NCBI GenBank assembly: GCA_003116975.1
Contig: BGKB01000180.1
Coordinates: 62,001-126,000 of the forward strand
Length of the DNA stretch: 64,000 bases
DNA from: Aurantiochytrium sp. KH105
Lineage: Eukaryota; Sar; Bigyra; Thraustochytrida; Thraustochytriidae
Direction of reading: 5' to 3'
Positions 1-64,000 of the stretch are shown here, piece by piece; position 1 is the first letter of the stretch, and each line of letters begins with the position of its first letter. The translations under genes and the position numbers were made by a program. The notes under the pieces were generated by a model. The model searched no databases and had not been told where the DNA came from. It worked only from the letters and a program-made list of their open reading frames with translations.

Positions 1-768
1 TTTTCGTTGTGTTGGGAAAGGATGTTTTTGCTCGTGACACTGGCGTACGTTTCACGCGGCTCGGATCGTTGGACGATCGAGTCGACGTTTCCGACCGTTT
101 CGACGCTTCGAGCAACGTTGACTCGGCCTGGTAATCTGTCGAAAAACGAAAAACTTGCAGGGCAAATTGCAGCTTGGGTCCGACCTGGGTCGCCCTCTTT
201 CTTAGCCAATCTCCCGAATCGTCCCAATGTGGTCTTGGGCGACTCTCACCCTACTCTACGCTGGCGCTCCCGGCGCTAAAGGGAGCGCTGCCGCGGAGCC
301 GCAAAGCCGGAGCCACGGGCGCCGGCGCCTCCGCGGGCGATGCCCCAGCGCCCCGTCGTGAGGCTCGCGGCGAGGGTTTGGAGATACGCTTGTGCCATGG
401 CAGGCAAGGCGGCTGCCAGCTCGAGGCGAACGCCCTCAGCCTCGAGGACTTCCAGAGCTCTCGGGGAGACGCCGAATGACGGTGCATGGCAAGCGAGTCA
501 TTGCCATCATGCGTTCTGAAAGCCGTGGGGAAGATCTCAGCTGGGTTCCTGGCCATGAGCGACAACGATGAACAATGAAGCGATTGAAATCTGGGCTTGG
601 TGTACGAACAACGAAAGGGATTGAAATCTGCGCTTGGCGGCAGCGGACCAGACCCTCAACCAGGAGATCGTCTAACAAGAGCGGGAGCAAGAGCAAAGAG
701 TGACGGGACGACGCAAGGCTTGAGCAAGACTCAGCCTCCGTGCTCAGTGAGTTCACAAGACACGCAAG
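1..768. other. Intergenic region upstream of the SDR array
   Basis: No convincing gene is visible. The short open frames here have low-complexity, arginine-rich products and no family resemblance. Around 276-330 there is a GC-rich stretch rich in GGAGCC and GGCGCC words. It is roughly the reverse complement of a stretch downstream of SDR copies 1 and 2 (about 1950-2015 and 3442-3507), so it looks like a short dispersed inverted repeat. The last ~100 bases are the leader of the first SDR gene. Confidence 0.5.
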
Positions 769-1659
769 ATGAAGGTCTTTGTCACGAGCGCCACCGGCTG
801 GGTCGGGTCAGGCGTCACAAGGCTGCTTCTCGAGGGGGGGCACGAAGTCACGGCGCTCGTGCGCTCCGAGGCGTCGGAAAAGAAGGCCAAGGAAGCAGGC
901 GCAAAGACTGTATTTGGCGATCTCGAAAAACTTGATGTCCTCAAGGAAGCAGCAAAGGCCGCCGACGCTGTTATCCACACGGCCTTCATTCACGATTTTG
1001 CCCGCTACGCCGAGTGCGTGGCGATCGACAAGGCGGCCGTCAGCGCAATTCTCGACAGTCTATCTGGCTCTGGCAAGACTTTTGTCCTCGCTTCCGGGCT
1101 CCTGGGCACCGGAGATGAAGACACGCTGCCGCCCCTCGACGGCTTCTTATCCATTCGCGGCGCTGTCGAACGTCTTGTGCTCGAGCGTGGCGAGAAGGAA
1201 AAGATCCGCATTGCCGTCATGCGTCTGCCGCCTTCGGTCCACGGCGTCGGCGAGAAGGGTTTTGTGCCCATGCTCCACGGCATTGCCAAGGCCAAGGGCG
1301 TTTCGGCCTACGTTGACGAGGGCGACAACCGCTGGGCTGCAGTGCATCGCGATGACGCCGCTCGCGCCTTTGTGCTGGCGATGACCAAGGGTCCGGACGG
1401 CCAGCGTGCTCATGCGGTGGCTGAGCCAGAGGGCGTCCGTCTGCGGGACATCGCCGAGGCGATCGGCAAGCAGCTCGACATTCCTGTCAAGTCGATCTCG
1501 GGCGAGGACGCTGTGAACGAGCACTTTGGCGGCTTCGCAGGCTTTGTCTCGCTGACGATGACCTCCCCGCCCACGACGCTGACGCAAGAGCGTCTTGGCT
1601 GGAAGCCTGAGGCTCGCAGCCTTCTTGATGACATCGCGGATCCCGCGTACTTTGCCTAG
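769..1659 (+). CDS. SDR-family NAD(P)-dependent epimerase/dehydratase-like protein, copy 1
   Basis: 296 residues. The N-terminus MKVFVTSATGWVGSGVTRLL is the beta-alpha-beta dinucleotide-binding unit of an extended or atypical short-chain dehydrogenase/reductase (TxATGWxGS glycine motif). It is followed by the usual acidic/basic pattern and by ADAVIHTAF at about residues 64-72, a typical SDR beta-4 segment. A canonical YxxxK catalytic pair is not obvious, so it may be an atypical SDR (NmrA-like or isoflavone-reductase-like) rather than a true epimerase; the substrate is unknown. This is the first of three tandem same-strand copies. It is the most divergent in its first half and almost identical to copies 2 and 3 in its last ~120 residues. 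It stops with TAG. The start is the first ATG of the conserved block, after an A-rich leader. Confidence 0.85.
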   Translation: MKVFVTSATGWVGSGVTRLLLEGGHEVTALVRSEASEKKAKEAGAKTVFGDLEKLDVLKEAAKAADAVIHTAFIHDFARYAECVAIDKAAVSAILDSLSGSGKTFVLASGLLGTGDEDTLPPLDGFLSIRGAVERLVLERGEKEKIRIAVMRLPPSVHGVGEKGFVPMLHGIAKAKGVSAYVDEGDNRWAAVHRDDAARAFVLAMTKGPDGQRAHAVAEPEGVRLRDIAEAIGKQLDIPVKSISGEDAVNEHFGGFAGFVSLTMTSPPTTLTQERLGWKPEARSLLDDIADPAYFA

Positions 1660-2175
1660 AGAACATCACAAACACTAAACCTCATCTTCTGCTTGTTCCG
1701 TATCTTTTATTTTCTGATTTCCAGCAAAGCTTTTGCGATCGTGCTTAGGCTGCTGAAGCACGCATCTTACATACGTTGCTCCAGCCTCTTCAGCATCTGT
1801 CGACGTGCATATCTCACACCTATCTTCTCCTCGATTCTCTCGCCTGTTACGACCAACTCGGCCTGGACCTCCACGATCACCAGCTTCGCGTGTCCGTTCA
1901 TGATGCACACCCAAGCCCGGGCTCGTCCTCATAGTACCTCGGGTACTTCCGCCAAGGCGCCGGCGCCCGTGGCTCCGCCTTCGCGGCTCCCCCTTCGTGG
2001 CTCCGCGGCGGCTTTCTGTGAAGCGCCGTAAAAACCAGCGTCGGTCACGGGAGAAAGGCACCCGATGCCGAGTTGGAAGAAGAGTCTCGGGAGGTTGAGG
2101 AGTTCGTGCGACGCGCGATCCGGGCTGGACCAAACCCGCAACTAGAAGCGAAGCCAGCAAGAGCACAAGCAACAA
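1660..2175. repeat. SDR-array spacer repeat, unit 1
   Basis: The 3' flank of SDR copy 1. It is repeated almost perfectly after copy 2 (3152-3667), with only scattered single-base differences, such as one C/T change near 1917 and one T/C near 2067. It carries a GC-rich stretch built of GGCGCC and GGCTCC words. Together with the genes it defines a tandem unit of about 1.49 kb. Confidence 0.85.
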
Positions 2176-2260
2176 AGAGAGAAGCAGCAAAAGCAAGCAA
2201 GAGCGAGCAAAGGAAACAGTCGACTGCGAGACACTTTCCACACACACGCTTAAGAGCAAG

Positions 2261-3151
2261 ATGAAGGTCTTTGTCACGAGCGCCACCGGCTGGGTCGGCT
2301 CCGAAGTCACAAGATTGCTCGTCAAAGAAGGCCACGAAGTCACGGCGCTCGTGCGCTCCGAGGCATCGGAAAAGAAGGCCAAAGAAGCAGGCGTCAAGAC
2401 GGTCTCCGGAGACCTTGAAAGCCTCGAAGTTCTCAAGGAAGCAGCAAAGACCGCCGACGCCGTCATCCACACGGCCTTCATTCACGATTTTGCCCGCTAC
2501 GCCGAGTGCGTGGCGATCGACAAGGCGGCTGTCGGCGCCATTCTCGATGGCCTCTCCGGCTCCGGCAAGACCTTCGTCCTCGCTTCCGCGCTTCTCGGTA
2601 CGGGAGACGAAGACACGCTGCCGCCCCTCGACGGCTTTTCGGCCATTCGCGGCGCTGTCGAACGTCTTGCCCTCGAGCGTGGCGAGAAGGAAAAGGTCCG
2701 CATCGCCATCGTACGTCTGCCGCCTTCGGTCCATGGCGTCGGCGAGAAGGCCTTTGTGCCCATGCTTTACGGCATTGCCAAGGCCAAGGGCGTTTCGGCC
2801 TACGTTGACGAGGGCGACAACCGCTGGGCTGCAGTGCATCGCGATGACGCCGCTCGCGCCTTTGTGCTGGCGATGACCAAGGGTCCGGACGGCCAGCGTG
2901 CTCATGCGGTGGCCGAGCCAGAGGGCGTCCGTCTGCGGGACATCGCCGAGGCGATCGGCAAGCAGCTCGACATTCCTGTCAAGTCGATCTCGGGCGAGGA
3001 CGCTGTGAACGAGCACTTTGGCGGCTTCGCAGGCTTTGTCTCGCTGACGATGACCTCCCCGCCCACGACGCTGACGCAAGAGCGTCTTGGCTGGAAGCCT
3101 GAGGCTCGCAGCCTTCTTGATGACATCGCGGATCCCGCGTACTTTGCCTAG
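2261..3151 (+). CDS. SDR-family NAD(P)-dependent epimerase/dehydratase-like protein, copy 2
   Basis: 296 residues, same fold and motifs as copy 1: N-terminal TSATGWVGSEVTRLL nucleotide-binding loop, ADAVIHTAF, and a C-terminal LTQERLGWKPEARSLLDD that is characteristic of extended SDRs. The flanking DNA is also duplicated: the 3' flank after this gene is nearly base-for-base the flank after copy 1. The leader between 2150 and 2260 is rich in AGCAA/AGAG words, as seen before several genes here. No membrane segment or targeting peptide is seen, so a soluble cytosolic enzyme is likely. The substrate cannot be read from the sequence. Confidence 0.85.
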   Translation: MKVFVTSATGWVGSEVTRLLVKEGHEVTALVRSEASEKKAKEAGVKTVSGDLESLEVLKEAAKTADAVIHTAFIHDFARYAECVAIDKAAVGAILDGLSGSGKTFVLASALLGTGDEDTLPPLDGFSAIRGAVERLALERGEKEKVRIAIVRLPPSVHGVGEKAFVPMLYGIAKAKGVSAYVDEGDNRWAAVHRDDAARAFVLAMTKGPDGQRAHAVAEPEGVRLRDIAEAIGKQLDIPVKSISGEDAVNEHFGGFAGFVSLTMTSPPTTLTQERLGWKPEARSLLDDIADPAYFA

Positions 3152-3667
3152 AGAACATCACAAACACTAAACCTCATCTTCTGCTTGTTCCGTATCTTTT
3201 ATTTTCTGATTTCCAGCAAAGCTTTTGCGATCGTGCTTAGGCTGCTGAAGCACGCATCTTACATACGTTGCTCCAGCCTCTTCAGCATCTGTCGACGTGC
3301 ATATCTCACACCTATCTTCTCCTCGATTCTCTCGCCTGTTACGACCAACTCGGCCTGGACCTCCACGATCACCAGCTTCGCGTGTCCGTTCATGATGCAC
3401 ACCCAAGTCCGGGCTCGTCCTCATAGTACCTCGGGTACTTCCGCCAAGGCGCCGGCGCCCGTGGCTCCGCCTTCGCGGCTCCCCCTTCGTGGCTCCGCGG
3501 CGGCTTTCTGTGAAGCGCCGTAAAAACCAGCGTCGGTCACGGGAGAAAGGCACCCGACGCCGAGTTGGAAGAAGAGTCTCGGGAGGTTGAGGAGTTCGTG
3601 CGACGCGCGATCCGGGCTGGACCAAACCCGCAACTAGAAGCGAAGCCAGCAAGAGCACAAGAAACAA
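3152..3667. repeat. SDR-array spacer repeat, unit 2
   Basis: Second copy of the spacer after SDR copy 1. Near-identity of non-coding DNA implies recent tandem duplication or ongoing gene conversion. Homology ends at about 3670, and the next ~130 bases carry the relic start described under copy 3. Confidence 0.85.
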
Positions 3668-3801
3668 AGAGAGAAGCAGCCAAAGCGAGCAAAAGCAACA
3701 TGAAGAAGAATTCGGTGACCGGCTGGGTTGGATCCGGAATGAGAAGGTTGCTGGGCAAGAAGCGAGCGAGCGGAGCCCAGCAGAATATCGCGGACCAAAA
3801 G

Positions 3802-4692
3802 ATGAAGGTCTTTGTCACGAGCGCCACCGGCTGGGTCGGCTCCGAAGTCACAAGATTGCTCGTCGAAGAAGGCCACGAAGTCACGGCGCTCGTGCGCTCC
3901 GAGGCATCGGAAAAGAAGGCCAAGGAAGCAGGCGTCAAGACGGTCTCCGGTGACCTCGAAAGCCTCGACGTTCTCAAGGAAGCAGCAAAGACCGCCGACG
4001 CCGTCATCCACACGGCCTTCATTCACGATTTTGCCCGCTACGCCGAGTGCGTGGCGATCGACAAAGCGGCCGTCGGCGCCATTCTCGATGGCCTCTCCGG
4101 CTCCGGCAAGACCTTCGTCCTCGCTTCCGCGCTTCTTGGCACTGGAAATGAAGACACGCTGCCGCCCCTCGACGGCTTTTCGGCCATTCGTGGCGCTGTC
4201 GAACGTCTTGCCCTCGAGCGTGGCGAGAAGGAAAAGGTCCGCATCGCCATCGTGCGTCTACCGCCTTCGGTCCATGGCGTCGGCGAGAAGGCCTTTGTGC
4301 CCATGCTTTACGGCATTGCCAAGGCCAAGGGCGTTTCGGCCTACGTTGACGAGGGCGACAACCGCTGGGCTGCAGTGCATCGCGATGACGCCGCTCGCGC
4401 TTTTGTACTGGCGATGACCAAGGGCCCGGACGGCCAGCGTGCTCATGCGGTGGCTGAGCCAGAGGGCGTCCGTCTGCGGGACATCGCCGAGGCGATCGGC
4501 AAGCAGCTCGACATTCCTGTCAAGTCGATCTCGGGCGAGGACGCTGTGAACGAGCACTTTGGCGGCTTCGCAGGCTTTGTCTCGCTGACGATGACCTCCC
4601 CGCCCACGACGCTGACGCAAGAGCGTCTTGGCTGGAAGCCTGAGGCTCGCAGCCTTCTTGATGATATCGCGGATCCCGCGTACTTTGCCTAG
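3802..4692 (+). CDS. SDR-family NAD(P)-dependent epimerase/dehydratase-like protein, copy 3, with possible N-terminal extension
   Basis: The 296-residue core matches copies 1 and 2 and has the same TAG stop, after which homology to the other copies ends at once. The frame is open upstream, with another ATG at 3700. That would add 34 residues, including NSVTGWVGSGMRRLLGKK, which is itself a degraded copy of the enzyme's own first motif (TSATGWVGSEVTRLLVEE). The extension is therefore best read as the relic start of a fourth copy, whether or not it is translated. I chose 3802 because it aligns with the starts of the other two copies; 3700 is a real alternative. Confidence 0.82.
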   Translation: MKVFVTSATGWVGSEVTRLLVEEGHEVTALVRSEASEKKAKEAGVKTVSGDLESLDVLKEAAKTADAVIHTAFIHDFARYAECVAIDKAAVGAILDGLSGSGKTFVLASALLGTGNEDTLPPLDGFSAIRGAVERLALERGEKEKVRIAIVRLPPSVHGVGEKAFVPMLYGIAKAKGVSAYVDEGDNRWAAVHRDDAARAFVLAMTKGPDGQRAHAVAEPEGVRLRDIAEAIGKQLDIPVKSISGEDAVNEHFGGFAGFVSLTMTSPPTTLTQERLGWKPEARSLLDDIADPAYFA

Positions 4693-5031
4693 ACGCAGTC
4701 ACAATTTGCCGAACGCTGTGGCTCTTTTCGCCCCAATTGCGCAACTTTAAAAATACATCTCTTACTGTTTTCTACATTGATGATTGTGAAATACCTTGAA
4801 AAGGAGAGTGTATGTGGACGTTGTACGCGGTGTAATTGCAAGCGCCTTGTTTTCATCTCGTCAAAAATATGGAGGAAATGGCAGGGTAGAAAAATTGACA
4901 ATCTTTGATAGGGAAGAAAGAAGATTACGCAAGAGCGCGGCAATGATGTCGCGAATCAAACAGAGAAGAGAAATGACGGATCGGAGCGCTTGATCCTAAA
5001 AGGTCGGACAATGACAGGCAAAGTGCATCTT
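4693..5031. other. Intergenic region, convergent SDR copy 3 / FUN14 gene
   Basis: AT-richer than its surroundings. No gene, repeat or RNA structure was recognised. It serves as the 3' flank of two convergent genes. Confidence 0.5.
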
Positions 5032-5805
5032 TTAGCGGCCCTTAACAATTTTCTTGGAGGTCTCGATCATATCGAGAAGCTCGGCCTTCTCCGTGCCTTG
5101 CACGGGCAGGTCATACAGGCCTGTTGCTACGTTGACGTCGTTCTTGACTTCCCATTCGATCTGACGAAGTTCCTCAATGGAGCGCGCGTTGAGCTTCTCG
5201 GCAAGAATGACCTTGGGGTCGACATAGGGAACGGGGTTCGTGCCCGGAACGCCAAACTTGGAGCCAATACGGCGCAGGCTGTCCGCGCCCTTTTCGAGGT
5301 TATGCTTGCTGAAGAGATCAGTGGGAACGCCACCTAGCGCCAAGCTCGTGGCTCCACCATAGACAAAGGGCGTCGCAAAGGCGAGACTCATGGAGCGCGT
5401 GAGGCCATAGGCGAATCCCGAGGCGAAGCCGCTGCCGGCAGGCATGTTGAACTTGAGGAGCTCCTGCGTGTTGTTGAGCATGAGCCTAAAGTCCTCCGAG
5501 GTGATCTTGCCGTCGCCGTTCATATCGAGGATTCCGTAATAGTCGCGCTGCACCTTTCGCCAGTTCACGTCGATGTAGCCGAGATACGCCAGGCTCTGCA
5601 CGAAGACGAAGCCGCTTCCGAGAACAACGGCGGCGACCTTGCCGCCCTGGCGGAGAGCAAACCCGGACGTGAGGCCGGCGGCCGTGCCAACACCCAGCTG
5701 CGTGCCTGCGGGCACGAGCCTCGTCACGAGGTCATCCTCCTCGACCTTGACGGCGCCTCCCGCGGGGGGCGTCGCCGGCGGCGTCGGCGTCGGCATCGTC
5801 GCCAT
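5032..5805 (-). CDS. FUN14-family membrane protein with an inserted EF-hand
   Basis: 257 residues from the ATG at 5805. Residues ~38-82 (GVGTAAGLTSGFALRQGGKV, VLGSGFVFVQSLAYLGYIDV) and ~124-160 are the small-residue-rich membrane helices of the FUN14 fold. Between them lies DMNGDGKITSED at 94-105, a complete EF-hand calcium loop. FUN14 proteins (FUNDC1) sit in the mitochondrial outer membrane and act in mitophagy and ER contact. A calcium-binding loop in the domain suggests calcium-sensitive control, which is inference. The frame is open to 6390, with another in-frame ATG at 6216 whose product would look like a mitochondrial presequence. I prefer 5805 because FUN14 proteins normally lack a cleaved leader. 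The gene is divergent from the CDP-alcohol phosphatidyltransferase gene. Confidence 0.8.
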   Translation of the reverse strand: MATMPTPTPPATPPAGGAVKVEEDDLVTRLVPAGTQLGVGTAAGLTSGFALRQGGKVAAVVLGSGFVFVQSLAYLGYIDVNWRKVQRDYYGILDMNGDGKITSEDFRLMLNNTQELLKFNMPAGSGFASGFAYGLTRSMSLAFATPFVYGGATSLALGGVPTDLFSKHNLEKGADSLRRIGSKFGVPGTNPVPYVDPKVILAEKLNARSIEELRQIEWEVKNDVNVATGLYDLPVQGTEKAELLDMIETSKKIVKGR

Positions 5806-6371
5806 GATCCGCTCGCCGCCTGCTCCTTCGAGCAGCCGCCCGCGCGCGCTCGCTGGCTGGCTGGCGCGCTCGCGAGCGTCGATCGCAGAGCGCGCTCGCG
5901 CGGGGCCGCCGGTCGCTCCGTCCGCGCGGGCTCGGCTCGCCGCGCGCGCAGTCGGTCTCTCGCTCGCGGCTCGCGTGGCTGGATGCAGTTCTGCTGCCGC
6001 GGCGGGCTGGTCACGGGCGCGCCATAGCCGACTTGCGGCGGGGGATAGCCCACTTGCGGCCCCCGGCGGCAAGGGCGCGCCGCCGCGGATCGGCCCCGAG
6101 CCCGCGAAGGCGCCGGGAAGGGGCCGCGGCGGCCGCGCGGATCCCGGGGCGGCGCTTGCGTGAGCGCGGGACGCGGCCCTGGGAAGCAGGAGGCGAGACG
6201 GCAAAATGACGATCATCAATCGCGAATTGGATGAGGTGATCCGGCGCGATCGATCGAAGTCCGTCGATCGATCGAGCGAGCGAGCGACCGGAGCGAGGCG
6301 CCACCGCGCGGCGCGGCGAGGCCCTCGCCCCCGTCGCGGCCGGGCCGGCGGCTGCGCGCGGCGGCGCGCGG
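5806..6371. other. Divergent promoter region, FUN14 / CDP-alcohol phosphatidyltransferase
   Basis: Very GC-rich, with runs of CGAGCGAGC and several GATCGATCG words near 6245-6285. It separates two divergently transcribed genes, both probably mitochondrial, and so likely holds both promoters. No TATA box was seen. If the FUN14 protein starts at 6216 the true spacer is about 155 bp. Confidence 0.45.
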
Positions 6372-7772
6372 ATGGCGATGCGGGCGGCATGCAGATGGCA
6401 TGCCGCGCGGCCCCGCGGCGCAGCGCTCGCGCGCGCGGCCCCGCGGGCGGGCGCGCGCGCGCCGGCGTGGGGCAAGCTGGCGGCGCGCGGGGCGGCGACG
6501 ACGCCGAGGAAGGACGAGGAGGGGAACGCCAAGATCGGCGGCGCGAAGAATGAAGGCAAAGGCGCAGGCCGGTGGGCAGTCGTGCGCGCGAACCAGCAAA
6601 TCTACGCGTGGCTCAACGCGCGCGCAGCCGAGGCGCTCCTGGGCAGGGGCGGCGAAATGCTCCGAGACGCGGGTATTACCGCCAATAGGATAACGGCGGC
6701 GCGCACGACGCTCCTCTTGCCCACACTGTACTTGTTCTCGACGGGTCACACGGTCCTGCCGGCGGCTTTGGTTGTCATCAACGTCACCTTCGACTACGTG
6801 GACGGCGCCGTTGCGCGCGCAGAGCAGGCGCACAAACAAGCCGTTGCCCTTCAAGAGGCTGCGTCGCCGCCCCCACCACCTTCGCTTCTGCCAAGTGCAC
6901 GTGCTGTGCGTCTCGAGGAGACCTGGGGCGCCTACTTTGACGCCATCGCGGACAAGGCCTTTGCGATCCCGGTCTGGCTTTGTCTGTTTCAGCACTTTGG
7001 TGGCCACCCGATGCTCCAGTCCGCGCTCTTGGCGCACTCGGCCGTGGAAATATATAGCTCCTTTGTGCGGACAAAAGCTTACTTTGCCGAGCCCAGCTCA
7101 GCAAAGTGGCTTCCAGCACCATCGTCTCCTTACCCCAAAAACCTTGTGCCTGCTGCCGGCGCTAGTGCCGGCCTCGGGCGCACGGAGGCTTCAAAGGGCG
7201 CCGCTGCCGCCACAGGGAAGGCGGCAGCGGCGGCCCCGAAACCAGCCTCGGCGGTGGTGGCTGGCATGGTCGGCAAGACGAAGCAATTTGTCGCCATGCT
7301 TGGCACCGCCCTCGTCATGGTGCCACTAACAAAGACGCTGGGCACGGGTCTGTTATGCGTATCTGTTCCGCTGGCCGTTGGCAGCGTCATGCAAAAGATT
7401 GGCAACCGCGTCGTCTACGTTGAAGTCCCCAACGAACCAGTGTCGGCGGAGACGATTGATTTTCTTGAGCGGAGCAAAGCCTTGGGCACGCGTCTCATCG
7501 TGGGCGTTCGCCTCACAGACGAGGATCACACGTGTGTTTCGATCCCGGAGTTGGCCAGGCCTGACTTTGATGTCACGCCGGCGCTTCGCTTGCTCGCTCC
7601 CGTCGACGCGGTGCTTGATCCTGCCTTTCTGCCTCCTCCACAGTCGCTAGCAGACGACACGTTTATGCGCAACTTCGGCATCCACGTCGTCGCCGTGCCT
7701 GCCTCGAGCACCTTTGCCTCGGCGGATTCCAACCCTGACCATTTTCAACGAGGGCGCATCGTTCCCGTCTGA
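6372..7772 (+). CDS. CDP-alcohol phosphatidyltransferase (cardiolipin or phosphatidylglycerophosphate synthase-like) with cytidylyltransferase-like C-terminus
   Basis: 466 residues. The first ~50 residues are rich in Arg and Ala with almost no acids (MAMRAACRWHAARPRGAALA), a good mitochondrial presequence. ANRITAARTTLLLPTLYL is the usual entry helix of the family. The signature D-x2-DG-x2-AR is seen as DYVDGAVAR at about 138-146. Its second half, G-x3-D-x3-D (GAYFDAIAD), follows only after a ~30-residue insert containing PPPPPS. Further membrane helices run to about residue 345. The last ~115 residues (VVYVEVPNEP, FLERSKALGTRLIVGV, then a late IHVVAV strand) resemble the Rossmann core of phosphoethanolamine or phosphocholine cytidylyltransferases, but the HxGH motif is missing. 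The lipid made is uncertain; cardiolipin or PG phosphate is most likely from the targeting. Confidence 0.78.
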   Translation: MAMRAACRWHAARPRGAALARAAPRAGARAPAWGKLAARGAATTPRKDEEGNAKIGGAKNEGKGAGRWAVVRANQQIYAWLNARAAEALLGRGGEMLRDAGITANRITAARTTLLLPTLYLFSTGHTVLPAALVVINVTFDYVDGAVARAEQAHKQAVALQEAASPPPPPSLLPSARAVRLEETWGAYFDAIADKAFAIPVWLCLFQHFGGHPMLQSALLAHSAVEIYSSFVRTKAYFAEPSSAKWLPAPSSPYPKNLVPAAGASAGLGRTEASKGAAAATGKAAAAAPKPASAVVAGMVGKTKQFVAMLGTALVMVPLTKTLGTGLLCVSVPLAVGSVMQKIGNRVVYVEVPNEPVSAETIDFLERSKALGTRLIVGVRLTDEDHTCVSIPELARPDFDVTPALRLLAPVDAVLDPAFLPPPQSLADDTFMRNFGIHVVAVPASSTFASADSNPDHFQRGRIVPV

Positions 7773-7919
7773 AGATTGTGATTGATATGATACCACCGTG
7801 GTCGATAGACTGACTACCTAGGTCTAGACTAATTGGATGTAAGACATTTTAGCCTACCAGATGGCTAATGGCGTATCCGCCGGAATCGTGAAGCCCGTCT
7901 TGCGCGTTTTCTAATTCTT

Positions 7920-7958
<39 letters not shown>

Positions 7959-8218
7959 TTTCATCGACTTCGGAACCTCTGGACCCATTTGGATACCACT
8001 TTTGCTTCGTTTCAGAACTTGGCTCACAATCAGTTCTTGCCTCGGACACGCGAGGCCCAGACCTCGATATCTTCACCATCGTTCACGATCGGAGCGGCGT
8101 GGCGCAGCGCAGTGCGTCTTGGCGAAGGGACAGCGTAAAGCTCACGGGAAGGCGCGCAGGAAAGAAGTAAGGAAGTTGAAGCAAGCAACCGAGCAAGCAA
8201 GCAAGCAAGCAAGCCACG
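7773..8218. other. Intergenic region upstream of xylose isomerase
   Basis: Holds the CAG microsatellite at 7921-7956 and an AGCA tetranucleotide run at about 8191-8214 that ends just before the xylose isomerase ATG, so it lies in the 5' leader. Nothing else was recognised. Confidence 0.6.
7921..7956 (+). repeat. CAG trinucleotide microsatellite
   Basis: Ten uninterrupted CAG units followed by CAACAG. It lies outside any supported coding region, in the spacer before xylose isomerase. Confidence 0.95.
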
Positions 8219-9592
8219 ATGGCCTCGGGCAATGGAAGCACGAACGGAAGCGGAACCTATTTTCCGAACGTGGATCCCGTCAAGTACGCCGGCCCCGACA
8301 GCAGGGACGTGCTAGCGTTTCGATTTTACGACAAGGAGGCGGTGATCATGGGCAAAAAGATGAAAGACTGGCTCCGGTTTTCTGTCTGTTTCTGGCATAC
8401 CTTTCGCGGAAGCGGGGCCGACCCCTTTGGAAGACCGACCATCACGCGCCATTTCGAGGGCGACGATGGCACGGACTCCATGGAAAACGCGCTTCGTCGC
8501 GTGGAGGCAGCCTTTGAGCTTTTCACCAAGCTCGGCGTCGAGTACTACTCGTTTCATGATGTAGATGTGGCCCCAGAAGGCGCGACGATGGCGGAGACTC
8601 ACGCGAATTTGGAAAAGGTCACGGATCGCATGCTTGAACTGCAAAAGGAGACGGGCGTAAAGCTTCTCTGGGGCACGGCCAATCTTTTTTCGCATCCGCA
8701 ATACATGAACGGGGCCGCGACCAACCCAGACCCTCTCGTGTTCATGCGCGCTGCGACACAGGTGAAGTTCGCCATGGACGCGACGCACAAACTCGGTGGC
8801 GAAGGCTTTGTTTTCTGGGGAGGACGAGAGGGCTACATGCACATTCTCAACACCGACATGGTCCAGGAAATGAACAACTATGCGCGAATGCTCAAGCTTG
8901 CCATTGCATACAAGGAGAAGATCGGTTTCTCGGGACAGATTCTTGTCGAGCCCAAGCCTCGCGAGCCCATGAAGCATCAGTATGACTATGACGTGCAGAC
9001 TGTGGTTGGTTTTTTACGCGAGCACGGGCTCGAGAACGACGTTCGTCTGAATGTGGAGCCGAACCACACGCAGCTCGCAGGACACGAGTTCGAGCACGAT
9101 ATCGTGCTCGCTGCGAAGTTGGGCATGCTCGGCAGCATTGACGCCAACACCGGGTCAGAGAGCTTGGGTTGGGACACGGATGAATTCATTACGGACCAGA
9201 CACGCGCCACAATGCTCTGCAAGGTGATCATCGAAATGGGTGGCTTTCAGCAGGGCGGTCTCAACTTTGACGCCAAAGTTCGACGTGAGAGCACGGACCT
9301 CGAAGACTTTTTCATTGCGCACGTTGCGTCAATGGACGCTCTTGCAAAAGGTCTTCGCAATGCAGCCCGCCTTATTTCTGAGGGACACCTCTCCAGAATG
9401 CTTGAGGAAAGATATGCAGGCTGGGCTTCCTCTCTTGGGACCCAGATTGGGTCCGGGGAGCTGCCGCTTGATCGCATTGCCGAAATGTACACAACAGTCC
9501 TCGAGCACGAAGAGAGGAACGGCAAAGCGCACGGAACGACATCAGCGAAGCAAGAAAAGTTCATTGCCGTCTTCAACCATCACATTTCCTAG
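8219..9592 (+). CDS. xylA: Xylose isomerase
   Basis: 457 residues. Interconverts D-xylose and D-xylulose, the entry step to the pentose phosphate pathway without a reductase/dehydrogenase pair. All active-site landmarks of the long (class II) xylose isomerases are present: SFHDVD with catalytic His113 and Asp116, WGTANLF at 151-157, metal ligands in VEPKP (Glu243, Lys245) and NVEPNH (Glu280, His283), then DAN (Asp308), WDTDEF (Asp319, Asp321) and NFDAKVRRES (Asp351). Length and motifs match the family, so the gene looks intact and functional. No targeting signal is seen, so it is probably cytosolic. Class II enzymes occur in bacteria such as Bacteroidetes and in scattered eukaryotes, so an ancient transfer is plausible. 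It is single exon and stops with TAG. A tetranucleotide run sits in its leader. Confidence 0.96.
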   Translation: MASGNGSTNGSGTYFPNVDPVKYAGPDSRDVLAFRFYDKEAVIMGKKMKDWLRFSVCFWHTFRGSGADPFGRPTITRHFEGDDGTDSMENALRRVEAAFELFTKLGVEYYSFHDVDVAPEGATMAETHANLEKVTDRMLELQKETGVKLLWGTANLFSHPQYMNGAATNPDPLVFMRAATQVKFAMDATHKLGGEGFVFWGGREGYMHILNTDMVQEMNNYARMLKLAIAYKEKIGFSGQILVEPKPREPMKHQYDYDVQTVVGFLREHGLENDVRLNVEPNHTQLAGHEFEHDIVLAAKLGMLGSIDANTGSESLGWDTDEFITDQTRATMLCKVIIEMGGFQQGGLNFDAKVRRESTDLEDFFIAHVASMDALAKGLRNAARLISEGHLSRMLEERYAGWASSLGTQIGSGELPLDRIAEMYTTVLEHEERNGKAHGTTSAKQEKFIAVFNHHIS

Positions 9593-9776
9593 GCCTCCAA
9601 AGGATCCAATTAAGTAAGAGATGAATCATCTTGCCTCCGATCCTATTCTATTCTTGGCCGTGACGTCGCTGATGATTCCCGGTGGTCCGCACGGTCGTGC
9701 GATGCGTCGCCCTGGAGCACCACACAGTGAGCGATGAGCGAAGGCAAACCCGAGACCCTGTCCCTGTCCCAGGCTC

Positions 9777-10611
9777 ATGGTTCGTCTGCGCGTGCGCTTC
9801 GTGGTGGTGGCCGTGCGGCCGGCCGACGGCAGCAGCGGCGAGGACGCAGCGGAGTCCAGCGGCTCTGGGCCCGGCAGACCTGCCAAGCGGAGGCGCGGCG
9901 GCGAGATCTCGGCTCTCGAGAGCGAGGCGGCCGCGGCATGCGCGACAGCCAGTCCTGCAGGCGACGAGGAGGGAGACTCTTCTGCGCCGCGAAGGCGAGG
10001 CGGCAAACGGCAGCGCGAGGCGGAGATCGAGCGCTGGACCGATGAGGAGTGGCTGGAAAGAAGGCCCATGCCTTGCCTCGCAAGCGCAACGGGGGCCAGC
10101 GTGAGCTCAGCTTTGACACGCAAAATACGCGAAGACTTTGGCGACTTTGGCGCAGCGACGCTCGGCATCTCACTGCAAGGTACGTGAAAGCGAGGAATCC
10201 TATGTCTATGTAAACGCGAGTCTTGCGCGTAACCTGCCTCTGCGGATATTTTCTCATGGCCGCGGGCGCAATTCTTGGCACAATGATGGGCATGCATGAC
10301 ATGCACTCTTCTTCGGAATGGTGAACTTTATCAGGACTGACTGCGTTGTGACGAGCTCAGTACGTGCTTTGGAGTCCCGCTGTGGCATCATCGTGCTTCG
10401 TATTCGACGAGAGGATCTCGAAAAGACTCGCACTTTGCTCGCCGAAATGAAAGACATTGGGGGCCGAGGCGCCGTCGATCTACAGGTGCTTCACGTGGCT
10501 GGTAGTTCTCGGTTACTCCGTCAAGCTTTGATGCGACTACATGAAACTACGCCAGCGTTTTCAAAGGTTCCACTCCAAGCATGGGAAAAGCTTGCAATAA
10601 GTGCCTCTTGA
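9777..10611 (+). CDS. POP5: POP5-like subunit of RNase P / RNase MRP (two exons)
   Basis: Proposed CDS is 9777-10179 joined to 10361-10611, 217 residues. Exon 1 begins MVRLRVRFVVVAVR, the POP5/Rpp14 opening (MVRxKxRY in relatives), and ends with ALTRKIREDFGDFGAATLGI, matching the conserved 'I...G.FG.A' segment. Splicing at CAAG^GTACGTG and CTCAG^TACGTG gives GISLQVRALESRCGIIVLRI, the expected beta strands. Exon 2 continues to LQVLHVAGSSRLLRQALMRL, the conserved 'LHVGGTIR' region of POP5. About 75 low-complexity charged residues (GPGRPAKRRRGGE and so on) are inserted near residues 18-95, which is unusual. The protein binds RNase P/MRP RNA and acts in tRNA and rRNA processing in the nucleus/nucleolus. 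It is the only intron-bearing gene I could establish here. Confidence 0.8.
10180..10360 (+). other. Spliceosomal intron in POP5
   Basis: 181 bp, phase 1, donor GTACGTG and acceptor GAGCTCAG. It carries in-frame stops. Its removal joins two halves of a recognisable POP5 fold with no missing or extra residues in the strand that spans the junction. Confidence 0.75.
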
Positions 10612-10897
10612 TTTCCTGTCATGGCCAAAACCTTTTGTCTGTCTGCATATGTTGCACATGTTGCGAAGTAAAGGATTGCACAGATTACTTTGCGCGAGGC
10701 GCACCATTTGTTATGGAACTTTTGTGGTCCTATCAATACGCTTTGTGTGCACTTCAATTGGCGCAAAGCAGAAAGCGTCAAGCACCGAACCTTTCGCCCT
10801 GATCGACCACGATAACTCACCTGTTTCAATTTGTGAAATGATTGCTTCAAATCGGACATATTTGGACTTTATATACAATTCGTGTCTTAGGAATACT

Positions 10898-11665
10898 CTA
10901 GCAGTTCTTCGCGTAGCACTTCGCCTTGGAAGACGGCTTGTATGCGCCAATGTATCCGCGGTACAGCTCGCAGCGACCTGCACCCTCCTCAATGTGAGTA
11001 CCCCACGGAAGGTTGTCAGGGTTGATCGGCTTGAACTCGTAGTACTTGCACCACTCATAGCCCGTGCAGGCTTCGCGGCACTTGTCCTCCACACACGGCT
11101 TGTCCTTGTTGCAGTACGTCTTGTAGTCTCCCAGGCCGTACGGGGTGCCGTCGTGGTCGTAGGCCTCACGGCAGTAGCCATTGCCAACAAGCGTGTACTC
11201 ACACGTCGGCTCGGGCTCCGGCCGGGGAGGCGTAAAGCACTCGCTCTTGTCTGCCGTCTTGTACGCTTCGTAGCACTCGACGCCATGCTTGGCCTTGTAG
11301 GCGCCCACTTCGCCGCGATGCACCTCGCACGTCTTGCGATGGCTGCGGCTGTCGTATTCCCAGCCGGTGCAGTCTTCGTCTTCGTAGCAGAGCATGGCGC
11401 ACTCGCTTTTGGACTCGATGTGCTTGTAGAGGTTGAAGGTTCCGGTTCCGACGGGGTTGCCGTAGTGATCGACCTTCTCACGGCAAAAGCCGTCGCCGAG
11501 CTTCTTGAAGGCCAAACAGATGGGCTTGTGTGGGTGCGAGGTGAGCTTGCGGGAGTCTTGCAAGGTGGTCTGGGCCTTGGAGCGCAGGCTGGCTGCTTCG
11601 CTCATGGTGGCGAGAACGGCCATGACGAGGACGAGAAGAATGCTGGCTCGCATGTTCATCTCCAT
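10898..11665 (-). CDS. Secreted cysteine-rich protein with two apple/PAN-like repeats, minus-strand copy A
   Basis: 255 residues. It starts MEMNMRASILLVLVMAVLAT, a clear signal peptide ending in about SEAASL. The mature part has two related halves: one from PICLAFKKLGDGFCREKVDH to VECYEAY, the other from TCEYTLVGNGYCREAYDHDG to KAKCYAKNC. Each has the pattern GxGxCRE..D..G.P.G - C..C.GYE.. - CE(L/V)..G.IGAYK - C. The repeated cysteines and the GYE core suggest a disulfide-stabilised PAN/apple-like adhesion or carbohydrate-binding fold; this assignment is by pattern only. It stops with TAG. It is divergent from a truncated plus-strand paralogue and almost identical to copy B at 12890-13657. 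Confidence 0.75.
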   Translation of the reverse strand: MEMNMRASILLVLVMAVLATMSEAASLRSKAQTTLQDSRKLTSHPHKPICLAFKKLGDGFCREKVDHYGNPVGTGTFNLYKHIESKSECAMLCYEDEDCTGWEYDSRSHRKTCEVHRGEVGAYKAKHGVECYEAYKTADKSECFTPPRPEPEPTCEYTLVGNGYCREAYDHDGTPYGLGDYKTYCNKDKPCVEDKCREACTGYEWCKYYEFKPINPDNLPWGTHIEEGAGRCELYRGYIGAYKPSSKAKCYAKNC

Positions 11666-12395
11666 CTTTCTGTTCCTTTTCCCTTTTCCTTTTGCTTTTG
11701 CTTTGGGGTGGTTTTGCTTTGTGTTTTTTGGCTGAGGTTTGCTTTGAGGTTTGCTTTGAGGTTCTGGTTCTGGTTGTCGTCTGTCTCGCGATGGGCCTTC
11801 GAGCCCTCGCGCACGATGCCAGAAGTGTCACTTCACTTCACAACATCGGCTCATCTTCACTGATCGACTGGCTCGTCTGCCTCTTCCCTTATTGGGAGCG
11901 AGTCGAGTAACTGGTGACCAACGCATCGCACGACTTCGCTGGCCGATGTGATGAGATCAAAGTTGTCAGCTGGCCGGACGTGAGCGCGTATACGTGGAGT
12001 CACAGCCTGTGCATGGACGGCGGAGCCGAGCTGTACGATGCACGCGAGGCCAACGCTGCGTACATGAACTCGAAGGAGCGCCCGATGCGAGGAAAGGGGG
12101 AAAGGAAGACAAAGCTGTCTGGCTATCTCCACCTAGTAGCCCAGTAGGAGGGTACTAGTGAGGGCTGGCGGTGTGTGCTGGGGTCCGGCTCTGTAACTTG
12201 GAACATGGTTGAGATAGAGAGGGAACGTAGCAAGCGGACGATAGTGCTCATCGGCCTCGATCACCCCAAGCTGCCGAGCATCAGCAAAACGCAAACGACA
12301 AGCTTCAACAGACACCACAAGCCTCAACAAAACCTTTAAAGCAAATCTCAGCAACAGCAAGCTCATTCCAAGAAAGGAACCTCAAAACAGAAAGA
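11666..12395. other. Divergent spacer between apple/PAN-like genes, copy 1
   Basis: About 730 bp that recurs with few differences at 13658-14383, so it is part of the ~1.99-kb tandem unit. It likely holds both promoters. The plus-strand TATA-like element is CTTTAAAG at about 12335 where the intact unit has CTATAAAG. Confidence 0.6.
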
Positions 12396-12631
12396 ATGCG
12401 CGCAAGTGCCCTCTTCGTCCTCGTCCTGGCCGTCCTCGGCGCCTCAGCCCAGGCCTCCAACGCCACAGAAGCCAAGACCAAGACCATCAAGCACGCACAG
12501 CCGACATGCCTCGCCTTTCGCAAACTCGGCAATGGCTTTTGCCGCGAGAGGTACGATGCGCACGGCAAGCCCGTCGGCAAGGGCGACTTTGAGCTCTACC
12601 AGCACGTGGCCACCAAGTCGGACTGCGCCGA
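12396..12631 (+). pseudogene. Truncated apple/PAN-like secreted protein gene (5' fragment)
   Basis: Encodes about 78 residues (MRASALFVLVLAVLGASAQA signal peptide, then a first Cys-rich half) and matches 14384-14619 closely. The match stops dead at 12631; the next base is N, and the sequence beyond is unrelated. The frame then meets a stop within a few codons. This is either a genuinely truncated duplicate or an artefact of joining two contigs or haplotypes at the N. No complete product can be made from it as shown. Confidence 0.8.
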
Positions 12632-12889
12632 NCCGCTTTGATCTGACTCGTCGCTCACAAACTTCTACGCAAGCTTGACAAGGCTCATTGGGTTTTCGAT
12701 CTCCATGCATCAAGCCGCAGTGGGTCTGAATGAGACACTCCGTACTCTTGCGTTCATCTCAGTGTCATCGATGATGGCCACAAGACCTCCTCTTCGAGTT
12801 CCCTTTCCCCAAGGTCATGTAAATATCGATGGGGAGGTATGGAACATATTTCGACTTTCTTTATGTACAGTTCGTGTGTTAGGAATACT
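12632..12889. other. Ambiguous base and unique insert at a duplication joint
   Basis: Position 12632 is an N. About 250 bp of unique sequence follow, then homology resumes near 12883 with the end of the minus-strand copy B. No gene is seen in this insert. It marks the boundary between the two ~1.99-kb tandem units. Confidence 0.7.
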
Positions 12890-13657
12890 CTAGCAGTTCT
12901 TCGCGTAGCACTTTGCCTTGGAGGACGGCTTGTACGCGCCAATGTATCCGCGGTACAGCTCGCAGCGACCTGCACCCTCCTCAATGTGAGTACCCCACGG
13001 AAGGTTGTCAGGGTTGATCGGCTTGAACTCGTAGTACTTGCACCACTCGTAGCCCGTGCAGACTTCGCGGCACTTGTCCTCCACACACGGCTTGTCCTTG
13101 TTGCAGTACGTCTTGTAGTCTCCCAGGCCGTACGGGGTGCCGTCGTGATCGTAGGCCTCACGGCAGTAGCCATTGCCCACAAGCGTGTACTCACACGTCG
13201 GCTCGGGCTCCTGCCGGGGAGGCGTAAAGCACTCGCTCTTGTCTGCCGTCTTGTACGCTTCGTAGCACTCGACGCCATGCTTGGCCTTGTAGGCGCCCAC
13301 TTCGCCGCGATGCACCTCGCACGTCTTGCGATGGCTACGGCTGTCGTATTCCCAGCCGGTGCAATCTTCGTCTTCGTAGCACAGCATGGCGCACTCGCTT
13401 TTGGACTCGATATGCTTGTAAAGGTTGAAGGTTCCGGTTCCAACAGGGTTGCCGTAGTGGTCGACCTTCTCACGGCAAAAGCCGTCGCCGAGCTTCTTGA
13501 AGGCCAAGCAGATGGGCTTGTGCGGGTGCGAGGTGAGCTTGCGGGAGTCTTGCAAGGTGGTCTGGGCCTTGGATCGCAGGCTGGCTGCTTCGCTCATGGT
13601 GGCGAGAACGGCCATGACGAGGACGAGAAGAATGCTGGCTCGCATGTTCATCTCCAT
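12890..13657 (-). CDS. Secreted cysteine-rich protein with two apple/PAN-like repeats, minus-strand copy B
   Basis: 255 residues, near-identical to copy A. Visible changes include Pro to Gln in the linker (PPRQEPEPTCEY) and Ala to Val in CREVCTGYEW. It has the same signal peptide and two Cys-rich halves. The start is the ATG at 13657 (MEMNMRAS). The frame stays open upstream to 13822 here but not in copy A, because of a small indel in the leader, which argues that the upstream frame is not coding. It is divergent from the intact plus-strand paralogue at 14384. Confidence 0.75.
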   Translation of the reverse strand: MEMNMRASILLVLVMAVLATMSEAASLRSKAQTTLQDSRKLTSHPHKPICLAFKKLGDGFCREKVDHYGNPVGTGTFNLYKHIESKSECAMLCYEDEDCTGWEYDSRSHRKTCEVHRGEVGAYKAKHGVECYEAYKTADKSECFTPPRQEPEPTCEYTLVGNGYCREAYDHDGTPYGLGDYKTYCNKDKPCVEDKCREVCTGYEWCKYYEFKPINPDNLPWGTHIEEGAGRCELYRGYIGAYKPSSKAKCYAKNC

Positions 13658-14383
13658 CTTTCTTTTCCTTTCCCTTTTCCTTTTGCTTTTGCTTTGGGGT
13701 GGTTTTGCTTTGTGTTTTTTGGCTGAGGTTTGCTTTGAGGTTTGTTTTGAGGTTCTGGTTCTGGTTGTCGTCTGTCTCGCAACGGGCCTTCGAGCCCTCG
13801 CGCACGATGCCAGAAGTGTCACTTCACTTCACAACATCGGCTCATCTTCACTGATCGACTGGCTCGTCTGCCTCTTCCCTTATTGGGAGCGAGTCGAGTA
13901 AATGGTGACCAACGCATCGCACAACTTCGCTGGCCGATGTAATGAGATCAAAGCTGCCACTACGTGGACGTGAGCGCGTATACGTGGAGTCACAGTCTGT
14001 GCATGGACGGCGGAGCCGAGCTGTACGATGCACGCGAGGCCAACGCTGCGTACATGAACTCGAAGGAGCGCCCGATGCGAGGAAAGGGGGAAGGAAGACA
14101 AAGCTGTCTGGCTATCTCCACCTAGTAGCCCAGTAGGAGGGTGCTAGTGAGGGCTGGCGGTGTGTGCTGGGGTCCGGCTCTGTAACTTGGAACATGGTTG
14201 AGTTAGAGAGGGAACGTAGCAAGCGGAGGATGGGCTCATCGGCCTCGATCACCCCAAGCTGCCGAGCATCAGCAAAACGCAAACGACAAGCCTCAACAGA
14301 CACTGCAAGCCTCAACAAAGCCTATAAAGCAAATCTCAGCAACAGTAAGCTCATTCCAAGAAAGGAACCTCAAAACAGAAAGA
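13658..14383. other. Divergent spacer between apple/PAN-like genes, copy 2
   Basis: Near-duplicate of 11666-12395. It contains a TATA-box candidate (see separate entry) for the plus-strand gene. No coding potential of its own. Confidence 0.6.
14323..14328 (+). promoter_or_regulatory. TATA-box candidate of the apple/PAN-like gene
   Basis: TATAAA 56 bp upstream of the ATG at 14384, inside CCTATAAAGC. The equivalent spot before the truncated copy reads TTTAAA, which would weaken it. Confidence 0.5.
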
Positions 14384-15115
14384 ATGCGCGCAAGTGCCCT
14401 CTTCGTCCTCGTCTTGGCCGTCCTCGGCGCCTCGGCCCAGGCTTCCAACGCCACAGAAGCCAAGACCAAGACCATCAAGCACGCACAGCCGACATGCCTC
14501 GCCTTTCGCAAACTCGGCAATGGCTTTTGCCGCGAGAAGTACGACGCGCACGGCAAGCCCGTCGGCAAGGGCGAATTTGAGCTCTACCAGCACGTGGCCA
14601 CCAAGTCGGACTGCGCCGACCTCTGCTACGAGCAAGGCACTGCATGCACCGGCTACGAGTACAACGCACACAAGGAGAAGTGCGAGATCCACCACGACTA
14701 CGTCGGCGCCTACAAGAAGGCAGACGGCAACGAGTGCGTCCAGGCGTACATGACGTCCAACTGGAAAAAGTGCCACGTCAAGCCTCCTGTGGACCCTGCG
14801 CCCGAAGACGAATACGAGCTCGTCGGTCATGGCTTTTGCCGCGAAGAGTACGATCACTGGGGCTACCCGTACGGCAGCGGCGAGTACGAAACGGAATGCA
14901 ACGCCAAGAAGCCGTGCACCGAGTACGAGTGCCGCAAGGCGTGCTCGGACTATGACTGGTGCAAGTACTACGAGTTTCAGGACATTGACCCGATGTACGT
15001 GCCGGAGGGCTCTTACATTGAGGACGGTCACGGGCGCTGCGAGCTGCACAAGGAGGACATGGACGCGTACCAGGCGTCGTCGAAGGCCGTGTGCTACAGG
15101 AAGCGACAGGCGTAA
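14384..15115 (+). CDS. Secreted cysteine-rich protein with two apple/PAN-like repeats, plus-strand copy
   Basis: 243 residues. Signal peptide MRASALFVLVLAVLGASAQA, then two halves: PTCLAFRKLGNGFCREKYDA to NECVQAYM, and YELVGHGFCREEYDHWGYPY to CELHKEDMDAYQASSKAVCY. The cysteine spacing and the GYEYN/WCKYYEF cores match the minus-strand copies, so all four genes are one family, but at the protein level this copy has diverged clearly from A and B. No membrane anchor, so a soluble secreted or wall-associated product is expected. AATAAA at 15180-15185, about 65 bp after the TAA stop, is a likely polyadenylation signal. Confidence 0.78.
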   Translation: MRASALFVLVLAVLGASAQASNATEAKTKTIKHAQPTCLAFRKLGNGFCREKYDAHGKPVGKGEFELYQHVATKSDCADLCYEQGTACTGYEYNAHKEKCEIHHDYVGAYKKADGNECVQAYMTSNWKKCHVKPPVDPAPEDEYELVGHGFCREEYDHWGYPYGSGEYETECNAKKPCTEYECRKACSDYDWCKYYEFQDIDPMYVPEGSYIEDGHGRCELHKEDMDAYQASSKAVCYRKRQA

Positions 15116-15691
15116 ACTCTAAATGCATAGCTAGTATCAACAATGTACATATCCCAAGCGTCTTCGTTCCAAATTGATCAATAAAAGCTCCTCACAGAGC
15201 AAATACTTACAAAGCACATTTGCAGAATCATTGCGCTAGGCTCGAAGTGAACCTTTCAGAGCCAACTCATAACCCATCGCAGCCTGCAGCTGCTCTTCGC
15301 TCGTGCCGTCGTCTACGGGTCGCCACCCAAGAGTTTTGCCATCGTGCAATACAATGCTTCGCTTCGCATATCTCGTAATGTTCGAGAGAGCCGCCTCCGG
15401 TCAGAAACGGCGCTTTCTTGCGGATAGAGCATACAAAGTACCCAAGCCAGCTTGCATCGCGTGCTGGCTGATGACAGTTGTGCGCCGCGCCCCAGACCTA
15501 CAGTGGCAGCTGGGCGCGGCTGTGGGAGGCCACGTGCACCAAAACGAACAAATCCAAGTTCTGCGAACCGCGGATCCCGCGCGGCGCGGACCTCGAGCGA
15601 GTGGTCGAGCGGGCGAGGAAGCGCGCGAAGGAGACCGCGATAGCAGACGCGGGGTGCGGCAGCGGGAAAAGGCCGGTCTGGGCCCGCGGCG
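15116..15691. other. Intergenic region upstream of EF-hand gene
   Basis: Contains the polyadenylation candidate of the preceding gene near 15180. Open frames from about 15303 do not look coding: no family resemblance and proline/arginine-rich translations of GC-rich DNA. Confidence 0.5.
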
Positions 15692-16930
15692 ATGGCGCCG
15701 GTGCGCGGCGGGGCCGTGGACCTGGGGAGATGGTGGGAGCACCCGTTCATGCGCGAGCTCGAAGACGAAGCGCGACGCGACGCGGCGCTTGCCAAGGAGA
15801 ACGACGTACACTGCAAGCGGCACGAGCAGGCGGACTGGGCAGCGGACCGAGAGCTCAACACCGGGGCGCACGTCACGCCGAGCCAGATCGGCGGGCTGCG
15901 ACAGTGGTTCCAGAGCGTTGACGCCGACGACTCCGGCACAGTCTCGCTGCTCGAGCTCGCAGACCCGCTGCTCACGACGGGCGTCGCAGAGTCTGTTTCG
16001 GAGTGCGTGGAAATCTTCCAGGCCATCGACGAAGATGGGTCCGGCGAGGTAGACTTTGACGAGTTCCTCGAACTGGTCACCATCAAGTCATCAGGCAGAC
16101 TTGAACGAATGCGCGCCCAGTGGCAGCGCGCGGCTGGAGAAGCGCCAAAAATTATTGACGAAAAACAGCGTCGCGCAGAACTCGAAGCCGCCAAGGCCGA
16201 CGGTATTCTCGCAATATGCGAGGCTCTCAAGAACGACGAAACGACCATGTCACTCATGTCGGCCATTACCTATGAACGGCGTAAATTTATTAGTCAGGCC
16301 GTCATGAAGAAGGCGTCTCGTTACCGCGTCAGGTTTCGAAAGGCGCAGTTCGAGGCGATTCGTGAAATTCTCTTTGCCTCGCCCGCTGAGCGTGAAGCTG
16401 CTTTGCGCCGTCGCGAAAACAATGCAGATGGTGCACAGAGGCGAACGTCCAAGCCCTTGCGCCCGCGCGGACCGCAGCTCTTCACGACACGCCCGCTTCC
16501 GTGGAAGGAGCAAAATGCTGCAAATGAAGAAAAAGGCTCTCAAGAGGAAAAAAGCTCGAAGTTTGACAAGTCGGCGCTGCAGTGGCCAGAGAAGAGTTCT
16601 GTTCTTCCATGTGTGCAACGACGACCTATTTTGAACCGAAAACGCGCGCTTGTTGGACTTCGCGCGCGCGTCACGACGCCAGCAATCGATGACCAGGAAG
16701 AGCTCTTTCTAGCTCTTGAGCAGAAAAGACGCAATGGCCCAATTGACATGGTACCGTCCTGCGTCTTGCAAGGCTCCAACACCCATCTTCATCGCACTGC
16801 TTCTGAAAGGGCCATGATGCGAATTGATATGTTGAAGTTTCCGGATTGGCTGCGCATTACCGCCTCAAACGATGAAGAAGCTATTGCGATTGAACTTGCT
16901 AATGCTCAGCAAGGGTCTATTGGTGGGTGA
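15692..16930 (+). CDS. EF-hand calcium-binding protein
   Basis: 412 residues. Two adjacent EF-hands are clear: loop DADDSGTVSLLE at about 77-88 and DEDGSGEVDFDE at about 113-124, each flanked by the usual helices (LRQWFQSV..LADPLL and CVEIFQAI..FLELV). The remaining ~280 residues are charged, with Lys/Arg-rich and Glu-rich stretches and no recognised domain. There is no signal peptide or membrane segment. It is probably a cytosolic or cytoskeletal calcium sensor; the partner is unknown. The start is the first ATG before the conserved part and lies in GC-rich DNA. Confidence 0.75.
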   Translation: MAPVRGGAVDLGRWWEHPFMRELEDEARRDAALAKENDVHCKRHEQADWAADRELNTGAHVTPSQIGGLRQWFQSVDADDSGTVSLLELADPLLTTGVAESVSECVEIFQAIDEDGSGEVDFDEFLELVTIKSSGRLERMRAQWQRAAGEAPKIIDEKQRRAELEAAKADGILAICEALKNDETTMSLMSAITYERRKFISQAVMKKASRYRVRFRKAQFEAIREILFASPAEREAALRRRENNADGAQRRTSKPLRPRGPQLFTTRPLPWKEQNAANEEKGSQEEKSSKFDKSALQWPEKSSVLPCVQRRPILNRKRALVGLRARVTTPAIDDQEELFLALEQKRRNGPIDMVPSCVLQGSNTHLHRTASERAMMRIDMLKFPDWLRITASNDEEAIAIELANAQQGSIGG

Positions 16931-17433
16931 TTGATTATCCATCGACTATGCTTCTGAGAACATTGTAATTATGATGACATGAAAAAGAGACGGTCTTTTT
17001 CCTGGCTGTACAAAAGGGAAGAGAGACGTCTGATTCTCGTGTGAGACATTCATATCCGTGAGTCGAAACCGAATCAGTGGTTGCTATGCTTTTTTTCCAA
17101 CAGCAGATAAATACAACGAGCTCCAAACTCAAGGCATGCATCGCTCGCCTCCAAAGACACTGCATGGATGACTCCAGAATATACAAGAGCATACAACAAC
17201 GCCGACGCAGAATCATGGTGTCAATATTTCTTCTTTTTTCGAGTGATTTTTCATAATATCCGAGAGCACGGAGCAAACCTAGCTATCCCGAGTTTGCCAT
17301 CTGCGCCAATTCTGCTTTTCCGCTCAGCCTCTTCGCGGCAGCAAACAAACTCATATACATTGGGAGGGCATGCACGCGCGCAGCCGAATGATATAAGGAG
17401 ATTGAATCGATCTGCAGCAATTTCAGCAGCGCT
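16931..17433. other. Intergenic region between convergent genes
   Basis: 3' flanks of the EF-hand gene and the telobox Myb gene. AT-richer than the genes; no repeat or RNA recognised. Confidence 0.5.
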
Positions 17434-19542
17434 TCAATCCGCCTGAGATTTGTGTTTTTTCCTTTCGTTGTTTTGCGAGTTGCTTCTCTTTCTTTTGTTC
17501 TCTGCGGCATCTGTAGCTTTCACGGTCCGCGGCAAAGCGTCCGCATGCTGAGAGCTCGCTTGCGTGACTTCCTCCGTCCCAGAAGTCTTCGTCTCCGCCC
17601 CGCTTGCTTTCTCGTTTGTCTCGTCCGTTTTCCCTTCTTTGCCTTCATCAGGTCGATCAGCGCCGAGGTCCGCATTGGCGGCTTCGTCTGATGCAGCATG
17701 ATTATTGTCTTCACGAAGGTCCTCAGAATCGTGTGCCTCATCATGACGATCATGTTCGACGTCATGATGTTGGTGAATAGCGTCATCAGCGGCAGTCACT
17801 TCTTCTTGCGATGCAAGTTCTCTTGCGGCATCTTCATGTTCCTGCAGCATGGCTAAGTGCGCCTCGTGCGCTCTTCGGTGCTCTTCTTCTTCATCTTCGT
17901 CAAAGCTGACGGCATTCTCCCCAGATGCTTGCACATCGGCATCCGCTGCCCCAGGACCAGCGGGGTCATTTGAACCATTCGCAGCTGATGCTTCCCGTTC
18001 TCCTGCTTCTCCTTCGTCTCTCCTTCCTTCTTGTTCCTCGTTGGGAGCGAGATCTGTGCCCTCCAAGTGTACTTGGTGCTCGTGCGCCTCGGGGGCAGAA
18101 TTTGCTCGCTGTTCATCTTCGTCAATAAGTTCGTCGTGCGCTGCAAGATGCTGTTCCGTGTGAGCGCGATGTAGAGCTTCCGCTTCCGCTTCTGCAGCTC
18201 GAGCTTCTGCATCTGCATCTGCATCTGCATCATCTGCGTCTGCGTCTGTGTTTGCATTTGCTTGAGCTTGAGAGTTGGCTTGAGGATCAGCTTGGGCACT
18301 ATTATCAGCGTCCATCTCCTCGGCAGCAGCATCGCCATGATGCTCGTGATGCCGATGATGCTCGTTGAGAACCTCGTCGTCATCCGCGGCGGTAGTGACG
18401 CCCTCGCCACTTTCGTCGTGATGATGATGGTGATGATGGTGGTGGTGGTGGTGAAGGTGGTGCTCATGCGGATCATCTTCGTCGACATCATGACCTTCGG
18501 CCAAAGCAGACGAAGCGACTGCAGCATCCTGTGCCTGGGCAGCTCGCAAAGCTTCCATCTCCGGATCAGTGTGATCGTGCTGAGTGACGATGCCATCAGG
18601 CCCAGCGTCGCCGGATGTGTCCATAGGCACACCTGCAACAGCAGCCTCCACAGCGAGTCGATGGGCTTCCTCGTCCTCGTCTGCGCCTTCCATCTCCACT
18701 TCGTCCTCTTCGTGGACGGTAGACAGACGGCCCTGCCGCGAACGTAGCTTTTCCTCCTCGAGCTCGGTCTCCTCGACGGCTTTTTGATGTTCGCGCATGA
18801 TCTCATCGTCGTCAGCAGTAGCCATTGCACCCGCATGTCCAGCATGAACCTCGTCCTCGGTGGTCTCGCCAACATCATGTATATCGGTGGCGTGGTCCAT
18901 CGCTTCATCGTGATCAGCATATACGATGCCTTCTTGTTCTTGCTGCTGCAGCATTTCGCGATGGATCTCGGCGTGCCGAAGATGCTCGCGGAGTTCCTCG
19001 TCTTGCAAGTCTTCTGCCGATTCTTCGAGGTCCATTTTGTCTGGCTCGGCATCCTTGGGGTGACCGCTGGGCGCCACCGTCGCGGAGCTGCTTCGACCAA
19101 TGCGGTACGGGCTCCCATGACCGTACTCGGCCTCTTCGCGCGTCGCATCACGTTCGGGATCGCGAACAAGGTTGCGCCACTTGTCCTTGAGGTGTACACT
19201 CGTTCGCACCTGGTTAAATTTGCTCTTGTACCGCTGCAGAATCCGCGACCACGGGTTCTTCTCGCGGCCGAGCTCACTAAACCCGCGTTTCAGGTAGTGT
19301 ACCTCCTTATCTGACCACTGTATTTTCTGGTGGCCGAACAGCGGGTCCGCTTTCTTGGATGGGTCGAAGCGGACAATGTTCCGCCATTTGTCTTTGAGGT
19401 CCACAGAAGTCCGCCGCGAGTTGAACTCGTAGGCGCTAAGGATCTTGCGCCATTTCTGCCGCGACGACTTGAACTTCTCCACGCCCTCCACCAGGTTCGC
19501 GATCTCCTGCTCCGTGAACGGCACGCGCGGCCGTCTGCTCAT
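17434..19542 (-). CDS. Telobox-type double Myb/SANT DNA-binding protein with long acidic/His-rich tail
   Basis: 702 residues from the ATG at 19542 (MSRRPRVPFTEQEIANL). Residues ~8-58 and ~74-130 are two Myb/SANT domains. Each ends in the telobox motif VDLKDKWRN or VHLKDKWRN, the DNA-recognition helix of telomere-repeat binding proteins (TRF, Taz1, plant TRB/TRP). The first has PFTEQEIANLVEGVEKFKS, the second IQWSDKEVHYLKRGFSELG. The rest is low complexity: Glu/Asp/Ala/His-rich, with a run of about ten His, and a basic end (NERKKHKS) that could be a nuclear signal. Two telobox Mybs at the extreme N-terminus is an uncommon layout, since TRF-type proteins carry one at the C-terminus. A telomere or promoter-binding role is inferred. 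The frame is open to 19806, but that extension is Pro/Arg filler. Confidence 0.82.
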   Translation of the reverse strand: MSRRPRVPFTEQEIANLVEGVEKFKSSRQKWRKILSAYEFNSRRTSVDLKDKWRNIVRFDPSKKADPLFGHQKIQWSDKEVHYLKRGFSELGREKNPWSRILQRYKSKFNQVRTSVHLKDKWRNLVRDPERDATREEAEYGHGSPYRIGRSSSATVAPSGHPKDAEPDKMDLEESAEDLQDEELREHLRHAEIHREMLQQQEQEGIVYADHDEAMDHATDIHDVGETTEDEVHAGHAGAMATADDDEIMREHQKAVEETELEEEKLRSRQGRLSTVHEEDEVEMEGADEDEEAHRLAVEAAVAGVPMDTSGDAGPDGIVTQHDHTDPEMEALRAAQAQDAAVASSALAEGHDVDEDDPHEHHLHHHHHHHHHHHHDESGEGVTTAADDDEVLNEHHRHHEHHGDAAAEEMDADNSAQADPQANSQAQANANTDADADDADADADAEARAAEAEAEALHRAHTEQHLAAHDELIDEDEQRANSAPEAHEHQVHLEGTDLAPNEEQEGRRDEGEAGEREASAANGSNDPAGPGAADADVQASGENAVSFDEDEEEEHRRAHEAHLAMLQEHEDAARELASQEEVTAADDAIHQHHDVEHDRHDEAHDSEDLREDNNHAASDEAANADLGADRPDEGKEGKTDETNEKASGAETKTSGTEEVTQASSQHADALPRTVKATDAAENKRKRSNSQNNERKKHKSQAD

Positions 19543-20453
19543 GGTGCTGCGCGAGCTGCTCGGCCTCCTCCTCCTCCTCGTCGCCGTCCTCGTCCTCGTC
19601 CTCGTCCTCCCCTTCGCGGGTACTGACGGCGCGAACCTCGACGGAGCGCACGGCCAGCGCGGCCGCGGCGGGGCCTGCAGGAGGACAGCGGGCGCGCGGG
19701 CGCGCGGGGCGCGGGGCGGGCCTCGCCTGCGCGCGCCGGGTTCCGCGGGGCGGGCGGGCGGGCGGGCGGGCGGGCGCGGCGTGGCGGGGCGGCACGCGGA
19801 TCCCAATCAATGCGCGCCGGATGCGCGTTCTCCGCGGCCCGGCCCGGGCGGGCAGCAGCGGCCGGGCCGCGCGGGAGCGGGCGCGGGGTCGGGCCGCGAG
19901 TCGGGTCGCGCAGCCTGCAGCTGCGCGCGCCGAGCCGAGCCGAGCGGAGCGGTCGCAGCGGCCGCCGCGCAGCGGCGCCGCGCGTCGCGCCCTCGGTCTG
20001 TCTCTGCTTGCGCCCCCTCCGTGCGTGGTTGAAGAGGGGCCCCCCACCTTCGCCGCGCCCCGGCGCCGCCCAGACTCCGCGGCTGGCCCCTTTCACGCGA
20101 GTTCTTTTTTCCTTGGTCGTTGTAATCTGGTATGGTATACCTAAAAGAGGAGGGGTGGAGAAGAAGTTCGGGGTTTTAAGAGGGGGTAAATACCGGGGAA
20201 AAAACGCAGGAGAAGGGCGGGGAGGAGACAGAGGACCCCCCCAGGTGGTGCCGGAGAAAGTGAGGATAAACCGAGGGTGGAGGAGAGTCGATAAGGGACC
20301 TAACGAAGAAGATAAAGAGACTCAAACGCAACGGACCGATGATCACCATTGTGGTGTTGATGATGGTCATAATGGCGAGGCCCACGCAGGCAGGGCTCGA
20401 CTTCTTGTTGCAGCACAGAAATCGCGCCAGGAGGCGAAGAGAGGAGAGGGAGG
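19543..20453. other. Divergent promoter region, telobox Myb / MORN genes
   Basis: Extremely GC-rich between 19650 and 20060, including a (GGGC)n run at about 19747-19778, then purine-rich towards the MORN gene. No gene supported. It probably holds both promoters. Confidence 0.5.
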
Positions 20454-22049
20454 ATGGCGATGACGTCCGCCAAGGCTTTCGAGCTCAAAGTCTTGCGGCG
20501 GAGTGATGATCAAGAAGCACAAGATGAGGCCCGCCTCCGACGGGTCCTGGGACACCGAAAGTCCAAGGCGTATGCGAGCATGCTGGAACGCGCAAAGGTG
20601 CCGAGGGCGGCGATGAAATATCTGCCTGCGATGAAACCCGTGGAAGCCTGCGAGGTGGGCAGCGAAACGCGAAGATTGCTCAAGCGAATTGAGTTTAACT
20701 TTGAAAACAAACCACGAAAGCTTGATCGCGCGCTTGATGAAGACGAAGCAATCGAAGGTCACCTCGACGAGCATAACAACAACAATGACGATAATGTCAA
20801 CAGCAAAGACGAGGGTGACAAAGACGACGAAGTCAGCTCCGCTGAAGAGTCTGACTCAGACGAGGAAGATTCCGACTCGGACGAAGAGCTTCATCTCTCC
20901 GGCGCAGACGCCAGCAGCAGCACGAGCAGTGGCGATGAAAGCGACGAGAGCAGCGAACAACAGGCAGCAGATCTCACTCAACTCGACAAATGGGACAACC
21001 TTGCGGAAGAGTTTCGCCCTAGCAAAAAAGATGAGCCCCCTTGCGTAGCAATTGGGCGCATGCATGCAGCCGACCCTGCCGAGTACGTTGTGCCAGACCT
21101 CAATTCTGTTGGTCAAGATCTCGACCTAGGTATTCAGGAGGAACCCGTGGTCCCTGGGCTTCCTGGATTTGCCGTTCAGCCGCGCCCCATTGCCAAAAGT
21201 CGCGGCGCGGAGCCCTTTTTCAATTATGTCGGGCGCTGGGAAGCAGGTTCTCTCTGTGGAGAGGGAGTTTACGTCTTTGCGGACGGTGAGACATATCGTG
21301 GAGGGTGGCTCAACAATCTTCCGCATGGCCATGGCATTGCCAAGTATCCAGACGGATCCTCATACGAGGGGGAATGGAGTCAGGGCGCCAAACATGGCAC
21401 CGGTGTGTACATGAGTGCGGACAAGAGCCGGTATGAGGGCGCTTTTGAGAATGGCCGGCGCACGGGTCACGGCAAGGTAACTTTGGCGTCGAAGCTGACG
21501 TATGAAGGGGCGTTTGTCAATGGCAAATTTCACGGACGCGGTGTGATGAAGTCTCCGCTAGGTTGGGAGTATTCCGGCACGTGGTCACGAGGTCGTATCC
21601 TCGGCACAGGAGCCATCGTCGATCCTGAGGGAGAGCGGACTGTCAAGACATGGAGACGACCCATTTCTTTTCATCGGGCGGTAAGAAATTTGAAAGAAGA
21701 TATTGAGACACGATTTCGTCGTAAGAACGAGTTCAGAGTCCGATTGCGCGCCTTTCTCTTTGAGCAGGACGTTCAGCGTCATGTACGACGAATTCGAGAC
21801 GACATGGCGCAGGCCGAGTTGGACCGTATCGAAGAAGAGCGCGAAGAGCTCAACCGTCTTCGATATGAACGAAGGGAACAGCTGCGCAAGGCTAAGGAAG
21901 ATGCGCTAAATGGCATCGAGAGCGGCGACGAAGGTTATAATGATGATGACGATGACGATGATGATGACGATGACGACGACGACGATGACGAGGAGGAGGA
22001 GGATAGTGAGGACGAGGAGGAAGACGAGGAGGAAGAAGAAAACAAATGA
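20454..22049 (+). CDS. MORN-repeat protein with acidic C-terminal tail
   Basis: 531 residues. About six MORN repeats lie between residues 258 and 390, for example YVGRWEAGSLCGEGVYVFAD, YRGGWLNNLPHGHGIAKYPD and YEGEWSQGAKHGTGVYMSAD. MORN repeats bind phospholipids or act as protein scaffolds at membranes and cytoskeleton, often at flagella. Upstream, residues ~95-170 are Asp/Glu/Ser-rich. After the repeats a charged coiled-coil (RIRDDMAQAELDRIEEEREE) is followed by a ~45-residue run of almost pure Asp and Glu encoded by GAT/GAC/GAG repeats. No signal or membrane segment. A structural role is inferred. Confidence 0.85.
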   Translation: MAMTSAKAFELKVLRRSDDQEAQDEARLRRVLGHRKSKAYASMLERAKVPRAAMKYLPAMKPVEACEVGSETRRLLKRIEFNFENKPRKLDRALDEDEAIEGHLDEHNNNNDDNVNSKDEGDKDDEVSSAEESDSDEEDSDSDEELHLSGADASSSTSSGDESDESSEQQAADLTQLDKWDNLAEEFRPSKKDEPPCVAIGRMHAADPAEYVVPDLNSVGQDLDLGIQEEPVVPGLPGFAVQPRPIAKSRGAEPFFNYVGRWEAGSLCGEGVYVFADGETYRGGWLNNLPHGHGIAKYPDGSSYEGEWSQGAKHGTGVYMSADKSRYEGAFENGRRTGHGKVTLASKLTYEGAFVNGKFHGRGVMKSPLGWEYSGTWSRGRILGTGAIVDPEGERTVKTWRRPISFHRAVRNLKEDIETRFRRKNEFRVRLRAFLFEQDVQRHVRRIRDDMAQAELDRIEEEREELNRLRYERREQLRKAKEDALNGIESGDEGYNDDDDDDDDDDDDDDDDEEEEDSEDEEEDEEEEENK

Positions 22050-22210
22050 GTCTTTAGCAAGAGAGCAATGTATTGTATTTTATCCCACCCTTTTGATGAA
22101 CATCATTCTGATAAAGACCAGCATGTTTTCGTTACGTAAGGAAATTTCTTGGCAAGAGCGGGAGCGAAAGCGAGAACAAAAGCGAGAGCGAGAGCGGAAA
22201 CAACACCTTC

Positions 22211-25200
22211 TTACTCGTCTTTGCTAATATTTTCCGAATACGAAGGTTGCTGCGCAACCCACTGCCGCTGGATTTGGACTTGCTCCACGCGCGCTCTTCC
22301 CATGCTCAGCGCCTTTGGCAAAGATTTTGCCCGATTGCGCTCTGGTGTTGTCGGCGCTTTCTTACGTTTGGAACGGAGGCGACGCGGGCTTCCCGCAGTG
22401 GCAGCACTCGCGATTTCGTTGGCGCGTGGTGTCCGTGGCGCTTCCGGGGGGCGTGGCGGCTCCTGCTTCGGCCCTAAAATCATATCAAGGATGATAAGGG
22501 CTGCCCGCTTATCGAGACGTGCATTGTATTCACCACAGGTTGCATGTGCAAGGCAAGCAAGACATCCGCTTGCGGATTGACAGGAGCAATTGGCTACCAT
22601 GTCCCTACACGACTGCAACATAGGGAGCATCTTGAGATAAGCAGCCTCGGCGATGCCCAGCCCGCCGGGACAATCATCAAAAATCATCAGACGAGGCGGA
22701 CGAGGCCGCTTGATGAATTCCGCGTCGTGCTCAATGCCCACATTGCTCGAGTGACACATAATGTGCACCTGGACTAGTTTTGCAAGCATGTGATTGATTC
22801 CATGAATCCCGGCACGCACGTCACGTCCGGCCTGAGCCACCGCAATCTGAACCTCTGTGGACAAGTCCACCCATGCTGCTTGCGTCTCGAAAAATAGCGA
22901 TGGAAGCGTGAACTCGTGCATTTCAAAGATTCGACCTGATCGTAGCCAGATCTTGCGATAGCCCCACACAGACCGCTCGATTTGCACGGCTCCACAATGC
23001 ACGTCCAGACCAGGAAGCAGTCTTTCCGTGTCAAAGCGACCCATCACCTTGACGTAATTACAGTCGCGGGGAGAAGTATAATAATTGACGTGAGTCGGGT
23101 GCGCCCACGCCTTGTATGAATTGAGGTCCATCTTGGAAACCAGAAAACTCCGCCCTTGGTGCATGTATATCGCCCCGGGGTACAGCTCAAAGAGCGCACG
23201 CGAATACGGAATTGTATCCATGAGCTCCCCACCCGAATATAGCTCAAAGGTGACCGGGTCCACGACGCGCAGACTCACATTGTTCCATGGTTTGCAAAGT
23301 TTGGCGTGCGTTTGCAGTGCGCCATGGGGTAATCGGATCGCAAGATTGTCTTCGACCAAATCCGAAAGAACCTGTGTCAACGTTTCTTGGTTTTTCTCGT
23401 GCGTGCCTCCAAAAAGTCTACGATCCTCCTCGCCGTGAAAGGCTCTCTCGTGCATGGCGCAAAGCAAGTGGTCTTTGAGCACATACTTGTTGAAAGGGTC
23501 CAACACGGCACGCTCGACGCGTCCACGATCGAGGAGCTCGTTAGGACGCTGCGCAAAGTACTGATCTGTGGGCCCGTTAAAGCACACGAAGAGAGCGAGC
23601 GCGTCTTTGCCAGACCGCCCCGCGCGACCCACTTGCTGCCACATGGAAGCTGCACTGCCAGGGTACCCGAGAAGGATGACAGCGTCGAGGTGGCCCACGT
23701 CGATTCCAAGTTCAAGCGCGTTTGTTGCTGTCACGGCAATGAGTCGTCCATTAAAAAGCTTGTCCTCGATAACTCGACGCTCTGCTGCCTGATAACCACC
23801 ACGATATCCAGCCACAAGATCTGCCAAGTGAGGTTGACCTTGAGCAAATGTCGGAGCCAAGTCGCGAGTTTTGTCCTGTGATTCGTACACCTTGCCTTTG
23901 TATCCTTGCTTCAGCTCGTCCTGCGTGTACCGCAGAACAAGTTCAGTCAATTTCCGTGTGCGGCAAAACGCCATCGTTTTCACGCCGAGTCGGGTCAGCG
24001 CCGAAAGCAGCAGCGCAGTTTCATAGATGGAGCTCTTGCGATCGAGCATGCTCTCCTCTTTGGCATCGACGACCAGCGCATCTGGTTGTCCCTGAGCATT
24101 GCCGTCATCACTCAGTTTTTGGTTCGCCTTCTTTGTCTTCTTTTCGTTCTTGACTTTACCCTTTTTGGTTGTTTTTGCATCGTTCGCTTCCTTTTTTGCG
24201 TTCTCCGCAAAGCGTTGGCTCGGATGCAGGGGTGGGTTCCATATGCCAAAAAGTCTACGCCCGCATGGAGATCCGTCCATGTCATCCCCGACGGCAAAGA
24301 GTTCATTCGGGCTTGAAGGACACAAGAGAGAAAAGAGTTCAACGGGGTTGGCGATGGTCGCGCTGCACGTGAAAAATTGAGGTGGTCGCACCGCGTACAT
24401 GGCACAAACTCGCTGCAAGCGACGCAACACGCAAGCTACGTGTGATCCAAAAATACCGTGATATGTGTGCGCCTCGTCAATGATCACAAATCGTAGTCCG
24501 CGTAAAAAGTTTTTCCAATGACGGTGTTGCGGAAGGATGGTCACGTGCAGCATATCAGGGTTGGTGATAATAATTTCGGCATCCTTGCGAATATCCTCGC
24601 GATCACTCTGCTTGGTGTCACCATCATAGGTGCACACTCGTACGCGTTTACTCGCACGCGCGCCAATGGCAGAGGCAAGCCTTCGCGTGGAACCCAGCTG
24701 ATCTTGTGCCAACGCCTTTGTCGGGAAAATGTAGAGGGCAGTCACTTCACGTGCGCGGTCTGGGAGCTCATCCTCTTCAGACGCCTCTACCTCTTCTCGC
24801 TCTTGCTTTACCTTTGCGCGCCTACCTTCGTTGTTGAGCGAGTTTACCTTTTCATCAGAAGCGCAGAAGCCACCAGAATCTGTGTTGTCCTCGAGAAAGC
24901 CTGCGGACTTTACATTGTTTCCATTGGGATTCTCGGATGCATCTTCTGCTTTGATCGTTCCCTCCTCTTTCGAAGCAGAGCCATTTTCTGCCTCTTCCAA
25001 GGAAAGAAGATTGCCTTCTTTCAGCAACGTATCAAAGACGGGAATGCCGAAGATAAGACTTTTGCCCGATGAGGTTGAGGTAGACACGACGATGTTGCAT
25101 CCACGTCGGGCGGCGTCGATGGCAAGCGCTTGATGCTTGAAGAACTTCTCGATGCCAAAGTCGAGAGCTAGACTCTCTGCGATGGCAACGTGAAGAGGGT

Positions 25201-26083
25201 GCGCCAAATCGGCAAAGTGCTGCTCGCGTCGAGGGTAAAGCTGCGTGTATTCAAGCTGCGTCTCGTAAAAGGGGCAATCCTTTAAAAAACGCACAATGCC
25301 TTCGAAATCAAGACCGTACTGACTGTCAGGACTCCGATATAATGCGGCTAAGTCTTGGTGGATCGGCCCCACGATTGGAGCCGCACTTGACTCGTTCTCG
25401 GTGCTACTTGGCGGGGCGCTCAGTAGAGGGGCCGGAGGAAGCGGTTCCATCTCGAGACTGGAAGGATTACATGCAGCGACACCCGTCTCGTACGCCTTGG
25501 TGCGCTTCTTGATCGCATTTTTGCCCGCGCCGACATATCGCTTTTTCACGATGATTTCCAAATGGTAGACAATGTGATCCACCTTGAACGCTAGCGGCGG
25601 CTCTGGAGTTTGTTGTTGGGCCATGGTTGTTGGGTTGCCTGCACTCGCCTCTACAGGCACGTACTGCAGACAGAGCACCTCTGGCGCGAGGTGAATGAGC
25701 TGTCGAATGCGATCGAGGGTGAGGTCCACCGAGGCCCTGCTCAAACTCTTGACCATATTGATCGTCACAGGCACTCTGCAGCTAATGTGTTTCTTCGTGA
25801 GAAAGCTCACGGCCGCGTCGAGCACCTTGCACTCCCTCAGCACCTGCTCCTTGGTCTGCGCCGCCGCCGAGGCCGCGGTGCCCTCGGCGCCGCCATGCCC
25901 GGCACTCTCCGCCTCGACGCCCGCCATGCCCGGACCTGCCGACGGCCGGCCCTCGCAGGTCCGGCGGGGCGGGACGGGCGAAGGGAGGAGCGGCCAGAGA
26001 AGCGCGGGCCTCGATCGCAGCCTGCGCGCCGGCGCGCGACGGAAGGCCTTCTCTCGCGCCGGGTTGCCGCTCTGCTGGCGCAT
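22211..26083 (-). CDS. HRQ1: HRQ1-type DEAH-box DNA helicase with C-terminal DUF1998/MZB region
   Basis: 1290 residues from 26083, or about 1238 from the ATG at 25927 (MAGVEAES), which I find equally likely. Residues ~80-145 (VLDAAVSFLTKKHISCRVPV...) look like the winged-helix N-terminus of HRQ1. Helicase motifs: Walker A STSTSSGKSL (~334-343), LYIFPTKALAQDQ, DEAH at 537-540, SATIANP, TATNALELGIDVG, and QVGRAGRSG (~818). The C-terminal DUF1998 region has DDCPGGLGIAE and the zinc-binding cysteine cluster CSCQSASGCLACLAHATCGE (~1166). HRQ1 is a RecQ4-like 3'-5' helicase for interstrand crosslink repair and telomere maintenance. About 100 acidic residues are inserted between motifs I and Ia, and a Lys-rich insert lies at ~630-665. 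Both ends of the gene are intact. Confidence 0.9.
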   Translation of the reverse strand: MRQQSGNPAREKAFRRAPARRLRSRPALLWPLLPSPVPPRRTCEGRPSAGPGMAGVEAESAGHGGAEGTAASAAAQTKEQVLRECKVLDAAVSFLTKKHISCRVPVTINMVKSLSRASVDLTLDRIRQLIHLAPEVLCLQYVPVEASAGNPTTMAQQQTPEPPLAFKVDHIVYHLEIIVKKRYVGAGKNAIKKRTKAYETGVAACNPSSLEMEPLPPAPLLSAPPSSTENESSAAPIVGPIHQDLAALYRSPDSQYGLDFEGIVRFLKDCPFYETQLEYTQLYPRREQHFADLAHPLHVAIAESLALDFGIEKFFKHQALAIDAARRGCNIVVSTSTSSGKSLIFGIPVFDTLLKEGNLLSLEEAENGSASKEEGTIKAEDASENPNGNNVKSAGFLEDNTDSGGFCASDEKVNSLNNEGRRAKVKQEREEVEASEEDELPDRAREVTALYIFPTKALAQDQLGSTRRLASAIGARASKRVRVCTYDGDTKQSDREDIRKDAEIIITNPDMLHVTILPQHRHWKNFLRGLRFVIIDEAHTYHGIFGSHVACVLRRLQRVCAMYAVRPPQFFTCSATIANPVELFSLLCPSSPNELFAVGDDMDGSPCGRRLFGIWNPPLHPSQRFAENAKKEANDAKTTKKGKVKNEKKTKKANQKLSDDGNAQGQPDALVVDAKEESMLDRKSSIYETALLLSALTRLGVKTMAFCRTRKLTELVLRYTQDELKQGYKGKVYESQDKTRDLAPTFAQGQPHLADLVAGYRGGYQAAERRVIEDKLFNGRLIAVTATNALELGIDVGHLDAVILLGYPGSAASMWQQVGRAGRSGKDALALFVCFNGPTDQYFAQRPNELLDRGRVERAVLDPFNKYVLKDHLLCAMHERAFHGEEDRRLFGGTHEKNQETLTQVLSDLVEDNLAIRLPHGALQTHAKLCKPWNNVSLRVVDPVTFELYSGGELMDTIPYSRALFELYPGAIYMHQGRSFLVSKMDLNSYKAWAHPTHVNYYTSPRDCNYVKVMGRFDTERLLPGLDVHCGAVQIERSVWGYRKIWLRSGRIFEMHEFTLPSLFFETQAAWVDLSTEVQIAVAQAGRDVRAGIHGINHMLAKLVQVHIMCHSSNVGIEHDAEFIKRPRPPRLMIFDDCPGGLGIAEAAYLKMLPMLQSCRDMVANCSCQSASGCLACLAHATCGEYNARLDKRAALIILDMILGPKQEPPRPPEAPRTPRANEIASAATAGSPRRLRSKRKKAPTTPERNRAKSLPKALSMGRARVEQVQIQRQWVAQQPSYSENISKDE

Positions 26084-26505
26084 AACGGGGCCCAGGATCG
26101 CCGCGCTCGAACTCTTCTCTTCTCTTCACAATCACCCAAGATCAACGTGCCGTCCGAGCCAGACCAAGCCACGCCGACCCGGCCTGGACCTGCAAAACGC
26201 GAACCGAGGGCGCCTGCGAGCGAGCGGGCGGGCGGGCGGGCGAACCTGGAAAGACGCGCGAGTCTATCGCTGCGCAGAGTTGCAGAAACGGGCGTGAAGG
26301 GACGGCGGCGGAGTCTGCGAAAACGAGGTCGATATCGACGAGAGGCGAGAGCAGTGCGAGCACGGTGGCGTGCTGGCCTGACCACCTTGGAGAAGTGACA
26401 AGGCCCTGCTTGAGACTCGAGGCTCGGAGCGCACGATAGTCAACTCGGGGACGGTTAGTTGAATCATAGGACCTGCGTTGAAGAGGAAAGTTTGATCTGG
26501 ATACA
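26084..26505. other. Divergent promoter region, HRQ1 / ARM-LamG gene
   Basis: GC-rich, with a short (GCGG)n run near 26226-26240. No gene supported; probable promoters of both flanking genes. Confidence 0.5.
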
Positions 26506-29500
26506 ATGGGCCAAGATTTCTCCGGTATGGAGATCTTTGACGGTCTTCAAGAGCAAAAGATTCTTCGCGCAGACGACGACAATCTCTACGAGCAGAGAGC
26601 AGAGCGGTCCGAAGCTGAAAGAGAGTCGAGCGAGAGGCTGTTGGAAAGAAGCGAGGATCCTCAGGCGGGCCTCTCTGGTGCTCTGGGCGACGAACTTTGG
26701 GCGAGCCAGACTCTATCCCAGGTCAAGAATGCAAAGAACCAGCGAAGCGCGCTGTGGCATGTAATTCGTCTGACCATGAGTCAGGTACAGCAAGGCGTCT
26801 CCTTGGATATTACAACGTCTCCACATTTGGTGCGCAACGCCATCATGTCTATTCAGGGCTCATCGCTTGACGAGCTACTGCTCTTTGCGTCCTTTCTCAA
26901 CGTAGTCTATCCCTTTTCCTCCAACACATCATTCGGCTTTGCAAAGCTCGCCACTGGGCCTGACTCAAGTATTGGCCCACGGCAAAATCCGTCTTTCGCT
27001 GCCGCGGTACATTATGCCACACTAATGCGCGAAGATTATAGCGGTGCCGCCAGCAATCTCTCATACTTGTTGCTTGCAGCGGACCGCCGAACCGTACGAA
27101 TTGCAAGTCTGGCTCTGGCCATCTTGGTCGTGCATCCAAGCTCAAGAAAGCTGTCGCACGAGCCCCACGGTTTAGCAATTTTGTGCGCCGACAGAGACCC
27201 CGTCATGCAGTACCTCGGCGTGACGACCCTCGGCAATCTCTGCGCAGACAAGAATAGTGGCGAAAATTCTCCCGATAGCATGGGCATTTCGAGCGAGATT
27301 CAAGCGGTCATGCGCACGTCGATGCCAATCCTTTTGCAAATGCTTGTAGACCCGGGAACACCCCTCTTTGTTGCGGAGGCTGTTCTCTTTACGCTCTTTA
27401 ATTATGTGCGCGTCTCCTCCGCGGGTGCCTCTGTCGCCCACGCTATCGTTGTAGTTGACGCAGAAGGCAAAGCGCATGCTTCTGTGGACATTCACGTCGG
27501 CAAGGACGCGCGGAGCGGTGCGACGGCGCCGGTACTAGCCTTGCCGTCCGAGCGTCAACGCTTCTTTATGCTGCACGTGCTCTTTGGCCTGCTGCACGGC
27601 GTGGGAATCGAAGACCTTGCGTCTGCCCAAGCATTTCCTCACTTTCAGGTATGGAGTGAGACTTCGGACTTGGCGTATACACTGGTTTGCATGCTCCTTT
27701 GCGAGCTTTCGCGGCCGCAGGAGAATGCACATTTATTCGCAGCTTCAGTAGATACCGATGCGCGACGGCATTCCAACCTCAAGCGAAACTCGCGGGCCCG
27801 TCTTTCTCGTGCTCTTTTTACGCCACAATCGTCATTTTCGAGTGACTTGCCGATCGCCACAGATACAAGTTTCATCACGTTGGGAGAGACGTATTCTTCA
27901 CGTATACTTATGCTTCTCGAACTTAACAGAGAACAGGGTTTCTCCCCTGCTTGTACAGCTCTCGCGGCAGCATCTCTCTCGCTCGGGCTTCTTTCATTAA
28001 GTGACGGAGATAGCGACCCTGCCCCTGCTATGGATACAAGCCCTCCAATGGCCACATGTGACCAGACACGAGAAAGCGCACCACGTTTTCATTCCGGCAC
28101 AATTGCCTCTAAAATTCATTTGGAGCCTCTTTTGGCAGCATTCTCTCGACAGAAAAGCGCCAGCTTCGATCTTCATTGGGCGCACTTCCGCGTCGCCCCC
28201 GAACGTACCTCGGCACGAACGCAACTGTTGTCGGCAGATGTGCTTGGCGATATTTGCGGCAAGGAAATTGGCATTGACAGCTTCCTTAAAAGTATGGAAG
28301 ACCGAATGTGCGAGGTCACGCACGATGCTGACTTTGACGAAGTCTGGATCGCATACTTTCAGAACCTTTTCATGAACCGTCTTGAGGACCTGGTGCACGC
28401 TCATCCTGCTCGAGACGAGGCCCCCAAGCCCGAAATTGCTGGACAAGGTGGCGCAAAGTTCGTCTTACAACTTTTGCATGCGATTTTGCAGACGTGCGCT
28501 GACAAAGATGTTCTCATCCGCGCCCTCAACACCATTGCTCGACTTGCAATATTTGATGCCGATGCCGCGATGGCTCTGTGTGAGCGAGGCGTCGTGCGCA
28601 GGCTTGTCCAGATGCTCTGGGTGATTTGCGCTGACCAAGGTATTCTGGCTATGGAGATTACTGAAACAGATGAAGAAGAGGCACAGTCCGTGTTTCCCGA
28701 CACAAGTGACCATATTGATAGAGCCGAGGATTCTGGGAACCCAAGCGCTCACGAGAACACTCGTTCTGGAAATACGGGTCGACGGCAACGTCAAGATTTC
28801 ATTGTCGCTGCATTGCTCACGCCCAAGCACGGAAACAAGAACTTCCACGCGGATATGCTGTGCAATCGGATACTGGTTGATGCTGCGCTTCGAAGTCGTT
28901 TGCGTTACGTGCAAGGCTTGCTCGGGCCAGAGCTCGTTCTTCACGTCCTTCGCGCCTTGAATGCCTTTGCCGTGCACGGCGCCCTGCGAGATGAGATCGG
29001 CATCAATCTTAAGATGCGAGGATTCTTCTTTCGGCTCCACGAGGTTTTCGAAAACGCAAGGGATAAGACAAAAACTTTTCGTATCCCCGCAAAATTTCAA
29101 AGTACTGATCATGCAGACGGCTCGATGCCTTCAGTGCGCAAGTTTGCTCCTGCTCTGGCAGCGGAAATACTCGACGAAATAGTGATGGGTATTGGATGCC
29201 TAGCCGCTTCGACGCATGCCATTTCACGGCAACGTTGGTCACTTGCAAGGAACCGGAAGCTCATGCAACACCTGGTACGCGCCGCAAGGGAAGCAAGTGT
29301 AACTCAGCAAGAGAAGGTATCTTTTGATGCTCAGCAAAAGGGCGTCAAGTCGTTGTGCGCGTTGGAGAACATGGCGTGCTCACGCGGTGTAAAAGCTGCT
29401 CTACTTTCGCACACGGATCTTTTGGACGCGTTGACTGAAGTTTTGATGGTCACGGAAAGATGCAGTTCGCAGCATCGTGCGCAGCAGCGCGAGATCGCTC

Positions 29501-30762
29501 TACGCCTTTTGCGAAATCTGATTCGATCCCCCCATGGTATGACGTTGTGGCTTCAATTTGCGTCCGATGCGCGAGCAAATCTTGACGCATCCGGCAATGT
29601 CTGTGGGGCTCGTGTAGGTGTGGACTTTACGCCACATCCGAGTTTGGACGCTCTTCGTATGCTAACGCGGTCGCCTCTAAGCCAGAGAGACTCAATACTT
29701 TTGCGCGCGGGGCCATGGGGAAAGTTCGACTGCGATGTGCGTGACCGAAACTCTCGCAGTGAATCGAGTCTTCAGATGCCCTTGTTCCGAGAATGTTGGG
29801 GTGTCAACTTTTCAGAAAATACAGGTATCGCATTCAAAGGGGATCAGGTTCGCCTAGGAAATGCTTGGTCTATTGGAGTTTGGTTCGTTTGTGGGCCCGC
29901 GTTTGACGCAGCACAAGTGTCGCAGTTCAACGCTGCAGCTTCTTCTTCTTCTTCTTCTTCTTCATGTCTCCAAACGTCATTTACGTTGGTGCAAACACAT
30001 CGTGGTGATCGACCTGTTTGCATCTTGCGCCGGCAAGTCACAGAAGCCGGCAAGACAATCTTCGAGCTAGGCTCCTTTTGCGCTGCAAATGGGACATGGT
30101 ATGGGAGCGGAATCGATCTTGGTGCATTGAGGCAAGGCTGGCATCACCTCATGGTTGTCGGTGTCGCAGGCAAAACTCGTTTCTATCTGGACGGCGGATC
30201 ACAACTTGCTTGCGCTCTCATCCGCTATCAGGCGCAGGGGGATATTGTGCTAGTGGGCAACGGTGGCGCGCTCGACGAGTCTTGGGGGACAGCCGCTGAC
30301 TTTCGTGTGTATCCCTTTGCACTGGGCAAAAATGCACGTACGTGGGACTTGTATGTTGATGCTCGCACGTGGGGACCGAATTGTTTTGCTGACGCTGCCA
30401 CATTTCTTCTTCTTCTTCAAAAACAACAACAACAGCAAGAGAAGATGGTCACGTCGATTTCGATGCACGCACCGCCTGGGCTTCTTCGTTTACTCGTCGC
30501 GCAGCATCAGCGTGGCGCGCTTCTCGAGCTGCTGCTAGCAGAGACGAAGCGTTTTGGTGTCGCATCCGCTGTGCGGAATGTGGCAGTTGAGGTTCTTGGT
30601 GACCTCGCACTCTGTGTTCCCGTGCGCGCACACGTGCTTGAGTCTTGCATAATCGACTGCTTGATCGAAGCTCGTGAAACTACATCAAGAAGTGATTTTA
30701 GTGGCGCATGTGACACCGCGCTGGAGAAAGCTTTGACTCGCCTTGTTATGAATGCAAAGTAG
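26506..30762 (+). CDS. Large helical (ARM-like) repeat protein with C-terminal LamG/ConA-like domain
   Basis: 1418 residues, single exon. Residues ~150-1050 are a string of hydrophobic helical pairs such as RIASLALAILVVHPSSRKLS and PVMQYLGVTTLGNLCADKNS, the texture of armadillo/HEAT-type repeats. Residues ~1110-1275 look like a laminin-G/concanavalin-type jelly roll: FSENTGIAFKGDQVRLGNAW, WSIGVWF, GWHHLMVVGVAGKTRFYLDG, DIVLVGNGG, DFRVYPFAL. A Ser run and a Gln run interrupt it, both from trinucleotide repeats. ARM-like plus LamG-like in an apparently intracellular protein recalls the BEACH/neurobeachin group (ConA-like domain beside ARM repeats), but no BEACH or WD domain is present. No signal peptide. 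Function unknown. Confidence 0.7.
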   Translation: MGQDFSGMEIFDGLQEQKILRADDDNLYEQRAERSEAERESSERLLERSEDPQAGLSGALGDELWASQTLSQVKNAKNQRSALWHVIRLTMSQVQQGVSLDITTSPHLVRNAIMSIQGSSLDELLLFASFLNVVYPFSSNTSFGFAKLATGPDSSIGPRQNPSFAAAVHYATLMREDYSGAASNLSYLLLAADRRTVRIASLALAILVVHPSSRKLSHEPHGLAILCADRDPVMQYLGVTTLGNLCADKNSGENSPDSMGISSEIQAVMRTSMPILLQMLVDPGTPLFVAEAVLFTLFNYVRVSSAGASVAHAIVVVDAEGKAHASVDIHVGKDARSGATAPVLALPSERQRFFMLHVLFGLLHGVGIEDLASAQAFPHFQVWSETSDLAYTLVCMLLCELSRPQENAHLFAASVDTDARRHSNLKRNSRARLSRALFTPQSSFSSDLPIATDTSFITLGETYSSRILMLLELNREQGFSPACTALAAASLSLGLLSLSDGDSDPAPAMDTSPPMATCDQTRESAPRFHSGTIASKIHLEPLLAAFSRQKSASFDLHWAHFRVAPERTSARTQLLSADVLGDICGKEIGIDSFLKSMEDRMCEVTHDADFDEVWIAYFQNLFMNRLEDLVHAHPARDEAPKPEIAGQGGAKFVLQLLHAILQTCADKDVLIRALNTIARLAIFDADAAMALCERGVVRRLVQMLWVICADQGILAMEITETDEEEAQSVFPDTSDHIDRAEDSGNPSAHENTRSGNTGRRQRQDFIVAALLTPKHGNKNFHADMLCNRILVDAALRSRLRYVQGLLGPELVLHVLRALNAFAVHGALRDEIGINLKMRGFFFRLHEVFENARDKTKTFRIPAKFQSTDHADGSMPSVRKFAPALAAEILDEIVMGIGCLAASTHAISRQRWSLARNRKLMQHLVRAAREASVTQQEKVSFDAQQKGVKSLCALENMACSRGVKAALLSHTDLLDALTEVLMVTERCSSQHRAQQREIALRLLRNLIRSPHGMTLWLQFASDARANLDASGNVCGARVGVDFTPHPSLDALRMLTRSPLSQRDSILLRAGPWGKFDCDVRDRNSRSESSLQMPLFRECWGVNFSENTGIAFKGDQVRLGNAWSIGVWFVCGPAFDAAQVSQFNAAASSSSSSSSCLQTSFTLVQTHRGDRPVCILRRQVTEAGKTIFELGSFCAANGTWYGSGIDLGALRQGWHHLMVVGVAGKTRFYLDGGSQLACALIRYQAQGDIVLVGNGGALDESWGTAADFRVYPFALGKNARTWDLYVDARTWGPNCFADAATFLLLLQKQQQQQEKMVTSISMHAPPGLLRLLVAQHQRGALLELLLAETKRFGVASAVRNVAVEVLGDLALCVPVRAHVLESCIIDCLIEARETTSRSDFSGACDTALEKALTRLVMNAK

Positions 30763-30933
30763 AAATGAAATGTTCGTTGACTCGTGTGGACGACAATGTG
30801 ACAAACAAACGAAGAGACAAATCTTTGAGGTTGAGGGCTCTAGAGCAGTGAATAACACCAAATGCAAATGCGAACGCAAAAAAAACTTGTAGCTTTTTAC
30901 TGTTATTGGCAATTACAATGGAAAAAAGAAGAG

Positions 30934-32172
30934 CTACGGCATGGCACGGTAATGTTCATAATGTTCTACAGAGTTCGCGTGCATGCCTCCAAAACGAGGT
31001 TGCTGCGAGTCATTTGGTAACGATGCTCGAAAGCGCTGTATTCGAGACGACGCGTGTTTGGGTGGAGGGTTCCGTCGTTGGGCTCTCTTGTTGAAACCAT
31101 TCGAGCGTTGAAAGACATTCGCTGCTGCTACATCTTCATCATCATCTGCCAGCTCGGCGAGATTCTCGCGAGCGAAGAGTCTCTTTTGAGCAAAGAAGCC
31201 CACTGCTGCCAAAACATAGGTCGCTACAACGCAAACGTAGTATTGCCATGAGCCCGCCGACGGGTCAGCATGGAGGTCGCAGAATTCGCTGGGGTATTTG
31301 TTGGCGATAATACCGCACGCCTTTACGCACAGGTAGGCGCCAATAAAGACGAAGTTGGCCATGGCCAGTGTACGCCGATGAAGCTTTCTGGAAATCACAA
31401 GACCTGCATTGACGCAGAGGCCTAATGCAAAGAAGATACCCGCGCAGATAGAAAAAGTATAGTAGGGTAGCTGCACGTTTTTGACCAGGCGGTATACACC
31501 GAATGTGTTGAGCATGATGCCGAAGATCATCCATCCAAGTGAGCAGCCTAGAATGATAGCAAATTTTGACCCTGGACGATGGCCTGCTACAGCCATGGCA
31601 AATATGGCGCTGAGCACGAGCGCGGCCAGATACGCCGCAGCAAAGGGTGTAATCCAGCGAGCGGTCGGAAGAGAGGCCCCAAACCAGACGATCGCGTACC
31701 CAATGGTCCCATAGCCATAAGCAAAGACGAGTAAAGTACATGTTTTGGGCCATTTGACACCTCGAAGGAGTAGAATGAGCCCCATGGCGGCACCAAAGAG
31801 GGATAAGACTGATGTCATAACCCTGTACTTTGACTCAAAGCCTTTGGGTGGACATACGAAGCGAGCTTCATCATTTACCGAAGCAGAGTCTCCTTGTCCT
31901 TCTCCTGCTGCTGCTGTCATTGCCTCGCTGGCTGTCTCGAGAGCAGCAACAGGTTTGTCGATCGCGAGAGCAGCAACAGGTTTGTCGATCGCTGCTGCTT
32001 CAAAGAGATCTGCGCCCTCATTCTTTCGTATAACCATGGCTTGGTCTTGACTTGCGTCGAGCCAGAACTCATCTCGTGACGGGAGCCGCGAGGCATCAGC
32101 TATCCGCAAGGGCCCTGCAAGAGCGCACACCACAAGTACAACGACGGCGAGTGCTGCAGACGAGCGTCTCAT
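30934..32172 (-). CDS. Seven-transmembrane protein, TMEM198/TM7SF3 (DUF4203)-like
   Basis: 412 residues. Signal peptide MRRSSAALAVVVLVVCALAG, then a ~100-residue lumenal or extracellular part, then seven hydrophobic helices between about residues 120 and 340 (for example FGAAMGLILLLRG, WITPFAAAYLAALVLSAIFA, WMIFGIMLNTFGVYRLV, TYVLAAVGFFAQKRLFA), then a basic cytosolic tail with an RNPPPKHASSR stretch. The Gly-rich first helix and seven-helix count resemble the DUF4203 group, but that is tentative. In the N-terminal part AIDKPVAAL is directly repeated because of a ~30-bp tandem duplication (about 31945-32000). Confidence 0.6.
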   Translation of the reverse strand: MRRSSAALAVVVLVVCALAGPLRIADASRLPSRDEFWLDASQDQAMVIRKNEGADLFEAAAIDKPVAALAIDKPVAALETASEAMTAAAGEGQGDSASVNDEARFVCPPKGFESKYRVMTSVLSLFGAAMGLILLLRGVKWPKTCTLLVFAYGYGTIGYAIVWFGASLPTARWITPFAAAYLAALVLSAIFAMAVAGHRPGSKFAIILGCSLGWMIFGIMLNTFGVYRLVKNVQLPYYTFSICAGIFFALGLCVNAGLVISRKLHRRTLAMANFVFIGAYLCVKACGIIANKYPSEFCDLHADPSAGSWQYYVCVVATYVLAAVGFFAQKRLFARENLAELADDDEDVAAANVFQRSNGFNKRAQRRNPPPKHASSRIQRFRASLPNDSQQPRFGGMHANSVEHYEHYRAMP

Positions 32173-32755
32173 CGCGCCAAGCGGACGTGGCTTCGTTTTG
32201 CTCGGCGCTAATGGTGGTATCCTTGTCTTGGTTTTGATGCCGCCCGAAGAGCTCGCCCCTTTCGAAGTGACCGAGCCTCCCGCGTCAGGCGCGGCCGGCC
32301 TCTCTCCCTCCGCGTGAGGCAGACGGGGCTCTCCGCGGCCTCCGGCAGGGACGCCCGCGACTCCCGCGACGGCGGTCGGCGCCTCCCGCCGGAGCGGAGT
32401 TGGGTTTATGCCAGTCTCGCGGCGCTGCTCCGGAGCTGCGCCGCGGCGAGATCCTGCGCCGCTCCGTGCCGCTCCCGCGCGGTTTTTAACACGCGGTCCA
32501 CGCGCCGGTCCCCGCTTTGCATGCGGACAACGAGGGCGGGTCTGCTGTTACGGACCCGGCGCGGAGGGCGCGCGGGGGCCTCGGGCGGCGCGGCGCAGCG
32601 CAGAGCAGCTGCAGAGAGCAAAGCGCGAATCGAGGACGCGAAGACAATCTTCAAGCGAGCCATCCTCGAGGAGGCCGCGGACGGCGCGCGCGAGCGGCCT
32701 CCGCGCGGGCTCGGGCTCGGGCGGGGTCGCGCAGGAGCAGGGAACGACGCGCAGC
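32173..32755. other. Divergent promoter region, 7-TM gene / small membrane protein gene
   Basis: GC-rich. Frames open through it give Arg/Pro/Ala-rich filler. No repeat family or RNA recognised. Confidence 0.45.
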
Positions 32756-33589
32756 ATGGGCCTGCCCCGCGAGGCGCCGCGCAGCTGGCTCGAGCCCGAG
32801 GTCTTCGGCGAGGACGCGCCGTTGCTCGAAGATGAAGAGATGGGCGGGAGACGGGACAAGGAGAGGGAGGAGGGCCGCCAGGAGCAGCGGCTGGAGCAGC
32901 AGCAGGAGGAGCGGCGGCAACGGGAGGGGGCAGGAATGGCGTACCGGGGCCCGCGCGTGGATGAGGTGACGTGGTCGGTGAAGGTCCGCCACTCGAGGGA
33001 GTACTTGGCGCTGACGCTGGTGCAGGTCGCGGCGATCGTGGCGATGATTTCGTGGATCTCCATTGATCGCGCCGCGGTGCATCATCCGGTGTTCGTGGTC
33101 TTGGAGGCCTTTGTGACGCTCTCGGTGTGCTTTGACACGATGCTCATGATCCACTTTCAAGGCGCGCGGGCGTACTTTTGCTGTGGGGTCGCTGGTCGTG
33201 GAGACTACATGCCGCCAGGCAGTCCTGGCAAGGTGGGGCTTCGAGAAGCGCGCGAGGCAGCCTTTGGCGGAGGCGTCTCGCCAAAAATGCAACATAGCTT
33301 CGTCAGAGATGAAGACCCGCAGACAATGCGCGCCTTGAGTGGTATTCTCAACTATGCGCAATTAATGCTGGCGTTGTTGAGTGTGGCAGGCTTTATTTCG
33401 ACCCTTCTCATTGGCAAGATTGGATGGGAGGAAGATGTAGCCCTCACGCTCTTGCTGGTTCGTTGCGTGGTATTGCTCATCTTTTTCGTTTTGAATCACT
33501 TTCGCAATGCGCTCATTCAAGGCCGAATGCTTCGTTTCTGCGAGCTCCGCGGCAACGAGGTCGATGCGGAATGGGATGTGGCCTTTTAA
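32756..33589 (+). CDS. Small polytopic membrane protein, unknown function
   Basis: 277 residues from the ATG at 32756 (MGLPREAPRSWLEPEVFGED). The first ~65 residues are acidic and Gln/Arg-rich (EEGRQEQRLEQQQEERRQRE). Four hydrophobic helices follow: YLALTLVQVAAIVAMISWIS, VFVVLEAFVTLSVCFDTMLM, YAQLMLALLSVAGFISTLLI, and LTLLLVRCVVLLIFFVLNHF. The loop between helices 2 and 3 holds CC and GRGDYMPPGSPG. The C-terminus LRGNEVDAEWDVAF is cytosolic-looking. I do not recognise the family. The frame is open to 32408, but the extra N-terminus is low-complexity. Confidence 0.6.
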   Translation: MGLPREAPRSWLEPEVFGEDAPLLEDEEMGGRRDKEREEGRQEQRLEQQQEERRQREGAGMAYRGPRVDEVTWSVKVRHSREYLALTLVQVAAIVAMISWISIDRAAVHHPVFVVLEAFVTLSVCFDTMLMIHFQGARAYFCCGVAGRGDYMPPGSPGKVGLREAREAAFGGGVSPKMQHSFVRDEDPQTMRALSGILNYAQLMLALLSVAGFISTLLIGKIGWEEDVALTLLLVRCVVLLIFFVLNHFRNALIQGRMLRFCELRGNEVDAEWDVAF

Positions 33590-34103
33590 TATTATGATGG
33601 ATGACGGGCGTGGTGGGTGGTATTCAGTGCCTTTGTCATTGCCGCTGCCATTGCCGCCGCTTGCGTGACGCGGACGAGTTCTCGTTCATCGCTGACTGAC
33701 AGCGACAATGTGTTAGGTGGGGAAAGAAGCAGAGTTGACCCATTTCCGCCTCGTACTCTACCGCTGCGCTCTCAACTTGCGGGGGGCGCCTCCTCCTTCT
33801 TCCTCTCCATTGCAATATTTCTCCTGCTGCGCAGCGTCCTACGTCCGGCTCGAAGCCGAAGCGGAGTCCCCACCGCCGACGAAGTCCACGTCCTGCGGGC
33901 TGTGCTCGGGCGGTGCAGTCGCTTCGCGCTCTCTCGGTCGCTCTCGGAGCCGCGGGTTGGTGGGTGTGACGCGAGCGAGCAAGTCGCCAAGGCCGAGCCG
34001 CCTCGCGCTCGTGAGGCCGCCCTCTGAAGCGCCGCGGAGCCGCGCCCTGCGGAGCCGGGCTCGGGCTGGTCGGCAGCACGGGGCCGCGCACGGGAAAGCG
34101 ACG
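33590..34103. other. Intergenic region upstream of ICT1-like gene
   Basis: The ICT1 frame is open back to 33717, but the added sequence is Arg/Ser/Pro-rich with no ATG better than 34104. No other feature recognised. Confidence 0.45.
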
Positions 34104-34667
34104 ATGCTGGCGGCCGCCATGAAGGGCCGCGGCGCCATGGCGAGATGGTCTCGCGCGGCGCCGCGGCTCTTGTCCAGCAGCGCGCAGGCCACGGGCGGGG
34201 CAACCCAGGACGGAGGAGACGGAGGCGCCAGCGCAGACCGGGCGGACGACGCCCCGCTGACCGTGGACGTGCCGAAGAACGCGATCCGGTTCAAGGCCGT
34301 GCGGTCCTCGGGCCCTGGAGGCCAGGCCGTGAACAAGCAGTCCACCTGCGTGGAGGCTCGGGTGAACCTGTACGAGGCGTTCTGGCTCCCGGATGATGCG
34401 CGTGAGCGTCTTATGAATGACGAGGCCAACCGCATTAATAAGGTCGGAGATCTCATTGTTGTCGTTCAGGAGCAGCGGACGCAAGAGTTGAACAAACGCA
34501 TTGCCCAAGAGCGCGTTCAACAGCTCCTTGATGCTTCTCTCGTGGCACCGAAGGAACGAGTCATGCGAGTTGGTATTTCTGAAGCTGGCAAGGAGTATCG
34601 CAAGGAAAGTAAGCGTTATCGGTCGAAAATCAAGCAGGCGCGACGCGTCTCGAAGAAAGACTGGTGA
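34104..34667 (+). CDS. ICT1-like mitochondrial peptidyl-tRNA hydrolase (RF-1 domain, GGQ)
   Basis: 187 residues from MLAAAMKGRGAMARWSRAAP, an Arg/Ala-rich mitochondrial presequence ending near LLSSSAQA. The catalytic segment is RFKAVRSSGPGGQAVNKQST with the invariant GGQ that triggers peptidyl-tRNA hydrolysis. The rest of the RF-1 domain follows (RVNLYEAFWLPDDARERLM, VQEQRTQELNKRIAQERVQQ), and the C-terminal tail is strongly basic (SKRYRSKIKQARRVSKKDW), as in ICT1/ArfB, which plug it into the empty mRNA channel. There are no codon-recognition domains, so this is a ribosome-rescue factor rather than a standard release factor. It probably acts in mitochondria. Confidence 0.88.
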   Translation: MLAAAMKGRGAMARWSRAAPRLLSSSAQATGGATQDGGDGGASADRADDAPLTVDVPKNAIRFKAVRSSGPGGQAVNKQSTCVEARVNLYEAFWLPDDARERLMNDEANRINKVGDLIVVVQEQRTQELNKRIAQERVQQLLDASLVAPKERVMRVGISEAGKEYRKESKRYRSKIKQARRVSKKDW

Positions 34668-35257
34668 CGACAACCCATCAAACGAAAAGAACATGGGCCG
34701 ACCGCGTGTCTTTTTATGATTTCTTTCCTTGATCTGTACTTCTTTGATAACGCACGGGCTTTCCGATGCAATGCAGTGCAATGCAATGCAATGGATATTT
34801 AGGAAAGTAGGTTATTCCTGCCCTCCCCCCCCCCCACACACAGAAAGAATAAACAAAGAAAAAACAATCATGTATTGTTTACAATAAAGTCCGAAAAGAG
34901 GTGGCGACCTCCGTAGAGACACCACGGCACGTGCCGCGATCCCCAGAGCAGCCGAAGGGTCTCGTACACCTGCGCCACGTGACAACACCACGCCCAGGAT
35001 CTCGCCTCCTCTTCGAACGACAGAGGAAGAAGCAGCAGGGATGCTTGACAGTGAGTGTAGTACCAACATTTTTTTCTTCAAGGTATACATTAGTATTTTT
35101 GTGTTTTCAACGGCCAAATACATGCGCGCGATTCGCGCCGTCAGAGACAAAGACCAATATGGCGGTGCAAGCGAAAGCAGCGGCGGCGGCGGCGCACAAG
35201 CGGGCCGCAGGCGCAGCTTGTCGTGGGCAATAAGTAGCTACGTTTCGAACTGGAAGA
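34668..35257. other. Intergenic region carrying short homopolymers and a gene relic
   Basis: Contains a GCAAT pentamer run near 34770-34790, a C10-11 run at about 34825-34835, and the relic at 34881-34971. Otherwise nothing recognised. Confidence 0.6.
34881..34971 (-). pseudogene. 91-bp relic of the REase-pseudokinase gene at 52-54 kb
   Basis: Aligns without gaps to 52266-52356 with about six mismatches (roughly 93% identity by eye). On the minus strand it encodes the kinase-region segment ETLRPLWGSRHVPW and the following YGGRHLFSDFIV. Homology stops at both ends. It shows that a copy of that gene, or a piece of it, was once inserted here or moved by recombination. Confidence 0.85.
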
Positions 35258-37015
35258 ATGAGTCAGGATCGCAAGGACCTCTTGGCACGTGGTGACACCC
35301 TCACTGATACACCGTATCATGGACCACCTGCAAGTGTTCTATTTCCTACTCAACGACCGATTGAAATAGACAAGGCTCATACGCTGAGTACGCTGCTCGG
35401 CATCTCAGCACAACACCTGCGATCCCTTCTGAAATCAAAGCCTGGGCTTCTCTGCATCGCCTCGCTCTTTGTGCTATTTTGTTCCAGCGGAAGCATCTTT
35501 CTTCTCTCGCTCCTACATCTGGTGAGACCGGGCTTGGCATGGATGGGAGCACTAACACTGTTCACTAGCCTCAACGCCTCTTTGCTTATGAACCTCAAGA
35601 TTGCGAAACTCTGCTTTAGGCACTTCGACACTCTCTTCTTGGCTGCGAACGAGCTGATTTGGATGATGTGTTTCGCTACCGGTTTTGAAAGCTCCGGCAT
35701 TCGCATTGGTTCGAGCATCATCCTCAATTTTATGCTGTATTTATGCTGGGATGCCTTCTCGGCGAGATTTCGCGCCCTATGGACACTTCCGGCCATGGCG
35801 CCGGCGGTTATCGTCATGGCGAACCTCAGTGCGGCCTGCTTCATGGGCTGGATCCCTCTCAACCGCAGATTTGTGAATCTTGCTGGTGTCAATGTAGATC
35901 TTGGAGCGCGCATTGCCATGTTTGGCGCCACAACAGTCCTGTACGGATGCAAAGGGCTTCATCGCTGGCAGCACGCGCGTCCTGGGGAATTCTATACGAT
36001 GCGCTCTCCTGTCGTACGCATATCCGTACCAGCACACCTCCTCGAGAACTATGCAAACGTCACAAAAGAAATCCAGGCGATTTCGATGCAGAGACGACCT
36101 CTTGTATTGACTGCAGACTCCGTGACAGTGGCGATCAGTTTGAGCTCTCCAATTCCGGTGAAGGTTGGTTGTACCGTGGCATGGTCTGTATTCGGGCCTC
36201 GGGGCCTTCGCATCGTGTCTTACATGACAAAACGCAAGGCCTGGCTTCTGGTCATATTTTCGCTCACTTGCTGCCACATTCTCGTCTTTTTCACCATGCT
36301 TTGGGACACAGGGGGACACAATGTACATGACCTATGGCGCGTGTGCGTCATCACCTCGTTGGTGCCCTTTCTCTTTTGGAGTTTATGGCTCAACACAAGT
36401 ATATTGGGCCTGGTCGTGTGGACATTCGACTTTTCTTTCCTGACAGCGAGTATCTTCTTGTCCAACATCGCGCTCACGTTCGGCCTCGAGGACCAAGGTG
36501 TCGCTGCCGCGCTGTGGTCTTACTCAACCATCTTTTGGTTTCCCTGCCTCGGCGATTGCCTGCATCAACGGCTCATGCCGCGTCTTTTACGGACCCTGAT
36601 GGCTTCTCTCGCGATTGTTAATGTTGCGCTATTGACCGCGCGGATTGCTCTCGGAAGTTTTCCAGGATTCACGGATCGTTCATTTTGCTTTCAGAGCGCG
36701 AATTCTTCGTCGGATGCAGCACGAGGAGCGGGCTGTCTCTCGCTCTCTCAGGTCGTCATCGGTGCGGCATTGAACATTATGGTGTTTTTGTGCAAGTTTG
36801 CTGTCGATGCGCGGCGGTCTCGGCATCTGCGATCGCTTTCAGCGCCTTTACAGACTGCTGTTTTGCCCCGTTCACTCTTGGCGCAGTACACACGCATCGT
36901 AGATACCATATTAATGTGCGGCGAGGACATTGCAATGGAGCGACATACGACGCGCCGAGCACTCGTCCTTTTCCAACGCTCCCGCAAGGTGTCTTCCGCC
37001 TCCATGTGCACATAA
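35258..37015 (+). CDS. Polytopic membrane protein, family member 1
   Basis: 585 residues. It has many hydrophobic helices: LLCIASLFVLFCSSGSIFLL, LAWMGALTLFTSLNASLL, LNFMLYLCWDAF, the MAPAVIVMANLSAACFMGW region, then a soluble loop of ~120 residues, and at least four more helices from VIFSLTCCHILVFFTML onward. The soluble loop is punctuated by MRSPVVRISVPAHLLENY. It clearly shares architecture with the genes at 42422 and 44829: a cytosolic N-terminus ~60-90 residues long, a central loop before VRIS(V)P or IRVP, the WSVFGPRGLR / YWFGPRIG element, and a C-terminal membrane block. I do not recognise the family; receptor, channel and transporter all remain possible. Confidence 0.72.
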   Translation: MSQDRKDLLARGDTLTDTPYHGPPASVLFPTQRPIEIDKAHTLSTLLGISAQHLRSLLKSKPGLLCIASLFVLFCSSGSIFLLSLLHLVRPGLAWMGALTLFTSLNASLLMNLKIAKLCFRHFDTLFLAANELIWMMCFATGFESSGIRIGSSIILNFMLYLCWDAFSARFRALWTLPAMAPAVIVMANLSAACFMGWIPLNRRFVNLAGVNVDLGARIAMFGATTVLYGCKGLHRWQHARPGEFYTMRSPVVRISVPAHLLENYANVTKEIQAISMQRRPLVLTADSVTVAISLSSPIPVKVGCTVAWSVFGPRGLRIVSYMTKRKAWLLVIFSLTCCHILVFFTMLWDTGGHNVHDLWRVCVITSLVPFLFWSLWLNTSILGLVVWTFDFSFLTASIFLSNIALTFGLEDQGVAAALWSYSTIFWFPCLGDCLHQRLMPRLLRTLMASLAIVNVALLTARIALGSFPGFTDRSFCFQSANSSSDAARGAGCLSLSQVVIGAALNIMVFLCKFAVDARRSRHLRSLSAPLQTAVLPRSLLAQYTRIVDTILMCGEDIAMERHTTRRALVLFQRSRKVSSASMCT

Positions 37016-37977
37016 TTTGGGTTGCTTCGTCGTTTTGCTCTCTTCATTATTGACGCGAAGTCTGTTTGAGAGAAAGAACAACAAAGATGATCCGTATAAC
37101 GTAAAAGAAAGCTACGCGCGGAGGGGAGGAAGAAGCTGAAGTCTCTCGCTGCTACTCGGAGACTGTAGTTGTTTGCCAAGGTTGCAATGGAGTCGAACGG
37201 TTAGGAAGAGCCCGCTTGCAAATGGCCACTCTGGCAGCGGGTAACTCGGAACTCGCTCTGGGTTCGAATGCTCGGGTGATTTGGGTCTGCTGGCGAACGA
37301 ATCCGCGTGAGCGTGCTTCGTGCAGCTAAGGCCTAGACCATAATTTATGCTGTGAATAGCATGGTAAAATGGAATGCGCGGGCTTTTGTAAAGCGGCATT
37401 TAAGAATGTGCTGGGCCTCAGGCTCGTCAAGGCGACATTATTCAGTAATGCGCTGGGTCTTCGTCAAGGCGGCATTACGCACTGAAGGGATGAGACGCTG
37501 GACCTCATCATCTCAGTGGCCATGGTGGGTGTGACGTTGTGTCACACGCTACTCGCGTTGCGGTGCGCGTTGCGGTGCGCGTTGCGGCGCGCGTTGCGGT
37601 GCGCGTTGCGGTGCGCGTTGCGGTGCGCGTTGCGGCGCGCGTTGCGGCGCGCGTTGCGGTCCGCACACTGGGTGTGCACCTTGGATTCACAGTCACGCGG
37701 TAGATGCTGACCGAAAATCCGCACTTGCGTTCCGCAGACCAAGGCGAGGACGCCTGGCTTCGGCTTGGCCTGGAGAGCGCGAATCTGGTCTTTTCGAGCC
37801 TTGAAATTTCGTAGACGAAAAGTTATCGCGTTTGCGGGCCGCGTGGGGTGGTGGTAATAGGCGCTAATATGGGCAGAGAGTACCCAGTCGTAATAGGGCA
37901 AAGGTAGACGCAAAAGCGCCAAATAAGGTATCAATGACTGTTGATATTCCCAGCATCCTGAACAAGCTCCTGGTGTA
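37016..37977. other. Intergenic region with minisatellite and short direct repeats
   Basis: A pair of imperfect ~40-bp direct repeats lies at about 37407-37485 (each with GCTGGG and TCGTCAAGGCG), followed by the 12-bp minisatellite at 37554-37661. No gene supported. Confidence 0.6.
37554..37661 (+). repeat. 12-bp GC-rich minisatellite, nine units
   Basis: Nine tandem units of CGCGTTGCGGTG with T/C variation at one position (GGTG or GGCG) and a last imperfect unit. Read in frame it would give only Arg/Ala dipeptide-type filler, so it is not treated as coding. Confidence 0.95.
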
Positions 37978-38556
37978 GTGAGCGATGACGTCTTGTTCGA
38001 GGGACCGCTTTGGGGAGTACACTTGCTAAATGTGTTTTGTTGTGGCACATTTCTTGGTCCTCGTCGGCCTGGGCGTCATGCTTCAACGAGCGGTGCATCA
38101 AACGAATGCTTCAACAGCTTGTCAGACCAACATCGATCGCAGCAGCAAGCACAGCAGCAACGATCGGCATCTTTTGTCGATTCCGAGCGGCAAGATGTCG
38201 CTGCATACGCAGTTCGTCGCATGGTGGAGTCGATGGACCAGAGTGGGGACTTGCTTGTGCAAGCCACGACCTCGACTGGCATCGACTTGAATGATGATGC
38301 CCACAATGACGAGGATACAATTGAGCAAGCGTGCGAGACGATCGGCGTGGACAACGCAACGCAAATAGCAAGCAATGACTCGCAAGTGATGATCAGCCTG
38401 CGAGACGGGAGAAGCGATATGCCAGAGTATGCGCTCGCGGAACACCATGTTCTTCCAGCGAAACCTCAAGGTTGGGCGCGGCGGCCTCATCACGGCTCGA
38501 CTTACGGTAGCGTCTGGGACCTTACAGGGAGCGAGTCGAAGAGCTTTTTGGACTAG
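37978..38556 (+). other. Open frame of uncertain status, possible degraded element
   Basis: 192 codons. The translation is Gln/Ser/Asp-rich in its middle (QHRSQQQAQQQRSASFVDSE, then DLNDDAHNDEDTIEQACETI) and has no recognised domain. A second frame begins 24 bp after its stop. No family match by eye. It may be a short gene, or part of a decayed mobile-element protein together with the next entry. Confidence 0.3.
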
Positions 38557-38579
38557 GCGTCGAGAACTCGTCGCACAAG

Positions 38580-38903
38580 ATGGGGCCAGGTGCGATGCGC
38601 GCGCATCTCGAGAAGGAGTTCCCAGGACGATCGTGTCTTCCTTCTGAGGAACGCATCAAGTTGCTCATCGGGCAGCTCAGCACTCAACAGAAGGCTCGAG
38701 AGCAAGCTGAAAGACTGGCAAGGGCAGCAGAGCTTGCACCGAAGGACGCAGCAGCTGCAGCAGGTATACAGTCTGGGTCATCAGGAACAGGGCGAAAAGG
38801 CATGGAAGCCAAATCTGCCAGCGAGATTCAAGTTCTTACGGTCACGAACCCAAGCAAGACACCCAAGCAAGATCCCCAAGCAAATCATGAAGACTTTTCT
38901 TGA
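38580..38903 (+). pseudogene. Possible degraded mobile-element protein fragment
   Basis: 107 codons from ATG, but sensible translation starts earlier in the same frame, at about 38523 (YRERVEELFGLGVENSSHKM). It continues GPGAMRAHLEKEFPGRSCLP and SEERIKLLIGQLSTQQKARE, which reads like the helical 'mature end of a transposon ORF' segments common in stramenopile genomes. Upstream the frame is broken by a stop near 38505. I could not identify the element type. The low score reflects this. Confidence 0.3.
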
Positions 38904-39825
38904 CTTTTCTTGATCAACACGTTGGGCCCAAGCCAGCTAGCTTCCCTACAGAGACCCAGATCAAGGCGAAGGTTGTCAACGTGAAGACCAAATATCGCAA
39001 AATGCAAGCAAAACCGACCAACAACGATATTTAAGAGCAAGTTTGTCTTCTCCACGCGTTTGCTTGCCTGTGCCTGCCATCTAGCCCAGCTGCGCGGCAG
39101 TCTCCTCCACAAACACGGTCGCAAAGCCCGCGCAAAGTCGCCCTTTCGCGCAGTTCTGCGCTGGTCCATCGTCGACGATTAGACGCATGAGCGCGCATGA
39201 GGTGAAAAAAGGGGGGTGACACAACTTTACAACGAAGGCTTGCACGGCCGTGCCGCCGGGGGTTCTGGGCAGCCAGGCGGCGGCGGAGCGAGCCTGCGCG
39301 CCGGCGAGGCGATTGGCTGAAGTGCGGAATATCGCGAGTGCCAAATCTCCGTACACCAATATGGGAAATCGTCTCCTGGTCTTACGTGGAGACGGTCTTA
39401 AAAAATAAAAGTAAGAAACGGGAGTCACAATTAAAGAGGGTGTAGGGGTGTGTGGTTAGGGTTGTTTCGTCAGTCAAGGTAAGTCGGTTTGGTGGCAGGA
39501 CCAAGTCATCGCGACGAGTGTTATATAAGGGCTGTTGCGTCTCCTCTACCGTACTAGGTAGGCCAAGGGGGCTGTTGCAACTTCGTCGTATGCCGAATGG
39601 CGACGCAAAGTAAAGACAAGGGTACGAACGGCGACCGCTCCACCTTGTTAGAAAACAGCATTAACAAATTATTTTCATTATGCCTTGTCGATTCGGCCCG
39701 TGATCTGTCTAACAGACACTACTCCTTTTGGTGGTTGGCCTCGTGAAGTGTCACGATCGACGGCAACAGTGCGGTGCAAGGTCGGGAGTACCTTGCCTCG
39801 CAATAACTATGGTAAACTCAATTGA
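38904..39825. other. Intergenic region, no gene seen
   Basis: About 920 bp. It contains TATATAA at 39522-39528, GT-rich sequence with one TTAGGG near 39459, and no open frame with convincing composition. Confidence 0.5.
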
Positions 39826-41841
39826 TCAGACGATACTTCTCAGTTGCGGAACCAATGTTTCCCTCACGATCTTGAGCTCATCAGATGCCTCGCCCGGGCT
39901 CAACAGCTTGCGTGCACGCCCTAGGTCAATGAGCTTGACATCGCCGGAACTATTGATAACGATGTTACGTAGCGCCACGTCTCCGTGCAAATACCCGGCT
40001 GTGTGGAGCGCATTCAGCGCTCCCTCAATCTTGTTGGCGAGGGTGGCAAGTCCTCCGGAGAGTGAGATGCGCTCTGCCACTTTCGATCCACCAGCGCTCA
40101 AGGCCACGCCTTCCTGTGTCGTAAGCACGCCTCGGAGTGCAAAGAACGCGTCCTGGCCATGTAGAACAAGTTTTGGCAGAACGTCACCCTGGAGGTGCTC
40201 GAGCTCCCCATAAACCTGCGCTTCGTGCAGTAGTTCGCGGTTCGCGGACTTGGCATGTAGGGACACCGTCTTTAAGAAGCACCGGTGACCCTCAACATCA
40301 ACGTTGCCCATACCAAGCCCGGCGCTGCACAGCACGTCCGTGCCTTCGTGCTTAATCCAGTACCGCTCCCCCAGGTCGAGCTTGATGGCGCGCGAGCCGT
40401 CGTCGGCAACGAGATTGAGTCTCTGCCCGAAAAGAGCCTGCACGTCTTGCGTGTACATGCCCTGTATGTCGGGCGTATCATCTGGGTCGTCGTTACTCCC
40501 ATCGCTGTCCTGCTGAGGCGTGTCATCGAATCGCGTGTCTTCGTCAGCACCCTGTACGTTTGGACAATTGAACCAGTTCCAGAACGGCTTCCGCGGCTGG
40601 CCACGCACGTGCTCACTGAGGGCGTGCGCATAGAAGAGCAGAGTCGCGTGGCCAAGAGCCATGCCGTTTGGGTTGCAGTGAGTGTCGTCTTGCTCTGGGT
40701 AGAAGGCATCCGTGACGTAGACGGCGCGTGGACGGTTGCCCAGGCGCACAAAGAAGGTCCTGTAGCTGTTGGTCAGCATTCCGAACTTGCACCCAGACAT
40801 GACCATGTACATGACGAGCTGTCCCAAAGGGTCTGCGACGGTCAGCCGCCAGCTGATCACATTACGACGGGGCTCGGTGCGATCGCCGTTTTCGTCGAGT
40901 CGGATAACAGTCTGATGGGAGTCTGAGGGCAACCGCCGGTTGTACTCATTCATGATCGAGATCCAGGGCATAGTCCCCGTCCGCTTGCACTCAACGCATG
41001 CAACAATGGACCCGTCGTCTACGGAATAAGTCTCACCATCCACAAAACGGTCCCCAAGGCCAAAACCGAGGCGCACATCTCGCTCCCTCTGATACATGCA
41101 CCCAAGAGTCACGGAACCCTGCGAAAGATCTTCGATGACGGGGTGGAGGCCGTGGGCGAGAACGCGCTGGTGGTACGTCTGTGCCCAGGACTGCACCGGC
41201 GTCTCGCTCTCCGAAGCGGACCCCGGGGCAAAGTTCATGGCGAGAAACCGGGACATAAGATTCGGATTCCCAAATTCCTTAGAGAGCAGCGTGGACTTGA
41301 AGATATCGAACGCCTCGTGCGTGTCATCGCCAAAGTAGGTCCAGGGTTCGATGAATCTGGGCTGGAAAATCCAGGGGACGCCGCCCGCAGATCTAGTTGC
41401 CTGAGACGTTCTCACCACTGAAGACTTGGAAGGGGGCGGCACGGCTACAGCTCCGGTTCCGCTGGAAACCATCGCGGCAATCTCGCGTGCGCGAAGTTCG
41501 CTCGTTCGTTCACGCGCGGCGACAGGTGGAGCGACGTACGCCACGTCACCGTCAAACCACTTGTAAATCGTGCGGTTGTCATCCCTCTTCACGACATCGA
41601 GACGTCTTTCCTCCTTACGGCCGAGGTCCACACCGAGCGTGTCCGCACGCTCGAAAATAGCGTCAACTTGATCAGCGCTGAGTCGCTCGATCCATGGGAG
41701 AGTGACCTTAGCAAGCAGCTTCTCTTCGTCCCACTCCTCCACGCCTGCGAGCTCCTCGTCCGGTACAGGCACCAGGAAAGGCACACCGACGCCATCCTAG
41801 GGTTGGACGCCAGTGTCACGAGCGCGCGCCCCCTCCGCCAT
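39826..41841 (-). CDS. REase-like / protein-kinase-like fusion protein with in-frame TAG near its start
   Basis: The main open stretch runs from 41796 to 39826 (about 652 residues when counted from the GTG at 41784). No ATG lies near its start. The frame reads back through TAG at 41799-41797 to an ATG at 41841, adding MAEGARARDTGVQP. Residues ~220-350 look like a PD-(D/E)xK nuclease fold: DDGSIVACVECKRTG (Glu-Cys-Lys at 265-267), then QLVMYMVMSGCKFGMLTNSY. Residues ~480-652 form a small kinase-like domain: Lys505 in CFLKTVSL, Glu521, HGDVALRNI (600-608), LIDLGRAR (DLG). Both halves keep their catalytic residues. The architecture fits the Crinkler-RHS type REase-kinase effectors described in eukaryotes. 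No signal peptide. Confidence 0.68.
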
Positions 41842-41879
41842 GGCTCAATGGCTGCTTGGTTGGCAATTTGCTGACCAGA

Positions 41880-41929
<50 letters not shown>

Positions 41930-42421
41930 GAAGTGCGTTTTTAGGCAAAAATTTGGCCAATTTGCGGCGTCTTCCGCACGGTCGCGGCTCCACGAACCCC
42001 GCCGTTCGATCGCTTGTCAAATAGGGCTGTTTTCTTCTTCCAAGTGCCTATTCAGCAAGTCGAGCAATTCGGCTTGCAAGTGGCAGCCAGGCATCTGCTC
42101 TATTAGCATCCAGTCATTGCAGCAGTGACCAGCCGGCCTCACTGTCAACCCCTTGAGCGGGGCATCTTGAGCGGCATTTGCAAGTGCAGAACCGCCCATC
42201 GCAAGTGCAGAATCCTTGGACTTGCCATTGTTGTTTTGCCTTCTAGCTGCGCTGCTAGAGGCTGAGTGAAGAGGACGTCTAGTCGGCAAGTGAGTCTGCA
42301 ACGCTTGCAAGTGCATCAAGTCGAGCTCGACTTGATGCAAGTGAAGAGTATTCCCTCGCACGACTTACTACATGCGCTCTCCTTATTACATGCGCTCTCC
42401 TTACGTCGGCCGAGGCTGAGA
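41842..42421. other. Divergent spacer with tetranucleotide microsatellite
   Basis: Holds the TTTC run at 41880-41929. The frame of the next gene is open back to 42266 but has no ATG there. Nothing else recognised. Confidence 0.6.
41880..41929 (+). repeat. TTTC tetranucleotide microsatellite
   Basis: Twelve and a half perfect CTTT units about 40 bp upstream of the proposed ATG of the REase-kinase gene; on that gene's strand it is a GAAA run in the promoter or leader. Confidence 0.97.
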
Positions 42422-44335
42422 ATGTTGCCTCCAGACAAGAGCGACGCAGTAACATGGGCGACGTACACAAGCAGACAGCAGAGCTTGCGATCGCTCCAGA
42501 GTACGCAGAGCCTGCCAAAGCTACGAACGCTGAGCGAAGCCGAAAAGACTGACCTTGTGCGTATCATTGTGCCGTCACTCACGCCTTTCACACTCCATGC
42601 CAAGCAATCGATCGGCTATATTCTTGGACTTCGAAAAGAAAAGCATGCTCACGTGTCGAGTGTCTGGCGAAAGCTGTCCAAGAGAGGCCGAACAATCGCT
42701 TACCTGCTCACGGCCGCATTGCTCTTCTTTCCTCAGATCGTCTTTACACTTTCATTGAATAAAAGCAACGGATTTGCTTGGGTTGGCATCACAGCGCTTG
42801 CGCCCGTGGCATATCTCGCTCTCTTTATGAATGTGCGCGTACTCGGGCTCACATTCTCGCAGTTCGAAGCCCGCTTTCTTGGGATCAATGCGCTCGCGTG
42901 GACAGCGTTACTTTATTATGGCGTGCATGATACCTCGGTACGTGTCGGAGCATTGTCCATGCTCGCTGACGCGCTGCTTCTTATGTTTTGGGACGCGCTG
43001 CCTCAGTTCTTTCGACACGAACGTACGCTCTCGCTGGTACTCCCGATCTCGGCAATGTTCATTTGGCAAAGTTTTGTGGCATTTTTCCATGGCATTCGAC
43101 TCGACGAAACCTCGCTCCGCTTCGTAGGGATAGACTTCCGAATACCTGCCCGTCTCAGCGCGTTTGCGGCGACAACAGGTATCTATGGTCTTGGGCATGT
43201 CGAGCGGTGGTTATCCACAAAGAATGACGATTTCAGCACAATTCGCGTTCCCGCAAAGTCGATCAAAATCCCTAAACAAGCGCTGGAGGAACTGAGCCAT
43301 TGTCTTTACGAGGTGAGATTGAGGGCTCGTAAACGCTCCGGAAGTTTGTTTTCTCGCAAGTTGAGACGCGGCTCTCAGATCACTCAGGTCACACCTGGCC
43401 CAGTTCTGCAAAGAGCATATTCAAACGATTTAATTCGTGCTGCGTCCAGCGCTTCGGCCTCAGAGGGAAGTCGCGGCGAAGAATCTAGCCCATTTACGGT
43501 CCTCGCCGCGCGTGCGCCTTTGCAGATCAGCACAGGTGATACGATCGTAGCATACTGGTTTGGACCTCGTATTGGAGACGCCGTTTTCGAGTGGAATAAG
43601 AGGCTAGGTTACTTTTTCTTCCTCATCTTTCAAGTGGGTCATATTTTAGTGCTTTGGTGCATGCAACCAGGCGGCGCTTGGGCCTGGTGGCTTTTGTACG
43701 TGATGACGGGACTTCCGACGCTCGCGTGGCTTTGTATTATGAATCGCTTTGTGCTTCGAATGGTGGTGAAATCTTTCGAGTTTAAATTCATGTTGCTCAA
43801 CATTGCAGGATTTTGCGTGACCGTCGCGATGGCCATGCAAGACTAGCGAGCAGCTGCCGCAATGGTGGCTTACCTTTTTTCAACAGGACTAGGATCGGTG
43901 ATGGACGCTTTCCCACGAGCAATGCTAACGTTCAAGGTGCGAATTATGCTCGGTATTCCCAACCTTGTAACGCTCTCTATTCTGGTTTACCAGATTTCCG
44001 CAGGAATTCTACATCCCTTTGAAAGCCAGCAAGCATATCTCACAAAAGGTGCTTGTATCACACAGGCAGATCTTGCAAGTGGCTTTGGGATCAATATGAT
44101 TGCATTTCTTTTTCGGCTTGGATTTCTCTTGCTGCGATCGCCAAGCTCATTCGGTTCAGTTTCGATGGAAGTGAGCATTCTTCGTGTTCCTGAAGGGCTC
44201 ATGACATACTATCTCGCGCTACATCACCGCTATTTGGAGCCAGATAGGGTGAGTCCATCTGTCTGCGAAGTTGATCCAAGCAAAGTAAAGGTCGCAGATG
44301 CGACATCTGCACCGTGTGCTGTTTCGTCGTCCTGA
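42422..44335 (+). pseudogene. Polytopic membrane protein, family member 2, interrupted by in-frame TAG
   Basis: From the ATG at 42422 (MLPPDKSDAVTWATYTSRQQ) the frame encodes 474 residues to TAG at 43844-43846, then continues open for 163 codons to a second stop at 44335. The part after TAG (RAAAAMVAYLFSTGLGSVMD onward) aligns with member 3 with no shift: member 3 has TQDARTAAAITTYL where this has MQD-stop-RAAAAMVAYL. Total length with read-through is 636 residues, against 628 for member 3. It has the same helices, the IRVPAKSIKIPKQALEEL loop and the YWFGPRIGDAVFEWNKRLGY element. It is either a very recent pseudogene, a read-through gene, a sequence error, or a truncated protein lacking the last membrane helices. 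Confidence 0.75.
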
Positions 44336-44828
44336 TTTTTAAAATATTTGTATTTCTTTTGATTTTTAACCTGCTGCTGTGCATTTCGGTTGATTGAGTT
44401 GTTTTCAGGGCAAGTCGGGCCCTCTCCCCTCCCCCCCCCCCCCCCCCCCCCCCTCCTCACTAAACCAAACCCCTGTTTTCCCTACTCACGTAGAGGAGGG
44501 GGGGGGGGGTGTTAAGCTGTGGCAAAGCAATTGGTGACTTGGAATTACGCAGTACGGTGTGGCGCAGCTCCGCTCCTGAGTGCTTCAACGGATTTTTCCT
44601 CAGCTTCGTCTCGTTTTTCTGACGGCGACTCTGCAACGTCCACTTCCTCTCAAAGGTTGTACTACGTAAACAACGGAAGGAGTTCAGGCAGAGTCTCCAA
44701 CTACGTGTCTTCATTGATTACAGCACGGCGCGGCGCGGCGCGGCGCGGCGCGGCGGCACGGTGCAACGCAGCGCGACACGCGCTGGGCTTTGGTACGTGC
44801 GCGCTCGCTGCATTGACCGCGCCCAAAC
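44336..44828. other. Spacer with poly-C, poly-G and CGGCG runs
   Basis: C23 at 44431-44453, G12 at 44498-44509 and a (CGGCG)6 run at 44726-44756 lie within 330 bp. These are potential G-quadruplex or slippage sites. No gene supported. Confidence 0.7.
44431..44453 (+). repeat. Homopolymer C23
   Basis: Twenty-three consecutive C residues, preceded by a CT-rich stretch. Its exact length is likely to be a sequencing uncertainty. Confidence 0.95.
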
Positions 44829-46715
44829 ATGTCCGTGCCAGACAAAATCAATGCAACAACATGGGCGTCGCTCACAACGAGACAGCAAAGCCTGAGATCA
44901 CTCCAAAGCTCGCATAGTTTACCAAAGTTGCGCGTACTTGGCGAAGCTGACGAAATGGACCTCGTACGTGTCATTGTACCGACACTTACACCCTTTATAC
45001 TTCAAGCCAATCAGTCAATTGGTTGCATTCTGGGCGTCAGGAAAGACAAGGAATTCTACTCGTCTCGCGTCTGGCAAAGGTTGTCGAAAAGAGGGCGAAC
45101 GATTGCGTACCTGCTCATGTCGATTTGCCTCTTCGTTCCTCAAGCAGTCTTTATACTCTCATTGGATGAGATTCAAGGACCGGCATGGGTCGGTATTCTG
45201 GCGTTGGTGCCCGTGGCTTATCTCGTACTCTTTATGAACGTGCGCGTGCTCCGACTCACGTTTTCGCAGTTCGAAGCCCGATTCCTTGGAATCAACGTGC
45301 TGGCATGGACCGCGTCACTCTATTACAGCGTGCACAATCCGTCGGTGCGCGTCGGGGCTCTGTCGATGATAGGCGACACGCTATTGCTCATGTTCTGGGA
45401 TGCGCTGCCACAATTCTTTCGTCACGAACGAACGCTTTCGCTGGTGCTCCCAATTTCAGCGATGCTCATTTGGCAGAGTTTCGTGTCCTTTTTTGACGGT
45501 GTTCGATATGACAAAGTCTCACTTCAGATTGTAGGGGTGGACTTCCATATCCCTGCCCGCCTTAGCGCGTTTGCAGCGACAACGGGTGTCTATGGTCTCG
45601 GGCATGTTGTGCGCTGGTTGTCCACCAAGAATGATGACTTTAGCACGATTCGCGTTCCCGCCAGGTCGATTAAAATCCCCAAACAAGCCCTTGAAGAGCT
45701 AAATTTGTGTCTACGCGAGGTGAGGACGCGGGCTCGGAGACGCTCGGGTGCTTTGTTCTCGGGGAAATGGACATCTCACAATGGGAAAATTCTCCCAATG
45801 TCTTCGCGCGCGAGCAAGTTATCGACCTCGGGGATAGGTCAGCTCGCAGACCCAAGTCCATTTGCTGTGCTTGCAGCCAGCACGCCAATGCAGGTCAATA
45901 CAAGCGAGACCTTTTCTGCGTATTGGTTCGGTCCTCGTATCGGGTCGGCTATATTTGAGTGGAACAAGAAGCTGGGCTATCTTGAGGCCTTGAGCTTTCA
46001 AACAGGGCACTTTCTCGTGCTCTGGTGCATGCGTCCAGACGGCGCTTGGGCCTGGTGGCTGATAGTTGTGACGATGGCGATTCCAGCGCTCGGATGGCTC
46101 TGCATCATGAATCGTGTCCTCATCAGACTGGTTGCGAACTCGTTCGAGTTCAAGTTCATGCTGCTCAACATTTTGGGGTTTTGTTTGACAATCTTGATGG
46201 CCACACAAGACGCACGGACAGCTGCGGCAATCACGACTTATCTGATGTCAACGGTGCTGGGATCGCTAAGTGATGCTTTTCCACGTTCAATGCTGACGTT
46301 CAAGGTGCGAATTTTGCTCGGGATCCCGAACCTCCTCACGCTCTCCATTTTGGTGTACAAAATATCCGCCGGTCTCCTCGTTTCCTTTGTCAGTCGCGAA
46401 GTGTGCCTTGCAAAGAGCGCTTGTGTTTCGCAAGCCGATCTCGCGAGCGGCTTCGGGATCAACATGATCGCCTTTCTCACTCGGGTCGGCCTCCTGGTCA
46501 TGCCGTCACCCAGTTCGCTCGGCTCGATCACAATGGATGTGAGCATTCTCCGCGTCCCGGACAAGCTTATGGCTCACTACCTTGCGTTGCATCATCTCTA
46601 TTTAGAGCCTGACAAATCAGGTCCTCCGGTCCGCGAAGATGCTGCGCCTGACACCATTGAGGAACACCATGAACCGGCCCGAAGAGCTCCTGAGCCATCT
46701 CCTGCTTCTTCTTGA
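44829..46715 (+). CDS. Polytopic membrane protein, family member 3
   Basis: 628 residues. Cytosolic N-terminus MSVPDKINATTWASLTTRQQ, then helices including IAYLLMSICLFVPQAVFILS, AWVGILALVPVAYLVLFMNV, LLLMFWDALPQFF and LSLVLPISAMLIWQSFVSFF, then a central loop (DDFSTIRVPARSIKIPKQAL) of ~120 residues that ends at AYWFGPRIGSAIFEWNKKLG, and a second membrane block with FLVLWCMRPDGAWAWWLIVV, FKFMLLNILGFCLTILMATQ and three more helices. It is the only intact member closely related to member 2; member 1 is more distant. Tandem same-strand placement indicates local duplication. No known family recognised. Confidence 0.78.
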   Translation: MSVPDKINATTWASLTTRQQSLRSLQSSHSLPKLRVLGEADEMDLVRVIVPTLTPFILQANQSIGCILGVRKDKEFYSSRVWQRLSKRGRTIAYLLMSICLFVPQAVFILSLDEIQGPAWVGILALVPVAYLVLFMNVRVLRLTFSQFEARFLGINVLAWTASLYYSVHNPSVRVGALSMIGDTLLLMFWDALPQFFRHERTLSLVLPISAMLIWQSFVSFFDGVRYDKVSLQIVGVDFHIPARLSAFAATTGVYGLGHVVRWLSTKNDDFSTIRVPARSIKIPKQALEELNLCLREVRTRARRRSGALFSGKWTSHNGKILPMSSRASKLSTSGIGQLADPSPFAVLAASTPMQVNTSETFSAYWFGPRIGSAIFEWNKKLGYLEALSFQTGHFLVLWCMRPDGAWAWWLIVVTMAIPALGWLCIMNRVLIRLVANSFEFKFMLLNILGFCLTILMATQDARTAAAITTYLMSTVLGSLSDAFPRSMLTFKVRILLGIPNLLTLSILVYKISAGLLVSFVSREVCLAKSACVSQADLASGFGINMIAFLTRVGLLVMPSPSSLGSITMDVSILRVPDKLMAHYLALHHLYLEPDKSGPPVREDAAPDTIEEHHEPARRAPEPSPASS

Positions 46716-46999
46716 TCACATACATGCACGTGTATATTATTCGATTTTGTCGTCTTGTTGTTTGTCAAGCGGTGCTTGCTCTGTGTGTACTGCCCTTTGC
46801 TTTATCTCATTCCTGTCTCTTGCTGTGCATCCACCATGGTCGCTTGTATGGTCGAGACTTCACTTTCGCGGTGGCTGGAAGTCTCGGCTTCACATGGCCT
46901 CGCTAATTTGTAGGCCCAGCACTTGACCAATCAACCATCATTCGACCACTCCTCCGTGCCGTGCCGTGCCGTGCCGACAGTCTGCGTGGGCGCTGCACA
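46716..46999. other. Intergenic region upstream of LETM1
   Basis: Contains a GTGCC pentamer run (about 46956-46975). The LETM1 frame is open from 46961 but the ATG at 47000 gives the better presequence. Confidence 0.5.
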
Positions 47000-48316
47000 A
47001 TGAGGGCCTTGGGCCTCGCGCGGACGCTGCAGCGCGTCGGCAGGGCGCACAGTCGGGCGAAGAGCAGCCCGATGTCACTTTGGCAGGACTTGGCAGGGCG
47101 CTGTGCGCCCTTGTCGACGTCGACGTCAGCGGTGTCGAGCTCGAGCTCGAGCTCGAACTCGAGCTCGAACTCGAACTCTGCGCGGGCGTCGTTTGCAGGG
47201 ACCTCGACGAGCGCGACGACGATGACGACGACGGCGACGACCCCGGCAAGAGCGGTGAGCAAGCGAGATGTAGAGGAAGCCGGCAATGTAGGGAGCGCAG
47301 ACGCAGCTAGAGCTGCACCTGCTACTTCTCGTAAGGGAGCGAGGGGCCCGCCAACGCGATGGCAGCGAATTCAAGAAGCTCTGATTCCGTATCGCGTAGG
47401 TCTGCGCAAATTTCTCACAAACGTCGGTGTTGCGTACGATCTCATCAAGTGGAGTCTCGTGGACTTGGACCGGAAGCTGACGCGCAGGGAGCGACGTCTC
47501 GTGCTCAAGACCGTTCTCGACCTGCTTAAACTTGTTCCCTTTGCAATCATTGCAGCTGCTCCGGGAGGAAGCCTCCTCCTCCCGGTGCTCGCTCGCTACA
47601 TGCCGAGCACGTTGCCCACAACCTTTAACATGCCGTCGCGCACCGAGCTGGAAAAAATCGTAAAGACCTCGGAGCGCGAAATCTCCCTGAAACGGCGCAT
47701 GGATCGCGAGCTCAAGGGTGCCATCGAGCGCATGGTTTCCTCAATGCACACCAATCAGGTGTCGTATTACAAGGAGGTTCGTGAACTGCTTGAGGAAGCG
47801 ACGCAGGCAGAGTCCCTGGGGGAGGAGACCTCGCCGCTGAAGATGTCGAGGTTCTCGGACGCGGATCTGCTCGACATCCTCAATATGCAGCAATTGGAGC
47901 TCATCGCAGCTTACTTTAAGCTGCCACTGCCAGGAGCGATGCGCGCGCACGTTGTGGGGGCGACAGCTTTTGTTGACTCGTACCGGTTTTCCATGTTGCG
48001 ATATCAACTTTCGCGCTATGCAGCCAAGCTCACGGCAGACGATGTCATTCTCGTAGAGGAAAATGTGAACAAATTATCGGACGAGGAGCTCCGCCAGGCC
48101 TGCGAGGCGCGAGGACTCATCATCACGAGCTCATCGGACCCGCCGTTGAGTTCCATGGCGCCGGAGTCGAGAGAGGAGATGCTTGCTTCACTCAATCTTT
48201 GGCTTCTCGCATCAGTGGGGCGCCACGTTCCAGTGGTGCTTCTCGCATTTCGCAATCTCGACGCGTCTGCGCCAGGCATTTCCATGGAAGAGAGTGCAAA
48301 GGGCTCCAACGCGTAG
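47000..48316 (+). CDS. LETM1: LETM1-type mitochondrial inner-membrane protein
   Basis: 438 residues. MRALGLARTLQRVGRAHSRA is a mitochondrial presequence. A Ser/Asn run (encoded by a CTCGAG hexamer repeat) and a Thr-rich linker follow. The LETM1 core begins at about residue 128: WSLVDLDRKLTRRERRLVLK, then the membrane helix LLKLVPFAIIAAAPGGSLLL (the conserved K..PF....PGGELL-type segment), PVLARYMPSTLPTTF, then the ribosome-binding-like domain with ILNMQQLELIAAYFKLPLPG and LSRYAAKLTADDVILVEENV, LSDEELRQACEARGL. LETM1 exchanges K+ or Ca2+ for H+ and maintains mitochondrial volume. The C-terminus is shorter than in animals and lacks EF-hands. Confidence 0.93.
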   Translation: MRALGLARTLQRVGRAHSRAKSSPMSLWQDLAGRCAPLSTSTSAVSSSSSSSNSSSNSNSARASFAGTSTSATTMTTTATTPARAVSKRDVEEAGNVGSADAARAAPATSRKGARGPPTRWQRIQEALIPYRVGLRKFLTNVGVAYDLIKWSLVDLDRKLTRRERRLVLKTVLDLLKLVPFAIIAAAPGGSLLLPVLARYMPSTLPTTFNMPSRTELEKIVKTSEREISLKRRMDRELKGAIERMVSSMHTNQVSYYKEVRELLEEATQAESLGEETSPLKMSRFSDADLLDILNMQQLELIAAYFKLPLPGAMRAHVVGATAFVDSYRFSMLRYQLSRYAAKLTADDVILVEENVNKLSDEELRQACEARGLIITSSSDPPLSSMAPESREEMLASLNLWLLASVGRHVPVVLLAFRNLDASAPGISMEESAKGSNA

Positions 48317-49059
48317 CTATACAGATGTTCCTTGCCTCTTTTTATTGATGGGATTTGCTTTTTTTTTTTTTCCCATTTTTCTCCCTCTCTCTCCCTTTGT
48401 CCTCCTCCTCTTCTTGTTCGCAAGTTTGGATTGAAGTTGCGAATCAAGTACACTACTACTACCGCTCCTTTTTGCGTCCGATTGCCCGCCCTTTCGATTC
48501 ACGAAATTTCTGTCACGGAGTTTTTGCTGTGCGCGGCGATTGACACCGTCCTCGGCATGCGGCTGCCGCACGTGCAAAGTGTTCGTCCCCACTCCCCCCT
48601 TTGTCAGCTCGGCGAACTCAGTTTCGCGGCAGGAGCGCGAATCTATAGTCATCACAAAGTCGTCTTTTCCTTTTTGCAACCTCCTCTTGCCGCCAGTATC
48701 CCCGTTGCCGTCCTCCCTCATCACCATCACCACCTTCAACAACGTCCTCACCATCACACCCGTGGCATGAACATCAAGACCATGAACATGGCAATGTGGT
48801 GCACCACGTCGGCCAATTGGCCGTGCACGCGCGCGGGGCATCTCGCACCTCTCCGCCCCTCGCGGCGCGTGCGCGGGCTGCCGCCCCTACTCCCCCCCCG
48901 GACCGCGCGTTCCGGCTGCAGTCTCGGGGAAACCAGACTCCCCTCCCGCCCCCCCGGCGAATCCCCGCGCGGCCTGGCCGGCGGCGCGATTGCGTGCCGG
49001 AGAGGCGCGGCCAGAACCTCTTCGGGGCCGCGTACGTGCGCGCGGCGAGGAGCGGCGCG
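48317..49059. other. Intergenic / leader region
   Basis: T-rich run at about 48358-48372, then increasingly GC-rich DNA. Open frames are Arg/Pro-rich filler. No gene supported before the ATG at 49060. Confidence 0.5.
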
Positions 49060-50283
49060 ATGGGGTGCGCGAGCTCGCGCGCGTACGGCGCGGACGTGCG
49101 GCGCGGCGACCTGGGCCCGCGCAAGGCGAGCAAGAAGCCCGTGCGGTTCGGGCCGCGGAACGACGCGCGGAATGCGGGCGCGCTGGCCTTTCCGACGGCC
49201 TCCGCAGACGAGCTCTTCAGCGGGGGCGCCGCCGCCGCCGCGCGCGACGCGTACGGCGTGGAGAGCGACTTCTACAAGCGCGGCGCGGCGCAGCAGCAGC
49301 CGCAGGCCCGCCGCGGACGCGCCGCCCTCGACGGCGACGACGAGGACGACGCGCGGCCGCGCGAGGGCCCGGCGAGGAGGCGGAGGCGGAGCGCCTCGCG
49401 CCAGGACCGCGGACCCAACTCCGGCCGCCGCCAGCGCCCCGCGTACGCGCGCAGCGAGAGCGAGGACGAGGACGAGGGCGAGGTCGAGGAGGTCGAGGTC
49501 GATGTGTACGACACCGCGGGCGTCTTTGCCTCGCAAGGGGCCTATGGAGCGGGCTCTTCGGGCTCGTCGCGGCGCAAGTCAAAGCTGAGGGCCCGCGTGA
49601 GTCTTGGGCGCCGCAAGGCCGGGGGCGCCGGCGCCGCCGGCGCGCACGAGTACGCGCTGGCGCCGGCGATGATGCAGGAGCCCGAGATCGACGAGGCCGA
49701 CCCATGGGACCGCGACGAGGGGCAAGCTTCAAGGCGTAACGTCGGCAGCAACCGCAGCAGCAGAAGCAGGTCGCGGCGCCAGGACGCGCCCATGCCGCCG
49801 CCAGCCTTCCACAGGGCCGGGCCGGCAGCACCTCCTCGTAATCCGTCCTCCTCCACGGGCGTCGCGGTGCGCAAGTCTCTGGGCCGCATCAAGAAACAGC
49901 TTCAGCCGGGATCGTCTTCAAGCCCGCCGCCGCCACCGCCGCCGCCGCCTCTGCAAGAAATGTCTCCTTACCCTCTGCAGAAAAAGTCGTCACGTTCGCC
50001 GCGGCGCTTTGACGCGGATGACCTCTACGATGACGATGCCTCTTCTGTTTCTGTGAGTTCGAGTGAGCGGACGACGTCGCGGCGGTACGGTGGACAGTCC
50101 GCATTGCCTCCAAGCCGACGCACTGTGGGCGAGAAGGCATGGCTTGGCCAAGACAAGACCCAGTCGGGCACTCCGCGTTTTAGCAGCGACACGCCGGTCG
50201 GCCGATCGTGGGACCGCATCCAGGCCGTTGCAGCTCGCAAGAGCGGCGATTCTGAGCAGTACCGCAACCCTTACTACCGATGA
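49060..50283 (+). CDS. Low-complexity protein with N-myristoylation/palmitoylation motif
   Basis: 407 residues from MGCASSRAYGADVRRGDLGP. Gly2 with Ser5/Ser6 fits N-myristoyltransferase consensus, and Cys3 is well placed for palmitoylation, so plasma- or flagellar-membrane anchoring is likely. The body is disordered: Arg/Asp/Ser-rich, an acidic stretch (SESEDEDEGEVEEVEVDVYD), a run of ten Pro near residue 290, and short RS-type basic patches. No folded domain is evident. The frame is open upstream to 48796, but the MGCASS start explains the sequence better. Function unknown. Confidence 0.65.
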   Translation: MGCASSRAYGADVRRGDLGPRKASKKPVRFGPRNDARNAGALAFPTASADELFSGGAAAAARDAYGVESDFYKRGAAQQQPQARRGRAALDGDDEDDARPREGPARRRRRSASRQDRGPNSGRRQRPAYARSESEDEDEGEVEEVEVDVYDTAGVFASQGAYGAGSSGSSRRKSKLRARVSLGRRKAGGAGAAGAHEYALAPAMMQEPEIDEADPWDRDEGQASRRNVGSNRSSRSRSRRQDAPMPPPAFHRAGPAAPPRNPSSSTGVAVRKSLGRIKKQLQPGSSSSPPPPPPPPPLQEMSPYPLQKKSSRSPRRFDADDLYDDDASSVSVSSSERTTSRRYGGQSALPPSRRTVGEKAWLGQDKTQSGTPRFSSDTPVGRSWDRIQAVAARKSGDSEQYRNPYYR

Positions 50284-50340
50284 TTCTTGATCCCTAATGT
50301 CTCTTTTGGAGTGGCCTACTTACTTTTCTACCCACCATAC

Positions 50341-51018
50341 ATGGAACAAGCACTCGCTGAGGCATGGACCTCAGCAGCCGGGAATGTAATCACTCTCAGG
50401 ATTGAAGGCAGACATGTTTTGGCGGGGAAAAAAATCCTGCGCCTTTGCCAAGTGCACGACCTACGCGTGTTGAAGATCGAAGCTGCTCTCGTTCCCAACC
50501 CTGCTGAACTCGAGGGACTTCTTCTCGCGGTCTCTTCGTCTCGCATCGATACCTTTCATCTTCACGTCGTTGACCATGAAAACGATGGCGCTCCCTCCTC
50601 GAATAGCGACGCCTGCGAGTCATTCCTGAGAGAGAGGGCACAAGGCTTGCTTGTCCCTAACACCTTCCTTCGTAAGACAGACTTCTTTTTCACAACGGTC
50701 TCTTCAGGTAACAGTGGGTGCACCGACGAGATTGAGTGGCTCCATTTGCGCGCCCTTGGTCGGCTTCGCGCTTTGCCAACAGCTTCTAAATGGGCGCGTT
50801 TCGCTGAAGCATCCGATGCGATGTGCGAGCTTTTGGACATGTGCGCCGCAAGACATTGCGATGTTGGTGCGACCATTTACTCGCGACTCGTGGATGAACT
50901 CGGTGACCTTCGCGAGCGAGCTCAGCTCGCAAGTGCAACTGCGACTGCGACTGCGACTGCGACTACCACAACCGCTCAACTAACCGAAGCACGCCTGCGC
51001 ACGCCTCTCCTTTTGTAA
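50341..51018 (+). CDS. Hypothetical protein
   Basis: 225 residues from the ATG at 50341 (MEQALAEAWTSAAGNVITLR). The frame is open back to 50287, but only from a non-ATG codon. Composition is protein-like: mixed hydrophobic/charged, with alternating patches such as ILRLCQVHDLRVLKIEAALV and FHLHVVDHENDG. It ends in an Ala-Thr repeat (ATATATATATTTT) from a GCGACT hexamer run. No family recognised. It lies on the same strand 57 bp after the preceding gene's stop and could share its transcript. Confidence 0.5.
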   Translation: MEQALAEAWTSAAGNVITLRIEGRHVLAGKKILRLCQVHDLRVLKIEAALVPNPAELEGLLLAVSSSRIDTFHLHVVDHENDGAPSSNSDACESFLRERAQGLLVPNTFLRKTDFFFTTVSSGNSGCTDEIEWLHLRALGRLRALPTASKWARFAEASDAMCELLDMCAARHCDVGATIYSRLVDELGDLRERAQLASATATATATATTTTAQLTEARLRTPLLL

Positions 51019-51181
51019 TTCCTTTTGGTAAAGACTCTATGTAATCTTTGTCTTTCGTTTGTTCATTACGGACCCCTACGACAAAAAGGAAAGAGAAGAG
51101 ACAAAGTGAGTAAACTCCTCCTCCTCTCTGGCCGCCTGCCTTCCCTCCGCCTCTGCCCATCCCCTTTCGTTGCAACTCGAG

Positions 51182-51705
51182 ATGGACATTCTCAGGGCGT
51201 TGTGCGTCCATATGGACTTCATTGTGGGGTGCGTTTTTAAGAGGGTAGACAACGATGAGCAGCGCGCTCTAGAGACGCTCTTGAAGATTGTTGAGCTAGA
51301 CATTGACATCAACTTCGATAACCGCCAATTCAATCTGCTTGACTAAAGCAAAATGGCAAGAACGAGGTCTTCTTTGAGATAGACGAGCACTGCACCCTAA
51401 CAGGTCTCCTTGAAATGATAAGGAGTCTCATTGTGCACAGGCGTATGGAGCAAAACATCAAGAACAAGAACTAGCGCATTCATTTTCGAGACTTCAGAGG
51501 CAGGATCCATCTCGAGGACAGCAGAAACACTCTGCGCTGCGCAGCTTTCCTGAAATTGCACGGGTACGTGTGCAGACCGACGCGCGTGCGCATCTTTCTC
51601 ATGAGGAAGCTGCTGGACCATCTGGTCAAGGACAATCCTTCCGTGCCAAAGATCCACAGACTGTTAGCTCGGTTGAGGAAGACCAATATGTACGCAACAA
51701 GGTGA
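51182..51705 (+). pseudogene. Decayed coding sequence (frameshift and internal stop)
   Basis: Three consecutive stretches translate into protein-like sequence. From ATG 51182: MDILRALCVHMDFIVGCVFK, then RALETLLKIVELDIDINFDN to a TAA near 51343. After a frame change: NGKNEVFFEIDEHCTLTGLL, then EMIRSLIVHRRMEQNIKNKN to a TAG at about 51472. Then in that same frame: RIHFRDFRGRIHLEDSRNTL, AAFLKLHGYVCRPTRVRIFL, LLDHLVKDNPSVPKIHRLLA to TGA at 51703. The pieces are too short to stand out alone, but read in order they look like one degraded ORF of ~170 codons. Family unknown. Confidence 0.4.
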
Positions 51706-51985
51706 TGGTGTACCGAATAAATTGCATCCTGGCTGCGATGCAACAGAGAAGCATGCCCAGGACGTAGTTGAGCTTGAGCGAGGGACCTGCCTGTCCTGAC
51801 TGTGACACGTTTCTGCAGCCTTTCTGCGAACGAAAGAAATGTGTCTTCCACTCCATCCTTACTAACGCGTGACACATATTTTTTAAAAGAAAGCAGGTAG
51901 CAAGCAGTCCCCATTTCCGGTGCATCTACTCTCACCGCGCCATCATTTTCTAAAAAACTACATGGCCACACACTTGCAACATTAT

Positions 51986-53893
51986 CTACTCCTGGAGGAA
52001 GTGCTTGTTGAAATCTTGGACGTCTTGCGCAAGCTCGACAGGCGTTGCCTTGATGGTGGCGTTCCTGAAACGAGTCAGACGAACTTCTCCGTGGTCGTCC
52101 ATGACGAAAGTGGAGGCCAGGTCTTCCGGCTCGTCCACGCGAAGAGCGACACCTAGCCCATGCACCATGAGAAGAGTCTCCCTCGCCTTGTCCACGACGG
52201 CCTTCGTGTATTGGCTGGGTTTCCTAAAGTGACTTTTCAGCGACTGGCCCTCCCACGTTGTTGCGACAATAAAGTCCGAAAAGAGGTGGCGACCTCCATA
52301 GAGAAACCAAGGCACGTGCCGCGATCCCCAGAGCGGTCGAAGAGTCTCGTACACCTCAATTTCGTTCGTGAAAGCTTGAAGAAGCCTCATCTCTTCTTGT
52401 TCGGTTTCGTCGTCTCGCTCACGGTAAGGGTCGACTTCAGGCGTTTTCACAGCGATCAGCTGCTCCAGGCCCCCGGTGTTGACGGACATGAGATGGCCGT
52501 ACGCGTCCGAATCCTCCCAGAGGAGATCCTTCATACCCCCATAGTATGGGAAGACCGACTCGTCCAGAGGTAGGGTCTGACGGAGAAAATTCAGCCGCGC
52601 TTCGTCGCTGCCGTCAGATGGTGCTGGTCCCGCCGCACCACCACCAGACACGTCTGCTGCCACACTACCAGGCTGCCCCGCGGAGACCTGGCGGGTAGTT
52701 GTTCCTCTTCCGACGCCTGCGGTGGCACCTGCACCTGCTCCTGCACCTGAGCCAGTTGCGGTGCTGGCACGTGCTGCGACAATCCGATCGAAAATCGCTC
52801 TCCACGGAGACCCCGCGACGTTGAGGTTTGCATTTCGTCCCAGGCGATCGAGAATTGCGCTGTCCAAGGTAAGACGAGAACCTTTCGAAGCCTTGAGAAG
52901 AAGTCGGAAGTAGGCGTACTTTGGATTCGTAGCTTCGGTGTTGCCGGTACAGTCGTAACCCTTGGTGATTTTTAGGGTGTTGTCCGGTTCTAACTTCAGG
53001 AACCAGGTGATGTTCGTAGTGCTGAGGACACCAAAGCGGCAAAAGGTTCGCAGCATGTATGCGTAGACCTGACGAATCGGGTAGAGGAGATCGTGTTTCC
53101 TACCTGCCGGAATGCTGGAGTCGCGGGCAACACTTTCAGAGAAACCCACGAGGTCGTGTTCGGCGTAGCACTGATGCAGACGATTGGCGATCATCCACGT
53201 GGCGTGCTGAGAATATTCCTCGTCCTCATCAAAATGTGGATCCTCATCAACGAGAAAGTCGACCGCATCGTTCAGCATCTCGTCGAACGTTGCTTTGTAA
53301 GGGAACTTGAAAGGGGACTTGTGCTCATGAGCCAAAACGGTTCGTAGGCCTGGCTCACGTTCGGTGCCAAACAAGTCCGGCGACAACGGCGCGCTATTTT
53401 CGGGATATAAAGACCTTGTCCACAGACCGTCAGGCCTCGCGCCTCTCTCCGTAGGCAGAGAATGAAATCCCACCTCCATCTCATTGAGGCCAAACTCGGG
53501 GTTGTCAAACACATACTCGCAGTCGATGATGAAACAGGAATTAAGTAGACGGAGTGCATCTTCCTCGTTCGTTCGTAGAGGGATTTGTCGCCGCCTCGCG
53601 GTCTCGAAGCGAACTGGAGAAATGTGCCTTGCAAAGATGGCAGCCTCGGTAGGCTCGGGAGCCACATCAGCATCGAAAGTATCCCACAAAACCAACCTGC
53701 CGGGCTCAATGCCGCGTAATTGACCCCCAGCACCAGAAACAGTCATGCTTCTCTGCAAATGTTCGCGATTTGTTCTGGCCACGTTTGGATCGATCACTAG
53801 TTTGACTTCGTCTGTGAACGCGGAGTGCGCCATGGGCGTGCGAGCAAGCGCGTCGTACAGCGTGAACGCCGGCGTGTCTCCGCTTGCAGCCAT
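51986..53893 (-). CDS. REase-like / degenerate kinase-like fusion protein
   Basis: 635 residues from an ATG at 53893. Residues ~150-300 match the nuclease-like module of the 39.8-41.8 kb gene: RPDGLW, then VLAHEHKSPFKF (Glu-His-Lys at 190-192 as ExK), and QVYAYMLRTFCRFGVLSTTN followed by ITWFLKLE. A Gly/Ala-rich linker (GAGAGAGATAGVGRG) precedes the C-terminal kinase-like domain from ~440: IAVKTPE (Lys483), NEIEVYETL. The catalytic loop, however, is VHGLGVALRVDEPEDLAS with no HxD..N, and DFG is replaced by RLTRFRNA. It is therefore probably a pseudokinase attached to a possibly active REase domain. No signal peptide. A 91-bp piece of it recurs at 34881-34971. Confidence 0.68.
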   Translation of the reverse strand: MAASGDTPAFTLYDALARTPMAHSAFTDEVKLVIDPNVARTNREHLQRSMTVSGAGGQLRGIEPGRLVLWDTFDADVAPEPTEAAIFARHISPVRFETARRRQIPLRTNEEDALRLLNSCFIIDCEYVFDNPEFGLNEMEVGFHSLPTERGARPDGLWTRSLYPENSAPLSPDLFGTEREPGLRTVLAHEHKSPFKFPYKATFDEMLNDAVDFLVDEDPHFDEDEEYSQHATWMIANRLHQCYAEHDLVGFSESVARDSSIPAGRKHDLLYPIRQVYAYMLRTFCRFGVLSTTNITWFLKLEPDNTLKITKGYDCTGNTEATNPKYAYFRLLLKASKGSRLTLDSAILDRLGRNANLNVAGSPWRAIFDRIVAARASTATGSGAGAGAGATAGVGRGTTTRQVSAGQPGSVAADVSGGGAAGPAPSDGSDEARLNFLRQTLPLDESVFPYYGGMKDLLWEDSDAYGHLMSVNTGGLEQLIAVKTPEVDPYRERDDETEQEEMRLLQAFTNEIEVYETLRPLWGSRHVPWFLYGGRHLFSDFIVATTWEGQSLKSHFRKPSQYTKAVVDKARETLLMVHGLGVALRVDEPEDLASTFVMDDHGEVRLTRFRNATIKATPVELAQDVQDFNKHFLQE

Positions 53894-54127
53894 ATTGTTC
53901 TCCTTCTTTCTTTCTATCTACCGCCTCCCGACTTCCGCCCACGCGTGCTCGCGCGGCCTCGGCACCGTGCCTTTTGCCACCCGACCGCACCGACCGGGTT
54001 CTGGGTCTGCTCGCTCTGCGTTTGGTTTTGCTTGTGGCGCTGCCGGCCACGGCCGCCCCGACCTGCGTGCACACTTTGAGAGCAACCCAATCGAGCGCGT
54101 TGCGCACGTGAAACGATTTATTTCTTC

Positions 54128-54293
54128 TCCGGGCTCCCTCGTGCGTCTGCGTGCACAACAAAGTGCCTTGTCGGGCTCCCTCGCGCGCTCGGCTTGCTTT
54201 GCTACTACTTGTCGGGCTCCCTCGCGCGCAGCTTATTATTATTTTATTTATCGCTTGTCGGGCTCCCTCTCGCGCTCAGCTTGTCGGGCTCCC
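54128..54293 (+). repeat. Interspersed TTGTCGGGCTCCCT repeats
   Basis: Four copies of TTGTCGGGCTCCCT at about 54168, 54209, 54254 and 54280, most followed by CGCGC and GCTCGGCTT-type words, plus a looser copy (CCGGGCTCCCTC) at 54129. Spacing is irregular (24-46 bp), so it is not a simple tandem array. Confidence 0.85.
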
Positions 54294-54404
54294 TTGTCAC
54301 AAGGGGGGTGGGTGGGTGGATGAACGAGTAGCAGCCTGCACCCCCACAGAATCCGCCCAAACCCACCACACTATTCCCACATTCATTTACCTTTAACAAT
54401 CGCA

Positions 54405-54550
54405 TGCGACAACACTGACTGTGAGGATGTTGTACGACACAACACGATGTTGCGTTGTTATGTTAGGGTAGAGTCGCGCGGAGTTTTAACCTCCCCACAC
54501 AACATCGAAAATCGATGCAACATAGGGCGACACAGACTGGTGTTGAGGGC
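54405..54550. repeat. Cluster of short hairpins
   Basis: Includes CATCGA-AAA-TCGATG at 54503-54517 and CAACA-CGA-TGTTG at about 54441-54453. Several further ACAACA and TGTTGT words occur in opposite orientations. Possibly a foldback remnant; function unknown. Confidence 0.5.
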
Positions 54551-55122
54551 CCCACACGCGTAGTCTAGCTCCGAGGTGTGGTATACGAAACACTTAAAGT
54601 CAGTAGTGTTCCGTGCTTCGGAGTCTAACTTTACAGGCTGATTTTGGGCAAATTCTCCCACATCTAGCCTGCGCGAGGACTCCGCAAGGACTACGCAGCA
54701 AGCCAGATGAAGGAGGGAAGGCGGGCTAGCCTCCCGGAGTCCTCCCGGAGTCCTTGCAGAGGCTATGCGGAGGCTGAGCGGAGGGACGATAGGCGGAGTT
54801 TAGTCTCCCACACCTACTACCACAACAAGAATTGATTTGATAAGCGCTGGGGATGTATACATGCATGACCCTACATATACTACACCCATTTCTTCTTTTT
54901 CTTCTTCGTTTCCTGTCTTCTACTTTTACATCAAGAAATGAAAAAATAACGTTCTACTTTTCGCCATCGCCACCGAAGTCATGAGCTTGCTACATTCCCA
55001 TCGCCGAGTCATTCATCCAAGACAAGACGAGAAAAGACAAGAACACGGCGACTAATTGTAAGGAGAAGAAAACAACAGTATGAAACATTAAACCCGGTGA
55101 ATAAAACTTGCACAAGAGGTGG

Positions 55123-56187
55123 TCACTTTGACTGAAACTCTTGCATCACAACGTGAAGGTCATCGAGAAAGCGGAAGATGCCCGGAGTCCGGTTCACCCA
55201 GTCACGAAACTGGTCTTCCGACATACTCTCCGAGGAATCTAGACCCACATCTTCCCAAACACGGTCAGCAAACAGCGAATACGATCCGCGAAGCTTGTCC
55301 TTGAAACGAGGAAGTGGGCCATCTTCAATGAGAGCTACGGCCTCTCGCGCAGCATCGTGAAAGATTGAGGCCGGAACGGCGTCATCTCCATCTCCACAGG
55401 CTGAGATTTCGGCCATGCACTTGTTGCGTACCGTGTCGGAGACGTTCACTTGATCTGTAGCCCCGACTGCAAGATACTGATCCCAAAGGCTATCGGCATA
55501 GTCGCGCGAAAACGAGGTGGAAGGCTCGTCGGCAAGATATTCGACGGCATCCACGAAGCGCAGGAGCTCGTCGGCCACCTCTGACTTGAGGTAATCCTCG
55601 AAACACTCACGACCGAGTTCGACGTTGAGAACGTTTCGCAATCGCGTACCAAGCACGGCTGCGATCATGTCATTGAACTCGCGTCGCGAGATGCTCCCGT
55701 CGCGATTTGTGTCAAAGAGGCGAAAGGCAAGCTCGACGTTGTCCTGAGCCGATCCCCGATACGTGAGCACGCAAAAGGTGACGACGAACTCTTGCGCGTT
55801 GATGCTTCCGTTCTGGTCGGCATCGAAGAACATCCACAGCTTGCTAAAGAGCTCTGGCTCGACCTTGATGCCCATGGCCTTGAAGGCTTTGCGCATTTGC
55901 GTCTTATCCATTTCATCCTTGCCGTGGTCGCCGTTTACCAGAGCTTTGAACTTGGCTTCGAGATCTGCCGCTGCCTGCGAGTGTTGGCGGTCGATCGCGC
56001 GTTTCTCGCGCGCGAGGTTCTGCAGCTGTTTTTGCTTCACCGCGTCCGAGGTCACCGCCAGTGACTTGTGGCCCGGGAGAGTCAGCTGCTGCTCCTGCGG
56101 TCCGAGCGCCCTGCGCTGGCGCGCTTCAATCTCGCTCTTGGGGCCTGCCGGCGTGCACAGCAACTTGCGCAGCGCGTTCAGGCTCAT
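55123..56187 (-). CDS. EF-hand calcium-binding protein
   Basis: 354 residues from the ATG at 56187 (MSLNALRKLLCTPAGPKSEI). The frame is open to 56376 but only from GTG. A coiled-coil-like charged region (LQNLAREKRAIDRQHSQAAA) leads to a degenerate EF-hand near MDKTQMRKAFKAMGIKVEPE, then two canonical loops: DADQNGSINAQE and DTNRDGSISRRE, about 36 residues apart as in calcineurin-B/NCS-type pairs. The C-terminal ~170 residues are helical, with DDLHVVMQEFQSK at the end, and no known domain. The spacing and the GSAQDNVELAFRLFDTNRDG element resemble calcineurin-B-like sensors. It may regulate a membrane or kinase partner; none is evident nearby apart from the divergent LRR-kinase-TIR gene. Confidence 0.75.
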   Translation of the reverse strand: MSLNALRKLLCTPAGPKSEIEARQRRALGPQEQQLTLPGHKSLAVTSDAVKQKQLQNLAREKRAIDRQHSQAAADLEAKFKALVNGDHGKDEMDKTQMRKAFKAMGIKVEPELFSKLWMFFDADQNGSINAQEFVVTFCVLTYRGSAQDNVELAFRLFDTNRDGSISRREFNDMIAAVLGTRLRNVLNVELGRECFEDYLKSEVADELLRFVDAVEYLADEPSTSFSRDYADSLWDQYLAVGATDQVNVSDTVRNKCMAEISACGDGDDAVPASIFHDAAREAVALIEDGPLPRFKDKLRGSYSLFADRVWEDVGLDSSESMSEDQFRDWVNRTPGIFRFLDDLHVVMQEFQSK

Positions 56188-57607
56188 GACGGCCACGAAC
56201 CTTTTCCCCTCAGGCTGCACCTCGTCCTTCGCCACCAGCCAGCTCGTCCACCAGCTCGACAACCTCGCACGATCGGACGCGAGTGGACGCACCAGCGAAC
56301 TCGCGCGAGCTTGCCGACAAAGAGTACGAGCGCGGCGCGGCTGGTCCGGGTCTGCCCACGCAGCAGGCTCGCCCACGTTTTGCGTTTGCCCGTGCAGTCT
56401 GCGGTCTTACTTCGAGGGCAAGCTCTGGGCCGGGCAGGTCATCAGCCACGCGATATCTGTTTGTCTTCACGTACGCTAGGCCCTGCGTGCACGTGCCGCG
56501 CACGGGCCTCTTTCATTGCGCACCGGACCCAGCAGAAGTTAAGACAAATTTGAGTTCAATTATTCCGGATCTGGTGCGCGACGCACGGTGTCCAGCGTGG
56601 GCCATCTCGTGGACTTTCACCTCGCATCGCATCGCATCGCATCGCATCGCATCGCATCGCTGCGACATGCGCGCCGGGCTAGGTCGGGACAGGGCGAGGC
56701 GAGGCGCGCGAGCCTTGACCGCGCCGCTGCGCAGCGCCGCTGCGGCGGCGGCTGGCTGCTCAGAGCGCGCGCCCTCTTCACGGCTGACCTGGCGCGTGCC
56801 CTGGGTGGCCGGCCGGGCCAGTTGCCCTAACCAAACTTACACAGTTATTACTACTACTCGGGCAGGCACGCAAGCCATGGCAACGCAACACCAGCCAGGT
56901 CGCTGCTGCCTGCTGCCGCTGCTGCAGCTGCTGACGCAGCGCGACGGCCTGCGCGAGCGCCGGTGTGCCTGCGCGTCTACCGGCGTGCCTGCGCGCGAGA
57001 CGCAGACGCTAGCAGCTGCAGCAGCAGCTACGCCGAGTATCTTGGCGCGTGCGTCCGGCCACTGCGCACAGCCAAGGTATCAAGTAGCGCGGCAAAGGGG
57101 TGTGCACCGTGTAGGCAAGTGTCTATGCTTGTGGCAAAGCGCGACCATTTCTTATACACTGCATATCGACCGCCGCCAGTCCGTATTGCTACATCGGATT
57201 GCAGCCTATCGCATGCAGTGCTGCGCTGCAGCCGCCGGTTGATGCGATGCGCAGGCGACAGCTTGGTGCGACGCGTGCAGAGGAAGGAAGAAAGTTGAAA
57301 GGAAGGCAAAGGTGGAAGGAGAGGGAAAGGAGGCGAGGAGGCGAGGAGGGCCCGGGGACCCGCGCGACCCCGCGGGAAAGGTGTGTATTGAACGGATCTC
57401 TTTCATGTAGTCTGTATGACGTGAACCTGAAGTTGGCTTGGCTTATTTGTGGCTTGCCTTACCTCGGCTTGGTGATGCTGTGATGGTTGATGTGCGAACG
57501 ATGTGCGAGGAAGATAAAGGGGCGCTGCTTTTGATGAGTAGCCAGCCACTCGCGACCAAAGGAGAGGCAGAATCATTAATTTGCCACGGCTGCCAGGCGC
57601 GGCAGCC
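56188..57607. other. Long divergent region upstream of LRR-kinase-TIR gene
   Basis: 1.4 kb with the GCATC run at 56623-56660, GC-rich sequence with CTGCTG/CAGCAG words near 56900-57040, and purine-rich GAGGCGAGGAGG words near 57310-57350. No gene supported. This is one of the two longest gene-free stretches and probably carries two promoters. Confidence 0.5.
56623..56660 (+). repeat. GCATC pentanucleotide microsatellite
   Basis: About seven and a half perfect units of GCATC between two divergent genes. Confidence 0.95.
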
Positions 57608-60600
57608 ATGGAGATGCGCGAGGCCGTGCGCAAGGCGCTCGCCGCCGTCGAAGCGGGCTGCGAAGAAGTCGTCCTCAAAGACGCTCAGCTCACAGCGAAC
57701 GAGCTCGCGAGTATCGTCGAGGTCTTGCAGAAAGACACCAAGGTACGAAAGCTTGACCTCTCCGGCAATCCAGAGCTTGGATCGCAAGCGGGCGATCTCC
57801 TGCGATCCTTGCTCCAAGTGAACGCAAGCCTCGAGGAAATCGACCTCTCTGGCTGCTCAGGTATTGGGTCAAATGGTGTCGGGCGACTTGCCGGCGGCCT
57901 GCGCGTGAACATGTCCCTGCGAGCGCTGCATCTACGCAACACCGAGATCGGGGGGTTGATGGGCAGCAAGCAGTTGTCGCGCGCGCTGCGAGCGAATTGC
58001 TCACTGGAGCATCTCGACCTTCGCATGAACGGCCTCGGGCCCAGAGGCATCAAGCATTTGGCCAAAGCGCTGGCCAAGAACCAAAGTTTGCAGGTTCTCA
58101 ATATTAGCGAGAACGACATCTCCGACGAAGGCGCCGTGCTTATTTCTAAAACCCTGCGCGAGAATCGCAGTCTCGAGAAGCTCGACATGTGGCGCAATGG
58201 AATCGGCGAGCACGGAGCCTCGCATTTGCGCGAGGCCGTGCGCCAAAATTCGGTGCTGCAGACTCTAAACGCAGAAAACGTCATTCACCGGAACGATCAC
58301 GCAAGAAGAGTCTTCCACAAACCACCATCATCGCCAACCAGTCCTGGCGCCGACCCTAACGCCCCGATGGACAGACAGAGTGCGCAACTCTTTCGGTGTC
58401 TCTTTCTGCACACCGCCGACGGCGACATGAGCTTTCGAACTGCTGGTGCAATCAGTGAAGAAGGCGAGGAGAACGAGGATGATGACGGTGGCGATGAGGA
58501 ATGCGAAAGCATGGGCGCTTTCGCAGCGGGTGCGCACGAAGCCCAAGCCCTCACGATTGATGGACCCGACGCGCAGAGCATGCTATGGGAAAGCACGCCC
58601 ATCGAGCCACTGCAATTCTCTCCAGAAGCTTTTCGTCTTGCGCGAGACGAAACAGATCTCTTTGTCTGGTGCATTGATCGTCTCTCCGAAAGCGAGGCGT
58701 ATCGCACCATCCTGCATGGTCCGCTGCGGACGTCAAGGCTGTGGCTACAAGAGATGCCGGGGGACCTTATCCCGATGGCGCACTTGATTATGGGCAACCG
58801 CGAGTCGCCGACCGGCGCCGAGATGGTGTGCACCAAGATTTTCAACAAGATGACCATTCATGAGGGTCGGCTGCTTTTCAAGGCCAAAGATAGCGCAGGG
58901 CGCACCTTTCGCTCGCTCGCCTCTGGCCATGCCAGTGACAACGTTGTAGCATGGGCAAAAGGTTACGGGACTTATCTCTTGCGGTACGACGTGCAAGACG
59001 GACCCCCTGTACACGAGAGCAAAACGTGCGCCGTTCACTTTGCCACCGATATCGTCAACGAGCAGGAAGTGGCGCTAAAGATCATGAAGGATGCCGAGCA
59101 GTTTCGCAACGAGCTCATTTCACGCGGGCTCATCTCGCCCAACGACAAGCTCGAGACCCTCTCCGATGTCTTGGAGGCCAGTCCAGAGGCCGAGAGCCGT
59201 CTGACCCACGTCGTTCCCATCGTGCGCGCTCATTGCGCCGACAAGTGCATTGTCATGCCACGCGCGACTCGCTCTCTCTTCGAGGCCATTAACACGGAGC
59301 AGTTTGTCGGTCGTCAGCTTGGAAAAATTCGCGCAATTGCGCACGCGCTTGCGGTGGCGCTGCTCGAGCTTCAGGTCCAGGGCCGAATTCACGCAGACAT
59401 CAAACCACGAAATTTCGTTCGCGTCTCTAAGAGCTCACCGCAAACTTTTGAGGCAGCCAACGGCGCCTTGGACCTGAGTGCGAGTTGGCGGGGCACTTCG
59501 TCCAGGTCGGTTCGCAGCGACACATTTGATGAGAGCGACGGTGTAGAAGTCGACGCAGACTCATCCTGTCCTGCGGGAAGCAACGAGGTCTGGCAGCTCA
59601 TTGACCTCGACGCATCTGTCAAGCTCGGCGAACTTGCCGGCGAAAAGCACAGTAGTGGGTACTGCCCCCCAGAACTCGCTCGCAACCTCTTTCCCCACGG
59701 TGCGAGCGGGACCGTGGTTGCGGGTTCGGGGTTTGATGTGTGGAGTTTTGGCGCGATCCTCTACCAGATGCTCTCCGGTACAAAGCTCTTCATGGTAGAC
59801 GAGACGGACGATAACCTCGTCAATTTTTACGAAAAAGCCGAGCTTTGCAACTGGATTGCAATCGACCGCGACCGTCTTGATCGCATCAACAATGTTGAGT
59901 GGCCGCGGTGGGAAATGGAATACGCCAAGGACCTTGTGCGTGGCTGTCTTATGGGTGACCCCTCGGAACGTCTGCAGCTTGCGGACGTTCTCAAACATCC
60001 CTTTTTTACGACGGCTCGAGGCCGGGCCTCGCTGGCAGAACGCGTAGACGCTGCAGCAGCTGCTGCGGCTGCTACTGTTGCTGCCACTGGCAATTCTTCT
60101 GGCACGAAAGCTTTATCGACGGAGTCCAAAGACGAAGGTGAATCAATATCGGGGTCGTCGCCGCCGCCCATGGACGCCACAAGACGCATTCTGTCTTTCC
60201 GGGTCAAGGTCGAGCAGCCGTCAGGGGGCGGCGCTGCACGAGCCAAAGGTCTTCCCCAGCGCAGACGCGCAGAGCTCGAGACGGTTTTCCCGCAGCGATA
60301 CCATTATTTCCTCTCGCACATGCAAAAGGAGGCCGCCGGTATCGTCAAGGACCTGTACCTGAATCTGACCGAGGCTCGATGTTTAGCATGGATCGACATG
60401 CATGCTGAGGATCTGACGCAGGAATCGATGCGCCAAGGTGTCGAGAACTCGAGCTATTACGTCCTCGTGCTCACGCGCAACGTACTTTTCCGGCCCTTTT
60501 GCGTAATGGAGCTCTTTTGGGCGATTCAACACCATGGGGACGAGTCGGAGCGGCGTATCTTCTTTATTGTGGAAGAAGATTCGCGTTTTTCGCCTTGGAA

Positions 60601-61483
60601 TCAGGATCTCGATGTGCCTTGGCTTTCCACGGGAGAGCTCGCCGAGGCGCTTCGGGCTTGCAAAGGGGCGGGATTGACCTCGGAGGCTGAGGCAAGTCGC
60701 ACTGAGGCGTACCACGCAGCGCAGAGCGCGCTCAAGGCTGGCCTGCAATCTTTGCTGGAAAGTGATGCCCGTGCGGATCCTCGTCTTGGTGTCGATGACA
60801 TTCTGTGTGCTGCGAAAAAGTACGTGACACAAGGCGTAAAAATTCCGTACCGCCGCCGAGCTTTTGAGGAAGCGGCCATGATCGAGGAGCTGCTCGCAGT
60901 GAGCAGCTATTGCTCGCCGCACGCTTTGCGCGAGTCCGCGGCTGCTGGGGACCAGTCCTCGCAAGAGGATGCCACAGTGAAGGATGTCTATATTTTATAC
61001 CACGAAAGTGGTGCTACCGTGGCCAAGGAATTGGCGAGCTCGATGCGAGAGAGTCCGGGTGTGCAGCTCCATGGCGATCATTATACGCTGCAGTCGCAGG
61101 TTCTTGCGACCGCAATGGTGCAAAAGCTGCAACGGAGGGTCAAAGCAGATGCATTGCTCATCATTCTCCTCAAGGACGGATTTTTTAACAAGGGCAGCTC
61201 GCTTGTGCAGGAAGTCTTGCAGTCTTGGGTATGCGAGCAGGGGCGACCATTTGTCATGTTGCAATACGATTGGTCCTTTGGCGGGCCGGAACAGGAAGGG
61301 GTGCAGCCAGAGTTACGTTCTGCACTTTTCGATCTCACAGAAATTATGCCGTATCGTAAGCTTGAGCGCAAACATGAGCATCACGCCATGCTCAAGGAGA
61401 CGAAGCGTCGACTCATGCTCAACGCCGCGAGATATGAGGCTGCATCAACGGCGTTGAGGAAGACCATGCTTGCTCATACGTAG
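57608..61483 (+). CDS. LRR - protein kinase - TIR multidomain protein
   Basis: 1291 residues from the ATG at 57608 (MEMREAVRKALAAVEAG). Residues ~28-228 are RNI-type leucine-rich repeats (KLDLSGNPELGSQAGDLLRS, EEIDLSGCSGIGSNGVGRLA, QVLNISENDISDEGAVLISK). An acidic linker follows. A kinase domain spans ~455-800: Lys in VALKIM (~489), IHADIKPRNF (~594), LIDLDASVKL replacing DFG (~666), CPPELAR, DVWSFGAILYQMLSG, PSERLQLADVLKHPFF. After an Ala-rich linker, ~896-1010 is a TIR domain: YHYFLSHMQ, WIDMHAEDLTQESMRQGVEN, SYYVLVLTRNVLFRPFCVME, with the Glu (~966) at the position of the TIR NADase glutamate. A second, weaker TIR-like unit runs from ~1125 (VYILYHESG, LLIILLKDGFFNKGSSLVQE). No transmembrane segment, so cytosolic. 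Immune or cell-death signalling is inferred. Stops with TAG. Confidence 0.85.
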   Translation: MEMREAVRKALAAVEAGCEEVVLKDAQLTANELASIVEVLQKDTKVRKLDLSGNPELGSQAGDLLRSLLQVNASLEEIDLSGCSGIGSNGVGRLAGGLRVNMSLRALHLRNTEIGGLMGSKQLSRALRANCSLEHLDLRMNGLGPRGIKHLAKALAKNQSLQVLNISENDISDEGAVLISKTLRENRSLEKLDMWRNGIGEHGASHLREAVRQNSVLQTLNAENVIHRNDHARRVFHKPPSSPTSPGADPNAPMDRQSAQLFRCLFLHTADGDMSFRTAGAISEEGEENEDDDGGDEECESMGAFAAGAHEAQALTIDGPDAQSMLWESTPIEPLQFSPEAFRLARDETDLFVWCIDRLSESEAYRTILHGPLRTSRLWLQEMPGDLIPMAHLIMGNRESPTGAEMVCTKIFNKMTIHEGRLLFKAKDSAGRTFRSLASGHASDNVVAWAKGYGTYLLRYDVQDGPPVHESKTCAVHFATDIVNEQEVALKIMKDAEQFRNELISRGLISPNDKLETLSDVLEASPEAESRLTHVVPIVRAHCADKCIVMPRATRSLFEAINTEQFVGRQLGKIRAIAHALAVALLELQVQGRIHADIKPRNFVRVSKSSPQTFEAANGALDLSASWRGTSSRSVRSDTFDESDGVEVDADSSCPAGSNEVWQLIDLDASVKLGELAGEKHSSGYCPPELARNLFPHGASGTVVAGSGFDVWSFGAILYQMLSGTKLFMVDETDDNLVNFYEKAELCNWIAIDRDRLDRINNVEWPRWEMEYAKDLVRGCLMGDPSERLQLADVLKHPFFTTARGRASLAERVDAAAAAAAATVAATGNSSGTKALSTESKDEGESISGSSPPPMDATRRILSFRVKVEQPSGGGAARAKGLPQRRRAELETVFPQRYHYFLSHMQKEAAGIVKDLYLNLTEARCLAWIDMHAEDLTQESMRQGVENSSYYVLVLTRNVLFRPFCVMELFWAIQHHGDESERRIFFIVEEDSRFSPWNQDLDVPWLSTGELAEALRACKGAGLTSEAEASRTEAYHAAQSALKAGLQSLLESDARADPRLGVDDILCAAKKYVTQGVKIPYRRRAFEEAAMIEELLAVSSYCSPHALRESAAAGDQSSQEDATVKDVYILYHESGATVAKELASSMRESPGVQLHGDHYTLQSQVLATAMVQKLQRRVKADALLIILLKDGFFNKGSSLVQEVLQSWVCEQGRPFVMLQYDWSFGGPEQEGVQPELRSALFDLTEIMPYRKLERKHEHHAMLKETKRRLMLNAARYEAASTALRKTMLAHT

Positions 61484-61783
61484 CTCTCCTCATGGAAGTC
61501 AAGTATCCAGAAGACAAGACGAGACGAGACGAGACGAGACGAGACAAGACGAAGGCACACGATTCAGGAATTTGCTTTGCGTCGATATGTGGAAAAGGGA
61601 CTTTTGCAGCATGTCTCCGTGAAACTATTAATTTGTTTCCCTTTGATGTTGTTGCCACTCACTGTCAAGAAAGAAACAGGAAAAAACGAAATGGGAAGAC
61701 ATCAGATTTCCTACCGTTATACTTAGTAATTTGAAAACAAGGCTCGACACAGTTTTTTGAACTGCACTAACGCATTTGCCTTC
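61484..61783. other. Intergenic region, convergent genes
   Basis: 300 bp with a GAGAC pentamer run at about 61519-61546. Nothing else recognised. Confidence 0.6.
61519..61546 (+). repeat. GAGAC pentanucleotide microsatellite
   Basis: About five units of ACGAG/GAGAC, 35 bp after the stop of the LRR-kinase-TIR gene. Confidence 0.9.
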
Positions 61784-62773
61784 TTAGTGTCCATGGCCGT
61801 GGCAAGGCTTACCACCGTGAGAATGGCCGTGGCCGCCATCGTGCGAATGGCCATGACCACCGCCGTGCGAGTGGCTCTCCTCGTGTCCGTGGCCATGGCA
61901 GGGCTGGCCGCCATGAGAGTGGCCGTGGCCACCACCAGAAATCTTCTCCATGAGCATCTGAAAGGCCTGAAAGCGCATCATGGACTCGGCGTCCTCCTCC
62001 GAAGGGTTCTCGAGGTAAGCCGAGGCCTCCTTGGGGTCCATGGCCTGAAGCTTTTGCTGAAGCTTGAGACCCTCCTGCTGAAGGCCAACAGCAAACTTTT
62101 GGGCTTCCTCGCCCGAAAGGGTCGTGAGCTTCTTCATGATCTCCTCCTGAACGCGCTCAAACTTTGCCTCCCGCAGTTTGCGCATCACCCACGCTTCCCT
62201 GCCGAGCATCAAGGTGCCCTCGACGTCGTCCTCGACCCGGGTAAAGTCCTCAATGTGCTTGGCGAGAACCGTCTTTTCATCCTCGTCGAGATCGTCGCCA
62301 GAGAGGCGAAAGCCGGCGTTCATGACCGCGTTGGACGCCTTGGCCTGGTCGACGCCGTACTTTTCCCAGATATCCATGTACAGCTTGTCGATGGCGTCGC
62401 GCACGCGGGCGTAGCGCTCTTTGGTGACCTCCTCGTCCACGTCCGGGGTCGCAAGGGGCAAATCGGTCAGCTTTTCCTCGAGAGAGGTCTTGAACTCTGT
62501 CGACTTGAGCGCCTCCACTGCATCCCTGAAGAACCAAATGAGAAGCTCCGTGGACACTTCTCCGTCAGCGGCGCCCGCTTTGGCGGCGTCGGCCGAGAGC
62601 GCGTCGGCATCCACGCCGAGGTCGAGATCGCCCATGATGGCCGCCAGCTCCTCGTCCTTGGTCCCGGACTTGAGCGCCTGCTTCACGAGCTCTTGGATCT
62701 TCGCGTCCTTCTCGCGGCCCTCCTTCTTGAGCTCCTCCACGCGCGCCTGCAGCTCCTCTACGCGGCTCGCCAT
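61784..62773 (-). CDS. Coiled-coil protein with His/Gly-rich metal-binding tail
   Basis: 329 residues. Starts MASRVEELQARVEELKKEGR, a short coiled coil, followed by an all-helical charged body (ELLIWFFRDAVEALKSTEFK, YARVRDAIDKLYMDIWEKYG, REAWVMRKLREAKFERVQEE). The last ~55 residues are HGHSHGG/PCHGHGH repeats with about 24 His, as in HypB, UreE or ZIP-type metal-buffering tails. Two PCHGHGH motifs add cysteines. Zinc, nickel or copper binding is likely; the body domain is not recognised. No signal peptide or membrane segment. It is convergent with the LRR-kinase-TIR gene. Confidence 0.75.
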   Translation of the reverse strand: MASRVEELQARVEELKKEGREKDAKIQELVKQALKSGTKDEELAAIMGDLDLGVDADALSADAAKAGAADGEVSTELLIWFFRDAVEALKSTEFKTSLEEKLTDLPLATPDVDEEVTKERYARVRDAIDKLYMDIWEKYGVDQAKASNAVMNAGFRLSGDDLDEDEKTVLAKHIEDFTRVEDDVEGTLMLGREAWVMRKLREAKFERVQEEIMKKLTTLSGEEAQKFAVGLQQEGLKLQQKLQAMDPKEASAYLENPSEEDAESMMRFQAFQMLMEKISGGGHGHSHGGQPCHGHGHEESHSHGGGHGHSHDGGHGHSHGGKPCHGHGH

Positions 62774-63129
62774 CTTCTCGTGTTCTTCTTCGCGCCTTTC
62801 GCGATGCCGCCGACGGCGACGACGGAAGCGCGGCTTGCGGCGGCGGGCTGGGACTGCGGCTGTGGCGGCGGCCGACGCGCGCGCGCGTGCGTGCTTGCTT
62901 GCGTGCTTGCGTGCTTGCCTGGCTGGCTGGCTGGCTGGCGTGCTCGCGGGCGGGGCTGCGAACGCTGCGAAAGCTGTTTGCTTTCGCCCTCTTTGGTGGT
63001 CGCTCGCTCGCTCCCTCCCTTGCTCGCAGTGCGGGGATCAAGATCAAGCGCGAGGAGTCAATGGGTCAAAGACAATGGGTCCAAAGGCCTTTGCAAGGCC
63101 GAGCACTACTACCGATGATGGACCAAGTT
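62774..63129. other. Intergenic region with tetranucleotide-type repeats
   Basis: Contains the GTGCTTGC and GGCT runs at 62885-62938 in the promoter side of the His-tail gene. Nothing else recognised. Confidence 0.6.
62885..62938 (+). repeat. GCTT/GTGC and GGCT microsatellite
   Basis: Imperfect GTGCTTGC units, then five GGCT units. Non-coding. Confidence 0.9.
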
Positions 63130-64000
63130 CTATTGCCGCCCTTGCTGCACGAGCGCGAGGATGGCGTCGAGTTTGGCCTCCATGCGATCCATACGCGCGG
63201 CACGGGCAACCTCGAGATCCGCTCGACGCGATTGGTCGGCGAGGAGGCCTTCGAGACGGGCTTCGAGCTGGCCCATGCGGTCGAGAAGGGACGAATTTCC
63301 GCATCCGCACGCCTCGCGCTCCTGCGCTGACTGCTGCACAAGAGATGCTCTTCGAGGAGCAAAGGTGCGGAGCACAAGACGTCTGCTTTCTTCTAAATTT
63401 CCAAAGAAGAAACGCCCTGCAGCAGGGTTGTGCTCGTTGCTGTTGGCAAAATCACCTTCGTTTCCCACATTGCTCGATTCGCTCGAAGCAGCCTTTGCGT
63501 CCAATAGAACGTGGAGACGGAGTTTGAGAGGATGGCCTGTCGAATGAGGACTCAACGCAACGCCTCGACAAACTGTATCCGGTCCAAGACGGACTCGCGC
63601 GAGAACTTCCGACCCGGAAAAAATCTCGACATGGGAGGCGAAGGCGATAGCAAATTGCGAGTCAGCGTGGAGGCCGGACACAAAGAGCGCAGACTCGCGG
63701 CGCGCCATGGTCTTGTGCTGCTGTGGCTCGGCTTCACCCTTTGCAGCGATCCGTACAATGACTCGGGACACGGATGCGGAAAGCTGTGCCCGCTCCTTGG
63801 CCTGGGCTCCAGCAATGTTCAGGAGTGAGCCAAGAACGCCGCCAGGTGCCTCGGATGGCGCTGTCTGCGCCGTGGCGGGACCTGTCGACACATTGAGTGC
63901 TTCTTTGAGACCAAATGAGTGCATGCTTTTCGATGCTCCGGCAGCAAGCTCCACGCTCTCGCGAACCTGATCAACAGCATGAGTGCCGCAGAGGGCGAGC
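63130..64000 (-). CDS. Hypothetical protein, 3' part only (5' end beyond window)
   Basis: The frame is open from the window edge (reading THAVDQVRESVELAAGASKS) with no in-frame ATG in the first part, so the start lies outside. About 285 visible residues. The middle has a beta-rich pattern (ALFVSGLHADSQFAIAFASH, VEIFSGSEVLARVRLG, LKLRLHVLLDAKA). The C-terminus is a coiled coil (LLDRMGQLEARLEGLL, MDRMEAKLDAILALVQQ). The general plan, a beta-rich part followed by a short terminal coiled coil, recalls C10orf88/PAAT-like proteins, but I cannot confirm that. It is on the same strand as the His-tail gene. Confidence 0.55.
   Translation of the reverse strand, partial: LALCGTHAVDQVRESVELAAGASKSMHSFGLKEALNVSTGPATAQTAPSEAPGGVLGSLLNIAGAQAKERAQLSASVSRVIVRIAAKGEAEPQQHKTMARRESALFVSGLHADSQFAIAFASHVEIFSGSEVLARVRLGPDTVCRGVALSPHSTGHPLKLRLHVLLDAKAASSESSNVGNEGDFANSNEHNPAAGRFFFGNLEESRRLVLRTFAPRRASLVQQSAQEREACGCGNSSLLDRMGQLEARLEGLLADQSRRADLEVARAARMDRMEAKLDAILALVQQGRQ

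Follow-up and report, generated by a model that had tools for sequence, protein, structure and literature searches.

SARM1 and C. elegans TIR-1 carry ARM and SAM domains and one TIR per chain. Plant TIR-NB-LRRs are sensor families with diversified LRRs. A closer architecture comes from choanoflagellates: the 2018 paper of Richter et al. (PMC6040629) reports "Kinase TIRs" as well as "Kinase TLRs", the latter ordered LRR-TM-kinase-TIR. In the parts of that paper used here, both architectures are termed choanoflagellate-unique and kinase-bearing TLR/TIR proteins are proposed to be a streamlined signalling pathway; the words "labyrinthul" and "stramenopile" are absent from its main text. A preliminary description of the locus analyzed here stated that no well-described family with its domain order was known. 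As worded, this statement is not supported, since Kinase TLRs and Kinase TIRs had already been reported. As far as that source goes, they are the nearest described architecture, and the domain order of our locus is therefore a variant.

The window (the whole 64,000-nt stretch of Aurantiochytrium sp. KH105 DNA that was analyzed) contains on its + strand a single uninterrupted frame of 1291 codons plus stop (57608..61483), which needs no intron. The frame encodes, in this order, an RNI-type LRR, a kinase, a first TIR with Glu968 (TIR1), and a second, Glu-less TIR (TIR2). That all four domains share one frame, as had been proposed, was confirmed by Pfam matches to LRR_6 and Pkinase and by the TIR folds. 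The host genome (~76 Mb) looks diploid, and a copy of the gene on contig C53 has the same structure, with 98.6% protein identity. P0002 is a public match; the nearest public protein, named "NLRC3" in Hondaea fermentalgiana, differs at 3 residues. The same domain order, which the preliminary description had recommended looking for in relatives, is present in the orthologues P0003 (68%) and P0004 (53%), whose orthology has a clade support of 1.0; the single-gene structure is retained in these two. The tree and the residue survey comprised 39 sequences, after removal of P0010 and P0011 (incomplete models) and of five loci of the same genome that are short or broken (C96, C182, C171, C21c, and C116). 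Purifying selection acts on the window gene (dN/dS = 0.076 against its allele; saturated against three distant paralogues).

The LRR spans residues about 20-235 (57665..58312, +). It matched LRR_6 with an E value of 4.2e-18, and ribonuclease-inhibitor chains are among its PDB matches. Seven LxxLxLxxN motifs, 28-29 residues apart, identify it as an RNI-type LRR, as had been noticed before. At the exposed LxLxxN positions, 14 of 14 residues are the same as in the orthologue, and between the alleles 1 of 235 LRR residues differs. The window gene's own LRR is not diversifying. The middle region that follows (residues 236-455; 58313..58972, +) had no Pfam match; in kinase-TIR relatives of the ankyrin type, the stretch ahead of the kinase aligns with the end of this region.

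The protein kinase domain (residues about 456-815; 58973..60052, +) matched Pkinase (E 4.2e-18 for the piece searched) and CLK/DYRK profiles. The residues of active kinases are kept in 39/39 sequences: the ATP-binding lysine K491 (59078..59080, +), the helix-C Glu, which by its position is presumably E502, both H595 and D597 of the HxD catalytic loop H595-A-D597 (59390..59398, +), and the DFG Asp, D666. In the D666-L667-D668 motif that replaces DFG (59603..59611, +), D668 was also found in 39/39 sequences and L667 in 34/39. Thus, Lys, HxD, and Asp-Leu-Asp are intact, as first described. The glycine-rich loop is absent from the kinase, with GPPVHESKTCAVHFATD in its place, and the DFG Gly is missing as well (DLD). 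Because of the absent glycine-rich loop, the kinase could be weak or a pseudokinase.

Residues 894-1106 (60287..60925, +) have a TIR (flavodoxin-like) fold with a helical insertion ahead of the last strand. A fold check had been proposed for residues 896-1010, and its outcome favored a TIR: among the 50 matches listed from the 1000 best chains of a Foldseek structure search, the top ones were SARM1, C. elegans TIR-1, plant RUN1, and SPARTA TIRs. The putative catalytic Glu lies in C965-V-M-E968 (60500..60511, +), with a Cys three residues upstream. In ten displayed alignments, E968 stands opposite a Glu of bacterial TIRs, including TcpB, or of Cat1; we take this Glu to be catalytic in those proteins. 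C965-V-M-E968 also matches the plant WC-x-x-E motif. Flax L6 has WCLMEL, the Glu of the plant WCLxEL is the residue mutated in RUN1 E100A, and E968 belongs to the same motif. Judged from these alignments, E968 is the predicted equivalent of the conserved helix-C Glu of NADase-type TIRs, in agreement with the preliminary description. It was conserved in 36/39 sequences, three of which are loosely aligned ankyrin-type ones, and C965 was conserved in 35/39. Gly replaces the Glu in one paralogue (C21b, C68, public P0007); for P0007, as for P0010, TIR_2 scored under the Pfam cut-off.

The second TIR-like fold, also anticipated, was located at residues 1118-1280 (60959..61447, +). It is degenerate, had no Pfam match, and contains Gln where E968 aligns. 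The IPYRRR motif in the last strand of TIR1 (residues 1079-1084; 60842..60859, +) is echoed by MPYRKL near the TIR2 end. The control for the comparison of TIR1 with TIR2 was a set of 150 shuffles restricted to match columns. A control that permuted gap columns too (100 shuffles) gave meaningless scores, with E down to 1.5e-22, and was discarded.

Neither NACHT nor NB-ARC was found among the Pfam families listed for the window protein (E up to 5). Since no NACHT was found, "NLRC3" is a misnomer, and NLR membership, which calls for a STAND NTPase domain, was rejected; NLRC3 and the window protein have the RNI-type LRR in common. In a hydropathy scan, the 19-residue peak was 1.39 and lay inside TIR1, so there is no clear transmembrane stretch, and the scan revealed no transmembrane segment between LRR and TIR of the kind that defines Toll-like receptors and Kinase TLRs. 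An NCBIfam search gave two weak matches, and PADLOC gave six, mostly at the kinase level (mad6, E 2.9e-15) and one to a TIR (E 0.0013). TTAGGG occurred once in total over three contig-end stretches, and these thus bear no telomere sign.

With a kinase and a TIR in one chain and no transmembrane segment detected, the protein fits the definition of choanoflagellate Kinase TIRs given in the parts of PMC6040629 used here. In those proteins and in Kinase TLRs, the kinase is joined straight to the TIR, and Kinase TLRs have an LRR too. The window protein differs from the types described there by the lack of a clear transmembrane stretch, the RNI-type LRR, the extra pseudo-TIR, and the stramenopile host. 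Among the homology matches listed, most of which are nameless and which came from at most ~8000 candidates, none bears a choanoflagellate name. SARM1 and C. elegans TIR-1 have ARM/SAM where the window protein has LRR and kinase. Plant TIR-NB-LRRs (RUN1, RPP1, Roq1, and L6) share with it the LRR, the TIR, and the Cys-x-x-Glu motif, whereas the window protein is without NB-ARC, begins with the LRR, bears its TIR in the C-terminal third, and has a kinase. Kinase-TIR relatives from environmental sources (P0012-P0019, P0026, and P0043) resemble it in the DLD kinase, the pre-kinase stretch, and the TIR downstream of the kinase, but their TIR subtype differs from TIR1. Pfam detected ankyrin repeats in P0013, P0014, P0017, P0019, P0026, and P0043 and in none of the others, and the PYRRR ending is missing from P0012, P0014, and P0017, the three that were aligned. 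In the open-licence literature, partly covered by best-ranked matches, we found no publication on thraustochytrid TIR-kinase proteins.

Two things are new: the set of long kinase-TIR frames in this genome, and the arrays of LRR mini-exons upstream of many of them, in which the exposed codons are hypervariable. Besides the window gene, 22 such frames were present at the loci examined, one being its own allele. Upstream of the frames, LRR units were first sought with a pattern that matched at 0/27 loci. A looser one matched at 17/27 on the sense strand and at 0/27 on the antisense strand, and an exon search revealed 116 mini-exon units at 21/27 loci. At the two exposed LxLxxN codons, pN was 0.56 versus 0.09 in the other 25 codons, with an overall pS of 0.20 (52 units, 15 loci). 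Exposed-codon divergence exceeded that of the remaining exon in 15/15 arrays and that of introns in 9 of the 11 arrays with measurable introns. Since the window LRR is not diversifying, this hypervariability speaks for the relatives only. In one relative, a caspase-like domain takes the place of the TIR. TIR and Roc-TIR frames are abundant in the host genome: 61 of 150 listed TIR matches sit in one frame with a counted Roc, and 7 more have one nearby (the count took 78 of 150 Roc matches; those omitted are mostly small-GTPase frames).

We lean, with modest confidence, toward a cytosolic single-chain receptor-kinase-NADase, the one conserved protein in an immune-like family that is diversifying. 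The LRR would sense a ligand or partner, and the kinase, of a distinct DLD family, would be a switch or amplifier if active. TIR1 would be the output, cleaving NAD+ or producing a nucleotide signal, while the pseudo-TIR TIR2 probably packs on TIR1 and may hold or gate it. The other family members would be diversifying-looking receptors that share the kinase-TIR-TIR chassis, with mini-exons spliced onto the kinase-TIR frames. The pathway may serve defence or controlled cell death. Fold similarity alone is no proof of function. For an immune-like role, the family offers indirect support in its hypervariable LRR mini-exon arrays, copy expansion, and the caspase swap.

It is fairly unlikely, in our estimate, that TIR1 and TIR2 assemble homotypically as in TLR/MyD88/IRAK without NAD cleavage, with the kinase as the output and the Glu structural or inherited. 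The kinase residues are indeed kept more strictly than E968, a second, Glu-less TIR fits an assembly role, and the streamlined pathway suggested by Richter et al. points the same way (PMC6040629, in part). We give a similarly low probability to a non-immune receptor that recognizes self, kin, bacterial prey, or developmental cues, with the diversified paralogues as recognition genes. Kin or food recognition would suit hypervariable LRRs equally well, but one chassis bearing either a TIR or a caspase-like output is typical of death and defence systems, and caspase-like effectors are also among those of prokaryotic conflict systems (PMC7159879 and PMC8195603, in the parts used). The abundance of TIR and Roc-TIR frames likewise argues against a non-immune receptor.

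The hypervariable codons of the paralogues could also reflect relaxed constraint with gene conversion around them instead of selection for recognition. Their pS is high as well (0.47; pN/pS 1.20), and introns in C47 and C21a, 2 of the 11 arrays, are as divergent or more so. In addition, the unit-finding pattern fixed positions 1, 4, and 6, one Gly, and two end positions, thereby lowering diversity there, and unit pairs with identity under 70% were excluded. However, in the well-aligning arrays C69, C16a, and C116, intron divergence is 0.078, 0.163, and 0.165 versus 0.65, 0.53, and 0.70 in exposed codons, and pattern-free positions other than 2 and 3 have a pN of at most 0.30 (position 26). We consider relaxed constraint unlikely. 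A fusion of neighboring LRR, kinase, and TIR genes by assembly or read-through is extremely improbable given the 1291 codons without a stop, and we rejected it because the second copy and the public orthologues P0003 and P0004 share the structure.

If our favored reading of an immune-like receptor-kinase-NADase is true, plant-NLR-like logic, with a conserved core, diversified LRR sensors, and TIR output, would exist in a unicellular stramenopile. This host is distant from plants and animals, and the origin of LRR-TIR immunity would become testable because sensor, switch, and effector are all in one protein. A wider proposal, which we regard as tentative and rather doubtful, is a thraustochytrid cytosolic immune network with hardly any NB-ARC, in which fast-evolving LRR-kinase-TIR-TIR sensors, their recognition surfaces supplied by tandem 84-nt LRR mini-exons whose contact codons are hypervariable, connect to the window gene as a conserved hub through TIR-TIR pairing. 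In that case, such diversified, death-output LRR receptors would have been invented three times, in plant NLRs, in animal NLRs, and here. The question of modular, evolvable repertoires has mostly been posed for plants and jawless vertebrates. In this family, the caspase-for-TIR swap and the LRR arrays built from mini-exons point to a repertoire that is modular and quick to evolve.

The window gene is an unbroken frame from an ATG at 57608 to a stop at 61481-61483 on the forward strand. In its product, Pfam placed LRR_6, Pkinase and TIR_2 over cut-off, so that the union of LRR, kinase and TIR in one frame, proposed in the preliminary description, holds; this architecture is nearly certain. No Pfam match was obtained from residue 1110 to the end. 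A search of public proteins returned an almost identical 1291-amino-acid protein of Hondaea fermentalgiana, a thraustochytrid stramenopile, differing at residues 88, 273 and 368. That protein (P0002) bears the name 'Protein NLRC3', yet a NACHT domain was not found in it and its likeness to such proteins is confined to the LRR. Contig C53 of the same genome (367 contigs, 76.0 Mb) carries a second copy with 98.6% protein identity, which looks like the gene's other haplotype. A neighbouring frame, at window 55123-56376 on the minus strand, encodes EF hands together with an RGS domain.

Catalytic residues were compared in an alignment of 39 family members (the window gene, 22 own-genome loci and 16 proteins from public or environmental data). 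All 39 share K491, E502, H595, D597, N602, D666, D668 and E689, and 34 have Leu at position 667, in agreement with the kinase Lys, HxD and Asp-Leu-Asp described earlier; a glycine-rich loop is absent from the kinase in this alignment. CLK and DYRK kinases were the top PDB matches of a profile including the kinase, which speaks to the fold level only. The first TIR domain is probably an NAD-cleaving enzyme. In paralogue stretches L011 and L012 (contigs C68 and C21) and public protein P0007, Gly replaces the TIR Glu (CLAGL); judged by this substitution, they represent a natural candidate for a family member without enzyme activity.

Two public proteins share the domain order: P0003, 68% identical across the part searched, and P0004, 53% identical. 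Together with the window gene and its C53 copy they make up one clade (support 1.0). Between the window gene and C53, dN/dS was 0.076, with 18 of 1291 amino acids differing (0/107 in the TIR1 core, 1/235 in the LRR); ten other close family pairs gave 0.108 to 0.395. At the two exposed positions of the seven LxLxxN strands, the window gene matches P0003 at 14/14 positions, versus 150/215 across the LRR region, and P0004 at 10/14, versus 111/214. Because of this agreement, its putative recognition surface looks conserved.

A whole-genome search for the family listed 58 matching pieces, and 28 stretches were taken for inspection. A frame of 806-1565 codons with a TIR motif was present in 22, C53 included, and many of the other long frames are close pairs. 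The kinases of loci C16b and C41a were not matched by our regular expression; that of C16b was found by Pfam, and C16b and public P0040 constitute a second LRR-kinase-TIR lineage. Five loci are short or broken (L031, L032, L033, L034 and L035, on contigs C116, C96, C182, C171 and C21), and such members point to birth and death of genes within this family. The C204 stretch encodes a different protein, LRR-Roc-COR-TIR.

Most paralogue frames begin 3' of the LRR. Upstream of the frames, 17/27 loci match a loose LRR pattern on the sense strand and none of the 27 does so on the antisense strand, and Tandem Repeats Finder reported a 341-base unit at C69 (L025; 5.3 copies, 88% matches). An exon search requiring AG...GT borders and a length divisible by three yielded 116 units at 21/27 loci, broken loci included. 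Since that length was imposed, frame neutrality of the units is no independent finding; the predominance of 84 nt (103 units, against 11 of 87 nt) is independent of the rule. Example tandem arrays of these LRR mini-exons lie at L025:1-2600, L015:1-2600 and L011:1-2200. The public model P0007 contains the exact core residues of 4/8 tested C21b units joined to kinase and TIR, which, as annotation and not RNA evidence, supports predicted splicing of mini-exons onto the kinase-TIR frames.

Codons were compared in 52 units from 15 loci, using the 80 pairs of units that shared a locus and at least 70% identity. pN was 0.56 at codons 2 and 3, which encode the exposed LxLxxN residues, and 0.09 at the remaining 25 codons; pS across all codons was 0.20. 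Nucleotide divergence at codons 2-3 exceeded that of the exon remainder in 15/15 loci and that of introns in 9/11, counts in which close locus pairs are non-independent and five loci rest on one unit pair each. At C69, the values were 0.65, 0.15 and 0.078, respectively. Concerted whole-codon change or gene conversion may contribute, because pS at codons 2-3 is itself high (0.47), the unit-finding pattern held some positions fixed, and the loci are partly non-independent or represented by single pairs. Despite these caveats, the variability pattern is that shown by diversifying receptors.

Further family members come from environmental data: P0020 (kinase-TIR) and P0022 (LRR-kinase-TIR) have TIR2-like ends, P0023, P0025 and P0027 also belong, and a more distant set joins, several members carrying ankyrin repeats. 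In P0041, from a single 3.1-kb metagenome contig, LRR_6 and the family kinase (32% over 378 residues) are combined with a Peptidase_C14 caspase-like domain (E 9.7e-18) replacing the TIR, with candidate His and Cys seen by eye (SHG, DCCHAG). Accounts of prokaryotic conflict systems include TIR and caspase-like domains among alternative effectors (PMC7159879, PMC8195603). The own genome holds at least 150 TIR_2 matches above cut-off, a lower bound because 150 of 258 candidates were scored, spanning both haplotypes and contigs other than the window's. Compared against 78 of the 150 Roc rows, 61 of these matches fall in the same open frame as a Roc domain, which always stands N-terminal of the TIR: L036:520-4809 (minus), L038:3259-6483 (minus) and 59 other places. 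In the two such frames that were checked, Pfam placed COR in both, alongside LRRs in one and WD40 repeats in the other. NB-ARC gave 2 rows (27 and 25.2 bits; cut-off 23.5) and NACHT 17, 15 above cut-off.

The view that no well-described family has such a domain order is not upheld as stated, since Richter et al. 2018 describe Kinase TLRs and Kinase TIRs, both termed there unique to choanoflagellates (PMC6040629). The window protein is thus a variant of a described architecture, differing in its distant lineage, its RNI repeats and its second TIR. Among the matches listed from open-licence literature, no thraustochytrid account of such a protein was found. We lean slightly towards a role in defence or controlled death; only tentatively might the window gene be a conserved hub within a diversified sensor set.
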